Origin: Methanohalophilus euhalobius
Lineage (GTDB): Archaea > Halobacteriota > Methanosarcinia > Methanosarcinales > Methanosarcinaceae
Length of the DNA: 64,000 nt
Assembly (NCBI RefSeq): GCF_900215215.1
Contig: NZ_OBDR01000009.1
Coordinates: forward strand, 1 to 64,000
Direction: 5' to 3'
A model generated the notes under the pieces. That model saw nothing but the letters and a program-made list of their open reading frames with translations. It was not told the DNA's origin and did no database searches. This document shows, piece after piece, positions 1 through 64,000 of this stretch (its first letter is position 1; every line of letters begins with the position of its first letter). The position numbers were made by a program, and so were the translations under genes.

Positions 1-738
1 GCTTCCCTTTATTCTATCAAGGCACTGCGGGAAGAATTCCCTAACATCTACATTGAAGCAGGTATGGCCGGAGAATGTACTCTTGGTATGCACGGTGAAC
101 TTGAGTTTGAAGGTAAGCCTCTTGCAGGTCTATGGCCACACGAGCAGGCACCCCTTGCAGAAGAAGCAGGTGCAAACGTGTTCGGTCCGGTCTGTAACAC
201 CAACACCAGCAAGTCCTCCGCATGGAACCTTGCCCGTGCAGTAACCTTCACCAAAGCTACGGTTGAAACTTCAAACATTCCCTGTCATGTTGATATGGGT
301 ATGGGTGTCGGCGGTATCCCGATGTTTGAGACTCCACCTATCGATGCAGTAACCCGTGCCAGCAAGGCAATGGTTGAGATTGCAGGTGTCGATGGTATAT
401 AGATCGGAGTTGGCGACCCAATCGGTATGCCAATCTCACACATCATGGCTTCCGGTCTTACAGGTATGCGTGCAGCAGGTGACCTTGTTGCCAGGATGCA
501 GTTCTCCAAGAACATGCGCATAAATGAAGCCAAGGATTATGTTGCCAAGAAACTCGGTGTACAGGCACTTGACCTGAGTGACGAATATGTCATGAGGGAT
601 ATCCGTGAAGAACTTGATATTGGTGTACTTACCTCTGTTCCAGGATGTGCCAAAGGTATCGCATCCAAGATGAATATTGAGAAACTTCTCGATATTGATA
701 TCAACTGCTGCGATAAATTCAGGGATATCACTGGATAA
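1..738 (+). CDS. mtbB: Dimethylamine:corrinoid methyltransferase (3' part, contains pyrrolysine codon)
   Basis: The reading frame enters from outside the window, so the N-terminal part is missing. MtbB transfers a methyl group from dimethylamine to its cognate corrinoid protein in the cytoplasm, the first step of dimethylamine methanogenesis. The fragment carries the family stretches [29 protein letters not shown] and [11 protein letters not shown]. An amber codon at 400-402 (codon 134 of the fragment) sits after VEIAGVDGI and before [10 protein letters not shown], the place where pyrrolysine is read through in MtbB. The protein continues in the same frame for 111 residues to a TAA stop at 736-738. 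Programs without amber translation would split it into two ORFs. MtbB rather than MtmB or MttB is chosen from recalled family sequence; this is firm for the family. Confidence 0.95.
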
Positions 739-751
739 ATAAAATAATGTT

Positions 752-796
752 CTGTCTGCTTTTTGCAGATAGGACTTCTTTCTTCTTTTTTTAAAT
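752..796 (+). terminator. Hairpin plus T-rich tract after mtbB
   Basis: CTGTCTGC (752-759) pairs with GCAGATAG (765-772) across a TTTTT loop, with one G-U pair. A pyrimidine-rich run including TTTTTTT follows to about 794. The position just after the mtbB stop fits transcription termination. Confidence 0.6.
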
Positions 797-894
797 AGAA
801 TACGATCTTTTGTGAACTCATATTTTTCATAAAAGATTTATATATGAAAACCTTTTTTCTGGTTATTGTATTAACCTCACTGGGAGATGACAGG

Positions 895-2727
895 GTGGAG
901 TCAATATATTTCTTACAGATTGCACTTGCTGTGCTTCTTATGACTATTATAGCTCATCTGCTGAGTATGCGTTTTCGTATGCCTATATTGATCTTCCTTC
1001 TGATTGAAGGAATAATCGCAGGTCCTGAAGTTCTTAATATATTGGATCCCATGATTTTAGGTGAAGGCCTCTCAGCAATTGTTGCCCTTTGTGTGTCTGT
1101 CATTGTTTTTGAAGGTGGCCTTCACATTGACCTTCATTCTATACGTAGTATCCAAAAAAGTGTACTAAGACTTGTTATATTTGGTATTGTTATAACATTT
1201 ATACTAGCCACGGCTGCCAGTTACTATATTGCAGGACTACCTTTGAATATTGCTGCCCTTTTTGGTGCACTTGTAACAGCTACCGGTCCAACTGTAATAA
1301 CTCCACTTGTAAGGAATGTCAATGTTCCCCATAAAGTTAGCAAGATACTTGAACTTGAAGGTGTTCTCAATGATGCTGCAAGTGTCATATTGGCGGCACT
1401 TATTTTTGAATTGATTGTCTCACCTCTTTCCGGCTTGGAACTTGTCAGTTTTCTCATACAACGAATAGGAATGGGACTGATTTTAGGGCTGGCCAGTGGT
1501 TTTTTGCTGCGAAGTATCCTTGGCAAAATGCTTCTTACTGAACAAACCGTACGGTTCATTACCTTTACAATGGTGATTGCCACCTTTGTGATTGCTGAAT
1601 CTTTTGCCAATGAATCGGGAATTCTTGCCGTTGCAATATTTGGTATTATGGTAGGTTCATCCAAAGTTCCCTATAAGTCTGCACTAAAAGAGTTCAAGGC
1701 TGATCTTGTATTGATGATGTTGTCTTTGATCTTCCTGTTACTTGCAGCATTATTGCGTTTTGATTATATTATACAGATAGGGCTTGTGGGTGTAGCGGTT
1801 GTAATGGTTTTGATTTTTGTAGCCAGGCCAATTTCTGTATTTCTTTCTACCAGGGGTACATCTTTTAATCGGAATGAGAAATTATTCGTTTCCTTTGTTG
1901 GTCCAAGGGGCGTGGTTCCAGCTTCGATTGCAACCTATTTTGCAGTAAAGTTAAATTCAATGGGGATGGTAGGCGGTGATGCCCTTGTAGGACTTATATT
2001 TATTACCATCATCATTACGGTTTTAATGACCGGTTCCCTTGCCAATCGTGTAGCTAAGTTCTTAGGAGTGATTCCAATGGAGATACTTGTTGTAGGTGGC
2101 GGTGAGGTTGGACAGATTCTCGCCGAGCGTTTTGAAAAGAGAGGGGAAAATGTAGTGGTTGTAGACCCTTCCGAAGAAAATTGCCAGAAATTGATGAAAT
2201 CTGATATAAGAGTTGTGCATGGTGATGCGGAAGATATTAATGTCCTTAAGGAAGCAGGAATTGATCATGCTAAATATGTGGTTGCAACTACTGATGAGGA
2301 CAATACTAATCTTTTGATTTGCCAGATTGCCAAGACCAAATTTAATTTTGATAAGGACCAGATCGTTGCACGTGTAAATAATATTGAAAATCTTCATGCT
2401 TTCTGGGACCTTGAAATAAGAGCAATGAGTCCTGCAATGACAACTGCTCTTGTGCTGGATAATATGGTTGGCCGTCCTCATATGTTCTCCATGTGTGAAG
2501 TAGAGGAAGGAGCCGACATCATAGAGGCACATGTAAGTAATCCCAAAGTTGTAGGCAAAGCTATAAGGGAACTTAACTTGCCTGAAAGCAGTCTTCTGCT
2601 TATGGTTAGAAGAGGTCAGGACTCCTTTATTGCCAATGGAAGTGTCGTGCTTGAATATGACGACATTGTAACTGTAATTGGTGAAGGCGATTCAGCACAG
2701 AAGGTTGCAGACCTTTTTGAGCGTTGA
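895..2727 (+). CDS. CPA1-type cation:proton antiporter with C-terminal TrkA domains
   Basis: An integral membrane exchanger of the Na+(K+)/H+ antiporter family. About 12 hydrophobic segments fill the first ~400 residues, and the motif GPRGVVPAS, typical of CPA1/NhaP proteins, lies near the end of the membrane part. A cytoplasmic TrkA-N Rossmann domain follows (ILVVGGGEVGQILAE), then a TrkA-C-like segment, so nucleotides probably regulate transport. I place the start at GTG 895 because GGGAG lies just upstream; an in-frame ATG at 844 adds 17 residues but has no ribosome binding site. It stands alone between terminator-like sequence and the RPA promoter. The transported ion (Na+ or K+) cannot be told from sequence. 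Confidence 0.85.
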   Translation: MESIYFLQIALAVLLMTIIAHLLSMRFRMPILIFLLIEGIIAGPEVLNILDPMILGEGLSAIVALCVSVIVFEGGLHIDLHSIRSIQKSVLRLVIFGIVITFILATAASYYIAGLPLNIAALFGALVTATGPTVITPLVRNVNVPHKVSKILELEGVLNDAASVILAALIFELIVSPLSGLELVSFLIQRIGMGLILGLASGFLLRSILGKMLLTEQTVRFITFTMVIATFVIAESFANESGILAVAIFGIMVGSSKVPYKSALKEFKADLVLMMLSLIFLLLAALLRFDYIIQIGLVGVAVVMVLIFVARPISVFLSTRGTSFNRNEKLFVSFVGPRGVVPASIATYFAVKLNSMGMVGGDALVGLIFITIIITVLMTGSLANRVAKFLGVIPMEILVVGGGEVGQILAERFEKRGENVVVVDPSEENCQKLMKSDIRVVHGDAEDINVLKEAGIDHAKYVVATTDEDNTNLLICQIAKTKFNFDKDQIVARVNNIENLHAFWDLEIRAMSPAMTTALVLDNMVGRPHMFSMCEVEEGADIIEAHVSNPKVVGKAIRELNLPESSLLLMVRRGQDSFIANGSVVLEYDDIVTVIGEGDSAQKVADLFER

Positions 2728-2750
2728 TTACTTTCAGTCCACTTCAAACA

Positions 2751-2760
2751 TCTATATATA
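2751..2760 (+). promoter_or_regulatory. TATA box of the RPA operon
   Basis: TCTATATATA lies about 70 bases before the RPA start. Transcription would begin near 2782, leaving a leader of about 40 bases that contains GGTGA before ATG 2822. Inferred from archaeal promoter spacing. Confidence 0.5.
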
Positions 2761-2821
2761 CCCAAACGCCATATTCGTCTTTGCCTCTCTAGAATTAAAA
2801 ACAAGAGGTCAAGGTGATTTT

Positions 2822-4372
2822 ATGGAAGATATTGCAAAGAGTATACAGACCCAATTTAAGGATATGGGAATAGAAGTTCCTCTGGAAGAGATTGAAGAAC
2901 GGCTAGATAAACTTGTTAACAAGTTCAAAGTTCCTGCCAATGAGGCACGAAAAAATACTGTAAATGTTTTACTTAAGCAGTATAATGTCAACAAGAATGA
3001 ATTTTTCAACCAATCAAAACCCGCAACAATGTCTAATATTGCGGATGTGAAAGCAGACCAATGGGTAAATGTCGACATTAAAGTACTACAATTATGGGAT
3101 AATTCAAACAGTTCAATTTCCCAGGTAGGTCTCGTAGGCGACTCTACAGGTCGAATAAAATTTATCAAATGGTCCAGGGATAATCTTCCTGACGTTGAAG
3201 AAGGTAAATCATACCGTTTTAGTAATGTGGTTGTTAATGAATGGAATGGTAAGCTGGAATTAACCCTGAATCGTACCAGTTCTATAGAACCGCTTGCAAC
3301 AGATATTGATGCAGGTTCAACTTCGGCTGGTGCTTCTGAAGAATGTCAGGTATCAGATCTGAATCAGGAAAATATGTGGGCCAACATTGAAGCCAAAGTT
3401 GTTCAGTTATGGGACAATTCCAATGAAGCAATTTCCCAGGTTGGCATTCTTGGGGATGAATCCGGTACTATCAAATTCATCAAATGGTCTCGTGATGATC
3501 TGCCTGATGTAGAAGAAGGTAAATCTTACCTTTTCAGTAACGTGGTTGTCAATGAATGGAATGGTAAGTATGAAGTTACCCTAAACCGCACCAGTAACAT
3601 TGAGCCTCTGGAAGAAGATATTGATACCTCCTTCCAGCCCCAGGGGTCGGCTGAAGACCGTTTACTTTCAGAATTACGTCAGGAAAACATGTGGGCCAAC
3701 ATTGAAGCCAAGGTTGTCCAATTATGGGACAATTCAAATGATGCAATATCCCAGGTTGGCATTCTTGGGGATGAATCCGGTACTATCAAATTCGTCAAAT
3801 GGTCTCGTGATGATCTGCCTGATGTAGAAGAAGGACATGTTTATCGTTTCAATAACATTGTTGTCAATGAGTGGAATGGAAGCTATGAGGTAATTCTCAA
3901 CCGTACTACTACAATTGAACCTCTCTCTGAAGAAATAGAAGTGGGAGCTAATAGTTTCCAGGGTGCAATGATTGATATCCAGGATGGGTCCGGTCTTATT
4001 AAGCGCTGTCCTGAATGTAACCGGGCACTTACAAAAGGAGCCTGTATGGAGCACGGTAAGGTTGATGGGAATTATGACCTGCGTATCAAAGCTGTGCTTG
4101 ATAATGGGGAAACTGTGCAGGATGTTCTTCTGAACAGGGAAATTACCGAAGAATTGACCGGTATCACTCTTGAGGAAGCAATTAATCTTGCAGCAGATGC
4201 CCTTGATCAAACGGTAGTGGTAAGTAAAATGCGTGAGGACCTTGTGGGAAAATATTATTGTGTGGAAGGATCGCTTGCTGATCGTTACTTAATAGCAAAA
4301 TCCATTGAACCATTATCCACTGTTGATATGGAAAAGGTTGATGAGCTTATTGCAGATCTGGAGGTGGCCTGA
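2822..4372 (+). CDS. Replication protein A, multi-OB-fold single-stranded DNA-binding protein
   Basis: Binds single-stranded DNA in replication, recombination and repair. The 516-residue protein has an N-terminal helical part (1-70), then three tandem OB-fold repeats with an exact 105-codon period (each around WxNxxxKVxQLWDNSN ... VVVNEWNG ... NRTxxIEPL). A zinc-finger-like motif follows, C396-x2-C399-x8-C408-x2-H411, and a further C-terminal OB-like region. Repeats 2 and 3 are nearly identical at the DNA level. The start at ATG 2822 is preceded by GGTGA; a longer frame from 2678 would run over the end of the upstream gene. The stop codon directly abuts the start of the RPA-associated gene, so the two form one operon. 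Family assignment is firm; the fold count is by eye. Confidence 0.92.
   Translation: MEDIAKSIQTQFKDMGIEVPLEEIEERLDKLVNKFKVPANEARKNTVNVLLKQYNVNKNEFFNQSKPATMSNIADVKADQWVNVDIKVLQLWDNSNSSISQVGLVGDSTGRIKFIKWSRDNLPDVEEGKSYRFSNVVVNEWNGKLELTLNRTSSIEPLATDIDAGSTSAGASEECQVSDLNQENMWANIEAKVVQLWDNSNEAISQVGILGDESGTIKFIKWSRDDLPDVEEGKSYLFSNVVVNEWNGKYEVTLNRTSNIEPLEEDIDTSFQPQGSAEDRLLSELRQENMWANIEAKVVQLWDNSNDAISQVGILGDESGTIKFVKWSRDDLPDVEEGHVYRFNNIVVNEWNGSYEVILNRTTTIEPLSEEIEVGANSFQGAMIDIQDGSGLIKRCPECNRALTKGACMEHGKVDGNYDLRIKAVLDNGETVQDVLLNREITEELTGITLEEAINLAADALDQTVVVSKMREDLVGKYYCVEGSLADRYLIAKSIEPLSTVDMEKVDELIADLEVA
3053..3925 (+). repeat. Three in-frame 315-bp tandem repeats within the RPA gene
   Basis: Equivalent TGG codons fall at 3062, 3377 and 3692, exactly 315 bases apart. 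Each unit encodes one OB fold plus linker. Units 2 and 3 share long identical runs, for example across the segment encoding SQVGILGDESGTIKF, whereas unit 1 is more diverged. Confidence 0.9.
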
Positions 4373-4939
4373 ATGTCTACCTATGTACGTGAAGTAGCAA
4401 AAAGAATGTTTGCAAAAGAGTTTAGGAATTCGGATCTCTCATTCAGGGAAGGTGACGATGTTTATTCTCCTCAGTATCTGTTAACACCAACCGGGGCCAG
4501 GGTAAATCGCCTTTTTATTGTAGGGACTCTTATCGAGAAGGAAAATATAGGCAATGAAGCGGAATACTGGAGAGGTCGGGTTACAGATCCTACAGGTACC
4601 TTCACAATATATGCAGGTCAGTATCAACCGGAAGCAGCACAACTGTTGTCAGAATGTGAAACTCCCGCATTTGTAGCTGTTGCAGGCAAACCCAGTGTTT
4701 ATGAGACTCCTGATGGGGACACTATTACTTCCATAAGACCTGAATCCATAAGCATAGTTGATGGTAACACACGGGATATGTGGGTTGTTGATACTGCTAT
4801 TCAGACAATTAACAGATTAAATGATCTGGATGGTTCGGATACATATGTGACTCGTGCTAAAGAACATTACAACACCGATAAGGGAAGTTATTCATCCATG
4901 GTACTGGATGCTTTGAAATCCCTGAAAGAACAGATTTGA
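4373..4939 (+). CDS. RPA-associated OB-fold protein (COG3390 type)
   Basis: A 188-residue partner usually encoded next to archaeal RPA and thought to act with it on single-stranded DNA. The start follows the RPA stop with no gap, so translation is probably coupled. The sequence begins TYVREVAKRMFAKEFRNS. Its central part looks like an OB fold (RLFIVGTLIEKENIG, YWRGRVTDPTGTFTIYAGQY), followed by a segment with VAVAGKPSVYETPDG and a helical tail. No catalytic motif is visible. The assignment rests on the RPA neighbour and recalled family sequence. Confidence 0.85.
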   Translation: MSTYVREVAKRMFAKEFRNSDLSFREGDDVYSPQYLLTPTGARVNRLFIVGTLIEKENIGNEAEYWRGRVTDPTGTFTIYAGQYQPEAAQLLSECETPAFVAVAGKPSVYETPDGDTITSIRPESISIVDGNTRDMWVVDTAIQTINRLNDLDGSDTYVTRAKEHYNTDKGSYSSMVLDALKSLKEQI

Positions 4940-4940
4940 T

Positions 4941-4967
4941 GTGTGCTTTATGCACACCTTTTTTTGC
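4941..4967 (+). terminator. Intrinsic-type terminator after the RPA operon
   Basis: A perfect 6-bp stem GTGTGC / GCACAC (4941-4946 and 4952-4957) with a TTTAT loop is followed by CTTTTTTT. It begins just after the stop codon of the RPA-associated gene. Confidence 0.75.
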
Positions 4968-5013
4968 ATAAGTATAATAAATGAGTAAATCTATTTTTAT
5001 TCGGGTGATATTT

Positions 5014-5247
5014 GTGAAAACTTATCTGCTGGTGTGGTTTAACAGTGAAGGTGCCAGTCCCTCTGAAGTTAACCGTCGCCTTCTGTCTCTGGGGTTTAAA
5101 CCAATTCAGGGATATTATGACTATGTCTATGAATGGGGCAATAATGTTCATGTTGAGGATATCCTCCAGTTTGGGGATAAAGTACACCTGAGCCTCAATG
5201 GGCTTGGAGTTATATTTAAAATAGAAACGATTGATGGGAAAAAGTAA
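5014..5247 (+). CDS. Small conserved hypothetical protein
   Basis: A 77-residue protein of unknown function starting (M)KTYLLVWFNSEGASPSEVN. GTG 5014 is chosen because GGGTGAT lies five bases upstream; ATG 4981 would add eleven residues with no ribosome binding site. It has no cysteine motif, signal peptide or membrane segment. It ends with alternating hydrophobic strands (VHLSLNGLGVIFKIETID), suggesting a small alpha/beta fold. It converges with the phosphoesterase gene, six bases away. Confidence 0.65.
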   Translation: MKTYLLVWFNSEGASPSEVNRRLLSLGFKPIQGYYDYVYEWGNNVHVEDILQFGDKVHLSLNGLGVIFKIETIDGKK

Positions 5248-5252
5248 ACGGA

Positions 5253-5786
5253 TTAATTGTCCGCTTTTTCTAGTTCTCTTGAAAATCCGACAAATCCACA
5301 GGAATTTCCTTTAATTTCTATAAATCTTGCTTTTACTTCACCGTTTTCAATATTTAGTTCGGCGGCCATAGGGTCTGACATGCGGGGCGATGTCGGAGAG
5401 CCGGGACACAATACCAGTACATCTGTTTTTTCCAGGATTGGGCTGTGAATATGGCCGAATATAAGCACATTAACACCCATTTCAAGGGCTTTGTAGCGCA
5501 GGGCAGTTGTATCGTTTATTGATAGGGCGGCTTCGTGGACCACGCCGACCCTTATGCCGTCAATGTCAAGTTGCAGGGTTTCGGGAAGAATCTCTTTTAA
5601 CTCGTATGTATCAGAATTTCCATATACTGATTTGAGTTTCCCTGTATCGTTGAAAGCCTTATAACATTCTAGTGTAGTAAAATCCCCTGCATGTATTACC
5701 ATGTCATATCTGTCAATCAGGGTTTTCAAATCAGGAGGAAATTCTCCACTTTTGAGATGTGTATCTGAAATAACTAGTATCTTCAT
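5253..5786 (-). CDS. YfcE/MJ0936-type metallophosphoesterase
   Basis: A 177-residue calcineurin-like phosphoesterase, the compact archaeal type expected to hydrolyse small phosphodiesters with two metal ions. The metal ligands are visible in order: DTH in MKILVISDTH, GDFT in HAGDF, GNSD in VYGNSDTYEL, VHE, and GHIH in FGHIHSP. All five blocks of the family are intact and the length is normal. AAGGT precedes the ATG. It is last in an operon with two winged-helix regulators, nine bases after the first of them, but nothing in the sequence names its natural substrate. Confidence 0.88.
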   Translation of the reverse strand: MKILVISDTHLKSGEFPPDLKTLIDRYDMVIHAGDFTTLECYKAFNDTGKLKSVYGNSDTYELKEILPETLQLDIDGIRVGVVHEAALSINDTTALRYKALEMGVNVLIFGHIHSPILEKTDVLVLCPGSPTSPRMSDPMAAELNIENGEVKARFIEIKGNSCGFVGFSRELEKADN

Positions 5787-5795
5787 GTTTTTACC

Positions 5796-6584
5796 TTAAT
5801 GGAGACTCAGGTCTACAAGTTCGTATTCCAGGTTTTCCATTTCAAGTTTACTCATTATAGTCGGGACCTGCTCATCGATTGCAAGCACAAGGGATGAAAG
5901 CCCATGGAATGCAGCTTCTACGACCGATTCCTTGGCCCCATACATAACATCGGGTTGACTTCCAATTTTTTTGAGTGCCACGAGCGATTCAACTCCAATC
6001 ACCGCTATATAGTCCTTTGATTCGGTGAGTTTTTTCAATCGTCCCAAATCTACATTTCTGGACCCCTGTCTTTCGCTGCGGGGAATCTTGCAGACTGTAA
6101 TACTTGCCGTTTCCAGATCGATCATCCCGGTAAGGTTGGTGACACCTACATCTTCTCCTTCTTCTGCATCAGATACGGTGACACCCCGGGCATCTGCTTC
6201 TTCTTTAGTGTCAACATATAGCAGACCGTTTCTCATATGAAGATAGACCTCTTCGCCTTTATCCAGATTTTCATCGGCAATAGCAGTCCAGGTAGATACA
6301 TGGCTTATGATATCACTCATTACGAATTTGGCATATCTTTTCATGTCAGCAGCATTTTCCAGGACCCATTCTACTCCATTTTTTGTAATTCTGTAACGTA
6401 CCCTCCCATCAGAATAAATATATCCTTCAGATGTAAGTTCCTTGATATATTCTGAAACTGCCTGGGGGGTTACTCCGACTTTCTCTGCTATTTCTTTCTG
6501 TCTGACATTGGGTTGATGGGCGGCAACTTCGATAAGTATCTGGAATTTGGTAATGCCGCTTTTACTCTGGAGAATGTCAATCAT
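5796..6584 (-). CDS. Winged-helix transcriptional regulator (COG1497-like)
   Basis: A 262-residue DNA-binding protein. Residues about 15-75 form a winged helix with a clear recognition region (QKEIAEKVGVTPQAVSEYI) and a wing (SDGRVRYRITKNG). The remaining ~180 residues form a ligand- or partner-binding region of unknown specificity (DLETASITVCKIPRSE, YAGKESVVEA-like segments). The ATG overlaps the stop of the upstream regulator gene in an ATGA arrangement, so the two are translationally coupled. The target genes are unknown; autoregulation of the operon is a reasonable guess only. Confidence 0.8.
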   Translation of the reverse strand: MIDILQSKSGITKFQILIEVAAHQPNVRQKEIAEKVGVTPQAVSEYIKELTSEGYIYSDGRVRYRITKNGVEWVLENAADMKRYAKFVMSDIISHVSTWTAIADENLDKGEEVYLHMRNGLLYVDTKEEADARGVTVSDAEEGEDVGVTNLTGMIDLETASITVCKIPRSERQGSRNVDLGRLKKLTESKDYIAVIGVESLVALKKIGSQPDVMYGAKESVVEAAFHGLSSLVLAIDEQVPTIMSKLEMENLEYELVDLSLH

Positions 6585-7090
6585 TTCTTTTCCTCATTTA
6601 TTTTCAATCTCTGGCCCATAACCGTTAACCCATTTGCTCTTCTTGCAAGGGATCTTATGTATAATGCACTTCTGTTGAGCTTACGTGTAAGAGCACTCAT
6701 AGAATGGTTGCCACTTTCTACTTCCTTTTCAAGTTCTCCTATCAGATCTTTTATCTCTTCGTAAGGAGTGAATGTTAAAGTAATTATTTCACTGAGGTCG
6801 TCAAAAGAACACTGGAAATTCGCCTGTACTTTTGAATACGATGAGTGATATTCCTTATCCGGTTTTTTTCCAGGTTTGGGCATGCGCCACTGGCTTTCCA
6901 GTAACCCGCATTTCTGGAGTATATCGATACTTTCCTCTGTGTCAATTCCCATTTTTTCGTCAAGCTGGCCTTTTGTCATCCACTCTGAACTGAGTGCGTT
7001 AAAGACATGTTTATGCTCCTTTGATCTGAATGTTTGTAGGAGGGGTACCATTTCAGATGGGTCGTTTATTATTCGGGTTCTCCTGGGCAT
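6581..7090 (-). CDS. ArsR-like / winged-helix regulator
   Basis: A 169-residue predicted transcription regulator, first gene of a three-gene minus-strand operon. Residues about 18-75 look like a winged helix (RSKEHKHVFNALSSEWMTKGQLDEKMG, IDILQKCGLLES). A second helical part includes EEIKDLIGELEKEVESGNHSMSALTRKL-type sequence, ending with a basic segment (SLARRANGLTVMGQRLKIN). I use ATG 7090, six bases after GAGGT; GTG 7093 directly before it would add one residue. No effector site or cysteine pair is visible. Confidence 0.7.
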   Translation of the reverse strand: MPRRTRIINDPSEMVPLLQTFRSKEHKHVFNALSSEWMTKGQLDEKMGIDTEESIDILQKCGLLESQWRMPKPGKKPDKEYHSSYSKVQANFQCSFDDLSEIITLTFTPYEEIKDLIGELEKEVESGNHSMSALTRKLNRSALYIRSLARRANGLTVMGQRLKINEEKK

Positions 7091-7271
7091 CACAAAACCT
7101 CATATGTAGGTAATTGATTCGATTTAGAAAAGGTTAATACAGCTATACTAATATGGTCTTAAGATTAATAAATGTGTTGTAGTATTTGTGTTGATACTTA
7201 TCGCAGTTTTTTCCTTGTACATTTATACCGTTACATTTATTCAATCCTGTTAACAATACTGTTCAGGTATT

Positions 7272-7877
7272 ATGACAGAGGCACTGTATTCTAAAATATT
7301 CAGGTTGCTTGATAACCGACAGCTTTCGATCAGTGGCATCACGAGAGACCTCAAATCAGAAGGTATTGATGAGCATCGTTTGATCATGACCGGTTATTTG
7401 AGGGCACTGAGAGATCTGAAAAAACTTGATGAAATAGAGGTGCCTCCATCAAAGACCTATAAACTTCCAGATAATGCTGAGAAAGAAGAAGATAATATTT
7501 ATTCTCTTATAGGTCATCATCTGAAGGATGTTCCTGCATCCAAACGCATCTATGTAGCAATCTATGTATTTTCTTCTCTGTTGGAAAGGCCGGTTTTCAG
7601 GGCAGAGTTAAAATCGATGGGTTTTCATGAAAATACGATCATGGATGCAGTGCAAAAGGGCAATCCTATCATAGAAATACCTGAAAAAGACATCAAGATC
7701 CTGCGCAATTCTATTACCCGGATATCCATTCCCTCGGTTGACCCTGCTTATGAAATAAGCGGGAAAGATAATGATAATCTCCGGTATGTAGGTATAGTCC
7801 TCCTTCCGGTGCTCAAGGCGCTTATGAATCTGGAAGGCCTTGTACCCAAGACTAAACAAACAAAACTGGCAACTTAA
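7272..7877 (+). CDS. Hypothetical protein with winged-helix-like N-terminus
   Basis: A 201-residue protein that I do not recognise. The first ~65 residues have the helix pattern of a winged-helix domain (YSKIFRLLDNRQLSISGITRDL, GYLRALRDLKKLDEIEV). The rest alternates helices (DVPASKRIYVAIYVFSSLLERP, AVQKGNPIIEIPEKDIKIL) without cysteine clusters or membrane segments. A TATA-like CATTTATACC lies near 7220 and a weak AGGT just before ATG. It is divergent from the regulator operon and converges on leuS, so context gives no function. Confidence 0.6.
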   Translation: MTEALYSKIFRLLDNRQLSISGITRDLKSEGIDEHRLIMTGYLRALRDLKKLDEIEVPPSKTYKLPDNAEKEEDNIYSLIGHHLKDVPASKRIYVAIYVFSSLLERPVFRAELKSMGFHENTIMDAVQKGNPIIEIPEKDIKILRNSITRISIPSVDPAYEISGKDNDNLRYVGIVLLPVLKALMNLEGLVPKTKQTKLAT

Positions 7878-7909
7878 AAGAAAGGTAAAAAAGAAAGGTA
7901 TAATCCCCT

Positions 7910-10795
7910 TCATTCAATATAAATAGCCGGTCTCATTGGTGCTGCAAAGCGGGCTTTCTTTTCGGGATCATACGTCTCTGCACCTTCCCTGGCTATCTGC
8001 ACTTCACAACCAATTTCCTTTTCAAAGAAACTTATTGCTTCTTGCAGCGTTTCTTTTTCGTCCAGGTTGAAACCGTATACCATCTCGAATTTCTCTTCTT
8101 TCATGGCCTTTATGTCATCAACAACTTTCTTTGCAAACTTGGGTATTTCTTTACCGTAAGGTCTCATTTCGGGATCCTGCATGAGATTCTTTATGAGAAT
8201 TCCCGGGTTGAGATTTCCCTGTTGCTGGAGTTCAAGAGCCTGCTTAAAAGCTTCTGATTTCCATTGGGAGGCTGTATAGAGGACAAGTTTTTGCGGCTTT
8301 ATACCGGTGACTTTTATTATTTCCTCAACATCTGAAAAAGTGTTGCTGATCAGCTCTTCGCCGGCTTCGGCATCCCTGTCGATAAGTTGTGGGTCATACT
8401 CAGGATATTTTTGCAGGGACACATAACCTTGCGTTTCTTCCATTTCACTCCAGATTTCCTCACATATGTGGGGAGTGAAAGGTGCCATCAGGCGCACCCA
8501 TGTATCGAGTATATCATACTGGAGGGTCTTTCCTCCTCTTCTCTGATACCATTTCACATCATTAAGAAGCAGGAAGAAAGAATTCTGTAGGGCCTGCCGG
8601 GTGCGTATACCTTTAAGGGCCTCGTTTGTTTCACTGATACGCTGCTGCAAGCGGCTCTGTATCCACCTGTCTATCAATTGTTTTTCCCTGTAGGTTCCAG
8701 AGGTACATTTGGTATCGATAGTATCTTTTGCAAAATGGTAGAACCTGTCGATCTGTCTCCTGGCGGACTCGATGCCACTGTTCTTCCAGTCTGCATCCTG
8801 TGTTTGTTCGGCACTGGACAGGATATACATCCTGGAAATATCCGCACCATAATCTTTCACTGCCTCACTGAGTGTTAGCAGTGGTCCCTTGGACTTACTC
8901 ATTTTCTGTCCTTCTAGAGATACAAAACCATTGATTGCAATGGCACGAGGCCAGTTCTCTTCTTTGAATATCGCAACATGATGGAAAAGGAAGAACAGGA
9001 GGTGGTTGGGTATCAGGTCTTTTCCTGAGGATCTGAGATTGACGGGATACCAGTAATTGAAATCTTTTCGCATGCTTTCAATTACAGAGATATCAATTCC
9101 ACTTTTTTCTGCTGCATCCTGCACCCTTCCCTTTCCAAGAAGCACATAATCAAAGAGTTCGGGCACCAGTTGCTCGGTCTTAATATCTTCAGAGAGAAAC
9201 TTTGCAACTATGTAGTAGGACATGTATACCGTGGAATCTCCCAGGGATTCGATCAACCAGTCCTTATCAAAGGGCAGGCGTGTTCCGAGGCCTTTTTTAC
9301 GGGCGCAGGCTTTGTCTTTAAGCCAGTCAACTTTATTATTGAACTCCACCCTCAGTTCTTCGGGGATTATATCCATATTTTCTATGCAGCGGTATACTTT
9401 ATCCTTCCATTCCGGATTGGAATAATTGAGGAACCACTGGCCCTTAACCATGTTTACTACACATGGGGTTCCACACCGGCAGACCACAGGTTCACTGAAT
9501 TCATAGAATATCTCGCCGATTTTCTCATCGATCAAATCCTGTGTAAGAAGATCTTTTATCTTTGAGACCCTTGTGCCTGCATATTTCCCGGTATTTTCTT
9601 TCAGGGTACCTCCGTGGAATTCCCGCCGATAGACCATTTTTGTTGCAGATTCGGCTTTTGGATCATCCTGGTCCTGTACTCCAAATTCCTCCACCGCTTC
9701 AACTGCCGGATATTCTCCGTATTCAGGAACATCGATAAGGGGTATGAGCTGGATGTTCTGGAGATTTTCTGTAATACCGTATTCTGAAAGGTCTCTATCA
9801 TAAAGGTCCTTCAGGGCCAGATAATCATAAGGTGCATGGGCGGGCACACTCATAACAACTCCGCTTCCGTTCCCTCCCCTGACAAAAGATGCCGGAAGGG
9901 TGATGACTTCCGAGTCTGTCAATGGGTTTTTGGCCTTTATTCCGATGATGTCCAGGCCACTTATTTTCCCTATGAGTTCGACTCTACGATCTGTGTAGGT
10001 AAGTTTGTTGTATGCTTCTTCACTTACAATCCAGGTCTCTTCATACTCGTCGGTTTTCACTTTCGCCTTGACATATTCCACATCAGGGTTTATCCAGAGG
10101 TTGGTGACCCCGAATGTGGTTTCCGGCCGCAGGGTAGCACAGGGTAATACCATGCCATCGTAGGTGAATTTGATCAGGGTATAATCCACGATAGTGGCTT
10201 CTTCTCCCCTGAGGATGTCATGGTCTTCCACAGGATTGTCATCATTGGGGCACCATTTGACAGGGTGTGAACCTTTTACAATCAGTCCCTTTTCGTAAAG
10301 CAGATTGTATTGCCATTCGATGAATTTTTTATATGTTTCATCGGTCGTGGTGAACTTTCTTCTCCAATCAATGGAATATCCAATGGATCGCATGGCTTTT
10401 TCTGCTTCCACACTGAAATATTCCACGATTTTTTCCGGAGAATCAAGTCCTTCAAGGATATTCTTCGGAATGCCATGGAACTTAGAATAGACTTCCATCG
10501 TCTGGGGTTCCCTGTTGGCGATTAGTTCAGCAAGTCCTACAATGGGCGTACCGGTTACGTGGAATCCCATCGGGTAGAGTACATTGTATCCCTGCATCCT
10601 CTTGTGCCTTGCAATAACGTCCCCGATGGTGAATGTCCTGGTATGGCCTGCATGCAGATTCCCATTGAGATATGGGTAGGGAACAGTTATGAAATATTTA
10701 TTCCGGCTGTCAGGTTCGGCCTCGAAAACTTTGTCCTGAGACCATATATTTTGCCACTTTTTTTCAATGATGGCAGGTTTGTAGTTCTGCTCCAT
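7910..10795 (-). CDS. leuS: Leucyl-tRNA synthetase, archaeal type
   Basis: Charges tRNA-Leu with leucine in the cytoplasm. The 961-residue class I synthetase has the first signature PYLNGNLHAGH at residues 41-51 and the second signature KMSKS near residue 630, with the long CP1 editing insertion between them. Length matches archaeal/eukaryotic LeuRS. ATG 10795 (MEQNYKPAIIEKKWQ) is preferred over ATG 10801 because GAGGGG lies eight bases before it, against two bases for the upstream ATG. It lies 12 bases downstream of thrC on the same strand, so the two are probably cotranscribed. Confidence 0.96.
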   Translation of the reverse strand: MEQNYKPAIIEKKWQNIWSQDKVFEAEPDSRNKYFITVPYPYLNGNLHAGHTRTFTIGDVIARHKRMQGYNVLYPMGFHVTGTPIVGLAELIANREPQTMEVYSKFHGIPKNILEGLDSPEKIVEYFSVEAEKAMRSIGYSIDWRRKFTTTDETYKKFIEWQYNLLYEKGLIVKGSHPVKWCPNDDNPVEDHDILRGEEATIVDYTLIKFTYDGMVLPCATLRPETTFGVTNLWINPDVEYVKAKVKTDEYEETWIVSEEAYNKLTYTDRRVELIGKISGLDIIGIKAKNPLTDSEVITLPASFVRGGNGSGVVMSVPAHAPYDYLALKDLYDRDLSEYGITENLQNIQLIPLIDVPEYGEYPAVEAVEEFGVQDQDDPKAESATKMVYRREFHGGTLKENTGKYAGTRVSKIKDLLTQDLIDEKIGEIFYEFSEPVVCRCGTPCVVNMVKGQWFLNYSNPEWKDKVYRCIENMDIIPEELRVEFNNKVDWLKDKACARKKGLGTRLPFDKDWLIESLGDSTVYMSYYIVAKFLSEDIKTEQLVPELFDYVLLGKGRVQDAAEKSGIDISVIESMRKDFNYWYPVNLRSSGKDLIPNHLLFFLFHHVAIFKEENWPRAIAINGFVSLEGQKMSKSKGPLLTLSEAVKDYGADISRMYILSSAEQTQDADWKNSGIESARRQIDRFYHFAKDTIDTKCTSGTYREKQLIDRWIQSRLQQRISETNEALKGIRTRQALQNSFFLLLNDVKWYQRRGGKTLQYDILDTWVRLMAPFTPHICEEIWSEMEETQGYVSLQKYPEYDPQLIDRDAEAGEELISNTFSDVEEIIKVTGIKPQKLVLYTASQWKSEAFKQALELQQQGNLNPGILIKNLMQDPEMRPYGKEIPKFAKKVVDDIKAMKEEKFEMVYGFNLDEKETLQEAISFFEKEIGCEVQIAREGAETYDPEKKARFAAPMRPAIYIE

Positions 10796-10807
10796 ATTCA
10801 TTTCCCC

Positions 10808-12010
10808 TCAGTACAGGACCTTTCTGATAGCCTCCATTGTGGCATCAACTACAATGGGTTTTGGTGCAACGGATATTACTTCTTCCGGGTCCTTGAGAAG
10901 ATGTCCTGTAGTCACGCAGACCACGGATTCATTTGCACCTATTACTCCGGTCTCTACAAGTTTTTTCAGACCGGCAACAGAGGTGGCACTTGCAGGTTCA
11001 ACGCCGATTCCTTCAAGTTGTGCCAGGTCTATCTGGGCTTCCACCAATTCATCGTCAGTAACACTTTCCGCACCACCATTTGATTCGGAAATTGCTATAA
11101 GGGCCTTTCTGGCATTAACCGGATTCCCTATCCGGATTGCTGTTGCGATAGTTTCGGGATTCTTTTCAGGGGTAATATCAGTTTTTCCTTCCCTTACGGC
11201 TTTTACTATTGGGCAAGAACCTTCAGTCTGTATTCCCATCATCTGTGGGACTTTATCTGTAATTCCCAGTTTCTTGAATTCTTTGAAGCCTTTATGGATG
11301 GCAGTAATGTTGCCTGCATTACCTACCGGAAGTACCAGCCGGTCAGGCATTTGGAAATCCAGCTGGTCTGCGATTTCAAAACCTATTGTTTTCTGTCCTT
11401 CCAGCCTGTAGGGATTAATGGAGTTTAAAAGGTAGATCTTTTCCTCATCGCAGAGTTCTCTTACAAGTTCCAGAGCATCATCGAAATTGCCGCGTATGCT
11501 AAGCACCTTTGCGCCATGCATCAGGGCCTGCGCAACCTTGCCCAGTGCAACTTTCCCTTCCGGTAACAGTACAACAGCAGGAACTGCCGCTTTTGCACCG
11601 TAGATGGAAAGGGCTGCGGAAGTATTACCTGTAGATGCACAGGCAATTGTTTTCATCCCTAATTCCAGGGCTTTGCTGACACCTACGGTCATACCTCTGT
11701 CCTTGAAGGAACCGGTAGGATTCATGCCTTCATGTTTGACATATAGTTCCCTGACACCAATCTTTTCGGCTAACCTGTCACATTTATAGAGAGGTGTGCC
11801 ACCTTCCTGTATTGTTATAGGTTTTCTGTCAACAGGAAGAAGTTTTGCATATTTCCATACAGAAAGTGCAATTCCCTCTAAATCTTCCCTTTTAATATCA
11901 ATCTGAGAATAATCATAAATTACATCAAGCAAACCGCCGCATTCACAGGTATACAGGACCTCTGTTTTAGGATATTCCTTACCGCATTCGATGCATTTTA
12001 AATAGTACAT
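10808..12010 (-). CDS. thrC: Threonine synthase
   Basis: Converts O-phosphohomoserine to threonine with pyridoxal phosphate. The 400-residue protein starts with a zinc-ribbon-like element (C6-x2-C9 ... TCECGG), common in archaeal threonine synthases. The PLP lysine is K103 in NPTGSFKDRGM, and a phosphate-binding loop LPVGNAGNI lies mid-protein. Length is normal. It precedes leuS in the same operon-like arrangement. The alternative cysteate synthase is a close relative in methanogens that make coenzyme M; the N-terminal ribbon and general sequence favour threonine synthase, but the distinction was not tested. Confidence 0.85.
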   Translation of the reverse strand: MYYLKCIECGKEYPKTEVLYTCECGGLLDVIYDYSQIDIKREDLEGIALSVWKYAKLLPVDRKPITIQEGGTPLYKCDRLAEKIGVRELYVKHEGMNPTGSFKDRGMTVGVSKALELGMKTIACASTGNTSAALSIYGAKAAVPAVVLLPEGKVALGKVAQALMHGAKVLSIRGNFDDALELVRELCDEEKIYLLNSINPYRLEGQKTIGFEIADQLDFQMPDRLVLPVGNAGNITAIHKGFKEFKKLGITDKVPQMMGIQTEGSCPIVKAVREGKTDITPEKNPETIATAIRIGNPVNARKALIAISESNGGAESVTDDELVEAQIDLAQLEGIGVEPASATSVAGLKKLVETGVIGANESVVCVTTGHLLKDPEEVISVAPKPIVVDATMEAIRKVLY

Positions 12011-12185
12011 TGGAGTTCTCCTGATAGTTTTAAAGTTTTAATAGGGTGAATCTTATAACCTAATCAATTCCAATATAAATAAAGTACTCGGAAATGGCGC
12101 CTGACCCCTTCTATTATGTAATTGTTATTAAATCTGTTGAAAGACCACCGTTATCTTTATTGTAGGGAAGCCCCACCTATCCACC

Positions 12186-12695
12186 ATGTACTGGAAGACT
12201 GTTCAGGGTACTCTTTTTGTTGATGACTTGAATGCTTTTTTGCAAAAACTGAATGATATTGCAGATGAACATGATGTTACCATACAGGCAATGGATGCAG
12301 GCAAAATAGCAGGTAGGGCCCATATCGAACTTGCAATAAAAAAAGCCAGAAAAGCATTCGATTCCGGCAGCAATGTGGCCCGGGACCTGGGGGTTGAAAT
12401 TCTCCGGTATGCTTCCGGAAAACGACAGATTGTTGAAGCTTTTTCTATGGGTATGAAGGAAGGGGATATTTCTGTTGTTTTTCTTGTCCTGGGTGAAAAA
12501 AATAATGTAGATGCTGTTTTACCTGCACTTGATTCAATGGTCTCCAGGATTGAAGTGGTCGGTTATTCAGTCCAAAAGGAAGAGGCTGTAAGGGCTCATT
12601 TCAGAATCGGTTCTGCAGAGACAGATGCAATCGGTGTATCGCGGATACCTGACATCGTGCTGGAGCGAGTGTCACTGGTGGACATCCTGAAATAA
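12186..12695 (+). CDS. cgi121: KEOPS complex subunit Cgi121
   Basis: A 169-residue accessory subunit of KEOPS, the complex that makes N6-threonylcarbamoyladenosine (t6A) at position 37 of ANN-decoding tRNAs; Cgi121 binds Bud32 and helps recruit tRNA. Visible family features are the DAGKIAGRAHIELAIKKA segment, EILRYASGKRQIVEAFS and the C-terminal RIPDIVLERVSLVDILK. No Shine-Dalgarno lies near the ATG, and a TTATCTTTAT element about 30 bases upstream suggests a short or absent leader. Two genes downstream lies the t6A methylthiotransferase, which acts on the same modified nucleotide. Confidence 0.88.
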   Translation: MYWKTVQGTLFVDDLNAFLQKLNDIADEHDVTIQAMDAGKIAGRAHIELAIKKARKAFDSGSNVARDLGVEILRYASGKRQIVEAFSMGMKEGDISVVFLVLGEKNNVDAVLPALDSMVSRIEVVGYSVQKEEAVRAHFRIGSAETDAIGVSRIPDIVLERVSLVDILK

Positions 12696-12768
12696 GTCCA
12701 TTGGTAAACTTATTAATAAGTACATACAGATTATTCATCTATATATCTATCAAATGAGAGGATTATTA

Positions 12769-13857
12769 ATGCCACACCCGAAGACTGCAGAGAATATTAT
12801 GAAAAATGCCGGTCCGATAGAAAGTGCCTTACTCCCCAAACTGATCCATGTCACAGAAGCTGCTGCTATTGCTGCTGCCCATCAGATAGGCAGGGGTGAC
12901 AAGAATTATGCCGATCAGGTATCGGTGGAAGCAATGCGCAGGATGCTTAATTGCCTGGATATCAGTGGTGTCATCCAGATCGGTGAAGGTGAAAGGGATG
13001 AAGCACCAATGCTCTATATTGGTGAAGAAGTCGGTACAGGTAAAGGTGACCTTAAGGTAAATATTGCAGTTGATCCGCTGGAGGGTACCAATCTATGTGC
13101 AGACGGTGTACCGGGTTCCATCTCAGTTATGGCCATGTCCGAACCCGATGGTTTGTTCCACGGTCCAGATGTCTATATGGATAAAATCGTGGTAGGTCCA
13201 CAAGTCGTAAAGTATGAACGCGAACACCCGGGAGAGGAAATTGATCTGGACGCCCCAGCAATTGACAATCTTGAGATAGTGGCCCGTGCTTTAAACCGCA
13301 GTGTAGAGGAACTTGTGGTTGTGATTCTGGACCGTGAGCGTCATAAGGATAAAATCGAGGAAATCCGGAAAACCGGTGCCAGGGTAAATCTGGTTTCCGA
13401 CGGTGATCTTATGCCCGGCGTATCAACGGCTATACGTGGCTCAGGTATCCATGTGGTAATGGGTTCGGGTGGCTCGGGCGAAGCTGTACTTACAGCCTCT
13501 GCAATGAAGATCCTGGGTGGTAAGGTGCTTGCACGCCTGGTTTTACCTTCAGTTGCCAATCGCAAACCCGATGATGTAATTGCACGGGAGGTAGAGGAAA
13601 AGATGCCCCGGCTTAAAAAGATGGGCATAAACGAAGACAACATGAATGATGTTCTTGACACTGAAAAACTTGTACCCGGTAAAGATGTAATCTTTGCTGC
13701 AACTGGTGTGACCTCCGGGCATTTCCTCAAAGGCACCAACCTTTTTGGTTATGGGGACGCAAGGGTACATAGTATATCAATGGGTAGTTCGGGTGTTGTC
13801 AAATTTTCAGATTCGGTATATATACATGATAAGGAAAGCACGCCTCTCAGGCTATAA
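12769..13857 (+). CDS. glpX: Fructose-1,6-bisphosphatase class II (GlpX type)
   Basis: Hydrolyses fructose 1,6-bisphosphate to fructose 6-phosphate in gluconeogenesis. The 362-residue protein has the metal-binding DPLEGTN motif, IGEGERDEAPMLYIGE upstream of it, and the GSGGSGEAVLTASAMK glycine-rich segment, all typical of GlpX. The start is set at ATG 12769 (MPHPKTAENIMKNAG), seven bases after GAGAGG; an ATG fifteen bases upstream contains that ribosome site inside its coding sequence. Many archaea rely on a bifunctional FBP aldolase/phosphatase instead, so this gene is worth noting. It is followed in the same frame by the methylthiotransferase. Confidence 0.92.
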   Translation: MPHPKTAENIMKNAGPIESALLPKLIHVTEAAAIAAAHQIGRGDKNYADQVSVEAMRRMLNCLDISGVIQIGEGERDEAPMLYIGEEVGTGKGDLKVNIAVDPLEGTNLCADGVPGSISVMAMSEPDGLFHGPDVYMDKIVVGPQVVKYEREHPGEEIDLDAPAIDNLEIVARALNRSVEELVVVILDRERHKDKIEEIRKTGARVNLVSDGDLMPGVSTAIRGSGIHVVMGSGGSGEAVLTASAMKILGGKVLARLVLPSVANRKPDDVIAREVEEKMPRLKKMGINEDNMNDVLDTEKLVPGKDVIFAATGVTSGHFLKGTNLFGYGDARVHSISMGSSGVVKFSDSVYIHDKESTPLRL

Positions 13858-13872
13858 TATGGAGATTTTGTT

Positions 13873-15168
13873 CTGTTAAATATACATATAGCAACCTTTG
13901 GCTGTACGGCCAACCAGTCCTCTTCCGAGATCCTTGAGGCTAAAGCGGTGGAGCTGGGCCACAGGCTTGTATCTGAAAGAGAAGCTGATGTGATCATATG
14001 CAACACCTGTACAGTCAAGGATACTACAGAGCAGAAGATATTGCACAAGATCAAGGAATGGGGCCTTCAGGGCAGGGAAGTAATTGTTACAGGTTGCATG
14101 CCTCAGGTCCAAATGGACGAAATATTAGAAAATAATCCCGAGGTTCATGTCCTGGGCATGAATTCCCTTCTTAAGCTCGGAGTAATTCTCAACCGGGTTC
14201 ATGAAAGGCTGGGGGGACTTTCACTGAGGCCCATGAGTGTCTTTGATGATTCTCCTGAAGGTTTACTCAATGTACCCCGCAACAGGTCGAGTCCGAATAT
14301 CCATATCTGCCAGATATCACAGGGTTGCAATAACCGTTGTTCCTATTGTATTGTTACACTTGCCAGGGGTCCCCTTTACTCCTTTGATGCCGATTCAATC
14401 GTTACAGACATCGAGCAGGCTGTTTACGAGGGCTGCAGTGAGATCTGGCTAACATCTCAGGACAATGCTCAGTATGGTTTGGATAAAGGAATTAATTTGC
14501 CTGCCCTGCTTGAGAGGATTACTGCAATTCCCGGAGATTTCAGGCTACGTGTGGGTATGATGAATCCTGCTTCAACACTTGAAATTCTGGATGACTTGTT
14601 AGAGGCTTATTCCAGTGAAAAGATCTACAAAGTTTTGCATCTTCCCATCCAGTCAGCTTCGGACAAAGTGCTTGGCAGGATGAAACGTAAACATACAATG
14701 GAACAGGCCAACAGGATAGTCGAAAAGTTCAGGGATACATTTCCTGAAAGTACCCTTTTCACAGATATTATTGTGGGTTTTCCGGGGGAGGATGAAGAGG
14801 ATTTCGAACTTACACTGGACTGGATTCGAACCTATCGCCCCGATAAGGTAAATATTTCACGTTACACACCCAGACCGCACACTGAAGCATTGCAATTCAG
14901 AAATATAGATACACGTATTGTTGTGGAGCGCTCGGGCAAACTCCATCGGCTCTGTAATCAAATCAAACTCGGAAAAAAGGAAGATATGGTAGGAAAAGAA
15001 GTTGATGTATTCATCTCACAACAGGCAAAGGTAAAAGGATTGATGTCCCGCACTGCTTCTTATAAACCTGTTGTGATCCCTGAATCAGGTGAATTTAGTC
15101 CCGGTCAACGTTGCAGGCTGAAGATAGATGAAGCAACCCCGGGTTACTTTATCGGCCATCCGGTTTAA
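13873..15168 (+). CDS. tRNA t6A37 methylthiotransferase (archaeal e-MtaB), apparent CTG start
   Basis: A radical-SAM enzyme that converts t6A37 to ms2t6A37. UPF0004 domain: FGCTAN, CNTCTVKD and TGCMPQ supply the three cysteines of the first 4Fe-4S cluster. The radical-SAM motif is CNNRCSYC, and a TRAM domain closes the protein. After the glpX stop at 13855-13857 the frame is open, but it has no ATG, GTG or TTG until GTG 13948, which lies after the FGCTAN cysteine. CTG 13873 sits eight bases after GGAG and gives (M)LNIHIATFGCTANQ, the expected family N-terminus. I therefore infer a CTG start. A base error is the main alternative. The last 20 bases overlap the convergent CLC gene. Confidence 0.85.
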   Translation: MLNIHIATFGCTANQSSSEILEAKAVELGHRLVSEREADVIICNTCTVKDTTEQKILHKIKEWGLQGREVIVTGCMPQVQMDEILENNPEVHVLGMNSLLKLGVILNRVHERLGGLSLRPMSVFDDSPEGLLNVPRNRSSPNIHICQISQGCNNRCSYCIVTLARGPLYSFDADSIVTDIEQAVYEGCSEIWLTSQDNAQYGLDKGINLPALLERITAIPGDFRLRVGMMNPASTLEILDDLLEAYSSEKIYKVLHLPIQSASDKVLGRMKRKHTMEQANRIVEKFRDTFPESTLFTDIIVGFPGEDEEDFELTLDWIRTYRPDKVNISRYTPRPHTEALQFRNIDTRIVVERSGKLHRLCNQIKLGKKEDMVGKEVDVFISQQAKVKGLMSRTASYKPVVIPESGEFSPGQRCRLKIDEATPGYFIGHPV

Positions 15169-16891
15169 GATTATCATTTTCACCTGTTTGCATTCTTTTA
15201 ACGATCTCCCGGTCATAGGATTTCACGATATCACTGCGGGTTATTATTCCTATCAGGGTAATTCTGTCCTTTCGGGAGACAACAGGTAATCTGCCCACAT
15301 CATGGGCTGCCAGTCTTTTGAGTACGATATCAAGGGATTCATCAGGATACGCAGTAACAACATTTTTACTCATTATTTGGGTGATCGGTTTTTCCAGTTC
15401 TCCTTGCTTTACTTTGTCGCGCATATCATGGAGGGTAACAATTCCTGCAAGTTTTCCCTGATTGTCAAGTACAGGAAAACCTGCATGTTTGCTTTTATGC
15501 ATCAGATTAAGAAGATTGGCAGCTGTGTCTTTTACATTAAGAAATAAAACATCTCTTACCATATTATCCCTTACAGTTAGCGATTCCATCACATTTACCT
15601 CGGTACCGGCTCTGATAACGTGTCCTCTTCTCCTGAGCAATTCTGTATATATCGACTCTTCATGAAGGTGAGTTGATATTACATTGCTGATTACACAGGT
15701 CAACATAAGGGGCAGGATAAGGCTGTAATCACGGGTCAATTCAAAAAGGATAAGCATGGCAGTCAGGGGTGCATGTACAACTCCCGCAAAAACTGCCCCC
15801 ATCCCTACAAGGGCATATGCTCCCGCAGGTGCTGTGGACAGAGGAAAAATATAATTCACCAGTTTTCCAAAACCCCCTCCCAGCATGGAACCCGCAAAAA
15901 GGGCTGGTACGACCGCTCCCCCTGAACCCCCTGAACCAACAGTGAAGGCAAATGCCACTATTTTCAGGACAAGCAATATCAACAACATTTGCATGGCAAG
16001 TTCGTTGTTGAGGGATTGTTTGATGACATCGTAACCGATTCCGAATATCTGGGGATAGAAATAACCGATACATCCGACAACAAGTCCGCCAAGGGCTGGT
16101 TTTAAATAGGGTTTTATCGGGAGTTTTTCAAAGGAATCCTGGGTGAGATATGTACACTTTATGAATATTGCAGCCACAATGCCTGCAAGTAGACCCATAA
16201 TAATGTAGAGTACTGGCTCGCGGAACGGGCTCTCCATCCCGTAGTAGGAAACCTGTATGGGCTGAATTCCAAAAATGATGTCAGTTACAAGAGTAGAAAA
16301 TACTGAAGAAAGAACTACCGGTATAAGTGTCCTGGTCTGTAATTCTCCGAGAATTACCTCTACTACAAAAACCACTCCAGCAAGAGGGGCATGAAATGCC
16401 GCTGCAATTCCTCCAGAAGCCCCACAGGCAATCAATGTCCTGAAACGGTTGTCCGGACTTTTCAGCAGGTCGGCGACCGTAGCTCCTACTCCGGTTCCCG
16501 CAAGTATACCGGGAGCTTCTTTGCCCACCGATCCTCCTGTGCATATTGAGATCATTGAAAGGAATACTTCATAAAAAGCAAATTTGCTCTTTATCTTCCC
16601 TCCCTGAAGAGCTGTTGCCTCTACAATCTCTGCAACTCCACACCTACTTTTTTTCATAAATTTATAGGATATAAGGCCAACGCATAATCCTCCGGCAGCA
16701 GGGAGGAGGATGATATATATGGGCAGGCTATTATTCGGAGTGTTGAAAAAAAGGGTTGTAAAGTAATAGGTAACCTGATCATAGGCCACAAAAACCAGGG
16801 CTGTTATTATTCCTATTATTATGGCAAGGAAATTAGAAATGAACCCTTCGGTATAATACCGATCCTGTAACTCGTTTTTGAGGTTATTCAA
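15149..16891 (-). CDS. CLC-type chloride channel/antiporter with CBS pair
   Basis: A membrane protein of 580 residues with about ten hydrophobic helices followed by two CBS domains. CLC signatures are visible: GGSVGKEAP (the conserved gating or proton glutamate follows GK), and GSGGSGGAVVPALFAGS near the second ion-binding loop. Presumed to move chloride or another anion, with or without proton exchange. The CBS pair (residues ~430-570, TVRDNMVRDVLFLNV, ITQIMSKNVVTAYPDESL) probably binds nucleotides and regulates gating. The start is TTG 16891; an upstream ATG is out of frame and stops quickly. The 3' end overlaps the methylthiotransferase gene by 20 bases on the other strand. Confidence 0.9.
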   Translation of the reverse strand: MNNLKNELQDRYYTEGFISNFLAIIIGIITALVFVAYDQVTYYFTTLFFNTPNNSLPIYIILLPAAGGLCVGLISYKFMKKSRCGVAEIVEATALQGGKIKSKFAFYEVFLSMISICTGGSVGKEAPGILAGTGVGATVADLLKSPDNRFRTLIACGASGGIAAAFHAPLAGVVFVVEVILGELQTRTLIPVVLSSVFSTLVTDIIFGIQPIQVSYYGMESPFREPVLYIIMGLLAGIVAAIFIKCTYLTQDSFEKLPIKPYLKPALGGLVVGCIGYFYPQIFGIGYDVIKQSLNNELAMQMLLILLVLKIVAFAFTVGSGGSGGAVVPALFAGSMLGGGFGKLVNYIFPLSTAPAGAYALVGMGAVFAGVVHAPLTAMLILFELTRDYSLILPLMLTCVISNVISTHLHEESIYTELLRRRGHVIRAGTEVNVMESLTVRDNMVRDVLFLNVKDTAANLLNLMHKSKHAGFPVLDNQGKLAGIVTLHDMRDKVKQGELEKPITQIMSKNVVTAYPDESLDIVLKRLAAHDVGRLPVVSRKDRITLIGIITRSDIVKSYDREIVKRMQTGENDNLKPDGR

Positions 16892-16940
16892 AAAAGGTCG
16901 CCTTCATAAATAAGAAAGTAATAAGGAAAGGACTCCTTAT

Positions 16941-17507
16941 TTATGTTTTCTTCATCATTTCGAGTAAGTCACACACCTTTTCAATAGTATCGTCCAGTGT
17001 CTTGGTGCCTGTCTCATCCTCGCTGAATGGCTTCTTGACAATGCCGCCGAAATGTCCGCCATCTCCCACAACAACCATTCCATGAATATGCATCCAGTCC
17101 TGGATTACCTGTATGGTCTTTTCCTGTCCCCCATTTCTGGAGCCACCAATAGCAATACCTGCACCAATCTTATCGCTGAGCTTGAAATTATGTCTCCTGA
17201 GCAGGACGCTTCTGTCAAATAGGGCCTTCAGCTGGGCAGTGGGACTTCCGAAATAGACCGGGGAAGCCACGATAATTGCATCCGCTTCATCCAGTTTTGG
17301 ATAGATCTTTTCCATATCGTCATTGATAGGACATTCCTCGCTTTCCCTGCAATTGCCGCATGCAATACAGGGTTTGACTTCCATCCCTGAGAGGAATACC
17401 TTCTCAGTGTTAAATTCTCTTTTTTCAGCCATGGCGAGGACTCTGTTTATCATTTGTTCACTGTTTCCGTTCTTTTTAGGACTGCCTGATATGCCCAGAA
17501 TTTTCAT
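16941..17507 (-). CDS. isf: Iron-sulfur flavoprotein, flavodoxin-like NADPH/FMN reductase fold
   Basis: A 188-residue soluble electron carrier or reductase with FMN and one 4Fe-4S cluster, a family widespread in methanogens. It opens with the FMN phosphate loop GISGSPKKNGNS. The compact cluster motif C-x2-C-x2-C-x5-C (CIACGNCRESEECP) lies at about residues 47-59, then SPVYFGSPTAQLKALFDR, a classic flavin-contact region. AGGTGAT precedes the ATG. In Methanosarcina the family reduces O2 or peroxide with ferredoxin electrons; whether this paralogue does so is unknown. It sits 49 bases upstream of the CLC gene on the same strand. Confidence 0.85.
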   Translation of the reverse strand: MKILGISGSPKKNGNSEQMINRVLAMAEKREFNTEKVFLSGMEVKPCIACGNCRESEECPINDDMEKIYPKLDEADAIIVASPVYFGSPTAQLKALFDRSVLLRRHNFKLSDKIGAGIAIGGSRNGGQEKTIQVIQDWMHIHGMVVVGDGGHFGGIVKKPFSEDETGTKTLDDTIEKVCDLLEMMKKT

Positions 17508-17564
17508 AAGATCACCTGACTGCTCGTATAGGTTTATGTTGATATTAGCTTTTGGGTGACTTTG

Positions 17565-17576
17565 GTATAAATTTAT
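17565..17576 (+). promoter_or_regulatory. TATA box of the acyl-CoA synthetase gene
   Basis: GGTATAAATTTA is about 55 bases before ATG 17625. With usual spacing, transcription starts near 17597, giving a 28-base leader containing GGGAG. Confidence 0.5.
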
Positions 17577-17624
17577 TAATCATAGGCCCTTCTCCTTATT
17601 GTAAAGAGGGAGCCGGGAATAATC

Positions 17625-19718
17625 ATGTTATCCAGTCTTTTTAATCCTGATTCAGTGGCTGTGATCGGTGCATCAAGGAAAAAGGGTAAAGTGGGAAATG
17701 CTGTCCTTTCCAACCTTGTAAAGGATTTCAGAGGAAATATCTACCCTGTCAATCCCGGTGAGGAAATGATAGAGGGCCTTACATGCTATGCTTCCATCCT
17801 TGATGTGGCCGATGAAGTGGACCTTGCTGTTGTAGTCGTACCTGCAAAAGTAGTGCCTCCTACACTGGAAGAATGTGGAAAGGCAGGTGTGAAATACGTG
17901 GTGGTAATCTCTGCGGGGTTCAAGGAGGCAGGTATTGAGGGAGCTAAACTTGAACGCAGGTCCCTGGAGATTTGTAAGGAATACAGAATTCACATGGTAG
18001 GTCCCAACTGTCTGGGAATCATGGACCCGGTTGCAGGTCTGAACGCCTCTTTTGCTGCATCGATGGCATATGAGGGCAATATTGCAATGATGTCACAGTC
18101 CGGTGCCATATGTACTTCTACCCTTGATTGGGCAGAAGCCAATGGAATGGGGTTTTCCAAATTTGTAAGCCTTGGGAATAAGGCTGATCTGGGGGAAAAC
18201 GAATTTCTGGCCGAATTCCGGGACGATCCGTCGACCTCGGTTATTGCAGCCTATCTGGAAGGTATCAAAAATGGGTCACAATTCATTGAAATTGCCAGGG
18301 ATGTTTCCAGGAAAAAACCTGTGGTTTTGGTCAAATCAGGACGTACAGCTGCCGGTTCCCGGGCAGTATCATCCCATACAGGTACTCTTGCCGGCTCTGA
18401 TCAGGCCTATAATGCCGCTTTTGATAAAGCCGGTGTGATTCGTGCGGATACGCTGGAAGATATGCTGGATTACATAAGGGCATTTTCAACCCAGCCAATC
18501 CCTTCAGGCAGGCGAATTGCCATACTCACAAACGCAGGTGGTCTGGGTATTCTCACGGCGGATGCATGTTATTATGAAGGTCTGGAGCTGGCTTCTTTAT
18601 CTGGTGAAACAATTGAAGGCTTACGTGAGTTTCTGCCGGATGCTGCCAGTTTCTACAATCCTGTGGATGTATTGGGGGATGCAAGTGCAAAACTCTACGG
18701 TGATGCCCTTGAAATTGTGTTAAAAGATCCAAATGTGGATGGTGTAATCCTGTTGACTTCTCCCCAGGCGATGACTGATGTGACAAGCATCGCCAGGATT
18801 GTAATTCAAAAAATGGAAAATTCTGATAAACCGGTACTTTGCAGTTTTGTAGGAGGTACACGGGTTATGGAAGGCAATTCAATTCTTGTAGCAGGGGGAG
18901 TACCCAATTACACCTTCCCTGAAAGAGCAGTTGCCAGTATGGGTGCCCTGTGTGATTATGGGGAAAGGCGAAGTTTAACTTATCCTTTACCCAAACCGGT
19001 TCATTCGGACAGGAAAATGGCATCTGCACTGCTCGATGAAGCAGCAGCAAAGGATAAAAAAATCCTGGGGCTTGAATCATTTGATCTTCTGAAAGCTTAT
19101 GGTATTCCAGTTGTGGAAACCGGGAAGGCTTCCACTGTGGAAGAAGCGGTGGAGGAAAGTGAAAGGATTGGTTACCCTGTAGTTATGAAAGTCCTGTCTC
19201 CTGACATTTCACACAAGACCGATGTTGGAGGTATCCGGCTTTCACTAATGAATAAAGATGATGTCAGGCGTGCCTATCATACAATGATGTCGGATGTAGG
19301 TCGCTACATGCCTTCTGCAAGAATTACAGGTGTACAATTGCAGAGAATGATTGAAGGTGGCCGGGAAGTGATAATCGGTATGAACAGGGATGTGCAGTTC
19401 GGCCCGCTTCTTATGTTCGGGCTGGGTGGGACATATGTAGAGGTCCTTAAAGATGTATCTTTCAGGCTTGCCCCACTCAATGAAAAGGATGCTCACTCAA
19501 TGATTTCTTCCATCCGTTCCTATCCTTTACTTACAGGTGTAAGGGGAGAAAAAGCATATGATGTGGATGCGGTGGCGGATGTCCTTGTGCGTGTTTCCAG
19601 ACTTGTGGAAGATTTCCCGCAGGTCCTTGAGTTTGAAATAAATCCGTTGATGGTCCTTCCAGAAGATGAAGGTTGTTTTGCTATGGATATGCGTCTTACA
19701 TTGAAAGAATCAAATTGA
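17625..19718 (+). CDS. ADP-forming acetate/acyl-CoA synthetase, alpha-beta fusion
   Basis: Interconverts acyl-CoA, ADP and phosphate with acid, CoA and ATP. The 697-residue protein combines both subunits. The N-terminal CoA-binding Rossmann domain begins SVAVIGASRKKGKVGNAVL, and a succinyl-CoA ligase-like domain carries the presumed phosphorylated histidine in SSHTGTLAGSD. The C-terminal ATP-grasp domain contains SPDISHKTDVGGIRL and MFGLGGTYVEVLKDVSFRLAP. Length equals that of fused family members, so it looks intact. It is followed 17 bases later by the DRTGG protein, a common partner. Acetate is the typical substrate, but specificity cannot be read from the sequence. Confidence 0.92.
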   Translation: MLSSLFNPDSVAVIGASRKKGKVGNAVLSNLVKDFRGNIYPVNPGEEMIEGLTCYASILDVADEVDLAVVVVPAKVVPPTLEECGKAGVKYVVVISAGFKEAGIEGAKLERRSLEICKEYRIHMVGPNCLGIMDPVAGLNASFAASMAYEGNIAMMSQSGAICTSTLDWAEANGMGFSKFVSLGNKADLGENEFLAEFRDDPSTSVIAAYLEGIKNGSQFIEIARDVSRKKPVVLVKSGRTAAGSRAVSSHTGTLAGSDQAYNAAFDKAGVIRADTLEDMLDYIRAFSTQPIPSGRRIAILTNAGGLGILTADACYYEGLELASLSGETIEGLREFLPDAASFYNPVDVLGDASAKLYGDALEIVLKDPNVDGVILLTSPQAMTDVTSIARIVIQKMENSDKPVLCSFVGGTRVMEGNSILVAGGVPNYTFPERAVASMGALCDYGERRSLTYPLPKPVHSDRKMASALLDEAAAKDKKILGLESFDLLKAYGIPVVETGKASTVEEAVEESERIGYPVVMKVLSPDISHKTDVGGIRLSLMNKDDVRRAYHTMMSDVGRYMPSARITGVQLQRMIEGGREVIIGMNRDVQFGPLLMFGLGGTYVEVLKDVSFRLAPLNEKDAHSMISSIRSYPLLTGVRGEKAYDVDAVADVLVRVSRLVEDFPQVLEFEINPLMVLPEDEGCFAMDMRLTLKESN

Positions 19719-19735
19719 TAAAAGGGAGGGTTTGT

Positions 19736-20803
19736 ATGGCTTCAATACTTGTAAGTTCTTCTGAAAATTATTCTGGTAAAAGTTCGATATGCAGTGGCTT
19801 TGGCTTGATTCTTAAAGAGCGTGGAAAAAGTGTGGGCTACATGAAACCGGTGGGTAACCTGCTGGTTGATGTTGATGGTGTTCTCTCCGATGAGGATGCA
19901 GAACAAATGCGGAATCTGCTGTCTCTTGAGACCCCCCGCAGTTGCATCACTCCGATTATGCTTACCGAGAATCTTATCAATGATGCTCTGCTGGGAGTGG
20001 AAAAACACCTGGAAGAAACCCTGAAACAGGCTTATTCAGAAGTTTCCAGGAGTAAAGATATGGTTCTCATAGAGGGTGAAGGAGGTATCGGTAGTGGTGC
20101 CATGTACAATTTGTCAGATCCCCAGGTAGCTTCCATACTGGATAGTAAGATCCTGCTGATTACCCGTTTTGATTCGGTTAGTGCAGTGGACCGGATTCTC
20201 TGTGACATTGAACTGATAGATGACAGGAATATGCTTTCAGGTATCATTCTCAATGAAGTTGAAGAAGACAAATTAGGAATGGTAAGGGATATGGTCGTAC
20301 CCTTCCTTGAAAAGAAAGGGGTGAAGGTATTTGGTGTAATTCCCCGCGATCATACACTTGGAGCGGTTTCTATAGCAGAAATTGTGGAAGATTTGAGAGG
20401 GGATGTCCTGACGGGTGCACAGGAAATGGGTAAACTTGTTGAACATTATCTTGTGGGTGCTATGGAAGTTAATTCAGCGATCAAGTATTTCAGGCGCACA
20501 CCAAACAGTGTAGTAGTGACTGGGGGGGACCGCGCGGATATACAGATGGCGGCTATAGAGGCCGGGGCAAGGGCATTGATCCTGACGGGCAATCTCCGGC
20601 CCAGCGAAGCTGTACTTGGAAGTGCTGATGAAGCAGGCGTGGTTGTTGTACTTGTAAAGGGTGACACTCTTTCCACGATAGAAAGAATGGAGAATCTAAT
20701 CGGACATGCCCGGATTCAGCAGAAGACCAAGATTGAAACAATCGTTAGACTGATTGAAGAGAATGTGGATGTTGACTCTATACTGGATTCAGCAGGTTTA
20801 TAA
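19736..20803 (+). CDS. DRTGG-domain, BioD/phosphotransacetylase-N-like protein
   Basis: A 355-residue cytoplasmic protein. The first ~220 residues form a P-loop domain of dethiobiotin-synthetase type (SSSENYSGKSSICSGFGLIL, with a modified Walker A). The rest is a DRTGG domain (RRTPNSVVVTGGDRADIQMAA) as found next to bacterial phosphotransacetylases. The phosphotransacetylase catalytic domain itself is absent. ATG 19736 is chosen because AAGGGAGGG lies just upstream; the frame opens earlier but overlaps the preceding gene. Its place directly after the ADP-forming synthetase suggests a regulatory role in acyl-CoA metabolism, which is inference only. Confidence 0.8.
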   Translation: MASILVSSSENYSGKSSICSGFGLILKERGKSVGYMKPVGNLLVDVDGVLSDEDAEQMRNLLSLETPRSCITPIMLTENLINDALLGVEKHLEETLKQAYSEVSRSKDMVLIEGEGGIGSGAMYNLSDPQVASILDSKILLITRFDSVSAVDRILCDIELIDDRNMLSGIILNEVEEDKLGMVRDMVVPFLEKKGVKVFGVIPRDHTLGAVSIAEIVEDLRGDVLTGAQEMGKLVEHYLVGAMEVNSAIKYFRRTPNSVVVTGGDRADIQMAAIEAGARALILTGNLRPSEAVLGSADEAGVVVVLVKGDTLSTIERMENLIGHARIQQKTKIETIVRLIEENVDVDSILDSAGL

Positions 20804-20806
20804 GAA

Positions 20807-20818
20807 CATATATAATAT
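20807..20818 (+). promoter_or_regulatory. TATA box upstream of pgk
   Basis: ACATATATAATA lies about 70 bases before the pgk start in a 74-base gap, placing the transcription start near 20839. Confidence 0.45.
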
Positions 20819-20877
20819 GGATATGTATATAGGGGCTTGGCTGAAGTAGCCTATGTTAATGGAAAGGTTGACTGGTG

Positions 20878-22119
20878 ATGGATACCGTGCAGGACAAGGA
20901 TTATTTCACTATTGATGATTTTGATGTTGACGACAAAACAATTCTGGTGCGAGTCGATATCAATACCCCGATGGACCCCGAGGGCAGTATTCTGGATGAC
21001 CTGAGGATAAGCAGCCACATTCCCACAATAAAGGATCTTGAAGATTCACGGGTAGTATTGCTTGCCCATCAAAGTCGGGCGGGAAAAAGTGATTTCACAA
21101 CAATGCAACCCCATGCAAAAAGACTAAGTCACTATCTGGGCAGGGAAGTGGAATACGTAGATGATATTTTCGGCTCTCATGCCCGTTCAAGGATTGCAGC
21201 AATGGAAAAAGGGGATGTGCTTTTGCTCGAAAATGTACGTTTCTATTCTGAGGAAACTATTTCACGATCTGCCAAAGAGCATGCAAGCACACATATGGTG
21301 AAAAATCTAGCTCCCCTTGCGGACATCTTTTTGAATGATGCTTTTGCAGTATCCCATCGTTCTCATCTTTCTTTAATGGGTTTTACACATCTCCTTCCCT
21401 GTGGTGCAGGCCGTTTAATGGAAAAAGAGATTACCTCTCTGGACATGGGAATAAAGGGAGGGGGAAGACCCTGTATTTTTGTACTGGGTGGTGCCAAGGT
21501 TGACGATTCCCTTAAGGTTGCTGAAAATGTACTTTCAAATGGTGGCGCTGACCGCGTACTTGTGACAGGTGTTGTTGCAAATGTAATGCTGGCTGCATCA
21601 GGTTTTGATATCGGGAAAGCAAATAAGGATTTCATTGAATCCCAGGGCTACCTTGAACAGATAGACAGGGCAAAGAAAATTCTTGACGATTTTGACGGAA
21701 AAGTGGGTTTACCCATAGATGTAGCATTGAATGATAACGGCAGCAGGATCGAAGTATCGGTCGAAGAAGTCGGGGATTCAGTACTCCCAATCAATGACAT
21801 AGGAATTGAAACGATTGTTGCTTATTCCAGGGAAATCAGTCAAGCAGGCACTGTAATTCTCAATGGACCAGCCGGGGTTTCCGAACAGGATGGATTTGAA
21901 CTGGGGACCTATGAGATTGTAAAAGCTGCCACAGAAGCCGATTATTCCATTGCAGGAGGCGGGCATATTTCTGCCGAGGTGCGGAATATGGGGTTCGATC
22001 ACAGTTTATCCCACATAAGTACAGGAGGCGGCTCATGCATCGACTATCTTGCAGGCACTCCCCTACCCGCAATCGAAGCCCTTAAAAAAGCTGCTGTCAT
22101 AATATCTAAACACGATTGA
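20878..22119 (+). CDS. pgk: Phosphoglycerate kinase
   Basis: Transfers phosphate between 1,3-bisphosphoglycerate and ADP in glycolysis/gluconeogenesis. The 413-residue archaeal-type enzyme has the N-terminal substrate motif ILVRVDINTP (usually RVDxNVP), LLENVRFYSEE, NDAFAVSHRSHLSLMGF and the C-terminal nucleotide-binding glycine-rich STGGGSCIDYLAG. ATG 20878 is preferred to the GTG immediately before it; AAAGG lies 10-12 bases upstream. It runs into the AMMECR1 gene 14 bases later and so probably shares its transcript. Confidence 0.95.
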   Translation: MDTVQDKDYFTIDDFDVDDKTILVRVDINTPMDPEGSILDDLRISSHIPTIKDLEDSRVVLLAHQSRAGKSDFTTMQPHAKRLSHYLGREVEYVDDIFGSHARSRIAAMEKGDVLLLENVRFYSEETISRSAKEHASTHMVKNLAPLADIFLNDAFAVSHRSHLSLMGFTHLLPCGAGRLMEKEITSLDMGIKGGGRPCIFVLGGAKVDDSLKVAENVLSNGGADRVLVTGVVANVMLAASGFDIGKANKDFIESQGYLEQIDRAKKILDDFDGKVGLPIDVALNDNGSRIEVSVEEVGDSVLPINDIGIETIVAYSREISQAGTVILNGPAGVSEQDGFELGTYEIVKAATEADYSIAGGGHISAEVRNMGFDHSLSHISTGGGSCIDYLAGTPLPAIEALKKAAVIISKHD

Positions 22120-22133
22120 GTGGAGGTAATATT

Positions 22134-22727
22134 ATGCTTGGTCTGGATGAAGGCAAGATGGCGGTAAACCTTGCCCGCAATACTATCACTGAATTTCTTG
22201 AGAGCGGTACTAAGCTGGATCCGGATTCTATGTCCCTCTCTCCGGTCTTTGAAGAAGAGCGCGGCGTTTTCGTAACCCTCTCCATGGAAGGAGATTTGAG
22301 AGGCTGTATTGGTCATCCCTATCCAGATTCATCCCTGAAGGATGCAATTGTTGATTCTGCCATCTCAGCATCAACAAGGGATCCGCGTTTTCCTCCTGTA
22401 AAGCTACAGGAGATGTCTGTAATCACGGTCGAAGTTACTGTACTGACCCCGCCTGAAAAGATTGATGCGGCTGCTGCAGATTTGCCCGGTCTTATAGAGA
22501 TAGGCAGGCATGGGCTTATAGTCAAACAGGGTTTCTATCAGGGTTTACTTCTGCCACAGGTGGCCCCTGAGCAGGGATTTAATGCTGTGGATTTTTTGAA
22601 TCACACCTGCATAAAAGCCGGACTTTCACCGGACGCATGGCTTACAGGCGCTGAAGTATACTGGTTTGAAGGACAGGTCTTTTCTGAAGAATCCCCTGAG
22701 GGGCAAGTTGTGGAAAAGCAGTTCTAA
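22134..22727 (+). CDS. AMMECR1-domain protein
   Basis: A 197-residue protein of the widely conserved AMMECR1 family, whose biochemical role is not settled. The signature LRGCIGHP is present (GDLRGCIGHPYPDSSLKDAI), as is the downstream GLIVKQGFYQGLLLPQVAPE block. ATG 22134 is preceded by GGAGGT at good distance, while an in-frame start 18 bases upstream overlaps the pgk stop. Length is normal. The stop codon lies inside a perfect hairpin shared with the convergent gene. Confidence 0.9.
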   Translation: MLGLDEGKMAVNLARNTITEFLESGTKLDPDSMSLSPVFEEERGVFVTLSMEGDLRGCIGHPYPDSSLKDAIVDSAISASTRDPRFPPVKLQEMSVITVEVTVLTPPEKIDAAAADLPGLIEIGRHGLIVKQGFYQGLLLPQVAPEQGFNAVDFLNHTCIKAGLSPDAWLTGAEVYWFEGQVFSEESPEGQVVEKQF

Positions 22728-22734
22728 ACTGCTT
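22716..22734. terminator. Perfect hairpin shared by two convergent genes
   Basis: AAGCAGTT and AACTGCTT form an 8-bp stem with a CTA loop. The stop of the AMMECR1 gene lies in the loop and the stop of the opposing gene begins at the stem foot, with T-rich sequence on the plus-strand 3' side. A bidirectional terminator is the simplest reading. Confidence 0.55.
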
Positions 22735-23161
22735 ATCTTTTCATATTTTCAAGTTCTGTAAGTAGTTTATCGGTTGAATACACTAGTTTAATTAGGGTTT
22801 TTTCTATCATCAGGTTGACCGTACCTTCGATTCCAAGTGTACGAAAATCAGTCCTCATCCCCATTACCGGGATATTTTTAGCATAAGCATAGCCGATTTC
22901 CCAGGCTGTACCGGAATCCACATCGCTGCCTCCATCCAGTATAGCAATTACAAGATCGGCTCTGTCTATAGCTTCTGAATTTCTCCGGAACAATTCTGCA
23001 GCATCCTGTTCTTTGCGCATACTTTTCGTATCTGTTGAATCCCTCTGTGGCAGGAATACGTCATATCCTGCACTTTCGATTTTCTCTGTGAGTTGTTCAT
23101 TGAAATTCTTCTCAGCCTCGGAAAAAAGAGGGCCTGCCAGGTATATTTCTTTGTAATTCAT
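22733..23161 (-). CDS. Nucleoside 2-deoxyribosyltransferase-like protein
   Basis: A 142-residue Rossmann-like enzyme. It begins IYLAGPLFSEAEKNFNEQL and contains VFLPQRD, SEAIDRADLVIAILDG and DSGTAWEIGYAYAKNIPV. The glutamate in the last motif is the expected nucleophile of this family. Members cleave or transfer the deoxyribose of nucleosides or hydrolyse deoxynucleoside monophosphates, so a nucleotide salvage or clean-up role is likely. Substrate choice between nucleosides and monophosphates is unclear. It stands alone on the minus strand between AMMECR1 and argC. Confidence 0.85.
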   Translation of the reverse strand: MNYKEIYLAGPLFSEAEKNFNEQLTEKIESAGYDVFLPQRDSTDTKSMRKEQDAAELFRRNSEAIDRADLVIAILDGGSDVDSGTAWEIGYAYAKNIPVMGMRTDFRTLGIEGTVNLMIEKTLIKLVYSTDKLLTELENMKR

Positions 23162-23223
23162 TGTTTCCCTTGCCTGCCTGTATGGTAATAACTTTAATTA
23201 GTGGTAAAACATAACACTAAAAC

Positions 23224-24243
23224 ATGAAAGATAAGGTTAATGCAGGCATAATCGGTGCCTCCGGCTATACGGGGGGGGAATTGATGCGCCTTCTTCTCAA
23301 TCATCCCCATGTAAATCTTGAAATGGCAACTTCAAGAAAACTTGCCGGACAAAATGTATCCAAAAAACATGCCCATCTGGCAGGTTTGACGGATCTTGAA
23401 TTTGAAGAACTTGATCCTGTTGCTGTAAAGCAGAGGTGTGATGTGGTATTTCTGGCAGTGCCTCATGGCAGTGCTATGGATATTGTACCTCAACTTATTG
23501 ACAGTGACCTGCTTATTGTGGATTTGAGTGCGGATTATCGTCTGGATGTGGAAGAATTTGAAAAGGTCTATGGCATTAAACACCATGACCCCCGTAAGGT
23601 AGTATTTGGCTTGGTGGAGTTGCATCCCGAGGTAAAGGGGGAAACCTTTGTTTCCAATCCGGGTTGTTATCCCACAGGAGCCACCCTGGCAGCTGCTCCT
23701 GTTGTTAATGCAGGGCTTGCAGATATTGCAGTTTTTGATTCCAAATCCGGCATAACAGGCGCCGGTGTGAATCCAAGCCAGGCATCCCATTACCCCAACA
23801 TGGCGGAAAACATCCAGCCCTACAAGCTCACAACCCATCGCCACCGGGCGGAGATCTGGCAGGAATTGAATGGCCTTGGTGGCCTTGATAGTGTTAATTT
23901 CACTCCCCATGTAATCCCTGCTATCCGCGGGATACTGACTACAGCTCATCTCTTTCTTAATGAAGAATGCTCAGAAGAAGATATCCGGCAACTATACGAT
24001 TCTTTTTACTCTGACTGTCCCTTTGTAAGACTGGTCGATGATATACCTGCGCTGGGTAATGTACGTGGTTCCAATTTCTGTGATATTGGTTTTGAGATTG
24101 ACACAAACAGTAACAGGCTTGTAGTTATCTCGGCAATTGATAATCTCGTAAAAGGAGCTTCAGGACAGGCTATACAGAACATGAATCTCATGTGTGGTTT
24201 CAGGGAAACCGATGGTCTATGGAATGCGGGCCTTGCGCCCTGA
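23224..24243 (+). CDS. argC: N-acetyl-gamma-glutamyl-phosphate reductase
   Basis: Reduces N-acetylglutamyl phosphate to the semialdehyde with NADPH in arginine synthesis. The 339-residue protein has the dinucleotide-binding start AGIIGASGYTGGELMRLL, the active-site cysteine in SNPGCYPTGA and the conserved HRHRAEI block. Length is normal. argJ, for a later step of the pathway, lies downstream with a CBS protein between them, on one strand with short gaps, so the three probably form an operon. Confidence 0.95.
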   Translation: MKDKVNAGIIGASGYTGGELMRLLLNHPHVNLEMATSRKLAGQNVSKKHAHLAGLTDLEFEELDPVAVKQRCDVVFLAVPHGSAMDIVPQLIDSDLLIVDLSADYRLDVEEFEKVYGIKHHDPRKVVFGLVELHPEVKGETFVSNPGCYPTGATLAAAPVVNAGLADIAVFDSKSGITGAGVNPSQASHYPNMAENIQPYKLTTHRHRAEIWQELNGLGGLDSVNFTPHVIPAIRGILTTAHLFLNEECSEEDIRQLYDSFYSDCPFVRLVDDIPALGNVRGSNFCDIGFEIDTNSNRLVVISAIDNLVKGASGQAIQNMNLMCGFRETDGLWNAGLAP

Positions 24244-24262
24244 TTTATTTGGAGGTTGATTT

Positions 24263-24727
24263 ATGCTTGTAAAAGAAATTATGAACAGTGATGTGATTTA
24301 TTGCAGCCCAGATGACAATGTGAGTGATGCTGCCAGGTCGTTGAAGGATAATGACATAAGTGGTATGCCTGTAGTGGACAACGGCAAGATTGTAGGTATA
24401 CTTTCAGAGGTTGACTTACTGGCTCTGCTGGAAACTCCCGAACATGGTGACTTCTGGCTCCCCAGTCCCTTTGAGGTGATAGAAATCCCTATCCGGGAAT
24501 TTATCAGCTGGGAAGATACCAAAAAAATGCTTTCAGATGTAGGTTCAATGCCGGTTCGCAAAATAATGCGCACCGGTGTATTCACTGTCTCTCCTGAAGA
24601 TTCAATTGAGGATGCTTCCCACCTGATGTCCAGACACAAGATAAACCGCCTGCCGGTGGTTGAAAATGATAAACTTACAGGGATAATCACCAGAGGAGAT
24701 ATCATCAGGGGTCTGGGTAGTCTGTGA
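24263..24727 (+). CDS. Two-CBS-domain protein
   Basis: A 154-residue protein consisting of two CBS domains (residues ~7-60 VKEIMNSDVIYCSPDDNV; ~95-150 VRKIMRTGVFTVSPEDSIEDA), which bind adenine nucleotides or S-adenosylmethionine in many proteins. GGAGG lies before the ATG. There is no fused catalytic domain. Its position between argC and argJ, with only 11 bases between its stop and the argJ ATG, suggests a sensor linked to arginine biosynthesis, but no partner can be named from sequence. Confidence 0.85.
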   Translation: MLVKEIMNSDVIYCSPDDNVSDAARSLKDNDISGMPVVDNGKIVGILSEVDLLALLETPEHGDFWLPSPFEVIEIPIREFISWEDTKKMLSDVGSMPVRKIMRTGVFTVSPEDSIEDASHLMSRHKINRLPVVENDKLTGIITRGDIIRGLGSL

Positions 24728-24738
24728 GGTTTGCGGTC

Positions 24739-25917
24739 ATGAGAGCAATTGAAGGCGGTATATGTGCGGTACGTGGCGTCCATGCTTCCGGTTTGAAGGA
24801 TGATTACATGGGCCTTGCACTGATTGAAGGTGCGGGTCCTTGCGCAGGCGTTTTTACACGCAATAAGATTGTAGCGGCGCCGGTAGTGTTTACCAGAGAC
24901 AATCTTGAAAACCATAAATATATTGCAGGCACAATTATAAACAGCGGAAATGCTAATGCCTTCACTGGTGAACAGGGAATGGCCGATGCCCGTGAGATGG
25001 CAAAGGCTGCTGCCAGCAAACTGGGAGTTCAGGATTCCCACATCGCAGTTGCATCCACCGGTGTGATTGGCCGTTTTCTTGATGTAGGTTGGATAAAAGA
25101 TCATCTGGATGAAGTTTACGGGGCACTTTCTGCGGATCCTCAGGGATGCCGCAATGCTACAAAAGCCATCATGACCACTGATCTGATGGAAAAAGAAGTG
25201 GCTGTAGAACTGGAGTGTGGTGTACGTATCGGAGGTATTGCAAAGGGTTCCGGTATGATCGAGCCCAACATGGGAACAATGCTTGCTTTTATCTATACTG
25301 ATGCTATTCTTTCTGCCGATACACTGAAAAAATGTCTTGTAAAAGCCAACGATTCAAGTTTTAACATGATGGTAGTCGATGGTGATACCAGTACCAATGA
25401 CATGGCTCTGTTAACCGCAACAGGTGCTTCTTCAATAGCTCCTGATGTAGCAAATTTCCAGAGAGGACTTGATTATGTCCTTGTGGAACTTGCGAAGAAA
25501 ATTGCCCGAGACGGGGAGGGTGCTACCAAACTTATCGAAGTACAGGTAAACGGTGCCTCTGACCTGGCCGATGCACGCAAGGTTGCCAAAACCATTGTAC
25601 GGTCACCTCTTGTAAAATCTGCAATATACGGGCATGATCCCAACTGGGGTAGGGTTGTTGCTGCAGCTGGATATTCAGGTGCCTCTCTTGATCAGGATAA
25701 AATCTCTCTGAAATTTTCGGATGGAAAAAATGCAGTTACTCTGGTGGATCACGGTCATGTGGCGGATATCTCTGCCAACAAACAACTAAAATCCATAATG
25801 GAAAGTGATACTGTCATAATTTCAGTGGACCTTTCACTTGGGGAAGCTTCTGCGGTTGCCTGGGGTTGTGATCTTACATATGACTATGTGCGTATTAATG
25901 CGGAATATACTACATGA
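24739..25917 (+). CDS. argJ: Glutamate N-acetyltransferase / ornithine acetyltransferase
   Basis: Transfers the acetyl group from N-acetylornithine to glutamate, recycling acetate in arginine synthesis. The 392-residue precursor contains the self-cleavage site and nucleophile threonine in KGSGMIEPNMGTMLAFI, together with DGEGATKLIEV near the centre-right. ATG 24739 lies eight bases after GAGGT; an in-frame GTG at 24724 would include that ribosome site in the coding region. A single gene making both chains is normal for the family. Whether it also uses acetyl-CoA cannot be said from sequence. Confidence 0.94.
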   Translation: MRAIEGGICAVRGVHASGLKDDYMGLALIEGAGPCAGVFTRNKIVAAPVVFTRDNLENHKYIAGTIINSGNANAFTGEQGMADAREMAKAAASKLGVQDSHIAVASTGVIGRFLDVGWIKDHLDEVYGALSADPQGCRNATKAIMTTDLMEKEVAVELECGVRIGGIAKGSGMIEPNMGTMLAFIYTDAILSADTLKKCLVKANDSSFNMMVVDGDTSTNDMALLTATGASSIAPDVANFQRGLDYVLVELAKKIARDGEGATKLIEVQVNGASDLADARKVAKTIVRSPLVKSAIYGHDPNWGRVVAAAGYSGASLDQDKISLKFSDGKNAVTLVDHGHVADISANKQLKSIMESDTVIISVDLSLGEASAVAWGCDLTYDYVRINAEYTT

Positions 25918-25939
25918 TATTGTTTCAGGGGGAATTTGA

Positions 25940-27415
25940 ATGGATATATCTGAGTGGGATAAGAGATACATTGAGAGTTATGAGTCGATTGCACGAAATA
26001 TTCACTGTGTAAACGGAATATTTGTTGCCTATAACAGTAATGTGGATGCCATCAAGCACATTGGTCCCGGTGATGTGGAAAACCTGCTGAGGAAAGTGGA
26101 TGTGGATACTGTCCAGCAGAGAATATTTTCCTATCCCCGACAGATAGATTCTCCTGTAGATTTCCTTGCACGACTCCTGATTGCAATGAAGGACGGTAAA
26201 GCTGCGGAAATTCCCACCTATTCAACTGATATCCATGAATGGTTGACCGATAATCTTGTTTTTGATGAAGCCAGGATGGGGGGGCAGGCCGGGATAATAT
26301 CCAATCTGCTTGCCAATATGGATCTGAATAAAGTAATTGCTTATATCCCCTGGCTTTCCCCTGAGCAGGCGGATTACTTTGTATCCTCCCCTAATCTTTT
26401 ACATCCTTTTGTCAGGGAGGGGAGGATGGAATTGCTTCCTCCTGCAGAGGCCTGCAATCCCGATTATAAAGCCAAGGTCAACTGGATTATAGAATTCAAT
26501 AAAGGACTCTCTGTGAAATATGCCGAGGATAGGATAATAGTTCCTCGTGATAACCGCCTGATCATTTCATCACGTCCGCCCTGGATTCGTATCGATATGT
26601 CCGATGAGGTCTATGAGCACCTTCCCGAGATGGGCAAAACCGTCGATGGGGCTATTCTCTCCGGTTACCAGATGATAAAAGAAGAATATGAAGATGGCAT
26701 GACTTACAGGGATTATGTAGAACGTGCGGTAGGGGCAATAGGCCAGTTAAAAAAAGCCAATCCCGATATTTGCATACATGTGGAATTCACTTCCATACAG
26801 AATAAAATCATTCGTTCGGCAATTCTGAATGATATTGTGCGCAATCATGTCCACTCACTGGGTCTTGATACTGTGGAAGTTGCCAATGCATTGAATGTAT
26901 TGGGTTATGAAGAACTTGCATATTCGGTAATCAAAAGGGGAGAAGATGCTATAGTAGCCCTCTATGAAGGAGCTGTCCGGCTGCTTCATGAACTCAGATT
27001 GCAGAGGATTCATGTGCACTCCCTGGGCTTTTATATATGTGTTGTTTCCAAAGATTGTCCAATTGATATTGAACAACATCTTGATTCCCTGCTTTTTGCA
27101 TCCACTGCAGCCGCTGCCCGAGCCCTTCAGGGCGGGATAGACAGTTTTGAGGATATAAAAGCAGGTCTGGATGTACCTATATCCACACAGGGAATGGACC
27201 AAATTGACAAACTGGGTGCCTATCTTGTCAGGCAGGGAAAATGTAATCTGGACGATTTTGAAAGAGGTTGTATCTGCACCCGCAATCATGACGTATTAAT
27301 CATTCCGGCCAGGGTGGTGGATCATCCCGTTGATACGGTAGGTATAGGAGATACTATTTCAGCAAGTGCCTTTGCAGCTGTGCTGGCAGGTATGTGCAGT
27401 CCGCGGGAGGATTGA
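25940..27415 (+). CDS. ADP-dependent phosphofructokinase/glucokinase family protein, divergent copy
   Basis: A 491-residue ribokinase-fold protein of the archaeal ADP-dependent sugar kinase family. It has the substrate loop AYNSNVDAI, GGQAGIISNLL, the HxE-type HVEF segment, and the catalytic GIGD (D471) in VDTVGIGDTIS. The magnesium-binding NxxE motif expected after GL reads DTVE (310-313), so the asparagine is replaced by aspartate. The next gene, a paralogue, keeps NEDE at the same place. It overlaps nothing and touches the next gene with no gap. Sugar specificity (fructose 6-phosphate or glucose) is not determined. Confidence 0.85.
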   Translation: MDISEWDKRYIESYESIARNIHCVNGIFVAYNSNVDAIKHIGPGDVENLLRKVDVDTVQQRIFSYPRQIDSPVDFLARLLIAMKDGKAAEIPTYSTDIHEWLTDNLVFDEARMGGQAGIISNLLANMDLNKVIAYIPWLSPEQADYFVSSPNLLHPFVREGRMELLPPAEACNPDYKAKVNWIIEFNKGLSVKYAEDRIIVPRDNRLIISSRPPWIRIDMSDEVYEHLPEMGKTVDGAILSGYQMIKEEYEDGMTYRDYVERAVGAIGQLKKANPDICIHVEFTSIQNKIIRSAILNDIVRNHVHSLGLDTVEVANALNVLGYEELAYSVIKRGEDAIVALYEGAVRLLHELRLQRIHVHSLGFYICVVSKDCPIDIEQHLDSLLFASTAAAARALQGGIDSFEDIKAGLDVPISTQGMDQIDKLGAYLVRQGKCNLDDFERGCICTRNHDVLIIPARVVDHPVDTVGIGDTISASAFAAVLAGMCSPRED

Positions 27416-28738
27416 ATGAATATCCTTTGCGGTTACAACGCTAATATCGATGCAGTTTACAGGATAACCGGCAGGGATGTGGAATCCATCCTTGGTGAGG
27501 TGGATGAAAAGGAACTGCTGATGAAGATCGAACGCCAGCCGGATATCATAAATTCCCTCGAAGATTTCCTTGCCGGACTTATCCATTGTATGGAATATGG
27601 CAGGGGTGCAGAATGGTTCATTTATTCCCGGGATGTTCTTGATTTTCTCAAGAAACGTTTTTTTGACCGGGCAGAGATCAGAATTGGGGGGAATATGGGT
27701 ATAATGGCCAATGTCCTCTCCGGGCTCAATGTGGATATGATTGTTCCCAATGTTGTTTATCTTTCCGGGACACAGGAGGCTCTTTTTTCAAAAAGGGGAA
27801 TGGTGCTGCCTCCAAAATTCGAAAGCCAGAGGGGTGAAGAGGAGCCGGTACATTTTGTTTTTGATTTTCGTCAAGGGGATAATTTCGACTTATACGGCCG
27901 CAGGATAACTGTATCCCGGGAAAACAGGTTCATTGCAACATTTGATAAATTCAACCCTCAAATGACAATTTCTTCCTTCTTCAAACAATATGCAACCGCA
28001 TATATTGGGGAAATGGATGGTGCAGTTGTATCCGGTTTTCATATGCTCCAACCCTCCTATCCGGATGGTTCTTCTTTCGAGGAAAAGTTATCTCCTGTCC
28101 TTGCACAGATTGATGAATGGAATTCGATGCCCGGGTTTTTCATCCATGCTGAGTTGGGTCATTTTGCGACATCGGATATCGCCAGGCATGTTTTCCTTAA
28201 ACTTGCAGGAAGGGTTGATTCTATGGGTTTGAACGAAGATGAACTTGCAACCCTGACGCAGAAGATGGGTTTTGGGATAGAAGGCATACATGAAATGGAT
28301 ATTTCCGCAATGTTCCAAGCGGCCCGCAATTGCATTAAAGGTTGTTTGGCCAGAGCCCTTGTTGTCCATACCAGGGATTTTGTCTTTTGTCTCTCTGCTT
28401 CAGATAACCTGAATGAGCAGAAAATAGATGCTATTGATTTTGGTTTGAAGTGTGCGGCATACTTTGCTTCTTCAGGATTATTGCCGGACAGGTCCAAACT
28501 GGAGGAATGGTGCAGTCAATTCAAGCGCAGTGAATACGGTAGCCTGCAGGTTAAGAGAATAAAGTCTATTACTGGAGCCAGGCAGTATGGTTTTGGGATA
28601 TGTGGTATCTTCAATGAGTATTATTTTTGTGCAATTCCCACGCTTGTGGTCAATGAGCCGGCAGTGACAGTTGGGTTGGGAGATACATTTACTGCATCTT
28701 CTTTCCTGCGCTTGCTTGAATTACGCAATAGATCCTGA
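27416..28738 (+). CDS. ADP-dependent phosphofructokinase/glucokinase family protein, second copy
   Basis: A 440-residue paralogue of the preceding protein, starting on the base after its stop. It has GYNANIDAV, IGGNMGIMANVLSGL, HAELGHF, an intact NxxE motif N273-E-D-E276 after GL, and the catalytic GLGD (D423) in VTVGLGDTFTASSF. It lacks the ~25-residue N-terminal extension of the first copy. All the catalytic motifs expected for an ADP-dependent kinase are present, so it is the better candidate for the glycolytic enzyme. Which of the pair phosphorylates which sugar is unknown. Confidence 0.83.
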   Translation: MNILCGYNANIDAVYRITGRDVESILGEVDEKELLMKIERQPDIINSLEDFLAGLIHCMEYGRGAEWFIYSRDVLDFLKKRFFDRAEIRIGGNMGIMANVLSGLNVDMIVPNVVYLSGTQEALFSKRGMVLPPKFESQRGEEEPVHFVFDFRQGDNFDLYGRRITVSRENRFIATFDKFNPQMTISSFFKQYATAYIGEMDGAVVSGFHMLQPSYPDGSSFEEKLSPVLAQIDEWNSMPGFFIHAELGHFATSDIARHVFLKLAGRVDSMGLNEDELATLTQKMGFGIEGIHEMDISAMFQAARNCIKGCLARALVVHTRDFVFCLSASDNLNEQKIDAIDFGLKCAAYFASSGLLPDRSKLEEWCSQFKRSEYGSLQVKRIKSITGARQYGFGICGIFNEYYFCAIPTLVVNEPAVTVGLGDTFTASSFLRLLELRNRS

Positions 28739-28879
28739 AAATTTCAGGCTATCCATTCCGTGTTGCAATTTTTATATTAATTTTGGTGGATTCGAGATAA
28801 GTTTAATATAGTCTCAAGTACACTTGCCATAAGTTAAAGTAATCAGGGTTATTATTTATATTCCAGGAGTATTTTACTT

Positions 28880-29599
28880 ATGATCGGTATCTCTTCGTTT
28901 GCTTATCACGACTTATCGCTTGGTGAAGCTTTGCAAAATATTGAACACGTTGTCAATTGTGCAGAAATCTTTTCTGAAGGAAGACATGACCTATTCAGGC
29001 AGGATGAAATCGCCTTTTCCTATGACTTGAAATATACGGTTCATGCTCCCAGTACAGACCTCAATCTTGCAAGCATTCGTGAACCTATAAGGAATGCAGC
29101 TCTCCAACTTGTGGAAGACATGGCAGGTGTTTGCAATGAAATTGATGCTGAAGTCATGGTTGTCCATCCCGGTTATTTCCCCTTTGCTTATGATAGGGAT
29201 TTTGCATTTAATGCATTCCAAAAATCGTTGCCTGTATTGGAAAGGATTGGTGAGGATGCCGGTGTGCGGATATGTGTGGAAAATATGCCCAAATGGGAAT
29301 GTTTCCTTTTCAGAAAACCGGATTTTGAGATAGGGGCAAATGATTTTGTACTGGATATTGGTCATGCCAACACAATGGGCAATCTGGAGGCATTTCTTGA
29401 ACGTGAGATTTCCCATTTTCATATTCATGATAACCACGGGGATAACGATGAACATTTGCCCCCTGGTGAGGGAAACATTGATTTTTCGGCCATACAGGGA
29501 TTACTCCGCCAAAACAATTCTATTAAGATAATTGAGAATAAATCAGCTGAAGATGCCCTTCAGAGTATTTCTGCTCTGAAAAATATGGGTATCAAATGA
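28880..29599 (+). CDS. Sugar phosphate isomerase/epimerase-like TIM-barrel protein
   Basis: A 239-residue protein of the xylose isomerase-like / AP endonuclease 2 fold. Expected metal ligands are seen in YTVHAPSTD, MVVHPGYF, CVENMP, LDIGHAN and HIHDNHGDNDEHLPPGEG. The final glutamate would come from KIIENKSAEDAL. Reaction and substrate are unknown. Because it follows two sugar kinases it could act on a sugar phosphate, but 141 bases separate it from them and a DNA-repair role is not excluded. The ATG is preceded by AGGAG at a slightly long distance. Confidence 0.75.
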   Translation: MIGISSFAYHDLSLGEALQNIEHVVNCAEIFSEGRHDLFRQDEIAFSYDLKYTVHAPSTDLNLASIREPIRNAALQLVEDMAGVCNEIDAEVMVVHPGYFPFAYDRDFAFNAFQKSLPVLERIGEDAGVRICVENMPKWECFLFRKPDFEIGANDFVLDIGHANTMGNLEAFLEREISHFHIHDNHGDNDEHLPPGEGNIDFSAIQGLLRQNNSIKIIENKSAEDALQSISALKNMGIK

Positions 29600-29614
29600 A
29601 CAAATCCAGTTAAA

Positions 29615-29625
29615 TTTATATATTT
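29615..29625 (+). promoter_or_regulatory. TATA box giving a leaderless regulator mRNA
   Basis: TTTATATATTT is centred 26 bases before ATG 29646, the distance at which archaeal transcription begins, and there is no Shine-Dalgarno. The transcript is therefore probably leaderless. Confidence 0.6.
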
Positions 29626-29645
29626 ACAATTCACTTGATTTGTAT

Positions 29646-30161
29646 ATGAGTTCTATGGGATGCAGGATATTTCATGCACTTGGTAGTGAAACCCGGATTA
29701 AAATACTGGAACTCTTAAGCAGCAACGAAATGCATATATCTGAAATTGCCCGGGAACTGGATATATCAGTATCGGTAGTTTCCAAGCATGTAAAGGTGCT
29801 TGAAGAATCAGAACTCCTTGAGAGACATATTTTCGGAAAATCCCATGTATTAAAACCCAACAGGAAAAATATTCATCTGGCTGTTGATTCGTTTGCTCCC
29901 ACCAGGCATGTGGAAGTCGAGAAAGGTGCTTGCCTTATGGAAGCCCTGCGCAATGTGGCAGATATTGATGTCAGGAAAAAGGGAGATAGGGAGATGATTG
30001 TTTCTACTGATGGGGAGGAAGGCCTTTATGTTTATGAGATTGATGGCCAATTGGGGGATAAAAACGTGAATGACTGCGTACTGGAAGATGATACAATCGT
30101 GGACTGGAAAAAGCTGGAACCTATCACAAGGATTCGGCTTGACATTCACGTCAGGGAATGA
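29646..30161 (+). CDS. ArsR-family regulator with extra C-terminal domain
   Basis: A 171-residue DNA-binding protein. Residues ~5-75 form a typical ArsR winged helix (CRIFHALGSETRIKILELL, ISEIARELDISVSVVSKHV). The C-terminal half (MIVSTDGEEGLYVYEIDGQL, NDCVLEDDTIVDWKKLEPI) resembles a small ubiquitin-like/DUF4430 sandwich as seen in some Methanosarcina regulators; that is inference. No metal-binding cysteine pair of the ArsR type is evident. It lies 69 bases before the radical-SAM/MutS group on the same strand, with a promoter between them, so it might control those genes. Confidence 0.75.
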   Translation: MSSMGCRIFHALGSETRIKILELLSSNEMHISEIARELDISVSVVSKHVKVLEESELLERHIFGKSHVLKPNRKNIHLAVDSFAPTRHVEVEKGACLMEALRNVADIDVRKKGDREMIVSTDGEEGLYVYEIDGQLGDKNVNDCVLEDDTIVDWKKLEPITRIRLDIHVRE

Positions 30162-30200
30162 AGGTGCCCAACGAATACTTTCAATCCACTTTCTTGTCTC

Positions 30201-30208
30201 TTATATAG
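30201..30208 (+). promoter_or_regulatory. TATA box of the radical-SAM/DUF4130/MutS operon
   Basis: TTATATAG is centred about 26 bases before ATG 30231. No Shine-Dalgarno precedes that ATG, so the operon mRNA probably starts at or within a base or two of the start codon. Confidence 0.6.
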
Positions 30209-30230
30209 GCGATGAACTTAGTTACATGTA

Positions 30231-31367
30231 ATGAGTATTCCTTCAGACGGCTATCATTTCACTTTGCATGAGAGGATGCGATACCTTTCCTCGGGTACAA
30301 AGTATGACAGCTGTAATCAGAGTGCAGTATGCCACGCTTTCGGGCCAGACGGGCGCTGCATTCAATTATACAAGACATTACTGACCAACTACTGTGCCGG
30401 AGAATGTACCTATTGTCCTAATCGCTGTCACAGGGATGTGCGCAGGGTTTCCCTGTCCCCGGAAGAGATTGTGAAAATTACCTGGGATTTTTACAGGAAA
30501 AATGCGATCGAAGGCCTTTTCCTTTCCTCCGGTGTTATCGGGGATCCTGAAACAACAACTGAAAAACAGCTTCATGTGGCCCGGCTCTTGAGAAATCAGG
30601 GGTTTAATGGTTATATCCACCTTCGGCTCATGCCCGGTACACCTTTCCATTTGCTGCAGGAGGTAGCCGGGGTTGCCAACAAATTCGGGGTAAATGCAGA
30701 AACAACGGGTTCTGTGAACTATTCGGAAATCTGTCCCAATTTCGATTACAAAAATGATGTCCTTCAGCGTTTGAACTGGATCTGCAAATTGATCAGGAAA
30801 CAGAGGAAATTGCACAGATATGATCATAAGATCATAGGTGCCAACGATACCCAGTTTGTTGTGGGTGCCCTTGACGAACCCGACAGGGATATTGTGAATA
30901 CCGTGCATGATTTCATGGAAAAATACCAGTTGCGCAGACCTTATTTTATGAGTTTTGACCCGGTACCTGATACTCCGCTTGAGAATGGTTCAACATCTCC
31001 AAAATGGAGGGAACAGAGGCTCTATCAGGTATCTTATCTTTTGAAAGATTATGGCCTGGATTCCGGGCATATTGATCAAATCTATAATGACGATGGTTTT
31101 CTTTTGAATGATGATCCTAAACTTGAACTTGCCCGGGTCAACCCGGAAATGTTTCCGGTAGAAATAAACAGCGCCGATTATTCTTCCCTGCTCAGGGTGC
31201 CGGGTATAGGGCCTATAAGTGCTTCCCGTATCCTGAGATCCAGGCCAATTTATGGGGAGGATGAACTTGCACGTATGGGTGTTGTTATAGGTCGTGCACG
31301 CCCCTTTATCAAAATTGGTGGTTCCGGGCAAACTAACCTTATACAGTTTGCAGGAGAATGCACATGA
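30231..31367 (+). CDS. Putative DNA modification/repair radical-SAM protein with HhH tail
   Basis: A 378-residue radical-SAM protein of the type (TIGR03916-like) that is encoded beside DUF4130 proteins. The cluster cysteines are C55-x3-C59-x2-C62 in CAGECTYCPNRC. Further conserved-looking blocks are LSSGVIGDPETTTEKQL, GYIHLRLMPGTP and NAETTGSVNYSEICP. Residues ~310-355 form a helix-hairpin-helix (SLLRVPGIGPISASRIL), a nonspecific DNA-binding element. The stop overlaps the DUF4130 start (ATGA). The family is linked to DNA metabolism by context, but the reaction has not been established to my knowledge. It looks intact. Confidence 0.88.
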   Translation: MSIPSDGYHFTLHERMRYLSSGTKYDSCNQSAVCHAFGPDGRCIQLYKTLLTNYCAGECTYCPNRCHRDVRRVSLSPEEIVKITWDFYRKNAIEGLFLSSGVIGDPETTTEKQLHVARLLRNQGFNGYIHLRLMPGTPFHLLQEVAGVANKFGVNAETTGSVNYSEICPNFDYKNDVLQRLNWICKLIRKQRKLHRYDHKIIGANDTQFVVGALDEPDRDIVNTVHDFMEKYQLRRPYFMSFDPVPDTPLENGSTSPKWREQRLYQVSYLLKDYGLDSGHIDQIYNDDGFLLNDDPKLELARVNPEMFPVEINSADYSSLLRVPGIGPISASRILRSRPIYGEDELARMGVVIGRARPFIKIGGSGQTNLIQFAGECT

Positions 31368-32218
31368 TTATTCTTTTTAAGGCCACTGTAACAGGTGTCT
31401 TACTGGCCTGTCTGGAATTGAGGCAACGGCCAGAGGCAGATCTGGTTTTTGCCTGTGATCCCAAAGAAGGGGAAACGAAATTGAAAATGACCTACCCGAC
31501 AGCTGAAATAATTCGGGTTGGATTCAATAGTAAGGTTGATAATCAGCAGTTGGCCAAAAGAGTTTTTCCCGATGGGTGGCACAGAATAACCAATTTTGAT
31601 TCCCCTCCATTGAATTATATAGAATTGGTGCTCAGGCACAGAAAATGCAATCCTGCAGAGCTTGTGAGACTATTGCATGGGTGTGAAGGGGAGGTGGATG
31701 GTCTTTATTGTGGTAAAGAAAGACTTTACAAGCGATATTACCGGTACATGTGTGAGGTTAAAAACAATTATCACAGACTTTGCATGTTTGTGCGGCCAGT
31801 TTGCGGAGATACAGTCCTTTATGTAAATGTAACTCCCAAAAACCATGTGTCTGATATGCTTTGCAGGTGGCTTGCAGTACGCAATCCAGATAGGGCGGTA
31901 ATTGTTGTTGGTGGAAAGTTTGCTTATGTATGCAATGGTGAAATCCTGAAGATGCAGCATTTCCTGAAAACATCTGTGGATTCAATACAACATTTGATTC
32001 CTTCTGAAGATTCTGCTAATCCGGAAGAATTGTGGGATACCTATTACAAAAGCCAGATGATAGACAACAGACGTAACCATTCGCTTTCAAAAAGATTACA
32101 GCCCCGCGGCGATTCCGGCTATAGTACAATGTCTAAAAAAGATCGGTATTTTGTAGAACGGGGTATTCCCACATCTACATTACTTGATTTTGTGAATGAG
32201 AAACAAGGTGGTCAATAA
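31364..32218 (+). CDS. DUF4130 (TIGR03915-like) protein, free-standing
   Basis: A 284-residue partner of the radical-SAM protein. In many bacteria this domain is fused to a uracil-DNA glycosylase; here the protein ends after the DUF4130 region and a short tail (SKKDRYFVERGIPTSTLLDFV), with no glycosylase domain. Recognisable blocks are FKATVTGVLLACLEL, ELVRLLHGCEGEVDGLYCG, FVRPVCGDTVLYVNVTPKNH and VDSIQHLIPSEDSANPEELW. ATG 31364 lies seven bases after GGAG and overlaps the upstream stop; ATG 31358 is too close to that site. The next start is one base after its stop. Function unknown. Confidence 0.85.
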   Translation: MIILFKATVTGVLLACLELRQRPEADLVFACDPKEGETKLKMTYPTAEIIRVGFNSKVDNQQLAKRVFPDGWHRITNFDSPPLNYIELVLRHRKCNPAELVRLLHGCEGEVDGLYCGKERLYKRYYRYMCEVKNNYHRLCMFVRPVCGDTVLYVNVTPKNHVSDMLCRWLAVRNPDRAVIVVGGKFAYVCNGEILKMQHFLKTSVDSIQHLIPSEDSANPEELWDTYYKSQMIDNRRNHSLSKRLQPRGDSGYSTMSKKDRYFVERGIPTSTLLDFVNEKQGGQ

Positions 32219-32219
32219 T

Positions 32220-34322
32220 ATGCAGTCACTGGTTGATGCTCCACGTATAGGAGAAAAAATGGCACAGCGCTTTATATCTCATTTTGGATGTGAAGAGGAT
32301 GCCATGGCGGCAATTCTCAGAGGGGATATAGCCGGTATATCGGAGATCGAAGGAGTAGGTAGAAGGTATGCCATATCCCTTGTACACGATGTGAGGTCTA
32401 CACAGGATGGTATTGATATCTCCTCTTTTTTGAAAACCCGGGATTCAGTCGATATTTATGAACGGGTAATCGATTCTATCAAAAATTATGCTTCTACCCC
32501 TTATGCAAGGGATAAGTTGCACACTTATATCCCATATCCTTCAAGCAGGAAAGACCTTATTGACATAAACCGGGACTGGGTTGAAAACCATATGGAATAC
32601 CTCTCCATGCTCGATGATATGGATAGGATTTCAGCAAGTCTTTCCAGAATAGAACCCCTGAAAAACTCTCCTTCAATTCCCCGGATCAGGGATAGGGTAA
32701 TTGTCACTTCAAATACAGATGATTACAGCACTTTAAAGGAAAAATATGGTAAAAGCATTGAGGTCCAGCTGGTGGAAGATCCTCTGGAATTTGCAGATGT
32801 TGCACGCAGTTATCCCCATGTAATTGCCATAGGAGAACCCTTCCTGGAATATGATTTTCCAGAGGATACGAATCCTGAAATAATAACAAATGCCCGGGAA
32901 ATTGAGGAATGGCATATTTTACCCGAAAAACAGATTTCGTTTTTTGCTTTCAATCATGAACGAATAATGAATGCATTGGATCTTGCAATTGCACTGGATA
33001 AAGCAGGCATACCTCCAGTAGTCAATGCGGATATTTCGGCTCTTAGCAATCTCATGGCTGCCATTAATCCTGAAGGAAATATTGTTGAAGGCAGGGATGG
33101 GGAAATAGACCGCTTACATCATATTCTGGATAATGTGGATTCGGAACTTACAAAATATGTAGACCAGTGCAACCAGGAAATAAATGATCTCCTCCAAAAA
33201 AGTAGTATTACACTCAGCGGGAATGATATGTTGGGTGTTATCAGGGATGAGATGGAGTTAAAGGATATTCTTTCACGCAATATATCGGCATCTTTCAGCC
33301 AGATAATTAATGATGCCAGAAAAGAATTCATTGAAACCCTTTCAATGAAGCAAAATGAATCTCTATTAGTGGATTATTTTTTCCCCTCTGAACTTTGTTA
33401 TCCTGTAGAAGCCGACATGTCCCAGTTACAAAAATTCAAAGAACAGATCAAACAGCAGATATTCCGCAGGGAAGTTACTCATAAAAGGAATATTGCATAT
33501 GAGCTACACGAATTCAGGCAACCCCTGAAACAACTTGTTATGAGGTTACTTGATCTGGATGTGGGGTTGGCAGTGGCCCGTTTTGGTCATTCTCTGCAGA
33601 TGCAACTTGCCGGCTTTGAAGATGAATGTGGTATGGGTCTCAAGAATGGAAAAAATATTTTCCTTTGTGAAAAGGGTGTTGCTGTGGAACCTATAGATTA
33701 TTCTCTGGGCTCGATCATGTCTCCTTCGCAGGTTCCCACTTCTTCCGTAGTTCTTTTAAGTGGTGTGAATTCCGGAGGAAAAACATCCATGCTGGAGTTA
33801 GTGGCTCAATGTACAATTCTTTCCCACATTGGTTTCCCTGTGCCGGCAGATGAATTGAAGATCGGGCCGATTGATAGTTTGTATTATTTCAGCAAATCCA
33901 GGGGCACTCTTGATGCGGGGGCATTTGAAACTACCTTACGCTCATTTTCAGCTTTGAGAGGGGCGGGATCCAAACTTGTGCTTGTCGATGAACTTGAATC
34001 CATCACCGAACCCGGAGCTTCTGCAAAAATCATAGCCGGTATCCTTGAAACCCTTTCTGAAGAATCCAATACAATGGCTATTTTTGTTTCCCATCTTGCC
34101 GACCAGATACTGGAAAATACCGACGCTTCCATCAGAGTGGATGGAATTGAAGCAAAAGGACTTGATAATGAATTGAACCTGATTGTTGATCGCAATCCGA
34201 TTTATAATCATATTGCAAAGAGTACTCCGGAATTAATCGTGGAGCGTCTTTTCAGAAGCGGAGGGGAAGTTGAAAGGGAGTTTTACAGACGTTTGAAAAA
34301 TAAATTCGAAAAAGGATGCTAA
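32220..34322 (+). CDS. MutS-like ATPase with N-terminal helix-hairpin-helix
   Basis: A 700-residue protein. Residues 1-55 carry two HhH-like hairpins (VDAPRIGEKMAQRFISHF, ISEIEGVGRRYAISLVHDV). A long helical lever region with coiled-coil character follows (~280-430). The MutS ATPase has Walker A GVNSGGKTS (515-523) and Walker B VLVDELE (D590, E591). The mismatch-reading domain I of MutS1 and the Smr nuclease of MutS2 are absent, so canonical mismatch repair is unlikely. ATG 32220 follows AAGGTGG; ATG 32196 lies inside the upstream gene. It probably works on DNA structures handled with the two preceding proteins. Its stop abuts convergent hisB. Confidence 0.88.
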   Translation: MQSLVDAPRIGEKMAQRFISHFGCEEDAMAAILRGDIAGISEIEGVGRRYAISLVHDVRSTQDGIDISSFLKTRDSVDIYERVIDSIKNYASTPYARDKLHTYIPYPSSRKDLIDINRDWVENHMEYLSMLDDMDRISASLSRIEPLKNSPSIPRIRDRVIVTSNTDDYSTLKEKYGKSIEVQLVEDPLEFADVARSYPHVIAIGEPFLEYDFPEDTNPEIITNAREIEEWHILPEKQISFFAFNHERIMNALDLAIALDKAGIPPVVNADISALSNLMAAINPEGNIVEGRDGEIDRLHHILDNVDSELTKYVDQCNQEINDLLQKSSITLSGNDMLGVIRDEMELKDILSRNISASFSQIINDARKEFIETLSMKQNESLLVDYFFPSELCYPVEADMSQLQKFKEQIKQQIFRREVTHKRNIAYELHEFRQPLKQLVMRLLDLDVGLAVARFGHSLQMQLAGFEDECGMGLKNGKNIFLCEKGVAVEPIDYSLGSIMSPSQVPTSSVVLLSGVNSGGKTSMLELVAQCTILSHIGFPVPADELKIGPIDSLYYFSKSRGTLDAGAFETTLRSFSALRGAGSKLVLVDELESITEPGASAKIIAGILETLSEESNTMAIFVSHLADQILENTDASIRVDGIEAKGLDNELNLIVDRNPIYNHIAKSTPELIVERLFRSGGEVEREFYRRLKNKFEKGC

Positions 34323-34901
34323 TCAGAGGCATCCCTTTGTACTTTTGACCTCTTTTCCCTCAATAACCGTTGCTTTTTTCATTGCCTGAGCAAATGCCTT
34401 GAAAAGGGCTTCGATTTTGTGGTGGTCATTGTAACCATATACAGCTGCATGAAGGGTGACTTTTGCATTGGAGACGAATGATTCAAAGAAATGCCTTGTA
34501 AGCTGGGTGTTGAATTCGCCTACTCTTTCGGATTCAAAAGTAGTGTTCATCACCAGATAACTGCGCCCTCCTATATCCACTACTACGCTTGCAAGAGCCT
34601 CATCCATTGGTATTCTTGCTTCTCCAAAACGGGCAATTCCTGACTTTTCTGCCATTATCCGGTCAAAGGCCTGCCCCATTACGATCCCAATATCCTCTAC
34701 CAGGTGGTGGCCGTCTACTTCCAGATCACCTTTAGCATCGATTGTAAGGTCAAAACCTGAATGTCGTGCAAAACATACCAGCATGTGGTCAAAAAAACCG
34801 ATGCCTGTATTTATCTGTGAATCCCCTTTGCCATCGATGTTGATCGTAAGTTCTATGCTGGTTTCTCTGGTAGTACGGGATACAGTGGAAATTCTTGGCA
34901 T
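34323..34901 (-). CDS. hisB: Imidazoleglycerol-phosphate dehydratase
   Basis: Dehydrates imidazole glycerol phosphate in histidine biosynthesis. The 192-residue monofunctional enzyme shows the metal-binding histidine clusters [23 protein letters not shown] and [16 protein letters not shown], all intact. It lacks the phosphatase domain found in enteric HisB, as is usual in archaea. It begins two bases after hisA and is the last gene of the hisG-hisA-hisB group. Its stop lies next to the stop of the convergent MutS-like gene, leaving no intergenic space. Confidence 0.96.
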
Positions 34902-34903
34902 AC

Positions 34904-35656
34904 TTACTCTCCACCAGAGATTTCCTCTCTGATTGTATTTATCGCTTCTGTAAGGGTAAAATTTCCTGCATAAAGAGCACTCCCTACCACAACACCGCAG
35001 GCACCGGTTGTTTTCAGGGTCAAAATATCTTTCAGGGCTGTAACTCCTCCAGAAGCAATCACCGGTATTGTAAGTTCATTAACCAGCTCTGTTGTGGGTT
35101 CTGTGTCCACACCTTCCATTAATCCTTCTTTGTCTATGTTGGTGAACAGAATGCTTCCTGCGCCTTTTTCTTCGAACATTTTCCCGAGCTGTACCGCGGT
35201 ATACTCGGATTGCTCGGTCCATCCCTTTGTAGAAACCTTACCATTTTTTGAATCCAGGGCGACATTAATGTTTTCGGGTTTGAACTGCCTGGCAAGTCTT
35301 TCAACCAGGTCCGGATTTTGGACAGCTGCGGTGCTTAGTATCACCCTGTTAGCACCCATGTGCAGGAGGTTTGCAGCATCCTCAAAAGAGCGAATTCCGC
35401 CACCTACCTGTACTTCGACTCCTTGTCTTTCACACAGCATTATGATTTTTTCTATTATAGGGGCGTTTTTCCTTTTCCCTTCGATGGCTCCGTCAAGGTC
35501 TATCAGATGCAGTGTTTTTGCTCCCTGTCCGATCCACTTAATCGCAACTGCTTCGGGATCATCAAGTGAAATACGTTCCTTATCTGGCAGTCCCTGTATC
35601 AACTGGACACATTTCCCGTTTTTCATATCTACAGCGGGGATGACCTCAAATTCCAT
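34904..35656 (-). CDS. hisA: ProFAR isomerase
   Basis: Isomerises phosphoribosyl-formimino-AICAR phosphate in histidine synthesis. The 250-residue TIM barrel shows its two half-barrel phosphate sites ([17 protein letters not shown] and [13 protein letters not shown]) and the two catalytic aspartates, in [15 protein letters not shown] and in the [12 protein letters not shown] region. It starts 12 bases after the hisG stop and runs into hisB two bases later, so it is cotranscribed with both. Confidence 0.96.
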
Positions 35657-35668
35657 TATTTACTCTCC

Positions 35669-36523
35669 TCAGGGTATCATTCTTTCGATGGGTACAACAA
35701 GTATGTCTGATGCACCTGCTTTTTTCAGTTCACTGACTATTGTAAAGACCTGGTCTGCATCAATAACGGCATGTATTGCATGGGTGGAATTTTTTGATTC
35801 TACTTTCATAACAGTCGGGCCCGCAAGACCTGGCAGGATGTCTTTGATATTTTCCAGTTTGCCTGAGGGGGCATTCATCATAAGATAGCGCTTTTGTTTT
35901 GCATGGAGTACACTTTCAAGGGCTGTTTTTATGTGCTGGATTTTTTCTTCCCTTTGGGAACTATCGGCATTTGAAATCAGGTACACAGATGAGCTGAACA
36001 CCTCTGCAATTTTCCTGAGATGATTTGTCACAAGAGTTGTGCCGGAACTGGATATATCAACAATTGCATCTGCAATTCCCACATGGGGTGTCATCTCGCA
36101 GGCACCACTTACTTTGATAACTTCAACTGGAATGTCAACATTTTTAAAATATTTCTCTGTAATATTTGGGAATTCAGTAGCAACCCGCATATTTTTCAGG
36201 TCTTCAGGGGCTTTAATCCCTGAGTCTTCAGGAACTGCAAGTACCAGCTTTGCCCTCCCAAAATGCAGATCCAGCATAACTTCAACTTCTGCATCAGTTT
36301 CATCTATAAGATCAAGCCCGGTAATTCCTACGTCTGCAGCTCCGTCCTGCACATATTCGGGAATATCCGCCGCTCTTGCGAATAAAAATGTCATATCCGG
36401 GTCTGTTGTTTTTGCAAAAAGTTTGCGGCTTGATCCCTCAAGTACCGGGAGACCTGCTTCTTTGAAGAGTTTCACGGTCGGATCGTGGAGTCTGCCTTTA
36501 TTTGGTATTGCAATGCGTATCAT
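35669..36523 (-). CDS. hisG: ATP phosphoribosyltransferase, long form
   Basis: Catalyses the first committed step of histidine synthesis from ATP and PRPP. The 284-residue long form has the N-terminal IAIPNKGRLHDP, the PRPP-binding DISSSGTTLVTNHL, and a C-terminal ACT-like regulatory domain (VESKNSTHAIHAVIDADQVFTIV) that usually binds histidine as feedback inhibitor. ATG 36523 follows GAGG by eight bases. The open frame continues upstream for 15 codons, but those residues are not family-like. It heads the hisG-hisA-hisB operon. Confidence 0.94.
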   Translation of the reverse strand: MIRIAIPNKGRLHDPTVKLFKEAGLPVLEGSSRKLFAKTTDPDMTFLFARAADIPEYVQDGAADVGITGLDLIDETDAEVEVMLDLHFGRAKLVLAVPEDSGIKAPEDLKNMRVATEFPNITEKYFKNVDIPVEVIKVSGACEMTPHVGIADAIVDISSSGTTLVTNHLRKIAEVFSSSVYLISNADSSQREEKIQHIKTALESVLHAKQKRYLMMNAPSGKLENIKDILPGLAGPTVMKVESKNSTHAIHAVIDADQVFTIVSELKKAGASDILVVPIERMIP

Positions 36524-36650
36524 CCTGGTTGCCTCTGGAATCTGGGTCAACATTTCCAATACTTTCATTGCATATAAAGGTTTGATGAAGAAAAAGTATC
36601 CATAAGATATCTTGTTTTCCAGTAATTAATTCACTTTCATATAGTATCCA

Positions 36651-36660
36651 ATTTATATAG
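36651..36660 (+). promoter_or_regulatory. TATA box of metK
   Basis: ATTTATATAG in the 217-base gap between hisG and metK puts the transcription start near 36682, leaving a leader of about 59 bases. I see no convincing riboswitch fold in that leader. Confidence 0.45.
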
Positions 36661-36740
36661 AATGGGTTTTTCATATCAACACAGATTTGATACTGGAGCC
36701 TTATTTAATTCATATTTTAGTATTTTCATGAGGTTTGGTT

Positions 36741-37940
36741 ATGCGGAATATAAAGGTTGAGCAACTTGTCCAGACACCTGTGGAAAATCAGGAGATAGAG
36801 CTTGTTGAACGTAAGGGTGTGGGACATCCAGACAGTATATCTGATGGAATTGCAGAGGCTGTAAGCCGTGCCCTTTGTGCTGAATATATCGAAAAATGCG
36901 GTGCAGTACTTCACCATAACACGGATGAAACCCAGATTGTTGCAGGTCGTTCTTCCCCTGCTTTTGGTGGTGGGGAGGTCATCAAGCCAATCTATACTCT
37001 TCTTGTGGGGAGGGCTACAAAGGAATTTAATGGTGTGGAAATCCCGGCTGAAACAGTAGCTGTCTCGGCAGCACATGATTACCTGAGAAATAATATTGTA
37101 AATCTTGATCTTGACAGGGATATTATCCTTGACTGCAAACTTGGTACGGGATCTTCTGACCTGCGGGATGTATTTGGCCGGGAAAAAGTTCCCACTGCCA
37201 ATGATACATCTTTTGGTGTTGGCCATGCATCATTTTCCGAACTTGAGCGTATAGTGTATGATACCGAAAAGCAGCTTATAGGTGATCTGAAAGGGAAATT
37301 ACCTGCAATAGGTGAAGACATCAAGGTCATGGGATTGCGGGAGAAAGATGATATTTCCCTGACTGTTTGCTGTGGAATGGTTGACAAATATGTTGATGAT
37401 ATGGATGCCTATATTAGTTTCAAGGAACAGATGAAGGATTATATTCTGGATATTGCGGGCAAATACACTGACAGGAACGTTAATGCATATGTCAATGCTG
37501 CCGATAATACTGCGGGTGGTTGTGGCTGTATCTTCCTGACGGTAACAGGCACTTCTGCGGAGATGGGCGACGATGGTTCTGTTGGTCGGGGGAACCGGTG
37601 CAATGGTTTGATAACCCCGAACAGGCCCATGAGTATGGAGGCTACGAGTGGTAAGAACCCTGTCAATCATGTAGGTAAGATATACAATTTGCTTTCTACT
37701 CAGATGGCCCGGGATATTGTGGAAGCCGTGCCACAAGTAGATGAAGTATATGTGCGACTGCTATCACAGATAGGTAAACCTATTGATCAGCCCATGGTTG
37801 CCAGCATCCAAATAATTCCCGAAGAGGGGGCAAATTTCGCTACAATTCAGGATGATGCCGAAGCAGTTGCCGATGAGTGGCTTGGTAATATTACCAAGAT
37901 CACCGATCTTGTTATAAACGGGGCAATTGACACTTTCTGA
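36741..37940 (+). CDS. metK: S-adenosylmethionine synthetase, archaeal type
   Basis: Makes S-adenosylmethionine from ATP and methionine. The 399-residue protein belongs to the divergent archaeal family, with [20 protein letters not shown] near the N-terminus and [22 protein letters not shown] and [20 protein letters not shown] in the second half. ATG 36741 lies six bases after GAGGT. It stands alone between the his operon and the tRNA genes. SAM is needed by the two radical-SAM enzymes encoded in this window. Confidence 0.95.
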
Positions 37941-38114
37941 GACAAGATTGCCTCTTTTTATTCTTTTCAGTGGTTTTGAATTTTGTTTTTTATTCTTGCT
38001 TTTAAGCGCTGGTGATTTTTCCTGCGGATATTGAATTTATATGCCTTTGGAATGGGAATTCGGCGAAAAGTCTATATAAGATTGTGAGGATGAGAATATC
38101 TCGCTGAGTAATGT

Positions 38115-38226
38115 CCCGCCTTAACTCAGTTGGTAGAGTGCGCGGCTGTAGTATGGTTTGTGTGGATTATCCACATACCGCGCGGTTACCGCGATGCCCC
38201 CGGTTCGAGTCTGGGAGGCGGGACCA
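38115..38226 (+). tRNA. tRNA-Tyr (GTA), intron-containing, CCA encoded
   Basis: The acceptor stem CCCGCCT pairs with AGGCGGG, giving the C1-G72 pair characteristic of archaeal tRNA-Tyr. The D stem is ACTC/GAGT, the anticodon stem CGCGG/CCGCG, the loop CTGTAG carries anticodon GTA, and the T arm is CCCGG-TTCGAGT-CTGGG. Discriminator A is at 38223 and a genomic CCA at 38224-38226. A TATA-like TCTATATAAG at 38071-38080 is a likely promoter. Confidence 0.92.
38152..38187 (+). other. tRNA-Tyr intron at position 37/38
   Basis: About 36 bases separate G37 from the 3' half beginning A-CCGCG. The insert folds on itself through TGTGGA and TCCACA. Exact ends depend on the bulge-helix-bulge cut sites and may shift by one or two bases. 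Confidence 0.8.
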
Positions 38227-38320
38227 AACACCTCTTCTAAAGGGTGTAAACAAAACCCTTATATATAATTAAATGTATTTGAGTGCTGCTCGTGTGAGCG
38301 GAAAAGTGTGCCCGGACATT

Positions 38321-38393
38321 GTCCGAATAGTGTAGAGGTCTATCATGGGGCCCTGTCGAGGCCCCGACCCGGGTTCGAATCCCGGTTCGGGCG
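38321..38393 (+). tRNA. tRNA-Asp (GTC)
   Basis: The acceptor stem GTCCGAA pairs with TTCGGGC (one G-U), the anticodon stem GGGCC/GGCCC encloses CTGTCGA with anticodon GTC, and the T arm is CCGGG-TTCGAAT-CCCGG. Discriminator G is at 38393 and no CCA is encoded. TATATATAATT at about 38260-38270 is the likely promoter. The leader contains a second potential acceptor strand, noted in the findings. Confidence 0.92.
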
Positions 38394-39154
38394 TACAAAA
38401 CTTTTCCGAAAGGCTCCGGTTCTGCCGGGGCCAAAACTCACATCTAATTTTGTTTTCTATAATTTTGTAACAGAGTAGTATCATTATTGTTTTAAGAACA
38501 CGTCTGTTCATGTGTATATACAATTACTTAGTTCTAAAACGATAATTTTTATATAGTTCTCGTCCTTAGTTGTTTCAGAATATCGGATAGAATATTGCTG
38601 TGGAACAGAATCACAGATCACTACATATTCAGATTGCTCTGTGTCTTTTTCATTTTCATAGTATCCCAACTTTGACAGTTTTATTTTTAATCAACTGAAT
38701 GTCTCTCTTTTTAGGTTCTATTCTAATCTCTATGTTTATCTTTTTTCTTTTAGTCGTTCGCTAGCATCTTTTCTTTCTTCATGCTTGTTTTTATAATTTT
38801 ATCCATTTTTTGCCCCATTGATTTGACAGTATCACATAAGTCATTGGATTGTGTTTTTTCTGATTTTTGCCCATTTTTTGGACAAAGAATTTGACAGCAT
38901 TGTTGAATCTTCTAAATAAGCCTCTTAGATCAATTTCATTTTCTTTTCAAGCAAAAAATATCCAAAAATAGTTTAATGGAATTTGACAGATGAGCATTAT
39001 TCTTATGAAAATAAGGGTTCAACGAGTAAATTCAGGCCAAAATTCCTGAAAATTGCATCCATTTTAAAGGAAAACCGATGAAATCGGAGTTTTTCACATG
39101 AAATTGTTTGGACTGTCAAATAGCTTTTTCTGACAAAAAAATGAAAATTTTGGG
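38394..39154. other. AT-rich gene-free stretch
   Basis: No reading frame with recognisable content or a ribosome binding site was found on either strand. The minus-strand frames at its left end overlap tRNA-Asp and are not real. The stretch holds most of the TTTGACAG copies and many T-runs; it separates the tRNA genes from a decayed surface-protein gene. Confidence 0.6.
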
Positions 39155-39200
39155 TTGAAAGAGAAGACATTCTCTTCAAGAAAGAGTAGAAACTGTCAAA
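38671..39200. repeat. Six copies of TTTGACAG in two orientations
   Basis: Direct copies begin at 38671, 38822, 38890 and 38982. Inverted copies (CTGTCAAA) begin at 39113 and 39193. The 38822 and 38890 copies are each preceded by a related T-rich sequence including CCATTTTTTG or CCATTTTTTGC. Spacing of 68-151 bases and the short core do not fit CRISPR. Confidence 0.6.
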
Positions 39201-39791
39201 CTGGGGTAGTATCTTTTTCTACAGGCGTGTTTGCCAATGGTTCCTATGCAGTGACTGAGGTCTATTGTAATGGTGAACTATATCCGGAACATTTCACTCC
39301 TTCTCCTGTTATGGATGCAAATGAGTCTTTCTCATTGGCAGTTGAGAGACCGTAAAACAGGCAAGTGTTGTCGATGTCACTATCGATCCAACACATTTTG
39401 GATCATGGCGCATCTCTGGAAATACAGACAGGGTCATGTGCATTCAATTCAACTCTTTCACGTAAGTTTGCCCCCAATGAAACATTTACCTATAAGTGGG
39501 TAATGGGGGAGGCAGCAAACACGGCATGTGGTGGGGTTCCGGTTGGATTCCACTATTCAATCAATCCTGTAAAATCTCCTGAATTAAATATTGAGCAATC
39601 TTCTATTCTTGTAATTCCCCACATCACGGATGAATATGTTGAAGACGGGATATGGGATGATAATTATCCTCTCTCTAAATTCCTACATCCCACGATCAGA
39701 CTCATCTTCAGGGTTTTCATTTGTTGGTTTTGCCAGTCCTCTTTTTGCTTTTGCAATAGTGGGTTTACTATTGCTTCGTCGCAAAAACTAA
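39155..39791 (+). pseudogene. Frameshifted remnant of a surface protein with sorting-like C-terminus
   Basis: Pieces of one former protein lie in different frames. One frame encodes FANGSYAVTEVYCNGELYPE up to TAA 39353-39355. Another encodes APNETFTYKWVMGEAANT and VPVGFHYSINPVKSPELNIE up to about 39690. A third frame then reads SSSGFSFVGFASPLF followed by FAIVGLLLLRRKN and a stop at 39789-39791. That tail, a GF-type motif then a hydrophobic helix and arginines, resembles the PGF-CTERM signal of archaeal exported proteins. At least two frameshifts are needed to join the parts, and no start region with a signal peptide is visible. Parent protein unknown. Confidence 0.65.
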
Positions 39792-39918
39792 TGATATTGT
39801 GATTTCTGGCTTTAAGAACAATTGAAAAGCTACAAATATTATTAGTAAATTGAAACCATCGGATAGACCTTTATACGTACATCTCTCCCTCTTATCCAAT
39901 AATCGTTGATGTGATCAT

Positions 39919-40770
39919 ATGTTTTACAATATACTTCAAACACGCAATCTTGTTCCTGATGTGAACCTCATGAAGGTCGAAGCTCCGGATATAGCAAAAG
40001 CAGCGAAAGCGGGCCAATTTGTAATATTACGTATTGATGAAAGCGGTGAACGCATCCCTCTCACAATAGCTGACTTTGATGTTGATGAGGGTTCTATAAC
40101 GGTAATCTATCAGGTAATGGGCAAGACTACCAAACAATTAACAACCCTCAAGACAGGTGAGACTTTGCAGGATTTTGTCGGTCCTCTGGGCACTCCCTCT
40201 GATATCCGTAAACTCGGCACAGTAGTAATGGTTGGGGGTGGTGTCGGTGTAGCTCCTGTGTACCCACAGGCACGTGCCTATCGCGAGGCAGGTAACCATG
40301 TAATATCTATAATCGGTGCCCGCAATGAAGAAATGCTCATTCTTGAAGATGAAATGGCAGAGGTGAGTGATGAACTCTATGTGGCTACTGACGATGGGAG
40401 CAAAGGCCATCACGGTTTTGTAACCGATATTGTTAAAGATATTCTTGATAGTGACCAGCAGGTTGACCGTATTGTCATAATCGGTCCGCCTATTATGATG
40501 AAAGTAGGGGCCGGTGTAACTGCCTCCTATGGCGTGGAAACCCTTGTAAACCTCAATCCAATTATGATCGATGGTACCGGGATGTGTGGTGGTTGCCGTG
40601 TATCTGTTGGCGGAGAAACCAAATTTGCATGTGTGGATGGCCCGGAATTTGATGCAGCCGATGTGGATTTTGACCTTATGATGAGCAGGCTTTCTTTTTA
40701 CAGACCGCAGGAAAAGGAAGCCCTTGAAAGTTACAACAAAAAATGCGGGGATGATTGTAAGTGTCACTGA
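39919..40770 (+). CDS. NAD(P)H:ferredoxin oxidoreductase-type flavoprotein, small subunit (NfnA/SudB-like)
   Basis: A 283-residue FAD/NAD-binding electron-transfer subunit. The first ~95 residues form an FAD-binding barrel (GQFVILRIDESGERIPLTI), then an NAD-binding domain (VVMVGGGVGVAPVYPQARAY) and a C-terminal 2Fe-2S-type cysteine set (GTGMCGGCRVSV, TKFACVDGPEF, and the terminal CGDDCKCH). Such subunits pair with a GltA-like flavoprotein. The gene overlaps the next one by ten bases, so the two are coupled. In other archaea the pair is annotated sulfide dehydrogenase or electron-bifurcating Nfn; which activity applies here is not shown by sequence. Confidence 0.87.
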   Translation: MFYNILQTRNLVPDVNLMKVEAPDIAKAAKAGQFVILRIDESGERIPLTIADFDVDEGSITVIYQVMGKTTKQLTTLKTGETLQDFVGPLGTPSDIRKLGTVVMVGGGVGVAPVYPQARAYREAGNHVISIIGARNEEMLILEDEMAEVSDELYVATDDGSKGHHGFVTDIVKDILDSDQQVDRIVIIGPPIMMKVGAGVTASYGVETLVNLNPIMIDGTGMCGGCRVSVGGETKFACVDGPEFDAADVDFDLMMSRLSFYRPQEKEALESYNKKCGDDCKCH

Positions 40771-42137
40771 AACAGGAAATGCCTGAGCAAAAACCAGAGG
40801 AAAGGATTGGAAACTTTGATGAAGTCGCATTGGGGTACACAGAACAGCAGGCTGTAATCGAGGCGGGACGCTGTCTTGAGTGCAAGAATCCCCAATGTGT
40901 GGCAGGATGTCCTGTTAATATTGATATCCCCGGGTTTGTTTCAAGGATCAAGAACAAAGACTTTGATAGGGCTATTGGTATACTCAAGGAATCCAATGCC
41001 CTGCCGGCAATCTGTGGACGTGTTTGTCCTCAGGAAGAGCAGTGTGAGAAATTCTGTATACTTGGCAAAAAGGGCCAGCCTCTTGCTATCGGCAGGCTTG
41101 AGCGTTTCTGTGCGGATTATGAAAGGGATGCAGGAGTAAAATCCCCGGAAAAACCAAAATCCAGCGGGAAAAACGTGGCTGTCATTGGTGCAGGTCCTGC
41201 TGGACTTACTGCGGCAGCAGAACTTGCAAAAGCAGGGCATGGTGTAACCATTTATGAAGCTCTCCATGAACCGGGCGGGGTCCTGACCTACGGTATACCC
41301 GAATTCAGGCTACCCAAGGACATTGTCAGGCAAGAAGTAGATTATATCCGTAACCTTGGGGTTGACATAAAAGTGGATTATGTCATAGGAAGGATAAAAA
41401 CCCTTGATGAACTCCGCGATGAATTCGATGCGGTCTTTGTAGGTACAGGTGCCGGTCTTCCCAGATTCATGCGTATTGAAGGGGAGAACCTCAACGGTGT
41501 TTATTCTGCAAATGAGTTCCTTACAAGGGTCAATCTGATGAAAGCCTATCGTTTCCCGGATTATGACACACCCATCAAATGCGGAAATAAGGTTGTTGTA
41601 GTAGGGGCCGGTAACGTTGCGATGGATGCTGCCCGCAGTGCCCTCCGGCTGGGTGCAGAAGAAGTAACAGTTGTGTACCGGCGTAGTGAGGCGGAGATGT
41701 CTGCCCGTATTGAAGAAGTTGAACATGCAAAGGAAGAAGGTGTGGTTTTCAACCTGCTTACCAATCCGGTCCGTATCCTTGAAGGTGAGAATAAGACTGT
41801 TACAGGTGTGGAATGCGTAAATATGGAACTCGGGGAACCCGATGAATCCGGCAGGAGGCGCCCTATACCAATTGAAGGTTCTGAGCATGTGATCGATGCT
41901 GATATAATAATAGTTGCTATCGGAACATCTCCAAATCCAGTTATCTTTGCAGGCTCAGAAGAACTTGAAACCACTTCGAAAGGCACAATAGTTGTTGATG
42001 AAGATGCGATGTCATCCCTGGCAGGATTATGTGCGGGTGGTGATGTGGTTACCGGTGCTGCAACTGTAATCAGCGCAATGGGCGCGGGTAAGCAGGCAGT
42101 TGCAACCATTAATCGGTATATTGAAAACCGGTCCTGA
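40761..42137 (+). CDS. GltA-type NADPH oxidoreductase, large subunit (NfnB/SudA-like)
   Basis: A 458-residue flavoprotein, homologous to the small subunit of glutamate synthase. Two N-terminal 4Fe-4S cysteine sets are seen (CLECKNPQCVAGCP; CGRVCPQEEQCEKFC). The FAD site is VIGAGPAGLTAAAEL, a second dinucleotide site is VVGAGNVAMDAARSAL, and the C-terminal FAD motif is GLCAGGDVVTGAATVISAMGAGKQA. GTG 40761 is the likely start, overlapping the previous stop; ATG 40782 has its AGGA too close. No large glutamate synthase subunit is adjacent, so ferredoxin/NAD(P)H chemistry with the preceding subunit is more likely. Confidence 0.88.
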   Translation: MSLKQEMPEQKPEERIGNFDEVALGYTEQQAVIEAGRCLECKNPQCVAGCPVNIDIPGFVSRIKNKDFDRAIGILKESNALPAICGRVCPQEEQCEKFCILGKKGQPLAIGRLERFCADYERDAGVKSPEKPKSSGKNVAVIGAGPAGLTAAAELAKAGHGVTIYEALHEPGGVLTYGIPEFRLPKDIVRQEVDYIRNLGVDIKVDYVIGRIKTLDELRDEFDAVFVGTGAGLPRFMRIEGENLNGVYSANEFLTRVNLMKAYRFPDYDTPIKCGNKVVVVGAGNVAMDAARSALRLGAEEVTVVYRRSEAEMSARIEEVEHAKEEGVVFNLLTNPVRILEGENKTVTGVECVNMELGEPDESGRRRPIPIEGSEHVIDADIIIVAIGTSPNPVIFAGSEELETTSKGTIVVDEDAMSSLAGLCAGGDVVTGAATVISAMGAGKQAVATINRYIENRS

Positions 42138-42176
42138 CAAAAGGTTAATTGAAGAAAGGATTCATATCATTATAAA

Positions 42177-44150
42177 ATGCAAAAAAAACGCTCTACATTT
42201 ACTTTTGCTTCCGTAGGCAAAAAGAGTCGTCCAAAGACCAGGAAGACCCGAAAACGATCCGATAAACAGGTGTTAGCCGACCATATTTTCTGGTGTAACT
42301 CCTGCAATGTGCCTTTAATAGGTCCTGTCTGTGATATTTGTGGCAGTGAAGGTACGAAATTACCCCTGACCTCTCCTTGTGATGTGAGATTTGCTTCTGC
42401 CTATGAAAGAGATCTACTTGATGACCTGCTACGGCAACTGTATGATTGTAATCCTTTTGTTGACAGAGTCATACTGTTGAACAAGGTTGCAGGGGATGAC
42501 CGCAATGATGAGGTACTGGTTGATGGCATACGTATCGGGCATATGTATTTTGATATACTGCAAAAGCAATTCAGGTTTGAACCCACGGATATGGGTGCCA
42601 GCGTCCTGCTAAACCATACACATTCAAAAACAGCACATCTTCATTATTCCGGTCGCCATCTGAACGGTAAAAAAATCTCCATGGAGGGTATCGACCATTT
42701 TTCCCCGGATATCAAAAATGGTGACCCGGTATTGCTGCGGTGTGGAAAACTGGTGGGTATTGGCACCTCTCTTGAGGATTCAGCTAATTACAGGCCAGGC
42801 AAACCTTTGCTTCGGGTCAAAAAAATCAAAAAGATTTCTGCAAACCTGAAACAATCAGCGCCTTCCATGGATTCTGTCATTAAGGCCAACCAATCCTCTC
42901 TCAAAAGAATAGAATCCAATGCTGTAAACATGATAAAAGGGATTGGCAATGATCCCGCCTATTCTTCCTTTCCTGTCAATGTATCGTTCAGTGGGGGTAA
43001 GGATAGTCTGGTTGTGCTGGACCTTGCCCGAAGGGCACTGGATGCCAGTCGTCTCAGGGCAATTTTCCTCAATACGGGGATAGAATTTCCTGAGACAGTG
43101 CAATTTGCACATGAGTTTTGCAATGCCAATGGCATAGAACTTATTGAAAAAAAGGCAGAGAATGCTTTCTGGGATAATGTGGAGAGTTTCGGTCCACCTG
43201 GAAAGGATTTCCGCTGGTGTTGTAAAGTCTGTAAACTGGGTCCTGCTAATTCGGCTTTTGAGTCATGCAGTGCGGAGAATCCATGTCTTGCAATTGACGG
43301 TAAACGCAAATATGAGTCTTTTTCCAGGCAGGAGACTGCTGCAACCGAGGCCAATCCTTTTGTGCCGGGTCAGCTGAACGTTTTTCCAATCAGGCAGTGG
43401 AGGGCTATTGAGGTCTGGCTGTACATCTACTGGAAAAACCTTGCTTATAACCCTCTCTATGACATGGGTTTTGAAAGGGTGGGTTGCTATCTTTGTCCTT
43501 CGACCCTTGAATGTGAATTCGAGAGGGTCAGGCAATTGTTCCCCGGATTGTATGAAAGATGGATGGCATACCTGCAAAAATGGACAGCTTCAAAAGGCCT
43601 GCCCCCGGAATATGCCGAATATGGTTTCTGGCGCTGGCAGCAGCATCCTCCTAAAATGCTTGCCCTGGCAAAACAGCTGGGAATAGCTATCACACCCGTT
43701 GAAACAGAAGATTTCAGCATAAGTGCAGTTTCCGGCCATTCTGTATGCAGTGGAGGCAATTTTTCAGTTGAGGCCCGGATACGCGGGGTGTCACTTTCAG
43801 AAGCAGCGGATGTAATGAGAATGCTGGGCAATGTCGTATATTCCCCTGAGATGGGTGTTGTCCTCATAAAGAGTCGCTCATGTACGGTTAAATTCTTTGC
43901 ATCGGGTAACTTGAAAGTAACAGCTGCTGACAGGAAAGTTGCAGACAGGATGTACAGGAATGCATGTTTACAGTTGCTACGTATTGCCCGTTGCAGTGGC
44001 TGTGGGGTATGTCTCAATGCATGTACCAGAGGTTCCATTGAATTGAAAAACGGGAAAATTAAAATACATGACTCCTGCACAGGGTGTGGAAAATGCAATG
44101 AGTCCTGTGTGGTAGTCCGCTATGCTAACCGTATCATTCCTGACATTTGA
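42177..44150 (+). CDS. PAPS reductase-family (PP-loop) protein with zinc-ribbon N-terminus and C-terminal ferredoxin
   Basis: A 657-residue multidomain protein found in methanogens. Residues 1-30 are very basic. A zinc-ribbon-like CNSCNVPLIGPVCDICGSEG follows, then a ~120-residue part that may be PUA-like (NGDPVLLRCGKLVGIGTS). The adenylyl-transferring PP-loop is SGGKDS (272-277), followed by the family cysteines (RWCCKVCKLGP and RVGCYLCPSTLECEFERV). The C-terminus has two 4Fe-4S motifs, CSGCGVCLNAC and CTGCGKCNESC. The family reduces or activates sulfur compounds; substrate here is unknown, and the basic and PUA-like parts hint at an RNA substrate. It is the last gene before the IS element. 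Confidence 0.83.
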   Translation: MQKKRSTFTFASVGKKSRPKTRKTRKRSDKQVLADHIFWCNSCNVPLIGPVCDICGSEGTKLPLTSPCDVRFASAYERDLLDDLLRQLYDCNPFVDRVILLNKVAGDDRNDEVLVDGIRIGHMYFDILQKQFRFEPTDMGASVLLNHTHSKTAHLHYSGRHLNGKKISMEGIDHFSPDIKNGDPVLLRCGKLVGIGTSLEDSANYRPGKPLLRVKKIKKISANLKQSAPSMDSVIKANQSSLKRIESNAVNMIKGIGNDPAYSSFPVNVSFSGGKDSLVVLDLARRALDASRLRAIFLNTGIEFPETVQFAHEFCNANGIELIEKKAENAFWDNVESFGPPGKDFRWCCKVCKLGPANSAFESCSAENPCLAIDGKRKYESFSRQETAATEANPFVPGQLNVFPIRQWRAIEVWLYIYWKNLAYNPLYDMGFERVGCYLCPSTLECEFERVRQLFPGLYERWMAYLQKWTASKGLPPEYAEYGFWRWQQHPPKMLALAKQLGIAITPVETEDFSISAVSGHSVCSGGNFSVEARIRGVSLSEAADVMRMLGNVVYSPEMGVVLIKSRSCTVKFFASGNLKVTAADRKVADRMYRNACLQLLRIARCSGCGVCLNACTRGSIELKNGKIKIHDSCTGCGKCNESCVVVRYANRIIPDI

Positions 44151-44181
44151 TGCGCTGCTTTTAACTAAACAGGTGAGAAGT

Positions 44182-44201
44182 CCCCTTCCGTAAGGTAAGG
44201 G
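44182..44201 (+). other. Hairpin at the left side of the IS element
   Basis: CCCTT pairs with AAGGG within AGTCCCCTTCCGTAAGGTAA and the bases after it. It could be the left-end transposase recognition hairpin or a scar of an older right end. Confidence 0.5.
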
Positions 44202-44271
44202 ATGAAAGCCGTGCTATATAAAATAAAAAGTTGCATAAGTTATTTGTAATTATAAATTTATACAGATAACT

Positions 44272-44509
44272 ATGAATAACAATCTGGATAAGGCCAGTCA
44301 TTCTGTATATTTACTACAATATTATTTTGTACAAAGTGTAGAATATAGAAGAGATATGCTGGTGAATCCTCTTGTAGTTGATTGTTTGAAAAAACCGTAT
44401 ATAATGTAAGTGCAAAGATGCATTCTGGATAAGATCATATTTTTTGGTTACAACTGGACAGGTTACACTGGATGTTTTGATAAATTATGTTGATAATCAG
44501 GGCAAATAA
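44272..44509 (+). pseudogene. tnpA: Truncated IS200-type transposase tnpA (Y1 HUH)
   Basis: The first 45 codons (44272-44409) encode LDKASHSVYLLQYYFVQSVE and RRDMLVNPLVVD, matching the TnpA N-terminus, then stop. In another frame the bases before tnpB encode the usual C-terminus ([20 protein letters not shown]) with its TAA at 44507-44509 overlapping the tnpB ATG. The central region with the HUH histidines and catalytic tyrosine helix is missing, so the enzyme is dead. An internal deletion with frameshift explains the pattern. Confidence 0.82.
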
Positions 44510-45768
44510 TGCAATTAACAAAGAAATACAAAATTCATCCAACTGAATTACAAAAGAATATGCTTTGGGAGTTATCCAATGCATGTACATCTCTTTATAA
44601 TATTGCATTATCTGAAAGAAAAGACACATGGAAAAATGATAAAAAATCCATTTCATATAAAAAACAACAGAATGATTTACCACAAATTAAAAAAGAGAAT
44701 CCTGATATAAATATTCTTTATTCTAAATCATGCCAGATGGTTTTGCGTAAATTAGATGCTAATTACAAATCATTCTTTGGACTTCACAAAAATGGAGACA
44801 AAAAAGCAAGAACTCCACGATTTAGAAGTCGTAAATACTTTTTTACAATAACATATAATCAGAGTGGTTTCAAAGTAATTGGAAATAGTATTAGATTTTC
44901 ACATAAAATGAATGATGAAGATTTGATAATTGATATTGAACAAGATATATCAAATTTGAAAATCAAACAAATCGAAATATTCAATGAAGATAAAAAGGGT
45001 AATGGAGATTTCTTTGTCACGATTACGTATGAACCTGAAATCAATGTGCCTTATGTTCAAAATAATCATTTTCAAGCAATTGATTTAGGGATTACCAAAA
45101 CGATTACTGCAATAAATGATAAAGGAAAATTTTTTGAAATAAACAATCCACGATATGATTTATATTGGGATTCTAAAATCAGTGCAGTTCAATCAAGGCG
45201 TGACCATTGCAAAAAATACAGTAAAAAATGGCATCGATTAAACAAAACTATTCGTACTATGGTAAGAAGGAAAAATAATCAGATAAAAGATTGGCAACAC
45301 AAATTATCTAAATCAATGGTAGAGAATACAAGAGCCAATACAATTATTGCAGGTAAACTCCACGTTAAAAATATGGGTAAATCGAAAAACAAAACGTTGA
45401 ATCGTTCTACACAAAATAATGGTTATTTATCACGTTTCATCGAATTTCTCACCTATAAAGCAGAACTTATAGGTAAACAAGTAGTTAAAATTGATGAAAG
45501 ATATACGTCAAAAACATGTTATGTTTGTGGAAAACAACATAAGATGCCATTATATAGACGTGATATGACATGTGATTGTGGTAACGTTATTGATAGAGAT
45601 AGAAACAGTGCTATCAATATCATGATACGTTACCTATCACAAAATGCCAATTGGACAGGCTATGAGCATTTTGCTCATAATCTACGACAAACAGGGTTAT
45701 TGACATTTGATGTATCCCAAATACATCCAATGAATGACATAACAACTCGTAGGAATCTCCATGCGTAA
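44509..45768 (+). CDS. tnpB: TnpB, RNA-guided nuclease-family protein of IS605/IS1341 type
   Basis: A 419-residue TnpB of normal length. RuvC-I aspartate is D192 in AIDLGITKT. RuvC-III aspartates are in DRDRNSAINI (D362, D364). The zinc ribbon is CYVCGKQ...CDCG. At the canonical RuvC-II glutamate (the E of EDLxVxxM) this protein has G282 in IIAGKLHVKNM. A glutamate at E330, just before TSKTC, may substitute, as in TnpBs with a relocated catalytic residue; this is inference. TnpB proteins cut DNA guided by an RNA from the element's right end. Codon use is AT-rich and unlike the neighbours. The last codons lie in the right-end hairpin. Confidence 0.93.
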   Translation: MQLTKKYKIHPTELQKNMLWELSNACTSLYNIALSERKDTWKNDKKSISYKKQQNDLPQIKKENPDINILYSKSCQMVLRKLDANYKSFFGLHKNGDKKARTPRFRSRKYFFTITYNQSGFKVIGNSIRFSHKMNDEDLIIDIEQDISNLKIKQIEIFNEDKKGNGDFFVTITYEPEINVPYVQNNHFQAIDLGITKTITAINDKGKFFEINNPRYDLYWDSKISAVQSRRDHCKKYSKKWHRLNKTIRTMVRRKNNQIKDWQHKLSKSMVENTRANTIIAGKLHVKNMGKSKNKTLNRSTQNNGYLSRFIEFLTYKAELIGKQVVKIDERYTSKTCYVCGKQHKMPLYRRDMTCDCGNVIDRDRNSAINIMIRYLSQNANWTGYEHFAHNLRQTGLLTFDVSQIHPMNDITTRRNLHA

Positions 45769-45784
45769 GTGTGGAGTAGTTCAA
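45650..45784 (+). ncRNA. Candidate omega/reRNA at the tnpB 3' end
   Basis: Related elements express a guide RNA from the tnpB 3' region and right end. Here the right end has the hairpin CTCCA-TGCGTAAGTG-TGGAG followed by TAGTTCAA, and a guide would be read from the flank starting near 45785. The 5' limit is a guess. Confidence 0.35.
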
Positions 45785-45849
45785 TATAATGAAATAGTAA
45801 TATGAGATAGTTTATTGGAAGACTATTATCAATAATGTAAGGGAGTTTC

Positions 45850-46944
45850 ATGGAGCTAAAAGATATAGACGGCGTATCCGTAATTATCGAAAATAGGTGG
45901 AAAATACTTGCTTTTATTGCTTTTTTCATTGTATTTCTGGCTCTTGTGAAAATTCTTCTCCCTCTTGCAGACGGTATCGTGTTGGGTCTGGTTTTTGCCT
46001 ATATCTGCAGGCCGATATATGAAAAGATAAACAGGAAAAATCATTATGGGGCATTCATTGCGACGATGTTTATCGTAACGCCTCTCGTTATCATAATAGG
46101 CACCGGTTTTGTAGAGATATTCAGACAGCTTATCTGGGTCATCGAAAACCAGTCACAGGTACTTGGGATCATATTTGATTTTATAAGGGCAATAGTGCCG
46201 AGTACATATTTTGAACATATCAACCAGCTTGTTTGGGACTCATCGCTTTCGATTCTTTCTTTTGCAGGTAGCCTGGGTTTTGTTTCGTATGCCAAAAGTC
46301 TGGGTATGTTTATGGTCAATCTGGTTGTGGCAATCTTTGTTTGCTATTTCCTGTTGCTTGAAGGTGAGAAACTGTATGCTTCTGCGGTATGTATCGCTCC
46401 AACGGGAACCCAGTTAAATACGGGCCGTTACCTTCGGGAGCTGGACCGGATACTGAGTGGAATATTTATAGGTAATGCCTACGCTGCTCTGACTGTAAGT
46501 ACGATTTCAGTAATTGTGTTTTATGCCTTTGGTTTATCTCATATACCGGCACTTGCGACCCTGATATTTATTGCTTCTGTGATTCCCCTTTTTGCCGGTT
46601 ATATGGTACTTCTGGCACTGTCTGTTATCAGGTACATAGAAATGGGCGCAGAGGCTGCAATTGTCTTTTTCATTGTGTCTTCTATAGTAATCTACGTCCC
46701 GCCTGAGCTTTTTCTGCGTCCGTATTTTGTGAGCATGAAATCCCAGATACATCCGGTAGTACTTGTCGTTGTATTTCTGGGTGGAGGTTTTGCAGGAGGA
46801 ATAGCGGGATTCTTTGCCGCACCGGTACTCCTTGGGGCTTTGGTGGCAGCTTACCGGGTATATATTGACAATTCGAACAGTCAGGATACCGAAGATTCCG
46901 GCAAGGATTCGGATGAAGCGTGCCATAAGAACGATTCCATTTGA
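45850..46944 (+). CDS. AI-2E/PerM-family membrane transporter
   Basis: A 364-residue membrane protein with about eight hydrophobic segments (for example ILAFIAFFIVFLALVKILL and AALTVSTISVIVFYAFGL) and the family's C-terminal half FLGGGFAGGIAGFFAAPVLLG. The last ~25 residues are hydrophilic and acidic (NSNSQDTEDSGKDSDEACHK). Members are proposed exporters of signalling molecules or Na+/H+ antiporters; the substrate here is unknown. GGGAG lies before ATG 45850. It immediately follows the IS element, so its promoter region may have been altered by the insertion. Confidence 0.85.
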   Translation: MELKDIDGVSVIIENRWKILAFIAFFIVFLALVKILLPLADGIVLGLVFAYICRPIYEKINRKNHYGAFIATMFIVTPLVIIIGTGFVEIFRQLIWVIENQSQVLGIIFDFIRAIVPSTYFEHINQLVWDSSLSILSFAGSLGFVSYAKSLGMFMVNLVVAIFVCYFLLLEGEKLYASAVCIAPTGTQLNTGRYLRELDRILSGIFIGNAYAALTVSTISVIVFYAFGLSHIPALATLIFIASVIPLFAGYMVLLALSVIRYIEMGAEAAIVFFIVSSIVIYVPPELFLRPYFVSMKSQIHPVVLVVVFLGGGFAGGIAGFFAAPVLLGALVAAYRVYIDNSNSQDTEDSGKDSDEACHKNDSI

Positions 46945-46996
46945 AAAAGGTTAATAAGGATTGTTCCAATTTATCCAGAAGACCCGAGGTGAGTTC

Positions 46997-48892
46997 ATGC
47001 AATTATTGCTTATCCATTCCGATTATATTGAATACGAAGTGAAAAAAAGTACTCCTGTTGCAGAGCAAATAGAGAATTCCTTCAAAAAAGGCAGACTAGA
47101 TGAAGCTTTGACCGCTTTCATGGCGGTGGAAAGTACTGATGAGGCAAACCCGAGAGATGTGGCTGAAAAGGCAGTTACTGAGATCAAAAAGACTGCATCC
47201 CAGGTAAATACTGACAATGTAATGCTTTATCCTTATGCCCATCTAAGTTCCGACCTTTCTTCCCCTAAGGTGGCAGTTTCTGTAATGAAGGATATTGAAA
47301 ATAGCCTTATTGATTCTTTTAATGTCAAACGTGCTCCTTTTGGGTGGTATAAATCATTCAAAATCAGTTGCAAAGGGCATCCTCTCTCAGAACTTTCCCG
47401 AACTATCAACCCAGAAAGCGAATCATGTGGTGAAGTAGTAGATACAGAGGAAGAAGTTGTATCTGAAGCCCTGAAAGCCGAAAGTACGGCCAAATCTTAC
47501 TGGAAGGTCCTGACTCCGGACGGTGTGCTGCATGATGTTGATGATTTCAATCTCAATGATCATGAGAATCTAGCTACCTTTGTAGATCATGAAATCTCCA
47601 AAAGCAGGGCTGTGGAAAAGGTCCCTCCTCATGTTGAATTGATGCGCAGACTTGAGATTGCTGATTATGAACCCGGGTCTGACTCCGGTAACATGCGTTA
47701 TTATCCCAAAGGCAGGTTGATCAAATCCCTGCTTGAGCGGTATGTGCTGGATTCTTCTGCCAGAGAAGGAGCAATGGAAGTAGAAACACCTTTGATGTAC
47801 GATATGAATCACCCAACGCTCAAGAAATACCTGGACAGGTTCCCTGCACGTCAGTATTCCATCGAATCCGATAAACGCCAGATGTTTTTGAGATTTGCGG
47901 CATGCTTTGGCCAGTTTCTGATGAGTCATGATATGACCATCTCCCACCACAACCTCCCGATGAAAATGGTGGAACTTACACGTTACAGTTTCCGTAAGGA
48001 ACAGAGGGGTGAACTGGTGGGCCTGCGCAGGTTGCGGGCTTTTACAATGCCGGATATGCATACAATGTGCGAGGATATGGACCAGGCTGTCGAACAGTTC
48101 GGTCGCCAGTACCAGATGTCAATAGATGTGTTGAAAGATGTCGGGATTGATGTTTCAGATTATGAAGTTGCAATCAGGCTTACCCGGGACTTTTATGAGG
48201 AGAATAAGGAATTTATCACTGCTCTTGCAAAGAAAGTCAATAAACCTGTTCTTGTGGAAATGTGGGAGAAACGTTTCTTCTACTTTGTGCTCAAGTTCGA
48301 GTTCAATTTTGTGGATGCCCTGAAAAAGGCAAGTGCGCTTTCCACAGTCCAGATAGATGTGGAAAATGCAGAACGATATGATATTAAGTATATCGACCAG
48401 GCAGGGGAAGCTAAAAGACCTGTCGTATTGCATTGTTCACCCAGCGGTGCAATTGAACGCTGTATTTATTCCCTGCTGGAAAAGGCCTCCATGAAGGCTG
48501 AAGGGGGAGAAGTCCCAATGCTTCCGGTCTGGTTATCACCTACACAGGTCAGGATCATACCCATTGCAGAGCGACACATGGAATTTGCCGAAAAGATTGC
48601 ATCACGTCTTCAGTGTCGTGCGGATATAGATGACAGGGAAGAAACAGTTGGCAAGAAGATACGTAATGCAGGACAGGAATGGGTTCCCTATGTGGTAGTT
48701 GTCGGTGACAGGGAAACTGAAAGCGGTAATATCAATGTCACTGTGAGGGAAGAATCCAGACCAAAGAAGCCTTCCAAGGTTGAAATGTCGGTGGATGAAC
48801 TCAACAGCCGTATTATTGCAGAAACTGCCGGGATGCCTCAGGGTCACCTGCCTCTTGCACAAAAACTTAGCATGAGACCAAGATTCATATAA
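46997..48892 (+). CDS. thrS: Threonyl-tRNA synthetase, archaeal type
   Basis: Charges tRNA-Thr. The 631-residue enzyme has the archaea-specific N-terminal editing domain related to D-aminoacyl-tRNA deacylase ([15 protein letters not shown] ... [13 protein letters not shown]). The class II core follows: motif 2 around [20 protein letters not shown], motif 3 around [17 protein letters not shown], and an anticodon-binding C-terminus ([17 protein letters not shown]). ATG 46997 follows GAGGTGA. The frame extends upstream but without a ribosome site. Confidence 0.96.
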
Positions 48893-48913
48893 TATCGTCT
48901 CGAAAATTAATTT

Positions 48914-49192
48914 ATGGATATGGAACGTGCAATAATACATGTATCCGGTGTTGTGCAGGGTGTTTTCTTTCGCTCCTTTACCATGCAGAAAGCATCCGGC
49001 ATCGGACTTACAGGTTATGTGGAAAACCTCCCGGACGGCAGGGTAAAAGCTGTTGTCGAAGGTAGTAAGGGTAAAATAGATGCCCTGTTGAATGCTCTCA
49101 AAGAAGGTCCTCCTGCATCCCGGGTAGATAATGTCGAAATAGTTTGGGAGTCCCCAACAGGCGAATTTAATGATTTCAGTATCAGGAGATAA
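48914..49192 (+). CDS. acyP: Acylphosphatase
   Basis: A 92-residue enzyme hydrolysing acyl phosphates. The conserved arginine is in VSGVVQGVFFRSF and the catalytic asparagine in GYVENLPDGRV. No Shine-Dalgarno precedes the ATG. TCATATAATATC at 48885-48896 is centred about 24 bases upstream, so the mRNA is probably leaderless; ATG 48920 is a possible alternative start. Length is normal. Confidence 0.93.
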   Translation: MDMERAIIHVSGVVQGVFFRSFTMQKASGIGLTGYVENLPDGRVKAVVEGSKGKIDALLNALKEGPPASRVDNVEIVWESPTGEFNDFSIRR

Positions 49193-49207
49193 TTTATCTC
49201 CTGTCAA

Positions 49208-49694
49208 TTACTCATTTTGGCGTCCTTTCACTTTATAGAATTCCATCTCCCTTTTAGAAAGGAAATTGAATAATATCTCAAAGGCTTCCTTGTTATAGGC
49301 ATCCTGCAGACCAGGTTTGGATTGCAGGAAACATTTCAGGAAGTTCTCCTGGACTTTCTCACGGTCACATACGATTTGGGCACCCCGCTGATGCCACTGG
49401 TTTCATGCACTGTATAGACATCTTTCCAGCCTGCACTCTTAAAACGAAAATCCGGTGTTTCAGGAGGCTGGTTGTTTCTTATGATTTCACTTGTAACAAT
49501 TGGTAATTCCAGCAAATCCTCATGGGTGGTAATATCTGCAGGTGTGACATTATTTTCCCTGAACCATTTCCTGTAAAAAGGCAAATTTTCTGCTGCATAC
49601 TTGACAGTATATTTAATCCTTTCATCAACAAGGTTGTCCAGTTCTCCTCTTCCGAGATTTTCCATCTCAGGGTTAAAATAAGGGATAAAATCAT
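49208..49694 (-). pseudogene. Coenzyme F390 synthetase / phenylacetate-CoA ligase-like pseudogene
   Basis: The minus strand carries the N-terminal ~110 residues of an adenylate-forming enzyme (ELDNLVDERIKYTVKYAAEN, LPFYRKWFRENN, HETSGISGVPKSYVTV). This is joined out of frame to the last ~50 residues (VQENFLKCFLQSKPGLQDAY, FEILFNFLSKREMEFYKVKG) ending at TAA 49208-49210. Some 250 central residues are missing. At the 5' end AAGGAGG precedes an ATG in the wrong frame for the family-like residues PYFNPEMENLG, pointing to a further frameshift. Assignment to the F390 synthetase group is by recalled sequence. Confidence 0.75.
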
Positions 49695-49706
49695 CCTCCT
49701 TATTTA

Positions 49707-49913
49707 TCAGCGGATAGTCTCTTCAAGTATCTCATATTCTACGGAAGAAACATCCCTCTCAAGAGAAGTGACTCCCAGTACATCTCGTAATTCTTCGATA
49801 CAGTCCAGGCATACATGGACTTTTCCTATTATTTTACCCGATTCTGCATCTTTTTCGGATCCGCCCTCAATCTCGTAATCCATACATTCTTTTCCACAAA
49901 ATATACAGCTCAA
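49707..49913 (-). CDS. Small double-CxxC protein, TTG start
   Basis: A 68-residue protein of unknown function with CxxC pairs near the N-terminus (SCIFCGKECMDYE) and mid-protein (VHVCLDCIEEL), which probably bind one zinc ion. The C-terminal third is acidic. TTG 49913 is the only start that keeps the first CxxC, and a strong AAGGAGGGGG lies just before it. It is upstream of the F390 synthetase-like pseudogene on the same strand. Confidence 0.7.
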   Translation of the reverse strand: MSCIFCGKECMDYEIEGGSEKDAESGKIIGKVHVCLDCIEELRDVLGVTSLERDVSSVEYEILEETIR

Positions 49914-50017
49914 GAAACCCCCTCCTTCTTATTTTATTTTGAAAAGATTTGTATATATTACTTTCGACCCTTAACAGAAGGGTTATTTTTATAAGTTCTC
50001 CCTTTCTATGGCTATTG

Positions 50018-50467
50018 ATGTCTTCTTTTTTGAACAATAGTTCTTTGACTACCTCTTCGATGTATGAAATTAAGAGAAGGTATGAACTGCTTGATGAATT
50101 GCTGAACGATCTCATAAAATGTTCTGATGAAGGTGACATTATTCTGGTTGAAGGAAAAAGGGATGTTTCTTCATTGCGCAGTCTCGGTGTACGTGGTATT
50201 ATTAAGAAAGTAACTCATATTCCCCTGCTTGATCTATCCGAAAAACTGCGGAAAATGGATCGCTGTGTTATTGTTCTGACTGATTGGGACAGAAGGGGAA
50301 ACATACTTGCAGATAAGATATCTACAGACCTGGAATACATGGGTGTCGATGTGGATACTTCTATCAGAAATAGATTGGTGTCCCTTGTTCAAAAAGAGAT
50401 AAAAGATGTAGAAAGTCTTGATAGTCACATGGAAAAAATGAGATATACTGTTTTACAACAGTATTAG
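50018..50467 (+). CDS. TOPRIM-domain protein
   Basis: A 149-residue protein made mostly of a TOPRIM fold. It has the metal-binding glutamate in DIILVEGKRDVSSL and the DxD in VIVLTDWDRRGNILADKI, as in the small archaeal proteins related to RNase M5 and primase/topoisomerase TOPRIM domains. Function is unknown; nucleic-acid cleavage or ligation is plausible from the fold. Start choice between ATG 50018 and ATG 50060 is open. A TTTTTATAAG near 49985-49994 would favour a nearly leaderless mRNA from 50018. Its stop overlaps the stop of a convergent zinc-ribbon ORF. Confidence 0.78.
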   Translation: MSSFLNNSSLTTSSMYEIKRRYELLDELLNDLIKCSDEGDIILVEGKRDVSSLRSLGVRGIIKKVTHIPLLDLSEKLRKMDRCVIVLTDWDRRGNILADKISTDLEYMGVDVDTSIRNRLVSLVQKEIKDVESLDSHMEKMRYTVLQQY

Positions 50468-50592
50468 TGAAGTAATTTCCGGAAAGTTGTCCTGCCACAT
50501 TTGCGGCAGTAGTAAAGGACATTGGATTTCATCTTCATTACCTTTAACTTTTTCCTGCATTGAGTGCAGATCTTACAGGAGGATGCTTGCAT
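50464..50592 (-). CDS. Zinc-ribbon microprotein (42 residues)
   Basis: A short ORF with a GAGGT ribosome site six bases before its ATG. It encodes MQASSCKICTQCRKKLK, then a basic middle and YYCRKCGRTTFRK. Cysteines at 6, 9, 12, 29 and 32 suggest a zinc ribbon. Function unknown. It overlaps the TOPRIM gene's stop by four bases on the other strand. Support comes from the ribosome site and cysteine spacing only. Confidence 0.6.
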   Translation of the reverse strand: MQASSCKICTQCRKKLKVMKMKSNVLYYCRKCGRTTFRKLLH

Positions 50593-50642
50593 CATACTAC
50601 CTCTCTCACGCAAGTATAGTTATGGAATCAAGGGCGTGCTGT

Positions 50643-50744
50643 TTACTCTATTGTCCAGTAACCGCACACGTTACAGTATTCTATTCCATTTTCGTTGACT
50701 TCCATTTTGCAATTACATTGCGGACATATGTTTAGTCTTGGCAT
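50643..50744 (-). CDS. Zinc-ribbon microprotein (33 residues)
   Basis: A short ORF with GGGGAG seven bases before ATG. It begins MPRLNICPQCNCKME and ends YCNVCGYWTIE, giving C7-x2-C10 and C24-x2-C27, a complete four-cysteine zinc knuckle. Function unknown. It precedes the other microprotein on the same strand, so the two may be cotranscribed. Confidence 0.6.
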   Translation of the reverse strand: MPRLNICPQCNCKMEVNENGIEYCNVCGYWTIE

Positions 50745-50913
50745 ATTATTCTCCCCATATGTCTTTGAAATAGGATCAATTCTAAAAGTAAATTATTTTA
50801 TCCTATCTTTTAGTAAATTCCGTCTGGAATAATAAGATTATTTTTGCATTTAAATGTAGTGGGACAAGTCAACTTGTTTTTGTCAACTGTTTTTTCCATG
50901 TATATTTGGTCCT

Positions 50914-52542
50914 TCAGGTATTTCGCAGGAACGAATATCCAAAAAGCAGGATGGCTACTACAAATCCGGCGATTCCCAGTTCATTGGTTGCTGTGTCGGC
51001 TCTGGTAGCAAGATAGGCCGATGTAACCAGGATTATTGACAGGAATACATAGCTTGCGAAGTTTTCATACATCCTGTTTCTTTTAATTTCATTGGTTTTG
51101 TTCTCCAATTTTTCTATCCTGTAACCCCGGATTGTTTCGATAACGTCATCTACTCCCTGGGGCAAATTTTTGAAAATGTCAAAATAGCGATCTCCTTCAA
51201 GCTGGAAGTATTCCATCGCCTTGGCCGGGGAATATCTCTGCAGTAATACTTCTGTGATGAGAGGTCTGGCGTCATCAATAAGATTGAAGTCGGGATTTAG
51301 TTCGAGGCAAACACCTTCGATGAGGATAAGGGATCTTTCAAGTGTGGAAAAATCACTTGGAAGAGATAGGTTGTATTTCAGGGCAAGGTTTGCATAACTG
51401 TCATTCTGTCTCTGGCCCAGCGCATAGTTTTGCTTTGCTATCAAATCATCAAGATCAAGTTTGAAATGACGCACATTGATATCTTCCTTTTTTATATCCG
51501 CGATCCTCAGGAAAGCCTCAAAAGCAATATCCAGATTCTTTTTGTATATTCCGTAGAAAAGGTTGAGCATGTTGCGTCTCAGTTCACCATCTATGATTCC
51601 GATTGCTCCAAAATCAATGTAGGCAATACTATTATTCTGGATGAGGATATTCCCTCCATGCGGGTCTGCATGATACAGGCCATCGAGATAAACCTGCTTT
51701 AAGTAACTGGAACTAATCATGTGGGTATATTTTAAACGCTGTTCAGAATCCAGGTCCTGTATATTTTTCACCGGGGTTCCTTCCATATACTCCATTACAA
51801 GTACACTTTCAGTACAGTAGTCGTCGTATACCTGAGGGATATTTACATCATCAATTGATTCAAAATTTTCCCGGAAACGTTTGATGTTGCGGGCTTCATT
51901 GCGAAAATCCAGTTCCTTGTTCAATAATTCCCGAAATTCATACAGGAATTCATCAAAATCGATGTTGTTTCCAAATCCCCCGATTCTTACAATGAAAGGC
52001 TTTAGGTCTTCGATTATGGATAGATCAATGTTAATTTTGTTTATAAGGCCGGGTCTTGAAACTTTTACGGCCACTTTCTCATCATTCAGCTTTGCTTTGT
52101 ATACCTGGGCAATTGATGCACTTGCTATAGGCTTTGTATCAAATTCATCAAAATATCCCATCACCTGTTCCATTGATATTTCAGGTTCACCGTTTTGGGT
52201 GCCCGGTATTGCACATTGCAGGCTTGCAAAGGAAGGCAGCATCTGTTCAAACTCAAGGGGTTTTACGCGATCCTGCAAATTTGCCAGTTCCCGTATGTAA
52301 CTTGGGGGCAGGATATCGGACCTTTTACTCATTATTTGGCCCAATTTAACAAAAGTAGGTCCCAATTCCTCAAAAGCAAGTCGCATTTTGCGGGCATTTT
52401 GCTGGTTCTCAACATCGAGATAACAGGTACCACGTCTGCTGGATATGTAGTTGCGATTAATTTCTTTATATAGAAGACTGAAAAGATTATATTTCGTAAA
52501 AACCTTGAGAATTTCCAGATATCTGCGAACCTTTCTTAGCAT
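50914..52542 (-). CDS. ABC1/UbiB-family atypical kinase
   Basis: A 542-residue protein of the ABC1/AarF/UbiB family. Features include the N-terminal KxGQ-type motif (PTFVKLGQIMSKRSDILP), the Ala-rich nucleotide loop PIASASIAQVYKAKL, the lysine in KVAVKVSRPG, and the catalytic HADPHGGNILI and DFGAIG. Two hydrophobic helices at the C-terminus (ASYVFLSIILVTSAYLA, ELGIAGFVVAILLFGYSF) probably anchor it in the membrane. In bacteria and mitochondria relatives support ubiquinone synthesis; in a methanogen the substrate is unknown, with methanophenazine or lipid metabolism as guesses. ATG 52542 is preferred to TTG 52545. Confidence 0.88.
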   Translation of the reverse strand: MLRKVRRYLEILKVFTKYNLFSLLYKEINRNYISSRRGTCYLDVENQQNARKMRLAFEELGPTFVKLGQIMSKRSDILPPSYIRELANLQDRVKPLEFEQMLPSFASLQCAIPGTQNGEPEISMEQVMGYFDEFDTKPIASASIAQVYKAKLNDEKVAVKVSRPGLINKINIDLSIIEDLKPFIVRIGGFGNNIDFDEFLYEFRELLNKELDFRNEARNIKRFRENFESIDDVNIPQVYDDYCTESVLVMEYMEGTPVKNIQDLDSEQRLKYTHMISSSYLKQVYLDGLYHADPHGGNILIQNNSIAYIDFGAIGIIDGELRRNMLNLFYGIYKKNLDIAFEAFLRIADIKKEDINVRHFKLDLDDLIAKQNYALGQRQNDSYANLALKYNLSLPSDFSTLERSLILIEGVCLELNPDFNLIDDARPLITEVLLQRYSPAKAMEYFQLEGDRYFDIFKNLPQGVDDVIETIRGYRIEKLENKTNEIKRNRMYENFASYVFLSIILVTSAYLATRADTATNELGIAGFVVAILLFGYSFLRNT

Positions 52543-52629
52543 CAACCTGTTTTTGCATCTTCCTTATTAAATATGTATTGTTATATTTTATGGAATAGGT
52601 TTAATTAACATATGTGAATATTTCTTCCC

Positions 52630-53805
52630 ATGAACAATATAGTCATTATAAGATACGGTGAACTGTCCCTGAAAAGTCCGGGTGTGCGTAATTTTTTCGA
52701 ACGTACACTGGTTAATAATCTTAAAGCAATGCTTGAGCAGCAGGCAGTTTCATATAATGAAGTTATCAGGGACAGGGGGCGTATTTTTGTCGAATCCGAT
52801 GATCCGGCAGCCGCAGAAGTATGTTCGAATGTTTTCGGGGTGGTCTCTACCTCTTTTGCCCGTAAAGTCGATCCAAATTTGAAATCAGCCGCAGAGGAAT
52901 GTGCTGCAATCGCTGGTGATTTCATCGCAGAATCCGAATCATTTGCAATCCGTCCACGTCGCTCAGGGAATCATTCTTTTACCTCCACAGATTTAGGGCG
53001 AAGTTGTGGGGATGCGGTTTATGAGAAACTTGAATCACTGGGAAGGAATCCTTCGGTGAATCTTGATAATCCTGATAAAGAGATCTTTGTGGAAATGAGG
53101 CAAAACGCCGCTTATGTGTTTACGGGTATTTCCAAAGGCATGGGTGGTCTGCCGGTGGGTACTCAGGGTAAAATGGTAGTTCTGTTATCAGGGGGAATCG
53201 ATTCTCCGGTTGCTGCCTGGTTGCTGATGAGAAGGGGTGTAAAGGTCATTCCGGTATTCTGCAATAATGCACCCTTTTCCGATGAGGCAACCCGGCAGAA
53301 AGCCATCAAATGTGTGAAAGTGCTTAACGAATGGTCTGCCGGCAACCCCATGAAAATGTATGAAGTTCCCAATGGAAAAAATTTGCAGGCAATTCGGGAC
53401 AACTGTTCTCTCAAAAATACCTGCATATTATGCAAGAGGGCGATGTACAGGATTGCTTTTGAAGTTATGGAAAAAGAAAAAGCATCAGGTATTATTACCG
53501 GGTCATCTCTGGGTCAGGTGGCTTCCCAGACAACTTTCAACCTGCATGCTGAAATTTATGGTCTGGGATTTCCTATATATCATCCGCTCATAAGTTTTGA
53601 TAAGACTGAGATTATCGATATGGCTAAAAAAATAGGTACTTTTGATATATCCATACTCAGTTCTGCAGGATGTGGAGCTGTCCCTGAACGTCCGGAGGTA
53701 AGGGCTATGTATGATGCGGTAGTTGAAGAGGAAGCAAAACTGGATGTTGATGGTCTTATTGACGATTCCCTGGCAAATGCCAAGGTATTGTATGAGTTTG
53801 AGTGA
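52630..53805 (+). CDS. thiI: tRNA 4-thiouridine synthetase ThiI
   Basis: Adenylates and thiolates uridine 8 of tRNA. The 391-residue archaeal form has an N-terminal ferredoxin-like and THUMP region (VFGVVSTSFARKVDPNL, FAIRPRRSGNHSFTSTDLGR) and a PP-loop domain with LLSGGIDSPVAAWLL. A CxxC pair follows in NTCILCKRAMYRIA. The C-terminal rhodanese domain of E. coli ThiI is absent, as usual in archaea, so sulfur is supplied differently. No Shine-Dalgarno precedes the ATG and a TATA-like ATATTTTATG lies about 45 bases upstream. Confidence 0.95.
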   Translation: MNNIVIIRYGELSLKSPGVRNFFERTLVNNLKAMLEQQAVSYNEVIRDRGRIFVESDDPAAAEVCSNVFGVVSTSFARKVDPNLKSAAEECAAIAGDFIAESESFAIRPRRSGNHSFTSTDLGRSCGDAVYEKLESLGRNPSVNLDNPDKEIFVEMRQNAAYVFTGISKGMGGLPVGTQGKMVVLLSGGIDSPVAAWLLMRRGVKVIPVFCNNAPFSDEATRQKAIKCVKVLNEWSAGNPMKMYEVPNGKNLQAIRDNCSLKNTCILCKRAMYRIAFEVMEKEKASGIITGSSLGQVASQTTFNLHAEIYGLGFPIYHPLISFDKTEIIDMAKKIGTFDISILSSAGCGAVPERPEVRAMYDAVVEEEAKLDVDGLIDDSLANAKVLYEFE

Positions 53806-53839
53806 AAATAAGGCTTGATAGGGTTAAACTATCAAGGAA

Positions 53840-53980
53840 TTAAAAACCCTCCAGCCATCTTGTAAGCAGAATTGCGTAGAGGGCAAGTATTACAAGCCCT
53901 AATGCAACTTTTGCGTTTTCATGTTCTACCGCCCACGCTGTTGACAAAAAATCATCAGGTATATAGTCTTCGATTCCCAT
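53840..53980 (-). CDS. Small single-pass membrane protein (46 residues)
   Basis: The ORF begins MGIEDYIPDDFLSTAWAVEH and ends in one hydrophobic helix (VALGLVILALYAILL) and TRWLEGF. GGTGG lies just before the ATG. An acidic soluble start with a C-terminal anchor suggests a tail-anchored or membrane-subunit microprotein. Function unknown. It converges with thiI, 34 bases away. Confidence 0.6.
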   Translation of the reverse strand: MGIEDYIPDDFLSTAWAVEHENAKVALGLVILALYAILLTRWLEGF

Positions 53981-54226
53981 TTAACCACCCTATAAAAATG
54001 GATGTTTATGTTATATCTGCTTTTTGTCATGGTAATTTTGTCTGTACAGGTAGGGACGATTCTGGTGCCCTGATGGATGTTGTATTGTGGTTGGGCCAGG
54101 ACACTTCTTCATTTTTTGTAGACTATGCATTGGATCCTGTAGCATTGAATTGATTTATGAATAGGGCAAACAGGATAATAAAAAGAAAATGAAGGACTTA
54201 TATCAGATTTATTTAAGCTTGTGACG

Positions 54227-54298
54227 TGGACCTGGCGGGATTCGAACCCGCGGCCTTTACGTTGCGAACGTAACGATCTTCCCCTGATCTACAAGCCC
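54227..54298 (-). tRNA. tRNA-Ala (CGC)
   Basis: On the minus strand the acceptor GGGCTTG pairs with CAGGTCC (with G-U pairs). The anticodon arm is TTACG-TTCGCAA-CGTAA with anticodon CGC, and the T arm is GCGGG-TTCGAAT-CCCGC. Discriminator A is at 54227; no CCA is encoded. Confidence 0.93.
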
Positions 54299-54320
54299 AA
54301 AAAAAAGACTGTGAAGACCT

Positions 54321-54590
54321 TCAGACAGGTCTTCCTACTTCTTCTACCTGTACGCTTTCGACGCCTTCGATAGTTGCTATGGCTTCCTCAACAGGCTCGG
54401 TTCCGCCTTCCAGGTCGCCTACAAGAACTGTAGCTTTAATGGCCTTGAGGCCAAAAGCGATAGGTTCATCGGCAGTTCCGAAGAGTTCTGAACCTTCAGG
54501 TAAAACATCTGCAATCTTTGCTTTGATCTCTTCTAGATCTCTTTCTACGCCATCTGGCATTATTTTAATAGTAGCTGCAACATCTCCCAT
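54321..54590 (-). CDS. ef1B: Elongation factor 1-beta
   Basis: An 89-residue nucleotide-exchange factor for archaeal EF-1 alpha. The sequence starts MGDVAATIKIMPDGVERDLE and ends VEEAIATIEGVESVQVEEVG, typical of the family; length is normal. It lies nine bases downstream of a zinc-finger gene, an arrangement common in archaea, and directly upstream of tRNA-Ala on the same strand. Confidence 0.95.
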   Translation of the reverse strand: MGDVAATIKIMPDGVERDLEEIKAKIADVLPEGSELFGTADEPIAFGLKAIKATVLVGDLEGGTEPVEEAIATIEGVESVQVEEVGRPV

Positions 54591-54599
54591 ATTTACACC

Positions 54600-54764
54600 T
54601 CATGGACCCATGAATCCACATTTAGGACAGACGTAATTGTTACTCTGCTGTCTGCATTTTATGCATCTTCCAAGTTCGGTGTCACATTCGGGGCATGCAA
54701 AACGTGCAAAACCCTTGTCCGAAAGGTGTACACCGCAGGAGGTACAGTAATTGACCTTCTCCAT
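54600..54764 (-). CDS. Small zinc-finger protein upstream of EF-1 beta (HVO_2753-like)
   Basis: A 54-residue protein with four CxxC units: YCTSCG, FACPEC, GRCIKC and YVCPKC, enough for two zinc ions. AAGGAGA lies seven bases before ATG 54764; the longer frame upstream is not coding. The family is conserved next to EF-1 beta in archaea and is thought to bind nucleic acid or ribosomes, but the role is not settled. Confidence 0.88.
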
Positions 54765-54829
54765 TGTATTTCTCCTTATTGTGATTTTACTATAAGTATG
54801 ACGGATTGAGTACATAATCCGTATATAAT

Positions 54830-55459
54830 TTAAAATTTCCCCCTGATGTAGGTACCTGTATCTCTGTTTCCCATAATAGCCCCTGTTATTCTGGAAAAAT
54901 AGTTGCCATTTACAATAGTGCAATTCATTTCATGTTGTTTAAGGTAGTGTGGAAGATAGGAATCCACACAACTCTGTCCCATTCTTATGATGTCAGAAGC
55001 GGTAATTTCCCGTAATAATTTTCCCTGTTCCAGGATCCCGTCCACATCTGTTACTTTAATATATTCTGCTCCCATCATTTGGGCAAATTTTGCACCTATT
55101 GTGTCGGATGTGACCTTCCACGAATGAGGCAGGTCGTCGCTATCTGTAAGAAGTCTGTAGGGTAGCAGAATTCGTATCCCTTCAACAGGTCTGAGAGTAA
55201 CGGTTGTTTCAATTTTCGTTTTTTCCCTGAGGTATATGCCGTACTGTTCCATGGACAGGATTGCCAGCCAGTGAGAGATATCATCATTAAAACCTGCTCT
55301 CTTTTCCATATCCCTTATTCTATCTGCAAAGGGTCCTCCGCCGGGAACCACGAGCAACTGTACTTTTTTACCCTTTGCCCAACTTTTCAGTGACAGCAGT
55401 AATTCAGGCCCCTGTTTTATCAGACTCCCGCCCAACTTTAATACAACTTTTTCTTTCAT
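54830..55459 (-). CDS. mfnE: Methanofuran biosynthesis kinase (MfnE-like, amino-acid-kinase fold)
   Basis: A 209-residue kinase of the aspartate/uridylate kinase fold, starting [17 protein letters not shown] with [16 protein letters not shown] and [26 protein letters not shown]. MfnE phosphorylates the aminomethylfuran phosphate precursor to the diphosphate in methanofuran synthesis. It follows mfnF by 13 bases and mfnD on the same strand. The fold alone is not diagnostic; the assignment relies on the cluster. Confidence 0.83.
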
Positions 55460-55472
55460 GTTTTCTTCAGTT

Positions 55473-56435
55473 TCACTCCAGCAGATTGGCTACTGCATAG
55501 GCGGGGAATACCTTTGATACATCAAGGCTCCATTTCTCTGCAAGTGATATGCACTCAATACCCAGTTCTTCACATGTGGTTTTGATCAAAAATTCGCCAA
55601 GTCCTGCTGCCAGGACAATATTAATGTCGTGTTTGTGGCAAAGTTCTGAGATTGCTTCTGAGAGCTTTTCTTTCTGTCTATCCTTTACAGCCACTGCTAT
55701 CTTTCTGACATCTGCCATGTCAATTTCATTCAGGTCTGCGCAGACAACCCTTGCAAGTCTTCTGGCAGCCTCTTTTTCTGATTTTCCATGCCCGTCAGCA
55801 GTTTCACATGTGTATGCATCTTCATCGATATATGACAGGAGGAGGTAAGCATCCGCGCTTGTGGCAAAGAGTTCAGAGGCGACTTGGCAATTCCCCGGCC
55901 TTATCGCCACACTATCCAGCAGGGCAGCGATATTTGTCCTCAGGATTCCCTGATACAATAATTCATTGTTTGCAAGACGTTGTGTATCGGTATTGTGTGC
56001 AATTACTTTCCCGTTTTTTACAGGGATTAAATCACTTGTAGTACTGCCCATATCCACAAATAGGCAATCTTTCATTTTTCTGGCAATGAAACTTGCAGAA
56101 GCCATCCAGTTTGCTGCGGCAAGGGAGGCGGGATTTTGTGTATGTTTTATAAAATTGCCTTCCTGGTCCAGAAAATCAATCTCACAGTCAAAACTATCTC
56201 TTACGATATCCATAATGCCAACAACCCCTGCTGTTTTGTCTTCGTAACAATCGGCAAGTTCTCCGGTCATCACAACGCCCACATGAGATGGATTGTGCTT
56301 TTTTGAGATATTTTTCAGAACCGTTGGAAGTTTTGTTTCTTTCCAGAGGGGTACATAGTGAAGTTCACAGACAGCGCCGTCGGAGGAGGCTATTTTTGTA
56401 TTTGCCCCTCCGATATCTATCCCGAGTTTTTTCAT
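55473..56435 (-). CDS. mfnF: Methanofuran biosynthesis condensing enzyme (MfnF-like)
   Basis: A 320-residue protein of the hydantoinase/acetate kinase fold, starting LGIDIGGANTKIASSDG with FVDMGSTTSDLIPVKNGKVI in the middle. MfnF joins the aminomethylfuran diphosphate to gamma-glutamyl-tyramine in methanofuran synthesis. Its start overlaps the mfnD stop (ATGA-type overlap, 56432-56435), so the two are coupled. Length and glycine-rich nucleotide motifs match the family. Confidence 0.85.
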   Translation of the reverse strand: MKKLGIDIGGANTKIASSDGAVCELHYVPLWKETKLPTVLKNISKKHNPSHVGVVMTGELADCYEDKTAGVVGIMDIVRDSFDCEIDFLDQEGNFIKHTQNPASLAAANWMASASFIARKMKDCLFVDMGSTTSDLIPVKNGKVIAHNTDTQRLANNELLYQGILRTNIAALLDSVAIRPGNCQVASELFATSADAYLLLSYIDEDAYTCETADGHGKSEKEAARRLARVVCADLNEIDMADVRKIAVAVKDRQKEKLSEAISELCHKHDINIVLAAGLGEFLIKTTCEELGIECISLAEKWSLDVSKVFPAYAVANLLE

Positions 56436-57355
56436 AAAAGGTCCTCCTTTCGGAATTCATAATTGCCGGTAATATGTACTGTTGGTGGTAAATTCTCTTC
56501 CATAGCACCAATCAACAATTCTCCGATTTGGGGTTTGATTATTTTGCAGATACCCACAAGCGAAGTGGTAGGCCTGGGATTTATGTCTATTACATAGGGC
56601 CTGTCACCCATTACAATATCAACACCTGTGTACCCCCTGCATCCAAGTGCCCGGGCCGCCCTTTTTGCAGTATCAATAATCAGTTCCCTGTCAGGTGTTT
56701 CATAGGGGGTTATTCCTCCTTTGTAATCGATGGCAGTTCTATCCCCCTTTCCTGTAATTTCTATGTACTGGCGATTGATTGTCAGGGGAAGAGGCGCATT
56801 GGCACAGACAAGACTCACACTCAGGTGTTCTCCTTCTACATATTCGGTTACGACCATGTCCTGGGATATTGAAGGATTGGATGTAATGATCGTATTCTCT
56901 GCAGCACATCCATAACGGGGTTTAACCACATAATTGGTATCTTTTTTGAGCTCTTCCACCGTTTCAACAAGTCGGGGTGTAGATATTCCATTTTTTTCAA
57001 GGATTTTTCCGCACTTGAATTTATCCGCACACTCCCGGATGACCTTCGGGGATGATCCCATATTTGAGGTATATTCTTCTATTTCTTCCACAAGCCCCGC
57101 AAGCAGGTCATCGGGTGCAATTACCAGTGCAGCATCACATTTTTTGCCCTCGTCCTGTAAAACCGTCTTTATATTCTCTTCAGTACAGTATACAGGTGTG
57201 CCGACCTGGATTTCGGTTGCAGATGTCGTATATTTGATCTCATGATGGCCTGCGACAAAGCTTTCTGCAAGGCTTTTTAGCATGGCTTTACCCTCAAGCA
57301 GGAAGGTACCTCCCATTCCGGTACTTGTGGCATATTCGCAAATTAAGATGTTCAT
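56432..57355 (-). CDS. mfnD: Tyramine-glutamate ligase (MfnD-like, ATP-grasp)
   Basis: A 307-residue ATP-grasp ligase that attaches glutamate to tyramine in methanofuran synthesis. It starts MNILICEYATSTGMGGTF. The ATP-binding lysine lies in YVVKPRYGCAAENTII, followed by VTEYVEGEHLSVSLVCAN and the metal site VIDINPRPTTSLVGI. It is first in the mfnD-mfnF-mfnE operon. No ribosome site precedes the ATG, and a TATA box 24 bases away suggests a leaderless mRNA. Confidence 0.86.
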   Translation of the reverse strand: MNILICEYATSTGMGGTFLLEGKAMLKSLAESFVAGHHEIKYTTSATEIQVGTPVYCTEENIKTVLQDEGKKCDAALVIAPDDLLAGLVEEIEEYTSNMGSSPKVIRECADKFKCGKILEKNGISTPRLVETVEELKKDTNYVVKPRYGCAAENTIITSNPSISQDMVVTEYVEGEHLSVSLVCANAPLPLTINRQYIEITGKGDRTAIDYKGGITPYETPDRELIIDTAKRAARALGCRGYTGVDIVMGDRPYVIDINPRPTTSLVGICKIIKPQIGELLIGAMEENLPPTVHITGNYEFRKEDLL

Positions 57356-57370
57356 ATTTCGAGAAATGTT

Positions 57371-57384
57371 TTATTTAATATATG
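57371..57384 (-). promoter_or_regulatory. TATA box of the mfn operon
   Basis: On the minus strand CATATATTAAATAA is centred about 24 bases before the mfnD ATG at 57355, placing transcription start at or close to the start codon. Confidence 0.5.
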
Positions 57385-57454
57385 CTTTGGGTTTATATCG
57401 CTGAGACAATAAATATATACTATCAGGACCTCTTTTTTGCAGAGAGGGATGGAT

Positions 57455-57862
57455 ATGGAAATGTCAGAAAATCCTTTTATTCAGGCACTGTTAATATCTT
57501 TTGCAATGGCAATTTTCATGGTGGGTATGGCCATGGGTATAATGCAAATAGTAACCACCGGTTCAAACCCCGTACCTTATGCTATTATACTTTTGGTGTT
57601 CGCCATAATCTTCATTCTTGGCTCTGTTTTCTTTGAAAAGAGAGGGGCTGACGAATTGGGATCAATTGCTGGTGCAGCACTTGTATCCTCGGTAAGTACC
57701 TTTTCAATCATCTCTTTTCTGGGAGGACTGAGTTTTGCTTTTAATGATGGACTTTTTTCCATAGGATGGAATAGACTAGTTTCTGCACTGGCGATTTGTA
57801 TGATTGTTAGTATGTTGGTTGTCAAATTCTTCTCTTACAGGATCCAGAACCAGTATTCCTGA
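57455..57862 (+). CDS. Four-helix membrane protein, unknown function
   Basis: A 135-residue protein with four hydrophobic helices (ALLISFAMAIFMVGMAMGIM, AIILLVFAIIFILGSVFF, VSSVSTFSIISFLGGLSF, ALAICMIVSMLVVKFF) and a short hydrophilic C-terminus. ATG 57455 lies six bases after GAGAGGG; nearby in-frame ATGs at 57449 and 57461 are alternatives. I do not recognise the family. It is divergent from the mfn operon and precedes grpE by about 100 bases with a promoter-like CTATTTATAGA between. Confidence 0.7.
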   Translation: MEMSENPFIQALLISFAMAIFMVGMAMGIMQIVTTGSNPVPYAIILLVFAIIFILGSVFFEKRGADELGSIAGAALVSSVSTFSIISFLGGLSFAFNDGLFSIGWNRLVSALAICMIVSMLVVKFFSYRIQNQYS

Positions 57863-57968
57863 TTAGATACTCTCTTCCCACAAACTATTTATAGAATATC
57901 ATACATCCAATTCATTGCAATTTCTATTATAAGTTGGACCGCTCAATACACAGGCGGAGATGTCAGTG

Positions 57969-58553
57969 ATGGTAGGTAAAGATAAACAAGAAGATGATAA
58001 CTCCTCAGATGCGGGATATTCTCCTGAAGAGCTGGAACAGCTGGTTCAGGAAAAGGATGCGGAAATTGCATCTCTGAAGGAAGACCTTTTGCGTAAGAGA
58101 GCAGAATTCGATAATTTCCGTAAACGTACCCGCAAGGAGCAGGAAGAATTCCGCAATTTTGCGGTGGAAAACCTAATGATGGAATTGCTTGATGTCTATG
58201 ATAATTTCGAGAGGGCCATTGAGTCCGCTCACAATACCAATGATGTGGATTCGGTGGTTGAAGGGGTAGAAATGGTGTTCAGGCAATTTGTATCGATCCT
58301 GGAAAAAGAAGGTCTCAAAAGGATTGAATGTGAAGGTGAGGAATTTGACCCATCCGAACATGAAGCCATGATGCACGTTGAACATGCGGATCATCCTGAC
58401 AATACTATCATTGATGTTTGTAAACCTGGATACAAGTTAAATTCCAGGATAATCCGGCCCGCTATGGTGACGGTCTCCAAGAACACTTCTTCTGACAAAG
58501 AGGAGAAGTCTTCTGACAAAGAGGAGAAGTGTTCTGACAAAGAAGAGAAGTAA
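57969..58553 (+). CDS. grpE: GrpE, nucleotide-exchange factor of DnaK
   Basis: Releases ADP from DnaK. The 194-residue protein has a long N-terminal coiled coil (EELEQLVQEKDAEIASLKED, RAEFDNFRKRTRKEQEEF) and a beta domain with EGEEFDPSEHEAMMHVEH and RIIRPAMVTVSK. ATG 57969 lies nine bases after GGAG, whereas ATG 57960 touches that site. The C-terminus is extended by three copies of a seven-residue acidic/lysine repeat (SSDKEEK-like). It heads the grpE-dnaK-dnaJ cluster, a bacterial-type chaperone set present in mesophilic archaea. Confidence 0.94.
   Translation: MVGKDKQEDDNSSDAGYSPEELEQLVQEKDAEIASLKEDLLRKRAEFDNFRKRTRKEQEEFRNFAVENLMMELLDVYDNFERAIESAHNTNDVDSVVEGVEMVFRQFVSILEKEGLKRIECEGEEFDPSEHEAMMHVEHADHPDNTIIDVCKPGYKLNSRIIRPAMVTVSKNTSSDKEEKSSDKEEKCSDKEEK
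58488..58550 (+). repeat. Three 21-bp tandem repeats at the grpE 3' end
   Basis: Units start at 58488, 58509 and 58530 and encode SSDKEEK, SSDKEEK and CSDKEEK just before the stop. Units 1 and 2 are identical in sequence; unit 3 differs at a few positions. Confidence 0.9.
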
Positions 58554-58622
58554 AGTTCATTGAAATGAATAGATAAGAAATATCAACTATAAATCTGATA
58601 ATATTACAAAGAGGTAATCTAT

Positions 58623-60494
58623 ATGGGTAAAATACTTGGAATTGATCTGGGAACTACAAATTCCTGCATGGCAGTGATTGAAGGTGGCGAACCAACTGTA
58701 TTACCGAATGCAGAAGGCAGCAGGACGACTCCCTCTGTAGTTGGATTCTCAAAAAAGGGAGAAAAACTTGTGGGTCAGGTAGCCAAAAGACAGATGGTAG
58801 CAAATCCGAATAATACGGTAAGCTCAATCAAACGTCATATTGGAGAAGGGGACTATCAGGTAACTCTCAACGGCAAGGAATATACGCCACAGGAAATTTC
58901 TGCAATGATACTGCGCAAACTCAAGGAAGATGCAGAAAGTTACCTTGGTGAAACAATTACAGATGCTGTAATCACAGTCCCTGCTTATTTCAACGACTCT
59001 CAGAGACAGGCTACAAAGGATGCCGGTAAGATCGCAGGGCTTGAAGTTAAGAGGATTATAAATGAGCCCACAGCCGCTTCTCTGGCATATGGACTGGACA
59101 AGGAAACCGGTGACCACAAGATTCTTGTTTACGATCTCGGGGGCGGTACTTTTGATGTGTCCATCCTTGAGTTGGGAGACGGCGTTTTTGAAGTACTATC
59201 CACAAGTGGTGATACCCATCTTGGAGGAGATGACTTCGATGACAGGATTGTCAACCACATCATAAGTGAATTCAAAAAGGAAGAAGGTATCGATCTATCC
59301 GGTGACAAGGCAGCAATGCAAAGATTCAAAGATGCCGCGGAGAAGGCCAAGATTGAATTATCCGGTGTTGGTACCACAAATATCAACCTTCCTTTCATTA
59401 CAGCTGATTCAAACGGCCAGCCAAAACATGTCGACATAGATATAACGAGGGCACAGTTCGAAAAGATGACCGAGGATCTTATCGACAAGACCCTCCAATC
59501 CATGAAAAAAGCTCTCAGCGATGCAAATCTTAAAACTTCAGATATCGAAAAGGTGCTGCTTATCGGTGGTTCTACCAGGATGCCTGCAGTCGTCAGGACT
59601 GTGAAGGAATTCATCGGTAAGGATCCGTACAAGAATATCAATCCTGATGAAGCGGTTGCTGTAGGTGCTGCCATACAGGCCGGTGTAATGGGAGGAGAAG
59701 TTGAAGATGTATTGCTGCTGGATGTCACTCCTCTTACCCTGGGTATCGAAACAATGGGTGGTGTCGCAACACCCTTGATTGAGAGAAATACCACAATTCC
59801 TACACGTAAGAGTCAGGTGTTCTCGACAGCTGCGGATAACCAGAGTTCTGTGGAAATTCACGTATTGCAGGGTGAAAGAGGCATTGCTTCTGCCAATAAG
59901 ACCCTTGGACGTTTTATCCTTGACGGCATACCACCTGCACCGCGTGGAATACCACAGATCGAAGTAACTTTCGATATAGATGCCAATGGTATCCTCCATG
60001 TTTCTGCAAAAGATAAGGGAACCGGCAAAGAGCAATCTATAACAATCGAGAAGCCAGGTGGTCTTTCTGATGAGGAGATCGACCAGATGGTCAAGGATGC
60101 AGAGGCACATGCTGAAGAGGATAAGGCTAAGAAAGAAGAGGTTGAGGCAAGGAATAATGCACAAACTCTGGTAAGTTCTGCCGAGAAGGCTCTCAAGGAG
60201 GCAGGAGACATTGCTTCAGATGAGCAGAAATCCAAGGTAGAATCTGCGATTTCGGATCTCAATACTGCTCTTGAAGGTAGTGACATTGAAGCAATCAAGA
60301 GTAAAACCGAGGCTCTGCAGGAAGCAATGTATGAAATCTCTGCTCTTCTTTACCAGAAGGCACAGGAAGAGGCTGAGGCTTCTGGACAGGCAGCAGGCGG
60401 AGAAGGTGCTTCTACATCTGGTGCTGAAGGTGGATCAGATGAAGATGTTGTCGATGCTGACTTTGAAGAAGTAGACGACAACGACAAAAAGTAA
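58623..60494 (+). CDS. dnaK: DnaK (Hsp70) chaperone
   Basis: An ATP-driven folding chaperone, 623 residues. The nucleotide domain starts [16 protein letters not shown] and holds [14 protein letters not shown] and [13 protein letters not shown]. The substrate domain includes [18 protein letters not shown], and the C-terminal lid ends in an acidic tail ([16 protein letters not shown]). AGAGGT precedes the ATG. It lies between grpE and dnaJ with short gaps and its own terminator-like hairpin downstream. Confidence 0.98.
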
Positions 60495-60503
60495 TCGAAT
60501 TCA

Positions 60504-60532
60504 GGCAGGATTCCTCCCTGCCTATTATATTT
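60504..60532 (+). terminator. Hairpin between dnaK and dnaJ
   Basis: GGCAGG (60504-60509) pairs with CCTGCC (60517-60522) and is followed by TATTATATTTTAT. It may end or weaken dnaK transcription, and the AT-rich tail may also serve as the dnaJ promoter. Confidence 0.55.
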
Positions 60533-60564
60533 TATAAACAAAAGACATCTTTACAGGTTTTCCC

Positions 60565-61761
60565 ATGTCTACAAAGCGTGATTACTACGAAATACTGGGT
60601 ATTTCCAAGGACGCATCAGCCAGCGATATAAAGAAAGCTTATCGAAAGCTTGCAATGAAATACCATCCGGACAAAAATAAGGAACCGGATGCTGAGGAAA
60701 AGTTCAAGGAGATATCCGAAGCCTACGCCGTCCTTTCTGATGAGGAAAAGAGAGCACAATATGATCGCTTCGGACACGCGGGAATTGATAACCAGTATTC
60801 GGAAGAAGATATATTCCGCACAGCCGATTTCGGAGGTTTCGAGGATATCCTCGAGCATATCTTCGGCGGCGGTTTCGGTGATTTTGGTGGTTTTGGCGGT
60901 TTCGGCGGTTCACGCAGCTCACGCAGGGGCCCACAGAGAGGTTCTGACCTGAGATATGACATGGATATTACCCTCAAACAGGCTGCATTCGGAGACAAGG
61001 TTAACATCGATGTCCCAAGGGCTCAGAATTGTGACACCTGTGGTGGGACCGGGGCCAAACCCGGTACAGAACCAGTCAACTGTTCTAACTGCGGTGGCAG
61101 TGGACAGGTAACCCATGCCCGTCGTACTCCCCTTGGTAATTTTATGACAGCCACTACCTGTGACAAATGTCACGGCAGGGGACAGATAATCGAATCGCCC
61201 TGTGAAACCTGTAATGGTACCGGCAAAGTCCGAAAGACAAAGACCATTGAGGTAAACATCCCTAAAGGTGTGGAAACCGGTCTGCGTTTGAAAATGACTG
61301 GAGAAGGAGAAGCCGGAAGTCCAGGTGCCCCGCCGGGGGATCTTTACATTGTCCTTCATGTTAAGCCTCATGAATTCTTTGAAAGGATGGGTGACGATAT
61401 AGTATGTGAAATCCCTATCTCATTTGCACAGGCTGCTCTGGGTGACAGCATCCAGGTTCCCACTCTTTACGGTGATGTAAAGATGAATATAAAACCCGGT
61501 ACACAGACCCATTCAGTATTGCGTCTGAAAGGCAAGGGGATGCCGCATCTGCATGGGCATGGACAGGGGGACCAACTAGTAAAAGTTATCGTGCAGACTC
61601 CTACAAAGCTCAATGAGGAGCAGAAAAAGCTTCTCAGGGAATTTGACAGTTTGGGTGGAGGATCAGCCGGTTCAGGTAAAGGTGGTGTTTTTGATAAATT
61701 CAAAAATGCTTTTGAATCTGTAATCTCTCCTGATGACTCTCCGGGCGATTCTCCTGCCTGA
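60565..61761 (+). CDS. dnaJ: DnaJ (Hsp40) co-chaperone
   Basis: Stimulates DnaK ATPase and delivers substrates. The 398-residue type I protein has a J domain (residues ~5-70) with the HPD motif in [11 protein letters not shown] Gly/Phe-rich linker follows ([18 protein letters not shown]), then four zinc-binding repeats: [24 protein letters not shown] and CETCNGTG. Two C-terminal substrate-binding domains complete it. AGGT lies six bases before the ATG. All motifs are intact. Confidence 0.97.
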
Positions 61762-61854
61762 TTTTTCTTTTTTTCAGTAAGCTTTAACAATAATAGCATA
61801 TATTATCGCCCAATCCAGTTCATTATTTCATGTTAATTGGATAGAGGTACTTTT

Positions 61855-63189
61855 ATGAAAATCATTGTCATAGGTGCAGGTGAAGTTGGATATCATATAG
61901 CAAAATCACTGTACCTGGAAAATGATCTTGTTATTATTGATGAAGATGAAGATGCTTGCCTGAGGGTCGATGAATTCGATGTTCAGGTCATCCGGGGCAA
62001 CGGTGCAAATGCTACAGTTCTTGAAAAAGTTTTGATAGGCGCAGATCTCCTTGTGGCTGTAACCGGTGATGATGAAGTAAACATAGTTTCATGTATGGCT
62101 GCTAAATTGATAAAACAGTCCAATAAGAACTTCAAGACCATGGCAAGGGTCAGTAATCCTGATTATATAGATAGGCCGGTAGCCAAACGTACACAGGTTG
62201 GTATTGATGTAATGATATGTCCTGAACTTGCCCTTGCATCTGAAGTTGCTGACATTTTATCAGTTCCTTCTGCTATTGATTCTGAATCCTTTGCAGATGG
62301 AAAAGTAAAAATGATGGAGTTTGTTGTTAAGGACAATAGTAATATTGCAGGCAAACATCTTCGGGACATAGATTTGCTCGATTGCTGTATCGTAAGTGCT
62401 CTTTTCAGGGGTTCGCAACTGATCATTCCTCATGGTGAAGATATTATTCAGGCCGGCGACCACATCGTAATTATTGGTAAAACAGAAGCAATGAAGGACA
62501 TTTCTTCCTTTTTTGGTGAGATCACTAAATCACGTAGCCGCGTGATGATAATTGGAGGGGGGGTAGTTGGATTTTATCTGGCACAGCTGCTTGAAAATAC
62601 CCGTTTGAACGTAAAGATTATTGAAAAGGGTCGCCAGAGGTCTGAAATGGTAGCCGATAATCTTCAAAAGGCACTTGTTTTGCATGGGGACGGTTCCGAC
62701 CTGAATCTTCTAAAGGAAGAAGGTGTCGGTGAGATAGACGTAGTAATCTCTGTCACAGACAATGATGAAAAGAATTTATTGTGTTCACTGATGGCCAAAC
62801 AGCTGGGAGCAAAGAAGGTAATTGTCAGAGCTGATCACTTTGATTATGTGCCACTTTTCGAAATGGTAGGTGTAGACCGTGCTGTCAGTCCCAGGGAAGC
62901 TACGGTTAATGAAGTACTCAAACTTACTATGGGAACGGGAATCGAAGCCCTGACGACTATTGAAGGCGAAAAGGCAGAAATTATCGAATATACCGTATCT
63001 CGCAAATCAAGAGTGACAGGAAAGCTTCTAAAAGATGTGAATTTCCCGGATGATTCACTCGTAAGCATGGTAGTACATGGAGGAGTAACTATTATTCCCC
63101 GGGGTAACTACAGGATAAGGGAGGGAGATCACCTGCTTGTATTTTCCCTGCCCACGGCACATCAGGCTGTAGAAAAACTGTTCAAGTAA
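61855..63189 (+). CDS. trkA: TrkA, regulatory subunit of potassium uptake
   Basis: A cytoplasmic NAD(H)/ATP-binding protein of 444 residues that gates Trk/Ktr potassium channels. It has two TrkA-N Rossmann domains (IIVIGAGEVGYHIAKSL at the N-terminus; VMIIGGGVVGFYLAQLL near residue 230), each followed by a TrkA-C domain. ATG 61855 lies eight bases after GAGGT; the frame starts 18 bases earlier without a site. No channel subunit (TrkH) is adjacent in this window. Confidence 0.93.
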   Translation: MKIIVIGAGEVGYHIAKSLYLENDLVIIDEDEDACLRVDEFDVQVIRGNGANATVLEKVLIGADLLVAVTGDDEVNIVSCMAAKLIKQSNKNFKTMARVSNPDYIDRPVAKRTQVGIDVMICPELALASEVADILSVPSAIDSESFADGKVKMMEFVVKDNSNIAGKHLRDIDLLDCCIVSALFRGSQLIIPHGEDIIQAGDHIVIIGKTEAMKDISSFFGEITKSRSRVMIIGGGVVGFYLAQLLENTRLNVKIIEKGRQRSEMVADNLQKALVLHGDGSDLNLLKEEGVGEIDVVISVTDNDEKNLLCSLMAKQLGAKKVIVRADHFDYVPLFEMVGVDRAVSPREATVNEVLKLTMGTGIEALTTIEGEKAEIIEYTVSRKSRVTGKLLKDVNFPDDSLVSMVVHGGVTIIPRGNYRIREGDHLLVFSLPTAHQAVEKLFK

Positions 63190-63267
63190 GTACATTTCTG
63201 GGTGTCCATATCCGGTGACTGTAGGATAGAGAAGTCGAAAACTCCTGAATTCTGGAAATATAAAAAA

Positions 63268-64000
63268 TCAGTCAAACTGATTCTTTTTATATTTGAATTC
63301 AAAGTTGTTGTTAACAACATCTCTGAAAAGACCCCTCAGGTCCCATAATAGTTTCTTGTTTGCTTTGAATAGGGCATAAAGCAGGTCTTTAAGACTCAGG
63401 CTATAGAAATTAACATTGGACAGGGATTGTGCAAGGTGATTGAGGTCCTTGTCTGTAGATTTGATAAATGTCTCTTTTACTACCAGACTATATTCGATTT
63501 CCTTTCCGATGGTGGATCTCCAGAGAGTTTCATATTCGTTCAGGGTATCTGTGGTGTAATCTCCTTTTTTGATGGCATCAGCAGCGACTTCTGCAGCAAT
63601 CTTTCCAGCTTCCATTGCATTGATTATGCCTCCTCCTGTAATTGGATCAGACTGACGTGCAGCATCACCCACAAGGATTAAGCCATCACTAACGGTTTTT
63701 TCGATGGGTCCACTAACGGGAACTCCTCCATAGACCATTTCGATGATCCTCCCTTCGGGGTAAACATCTCTCATAAATTTGTCAAGATAGTCGATGGCTC
63801 TGTGGTCACCGGATTTACTTCCCAGGATGCCAACACCGATGTTTGCCATATTTTCACCTTTCGGGAATACCCAGAGGTAGCCTGCGGGTGCAATTTCGTT
63901 TCCGAGATAAAAATCACAGAATTGTGGATCAATATCAATATCAGTTACAAGATATTGTACGCAGGTTTCCATATCGGCTGGTTTCAGGGAGGTGTCGATT
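63268..64000 (-). CDS. Geranylgeranyl reductase-family flavoprotein (C-terminal part)
   Basis: The frame runs off the right end of the window, so the FAD-binding N-terminus is not seen. The visible ~244 residues include [39 protein letters not shown] and [20 protein letters not shown], the conserved C-terminal FAD contact of the family. Members saturate geranylgeranyl chains of archaeal membrane lipids or other isoprenoids. The tail ([20 protein letters not shown]) is helical. Exact substrate is undetermined. Confidence 0.88.

Follow-up and report, generated by a model that had tools for sequence, protein, structure and literature searches.

A radical SAM–DUF4130–MutS5-type gene triad of Methanosarcinaceae with a promoter element also found before DNA-repair genes: a candidate archaeal SOS-like operon

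Described relatives and layout of the locus

One of the closest described counterparts of the genes studied here is the bacterial TIGR03916-TIGR03915(-TIGR03914/UdgX) SOS cassette (COG4277-COG1573), in which a radical SAM gene is likewise followed directly by a DUF4130/TIGR03915 gene. The part of PMC8565304 used here reports SOS control of the bacterial UDG-COG4277 operon in Bacteroidetes and others, with damage-type regulation in Bacteroidetes, Verrucomicrobia and Alphaproteobacteria. In contrast, the version in the window (the whole 64,000-nucleotide stretch of DNA analysed) has no uracil-DNA glycosylase (UDG), scores below both TIGRFAM cut-offs, and has a MutS5-type gene downstream and another promoter element. 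Archaeal MutS5 is said, in the excerpt of PMC11276520 consulted, to be a MutS-family ATPase lying outside mismatch repair, and Pyrococcus horikoshii MutS5 is cited there as binding Holliday junctions; Haloferax MutS5b is reported in a portion of PMC12175516 to be up-regulated alongside repair genes under perchlorate. The window ATPase is likewise of the MutS family and would in this resemble Haloferax MutS5a/MutS5b and P. horikoshii MutS5, whereas its gene, unlike those named, would be co-transcribed with the radical SAM pair. According to the excerpts of PMC5817253 and PMC9738581, Sulfolobus UV promoters carry the hexamer ACTTTC, and Orc1-2 binds ANTTTC. The window has the identical hexamer upstream of a TATA box, before repair-related genes, but the methanogen element is longer (ACTTTC(A/G)CNCCGC...), its TATA box is about 10 bases farther away, its targets differ (RadA, RPA, RecQ, DinB, UvrA), and its regulator is a candidate only, against Orc1-2 in Sulfolobales. 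To our knowledge, transcriptional sensing of and response to DNA damage are poorly known in most archaea, Sulfolobales being the worked example; among the papers listed in a search of the open-access literature, none showed a methanogen damage motif or regulon.

The packing of the three genes (Table 1) is as tight as the sequence-only reading had it: the radical SAM and DUF4130 frames share the four bases ATGA at 31364-31367, and a single base, 32219, separates the DUF4130 TAA from the ATG of the MutS5-type gene. Both of the first two frames were callable in 39 of 42 Methanosarcinaceae-type loci and overlap, as called, by 1-43 bases in all 39; because the overlap recurs in every callable locus, the tight spacing is not due to chance. 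The ArsR-type gene lies upstream in 28 of 41 evaluable Methanosarcinaceae loci; it is a conserved neighbour in many of them, and the triad does not need it. We dropped an anti-phage defence reading because none of the three proteins had a meaningful match among the PADLOC models (the best was AbiLi, E 0.0036, to the ATPase only, with none for the radical SAM and DUF4130 proteins).

Table 1. Features of the locus (window positions; frames from window ORF calling)
Feature	Position	Strand	Basis
ArsR-type wHTH gene	29640..30161	+	PF01022, 47 bits
Conserved promoter element AATACTTTCAATCCACTT, consensus AATACTTTCACCCCGCTT	30174..30191	+	pattern match; family promoters
TATA box TTATATAG	30201..30208	+	sequence; conserved in promoter set
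Radical SAM protein, TIGR03916-like, 378 aa	30231..31367	+	profile matches; alignment of relatives
CxxxCxxC motif (C55, C59, C62)	30393..30416	+	alignment
HhH motif of radical SAM protein, residues 310-338	31158..31244	+	PF12836, sub-cut-off
DUF4130/TIGR03915-like protein, 284 aa	31364..32218	+	PF13566; structure model
PF13566 core, residues 125-247	31736..32104	+	Pfam
MutS5-type ATPase, 700 aa	32220..34322	+	profiles, distribution, model
N-terminal HhH region of MutS5-type protein	32226..32381	+	HHH_5 sub-cut-off; model
Walker A, GVNSGGKTS	33762..33788	+	invariant, 28 sequences
Walker B region, VDELES	33984..34001	+	conserved, 28 sequences

The encoded proteins and their distribution

The radical SAM protein matches PF04055 (29.9 bits, cut-off 29.5), and its top NCBIfam profile is TIGR03916 at 292.2 bits, under a curated cut-off of 343.5 that no protein reached in a profile search of the 196 genomes of the phylum; ThiH is the next profile, at 28.9 bits. 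The CxxxCxxC cysteines and the HhH tail had both been proposed from the letters alone, and both are present: the cysteines are unchanged across 15 aligned relatives, and the tail scores 23.7 bits with PF12836, below the Pfam cut-off of 27. A sequence search of solved structures returned only an HhH match, to the ComEA-related 2duy (E 5.6e-5). The TIGR03916-type traits found are thus CxxxCxxC, the C-terminal HhH and the overlapping DUF4130 gene.

The DUF4130 protein matches PF13566 at 42.3 bits (gathering cut-off 27) and TIGR03915 at 35.7 bits, under the cut-off of 112.25. Pfam and NCBIfam profiles detected no UDG domain in it, in agreement with the sequence-only reading. That reading had also named an intact DUF4130-glycosylase fusion elsewhere in the genome as evidence that would count against it; none was found in the window genome (completeness 99.96%), where a profile search gave one DUF4130 in all, and the UDG-family matches are two separate frames of 192 and 159 aa. 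The structure model predicts a RecJ/Cdc45-like DHH-DHHA1 fold, with a DHH-like N-domain at about residues 1-95 followed by a DHHA1-like domain, which would give this subunit its first fold hypothesis. In VIA searches the model aligned with 8a8k over 205 residues, spanning residues 1-216 (Z 10.3, 4.8 A), and with RecJ structures at Z 8.9-10.1; the top 44 entries are, as far as their titles show, DHH-type. Foldseek gave a single match at E <= 0.001. The protein would thus resemble the DHH-DHHA1 phosphoesterases (RecJ, Cdc45, NrnA, PAP phosphatase) in predicted fold but differ from them in lacking Pfam or hhalign support and the catalytic motifs, HxDxD and DHH being absent both from the window protein and from the conserved columns of the alignments. 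A DHH assignment from sequence was dropped, since Pfam searched to E 10 returned no DHH or DHHA1 match and hhalign comparisons of DUF4130 profiles with alignments of RecJ-like and small DHH proteins stayed below 1% probability, as did 48 unrelated controls; a search of solved structures by sequence found no match. Relatives of about 200 aa have no N-domain.

The third protein had been described as an HhH-bearing MutS-family ATPase with neither a mismatch-recognition nor an Smr domain, and the profiles bear this out, with an HhH region below cut-off. PF00488 matches at 35.5 bits (cut-off 30.2), MutS_I and Smr gave no Pfam match, and HHH_5 scores 18.4 bits against a cut-off of 27, the model showing helical pairs there. 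The AF2 model (mean pLDDT 84) has VIA Z scores of 22-26 to MutS and MutS2 structures, and alignments with E. coli MutS begin at residue 118 or later, leaving the mismatch-recognition domain uncovered. The protein shows the traits of archaeal MutS5, a MutS core and ATPase with neither mismatch domain I nor Smr. The window genome has one other MutS_V match, in an 895-aa frame.

MutS5 adjoins the pair in 35 of 36 evaluable named Methanosarcinaceae loci (in the exception, L163, the MutS5 reading frame is missing from the 340 bases after DUF4130) and in none of 38 other loci, 32 of which had flank long enough to judge. Adjacency in one lineage had been named beforehand as an outcome that would speak against the sequence-only reading, and it is seen in Methanosarcinaceae alone. 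At least eight genomes have the pair without MutS5. A MutS-like gene is present in 109 and DUF4130 in 24 of 196 Halobacteriota genomes, the corresponding figures for 61 genomes of the Methanofastidiosum phylum being 60 and 3; relatives of the window ATPase occur in haloarchaea and in those 60. A DUF4130 frame was found in 33 of the 38 non-Methanosarcinaceae loci, none of fusion length, and no UDG match in the 80 loci examined; two of three bacterial loci read have a stand-alone DUF4130, and Paracoccus has a UdgX fusion. UDG-free DUF4130 is the usual form in the archaea examined and is also found in bacteria. The proposal that a MutS-like ATPase stands in the glycosylase's place was rejected on this distribution, since stand-alone DUF4130 is normal and MutS5 is far commoner than DUF4130. 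Gene order around MutS5, including a neighbour that is presumably hisB, is kept in 30 of 33 loci. Loci L138, L140 and L199 have the triad intact with no hisB found alongside, and ArsR is missing in both of the two that could be judged; in genome G022 ArsR adjoins MutS5 and the pair is absent.

The promoter element and its target genes

The ACTTTC(A/G)C-N-CCGC-like element and TATA box together span 30174-30205 upstream of the triad, with the pattern matching at 30177-30205 against 0.00 expected in 100 shuffles. The TATA box lies about 30 bases 5' of the radical SAM start codon, and we infer a transcript that is leaderless or has a very short leader. ACTTTC is present in all 40 anchored Methanosarcinaceae radical SAM promoters. 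Across 40 Methanosarcinaceae genomes the pattern ACTTTCANNNNRCNTN{3,14}TTATA gave 107 matches and its reversed control 18. We read 61 distinct sites from 60 regions of these matches, omitting most known sites that precede the radical SAM gene, and 53 had an ORF beside them: RPA (9), RadA (6), XseA (5), RecQ (4), DinB (3), SbmC-like (3), one each of MutS5, radical SAM, XerA-like, NurA and NucS-like, and 18 others. The window genome has the ACTTTCANNNNRCNTN-type pattern at just three places, namely the triad, xseA and a site with no ORF of 80 aa within 400 bases.

In related families, similar elements stand upstream of radA, RPA, recQ, dinB, xseA, nurA, Nre and uvrA. The Methanotrichaceae variant ACTTTCGCNCCGC gave 113 matches against 3 in the control (29 genomes), and 29 of 40 sites read had an ORF: RadA 8, RPA 3, radical SAM 2, Nre 1, two families without assigned identity 5, and other 10. 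UvrA is preceded by the element in three genomes of another family. In Methanocellia the element stands before RPA in 4/4 genomes, and a PolB gene (PF03104) there has a PWM score of 10.2. The PWM was trained on Methanosarcinaceae radical SAM promoters, two Methanohalophilus rows being out of register, and its matches on that gene within the family are therefore not independent. MutS5 and the pair are unlinked in four Methanocellia genomes, and all four MutS5 promoters carry the element (PWM 16.6-26.2), whereas 60 other distinct MutS5-like genes score at most 2.2; before the pair it is clear in two (18.9, 12.9) and degenerate in two (0.0, -9.1). One further MutS5 promoter match comes from a Methanosarcinaceae genome (28.1). 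The sequence-only link between MutS and the pair thus goes beyond mere proximity, in that each has the element where the two are unlinked, but it fails as a substitution for the glycosylase. The proposed DNA-repair setting is supported by the same element before repair genes.

In an unsupervised count outside Methanosarcinaceae, 18 of 34 radical SAM genes had ACTTTC in the 160 bases upstream, against 7 of 421 other ORFs in the same loci (Fisher p 1e-17). The ACTTTCANNNNRCNTN-type pattern was not enriched across the phylum outside Methanosarcinaceae (32 matches, 26 in the control), and the element is absent from MutS5 genes of Methanosarcina, Methanothrix, haloarchaea, the pair-less genus g3 and the Methanofastidiosum phylum. 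Eight of 19 ORFs beside the extra phylum and G162 sites had no match to reference repair genes, and haloarchaeal matches in two genomes, upstream of a gene named by eye as threonine-dehydratase-like, were taken as chance. The ArsR gene is unlikely to be the element's regulator, since Methanotrichaceae and Methanocellia have the element at loci with no ArsR seen beside the pair.

A candidate damage-type operon and its alternatives

Judging from sequence, we think it probable that the three genes make up a single operon within a DNA-damage-type (SOS-like) regulon; since their promoter signal also marks core DNA-repair genes of relatives, membership in an archaeal counterpart of SOS is likely. 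Upon DNA damage the operon would be expressed through action on ACTTTC by a regulator that may, as in Sulfolobus, be an Orc1/Cdc6 paralogue. The radical SAM protein, with its HhH tail on DNA, could then act by radical chemistry on a lesion or modified base. The DUF4130 protein, for which a RecJ/Cdc45-like DHH-DHHA1 fold with degenerate catalysis is predicted, could bind or present the nucleic-acid substrate. MutS5 could sit on branched or stalled DNA as a clamp driven by ATP and either recruit or retain the pair at recombination intermediates or act alongside it. Counting against this reading are the pattern's lack of overall enrichment in the phylum outside Methanosarcinaceae, its mere three sites in the window genome, the two degenerate promoters of the pair in Methanocellia, the MutS5 genes elsewhere that lack the element, the longer distance to TATA than in Sulfolobus, and the missing profile support for the DHH fold. 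A wider reading is tentative: several methanogen families may have an SOS-like regulon on ACTTTC(A/G)CNCCGC plus TATA whose core, and perhaps an Orc1/Cdc6-type regulator, is common with Sulfolobales, in which case a damage response ancestral to archaea would span both great branches, and radical SAM, degenerate RecJ/Cdc45-like DUF4130 and the MutS5 clamp might form an oxygen-independent repair machine for stalled or recombining forks. In genetically tractable methanogens, an element marking radA, RPA, recQ, dinB, uvrA and a so far uncharacterised repair operon would open a euryarchaeal damage response to direct testing, and the orphan radical-SAM/DUF4130 pair, SOS-controlled in many bacteria, would be tied to DNA damage by a second, independent line.

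The element could instead mark a replication or growth-phase regulon in which an Orc1/Cdc6-type protein couples expression to replication. We consider this unlikely, although RPA, PolB and RadA are needed in each S-phase-like round, no other targets are as frequent as RPA and RadA, a Methanocellia PolB gene scores with the PWM, and the proposed regulator would come from a family of replication proteins (PMC9738581, in the portion consulted). The DinB, RecQ, UvrA, NurA, XseA, SbmC-like and Nre targets fit damage better, as does the SOS regulation of the pair's bacterial relatives in the cited part of PMC8565304. There is a small chance that MutS5 is a passenger, the pair having been inserted ahead of a long-standing, independent MutS5 gene in the Methanosarcinaceae ancestor with only the transcript shared; the abundance of MutS5, its one-family adjacency to the pair, the kept order with the presumed hisB and the ArsR-MutS5 neighbours of G022 would suit this, but MutS5 alone has the element in Methanocellia and G296, and three loci keep the triad without hisB, two of them also without ArsR.

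Replacement of the glycosylase by MutS, in a separate archaeal system making, recognising or removing a modified base or crosslink, is very improbable: the near-constant triad of Methanosarcinaceae and the Paracoccus fusion speak for it, but DUF4130 often stands alone with no MutS present, and MutS5 often occurs where the pair does not, a distribution that already weakens it. Under the favoured damage-type reading the radical SAM enzyme would act on a lesion or modified base; that its target is a tRNA, a cofactor or an undamaged base, the genes being in the regulon for supply reasons, seems quite doubtful. ThiH is its runner-up profile, RNA-acting proteins can have HhH domains too, and the excerpts of the family literature consulted name no substrate. 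Against this stand the HhH tail, the UdgX fusion partner, the bacterial SOS control reported in the cited part of PMC8565304, and the occurrence of the radical SAM gene's promoter element before repair genes.

The triad and its gene neighbourhood

The radical SAM, DUF4130 and MutS-family (MutS5-type) genes of the window are packed as the sequence-only reading had described, the overlap between the first two and the one-base gap between the second and third both being present. The radical SAM protein is 97% identical to the copies in named Methanohalophilus genomes, which marks the window as Methanohalophilus-like. It reached 292 bits against TIGR03916 in a profile search, under the cut-off of 343.5, and its PF04055 match was barely above cut-off; the three cysteines noted earlier proved invariant in an alignment across 15 relatives. 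The DUF4130 protein is above its Pfam cut-off and below that of TIGR03915. The MutS-family protein combines a MutS-like core with an N-terminal region resembling HhH and a MutS_V ATPase, whose Walker A motif reads GVNSGGKTS. Its predicted structure matched MutS and MutS2 with Z of 22-26, and the mismatch-recognition domain fell outside these alignments.

Coordinates of the triad and its promoter in the window
Feature	Position	Strand	Basis
Radical SAM gene	30231-31367	+	ORF
DUF4130 gene	31364-32218	+	ORF
MutS-family gene	32220-34322	+	ORF
Promoter element AATACTTTCAATCCACTT	30174-30191		window sequence
TATA box TTATATAG	30201-30208		window sequence

Among 196 Halobacteriota genomes, 109 have a MutS5-type match at E 1e-40 or better (a looser E of 1e-3 gives 142 but takes in ordinary MutS matches), and 24 have DUF4130, the same 24 that have a TIGR03916 match at E 1e-80 or better. 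MutS5 directly follows DUF4130 in 19 of the 24, all of the window's family. The remaining five, four from Methanocellia and one from Methanotrichaceae, have MutS5 away from the pair of radical SAM and DUF4130 genes, about 12 kb off in one case. We also surveyed named loci, the best 80 of 173 confirmed, found with a radical SAM alignment; 42 are of Methanosarcinaceae type, one of them labelled only Methanosarcinales. Within this type the triad is present in 35 of 36 judgeable loci; no MutS5 ORF was found in the 38 non-Methanosarcinaceae named loci, 32 of which extend 1.2 kb or more past the radical SAM gene. Since the whole neighbourhood is conserved, with a presumed hisB behind the triad in 30 of 33 Methanosarcinaceae-type loci and an ArsR gene ahead of it in 28 of 41, adjacency by itself carries little weight as evidence; three loci (L138, L140 and L199) keep the triad although hisB was not found adjoining. 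Two genes upstream in the window is a TIM-barrel gene (28880-29599; PF01261, best NCBIfam match CbiR-like and under cut-off), which adjoins ArsR in only some relatives.

At E 1e-40 or better, MutS5 was present in 15 of 24 non-Methanosarcinaceae genomes drawn from the named loci (23 with a DUF4130 ORF, many assemblies being incomplete) and absent from nine. MutS5 was found in 60 of the 61 genomes of the Methanofastidiosum phylum; three have DUF4130, two of them above cut-off. The DUF4130 frame of locus L106 (genome G002) is interrupted by a single TAA, at codon 67, through decay or sequencing error; that of a related Methanosalsum locus, L165, is intact.

A promoter element shared by MutS5 and the pair

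Reading radical SAM upstream regions side by side revealed a common AATACTTTCACCCCGCTTGG, followed by a TATA box. ACTTTC was present in 40 of 40 anchored Methanosarcinaceae radical SAM promoters, a set outside which stand L163 (no anchor) and L199 (left unscanned). The pattern ACTTTCANNNNRCNTN{3,14}TTATA matched once in the 64-kb window and never in 100 shuffles, and 107 times in 40 Methanosarcinaceae genomes against 18 for the reversed control (two-sided binomial p 1e-16). In the phylum outside this family it was not above control overall (32 versus 26), so the case there rests on the genes matched and on a Methanotrichaceae variant, ACTTTCGCNCCGC, which across 29 genomes matched 113 times and its control 3 times.

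An 18-position weight matrix (maximum 32.1) was built from Methanosarcinaceae radical SAM promoters and applied to the 150 bases upstream of 65 distinct MutS5-like genes, the start being poorly placed for 14. Five scored above 10, the best of the other 60 reaching 2.2. Four of the five (26.2, 22.4, 20.9 and 16.6) are from Methanocellia, where MutS5 is away from the pair; the fifth (28.1) is from a Methanosarcinaceae genome, G296, in which the element is also found at RPA, NurA and RadA. The Methanocellia pairs reached 18.9 and 12.9 in two of the genomes; the other two gave 0.0 and -9.1 and still have ACTTTC or ATTTTC at the same place. By the same scoring the element is absent at MutS5 of Methanosarcina, Methanothrix, haloarchaea and a pair-less genus.

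When the matrix was applied to 564 ORFs, from the window plus 40 loci, 15 of them scored above 10: 11 radical SAM, two MutS5, one PolB and one small ORF. Six of the 11 radical SAM matches are from the family behind the matrix, and the other seven radical SAM and MutS5 matches come from outside it. In a matrix-free test of the 160 bases ahead of each ORF, ACTTTC was present for 18 of 34 non-Methanosarcinaceae radical SAM ORFs versus 7 of 421 other ORFs of the same loci; the runner-up hexamer of the same make-up reached 5 of the 34.

Other genes behind the element

In Methanosarcinaceae we read 60 regions with 61 distinct sites; most sites ahead of radical SAM genes, and some from fragmented assemblies, are not among them. 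An ORF of at least 80 aa lay within 400 bases of 53 sites (eight had none): RPA (9), RadA (6), XseA (5), RecQ (4), DinB (3), SbmC-like (3), one each of MutS5, radical SAM, XerA-like, NurA and NucS-like, and 18 other or unknown. Representatives of XseA, DinB, RPA, RadA and RecQ were above their NCBIfam cut-offs and those of the SbmC-like and XerA-like proteins under; NurA and NucS_C were above Pfam cut-offs. The SbmC/GyrI-like proteins are from three genomes (L317, L319, L329); in E. coli, SbmC belongs to the SOS genes. In two genomes (L353, L386) the element is followed by a member of a Cys-rich Methanosarcina protein family of 121-137 aa.

Of 40 Methanotrichaceae sites read, some already placed before radical SAM by coordinates being left out, 29 had an ORF: RadA (8), RPA (3), radical SAM (2), Nre (1), a 168-170-aa family (3), a 154-aa family (2) and others (10). 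Both families (L403, L411, L424; L406, L414) stand directly behind ACTTTCGCNCCGC, the two representatives scanned had no Pfam match, and we regard both as candidate new damage-response factors. The pattern also precedes RPA in four of four Methanocellia genomes, RadA in one genome of family f2 and UvrA in three of family f24 (Pfam-checked in one, the others 78-81% identical). Two Methanocellia PolB genes near the pair (L086, L124) have their own ACTTTC element, scoring 6.3 and 10.2. ACTTTC-type elements also lie upstream of radical SAM relatives that have no DUF4130 partner (L097, L098, L101, L121), so that regulation through the element may predate the pairing. A window ORF at 44509-45768 looks by eye like an IS200/IS605-type OrfB/TnpB protein, and a similar ORF at L381 has the pattern upstream.

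Probable damage control, the question of the glycosylase and a possible mechanism

In two Sulfolobus reports, A(N)TTTC just upstream of BRE and TATA is described as required for UV induction, the hexamer of the upsE promoter is ACTTTC, and ANTTTC is footprinted by Orc1-2 (PMC5817253, PMC9738581). The methanogen hexamer differs in being about 10 bases farther from TATA and embedded in a longer element. In bacteria, the UDG-COG4277 operon is assigned to SOS regulons (PMC8565304), and DUF4130 has been described as a predicted enzyme related to mutagenesis, with a link to radical SAM proteins that resemble SplB (PMC3765255). Given this bacterial SOS control and the archaeal element, the pair seems to be damage-controlled in two domains, by unrelated regulators.

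The earlier suggestion that a MutS-like ATPase replaces the glycosylase next to DUF4130 was not borne out. A UdgX fusion does occur in Paracoccus; however, TIGR03915 proteins stand alone in Pusillibacter and Parabacteroides, none of the 80 named loci (the best 80 of 173) showed a UDG-like ORF, and the UDG-family genes elsewhere in the window's genome are separate, not fused to DUF4130. It follows that neither a glycosylase nor MutS5 is needed to make the pair complete.

Operon structure, distribution and shared element are observations, around which a mechanism may be envisaged. Damage would induce co-expression of the triad; the radical SAM protein, anchored by its HhH, might perform radical chemistry on a DNA lesion, DUF4130 might bind the substrate, and MutS5 could act as an ATP-driven clamp on branched DNA, by analogy with the behaviour reported for P. 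horikoshii MutS5.

The AF2 model of the window's DUF4130 protein (54-sequence alignment, mean pLDDT 81.5, poor C-terminus) resembled DHH-DHHA1 structures by VIA Z: PAP phosphatase 10.3, RecJ 8.9-10.1 and Cdc45 7-8, the 44 best entries being of this kind as far as can be judged by their titles. In Foldseek just one match had an E-value no worse than 0.001, and TM-scores were 0.3-0.45; the DHH catalytic motifs are absent from the protein, and profile-profile comparison with DHH-type proteins gave no match. With moderate confidence, based on this model, we regard DUF4130 as a degenerate, probably non-catalytic nucleic-acid-binding fold. In Methanothrix, Thermoplasmata and others it occurs as a 200-aa form without the N-domain.
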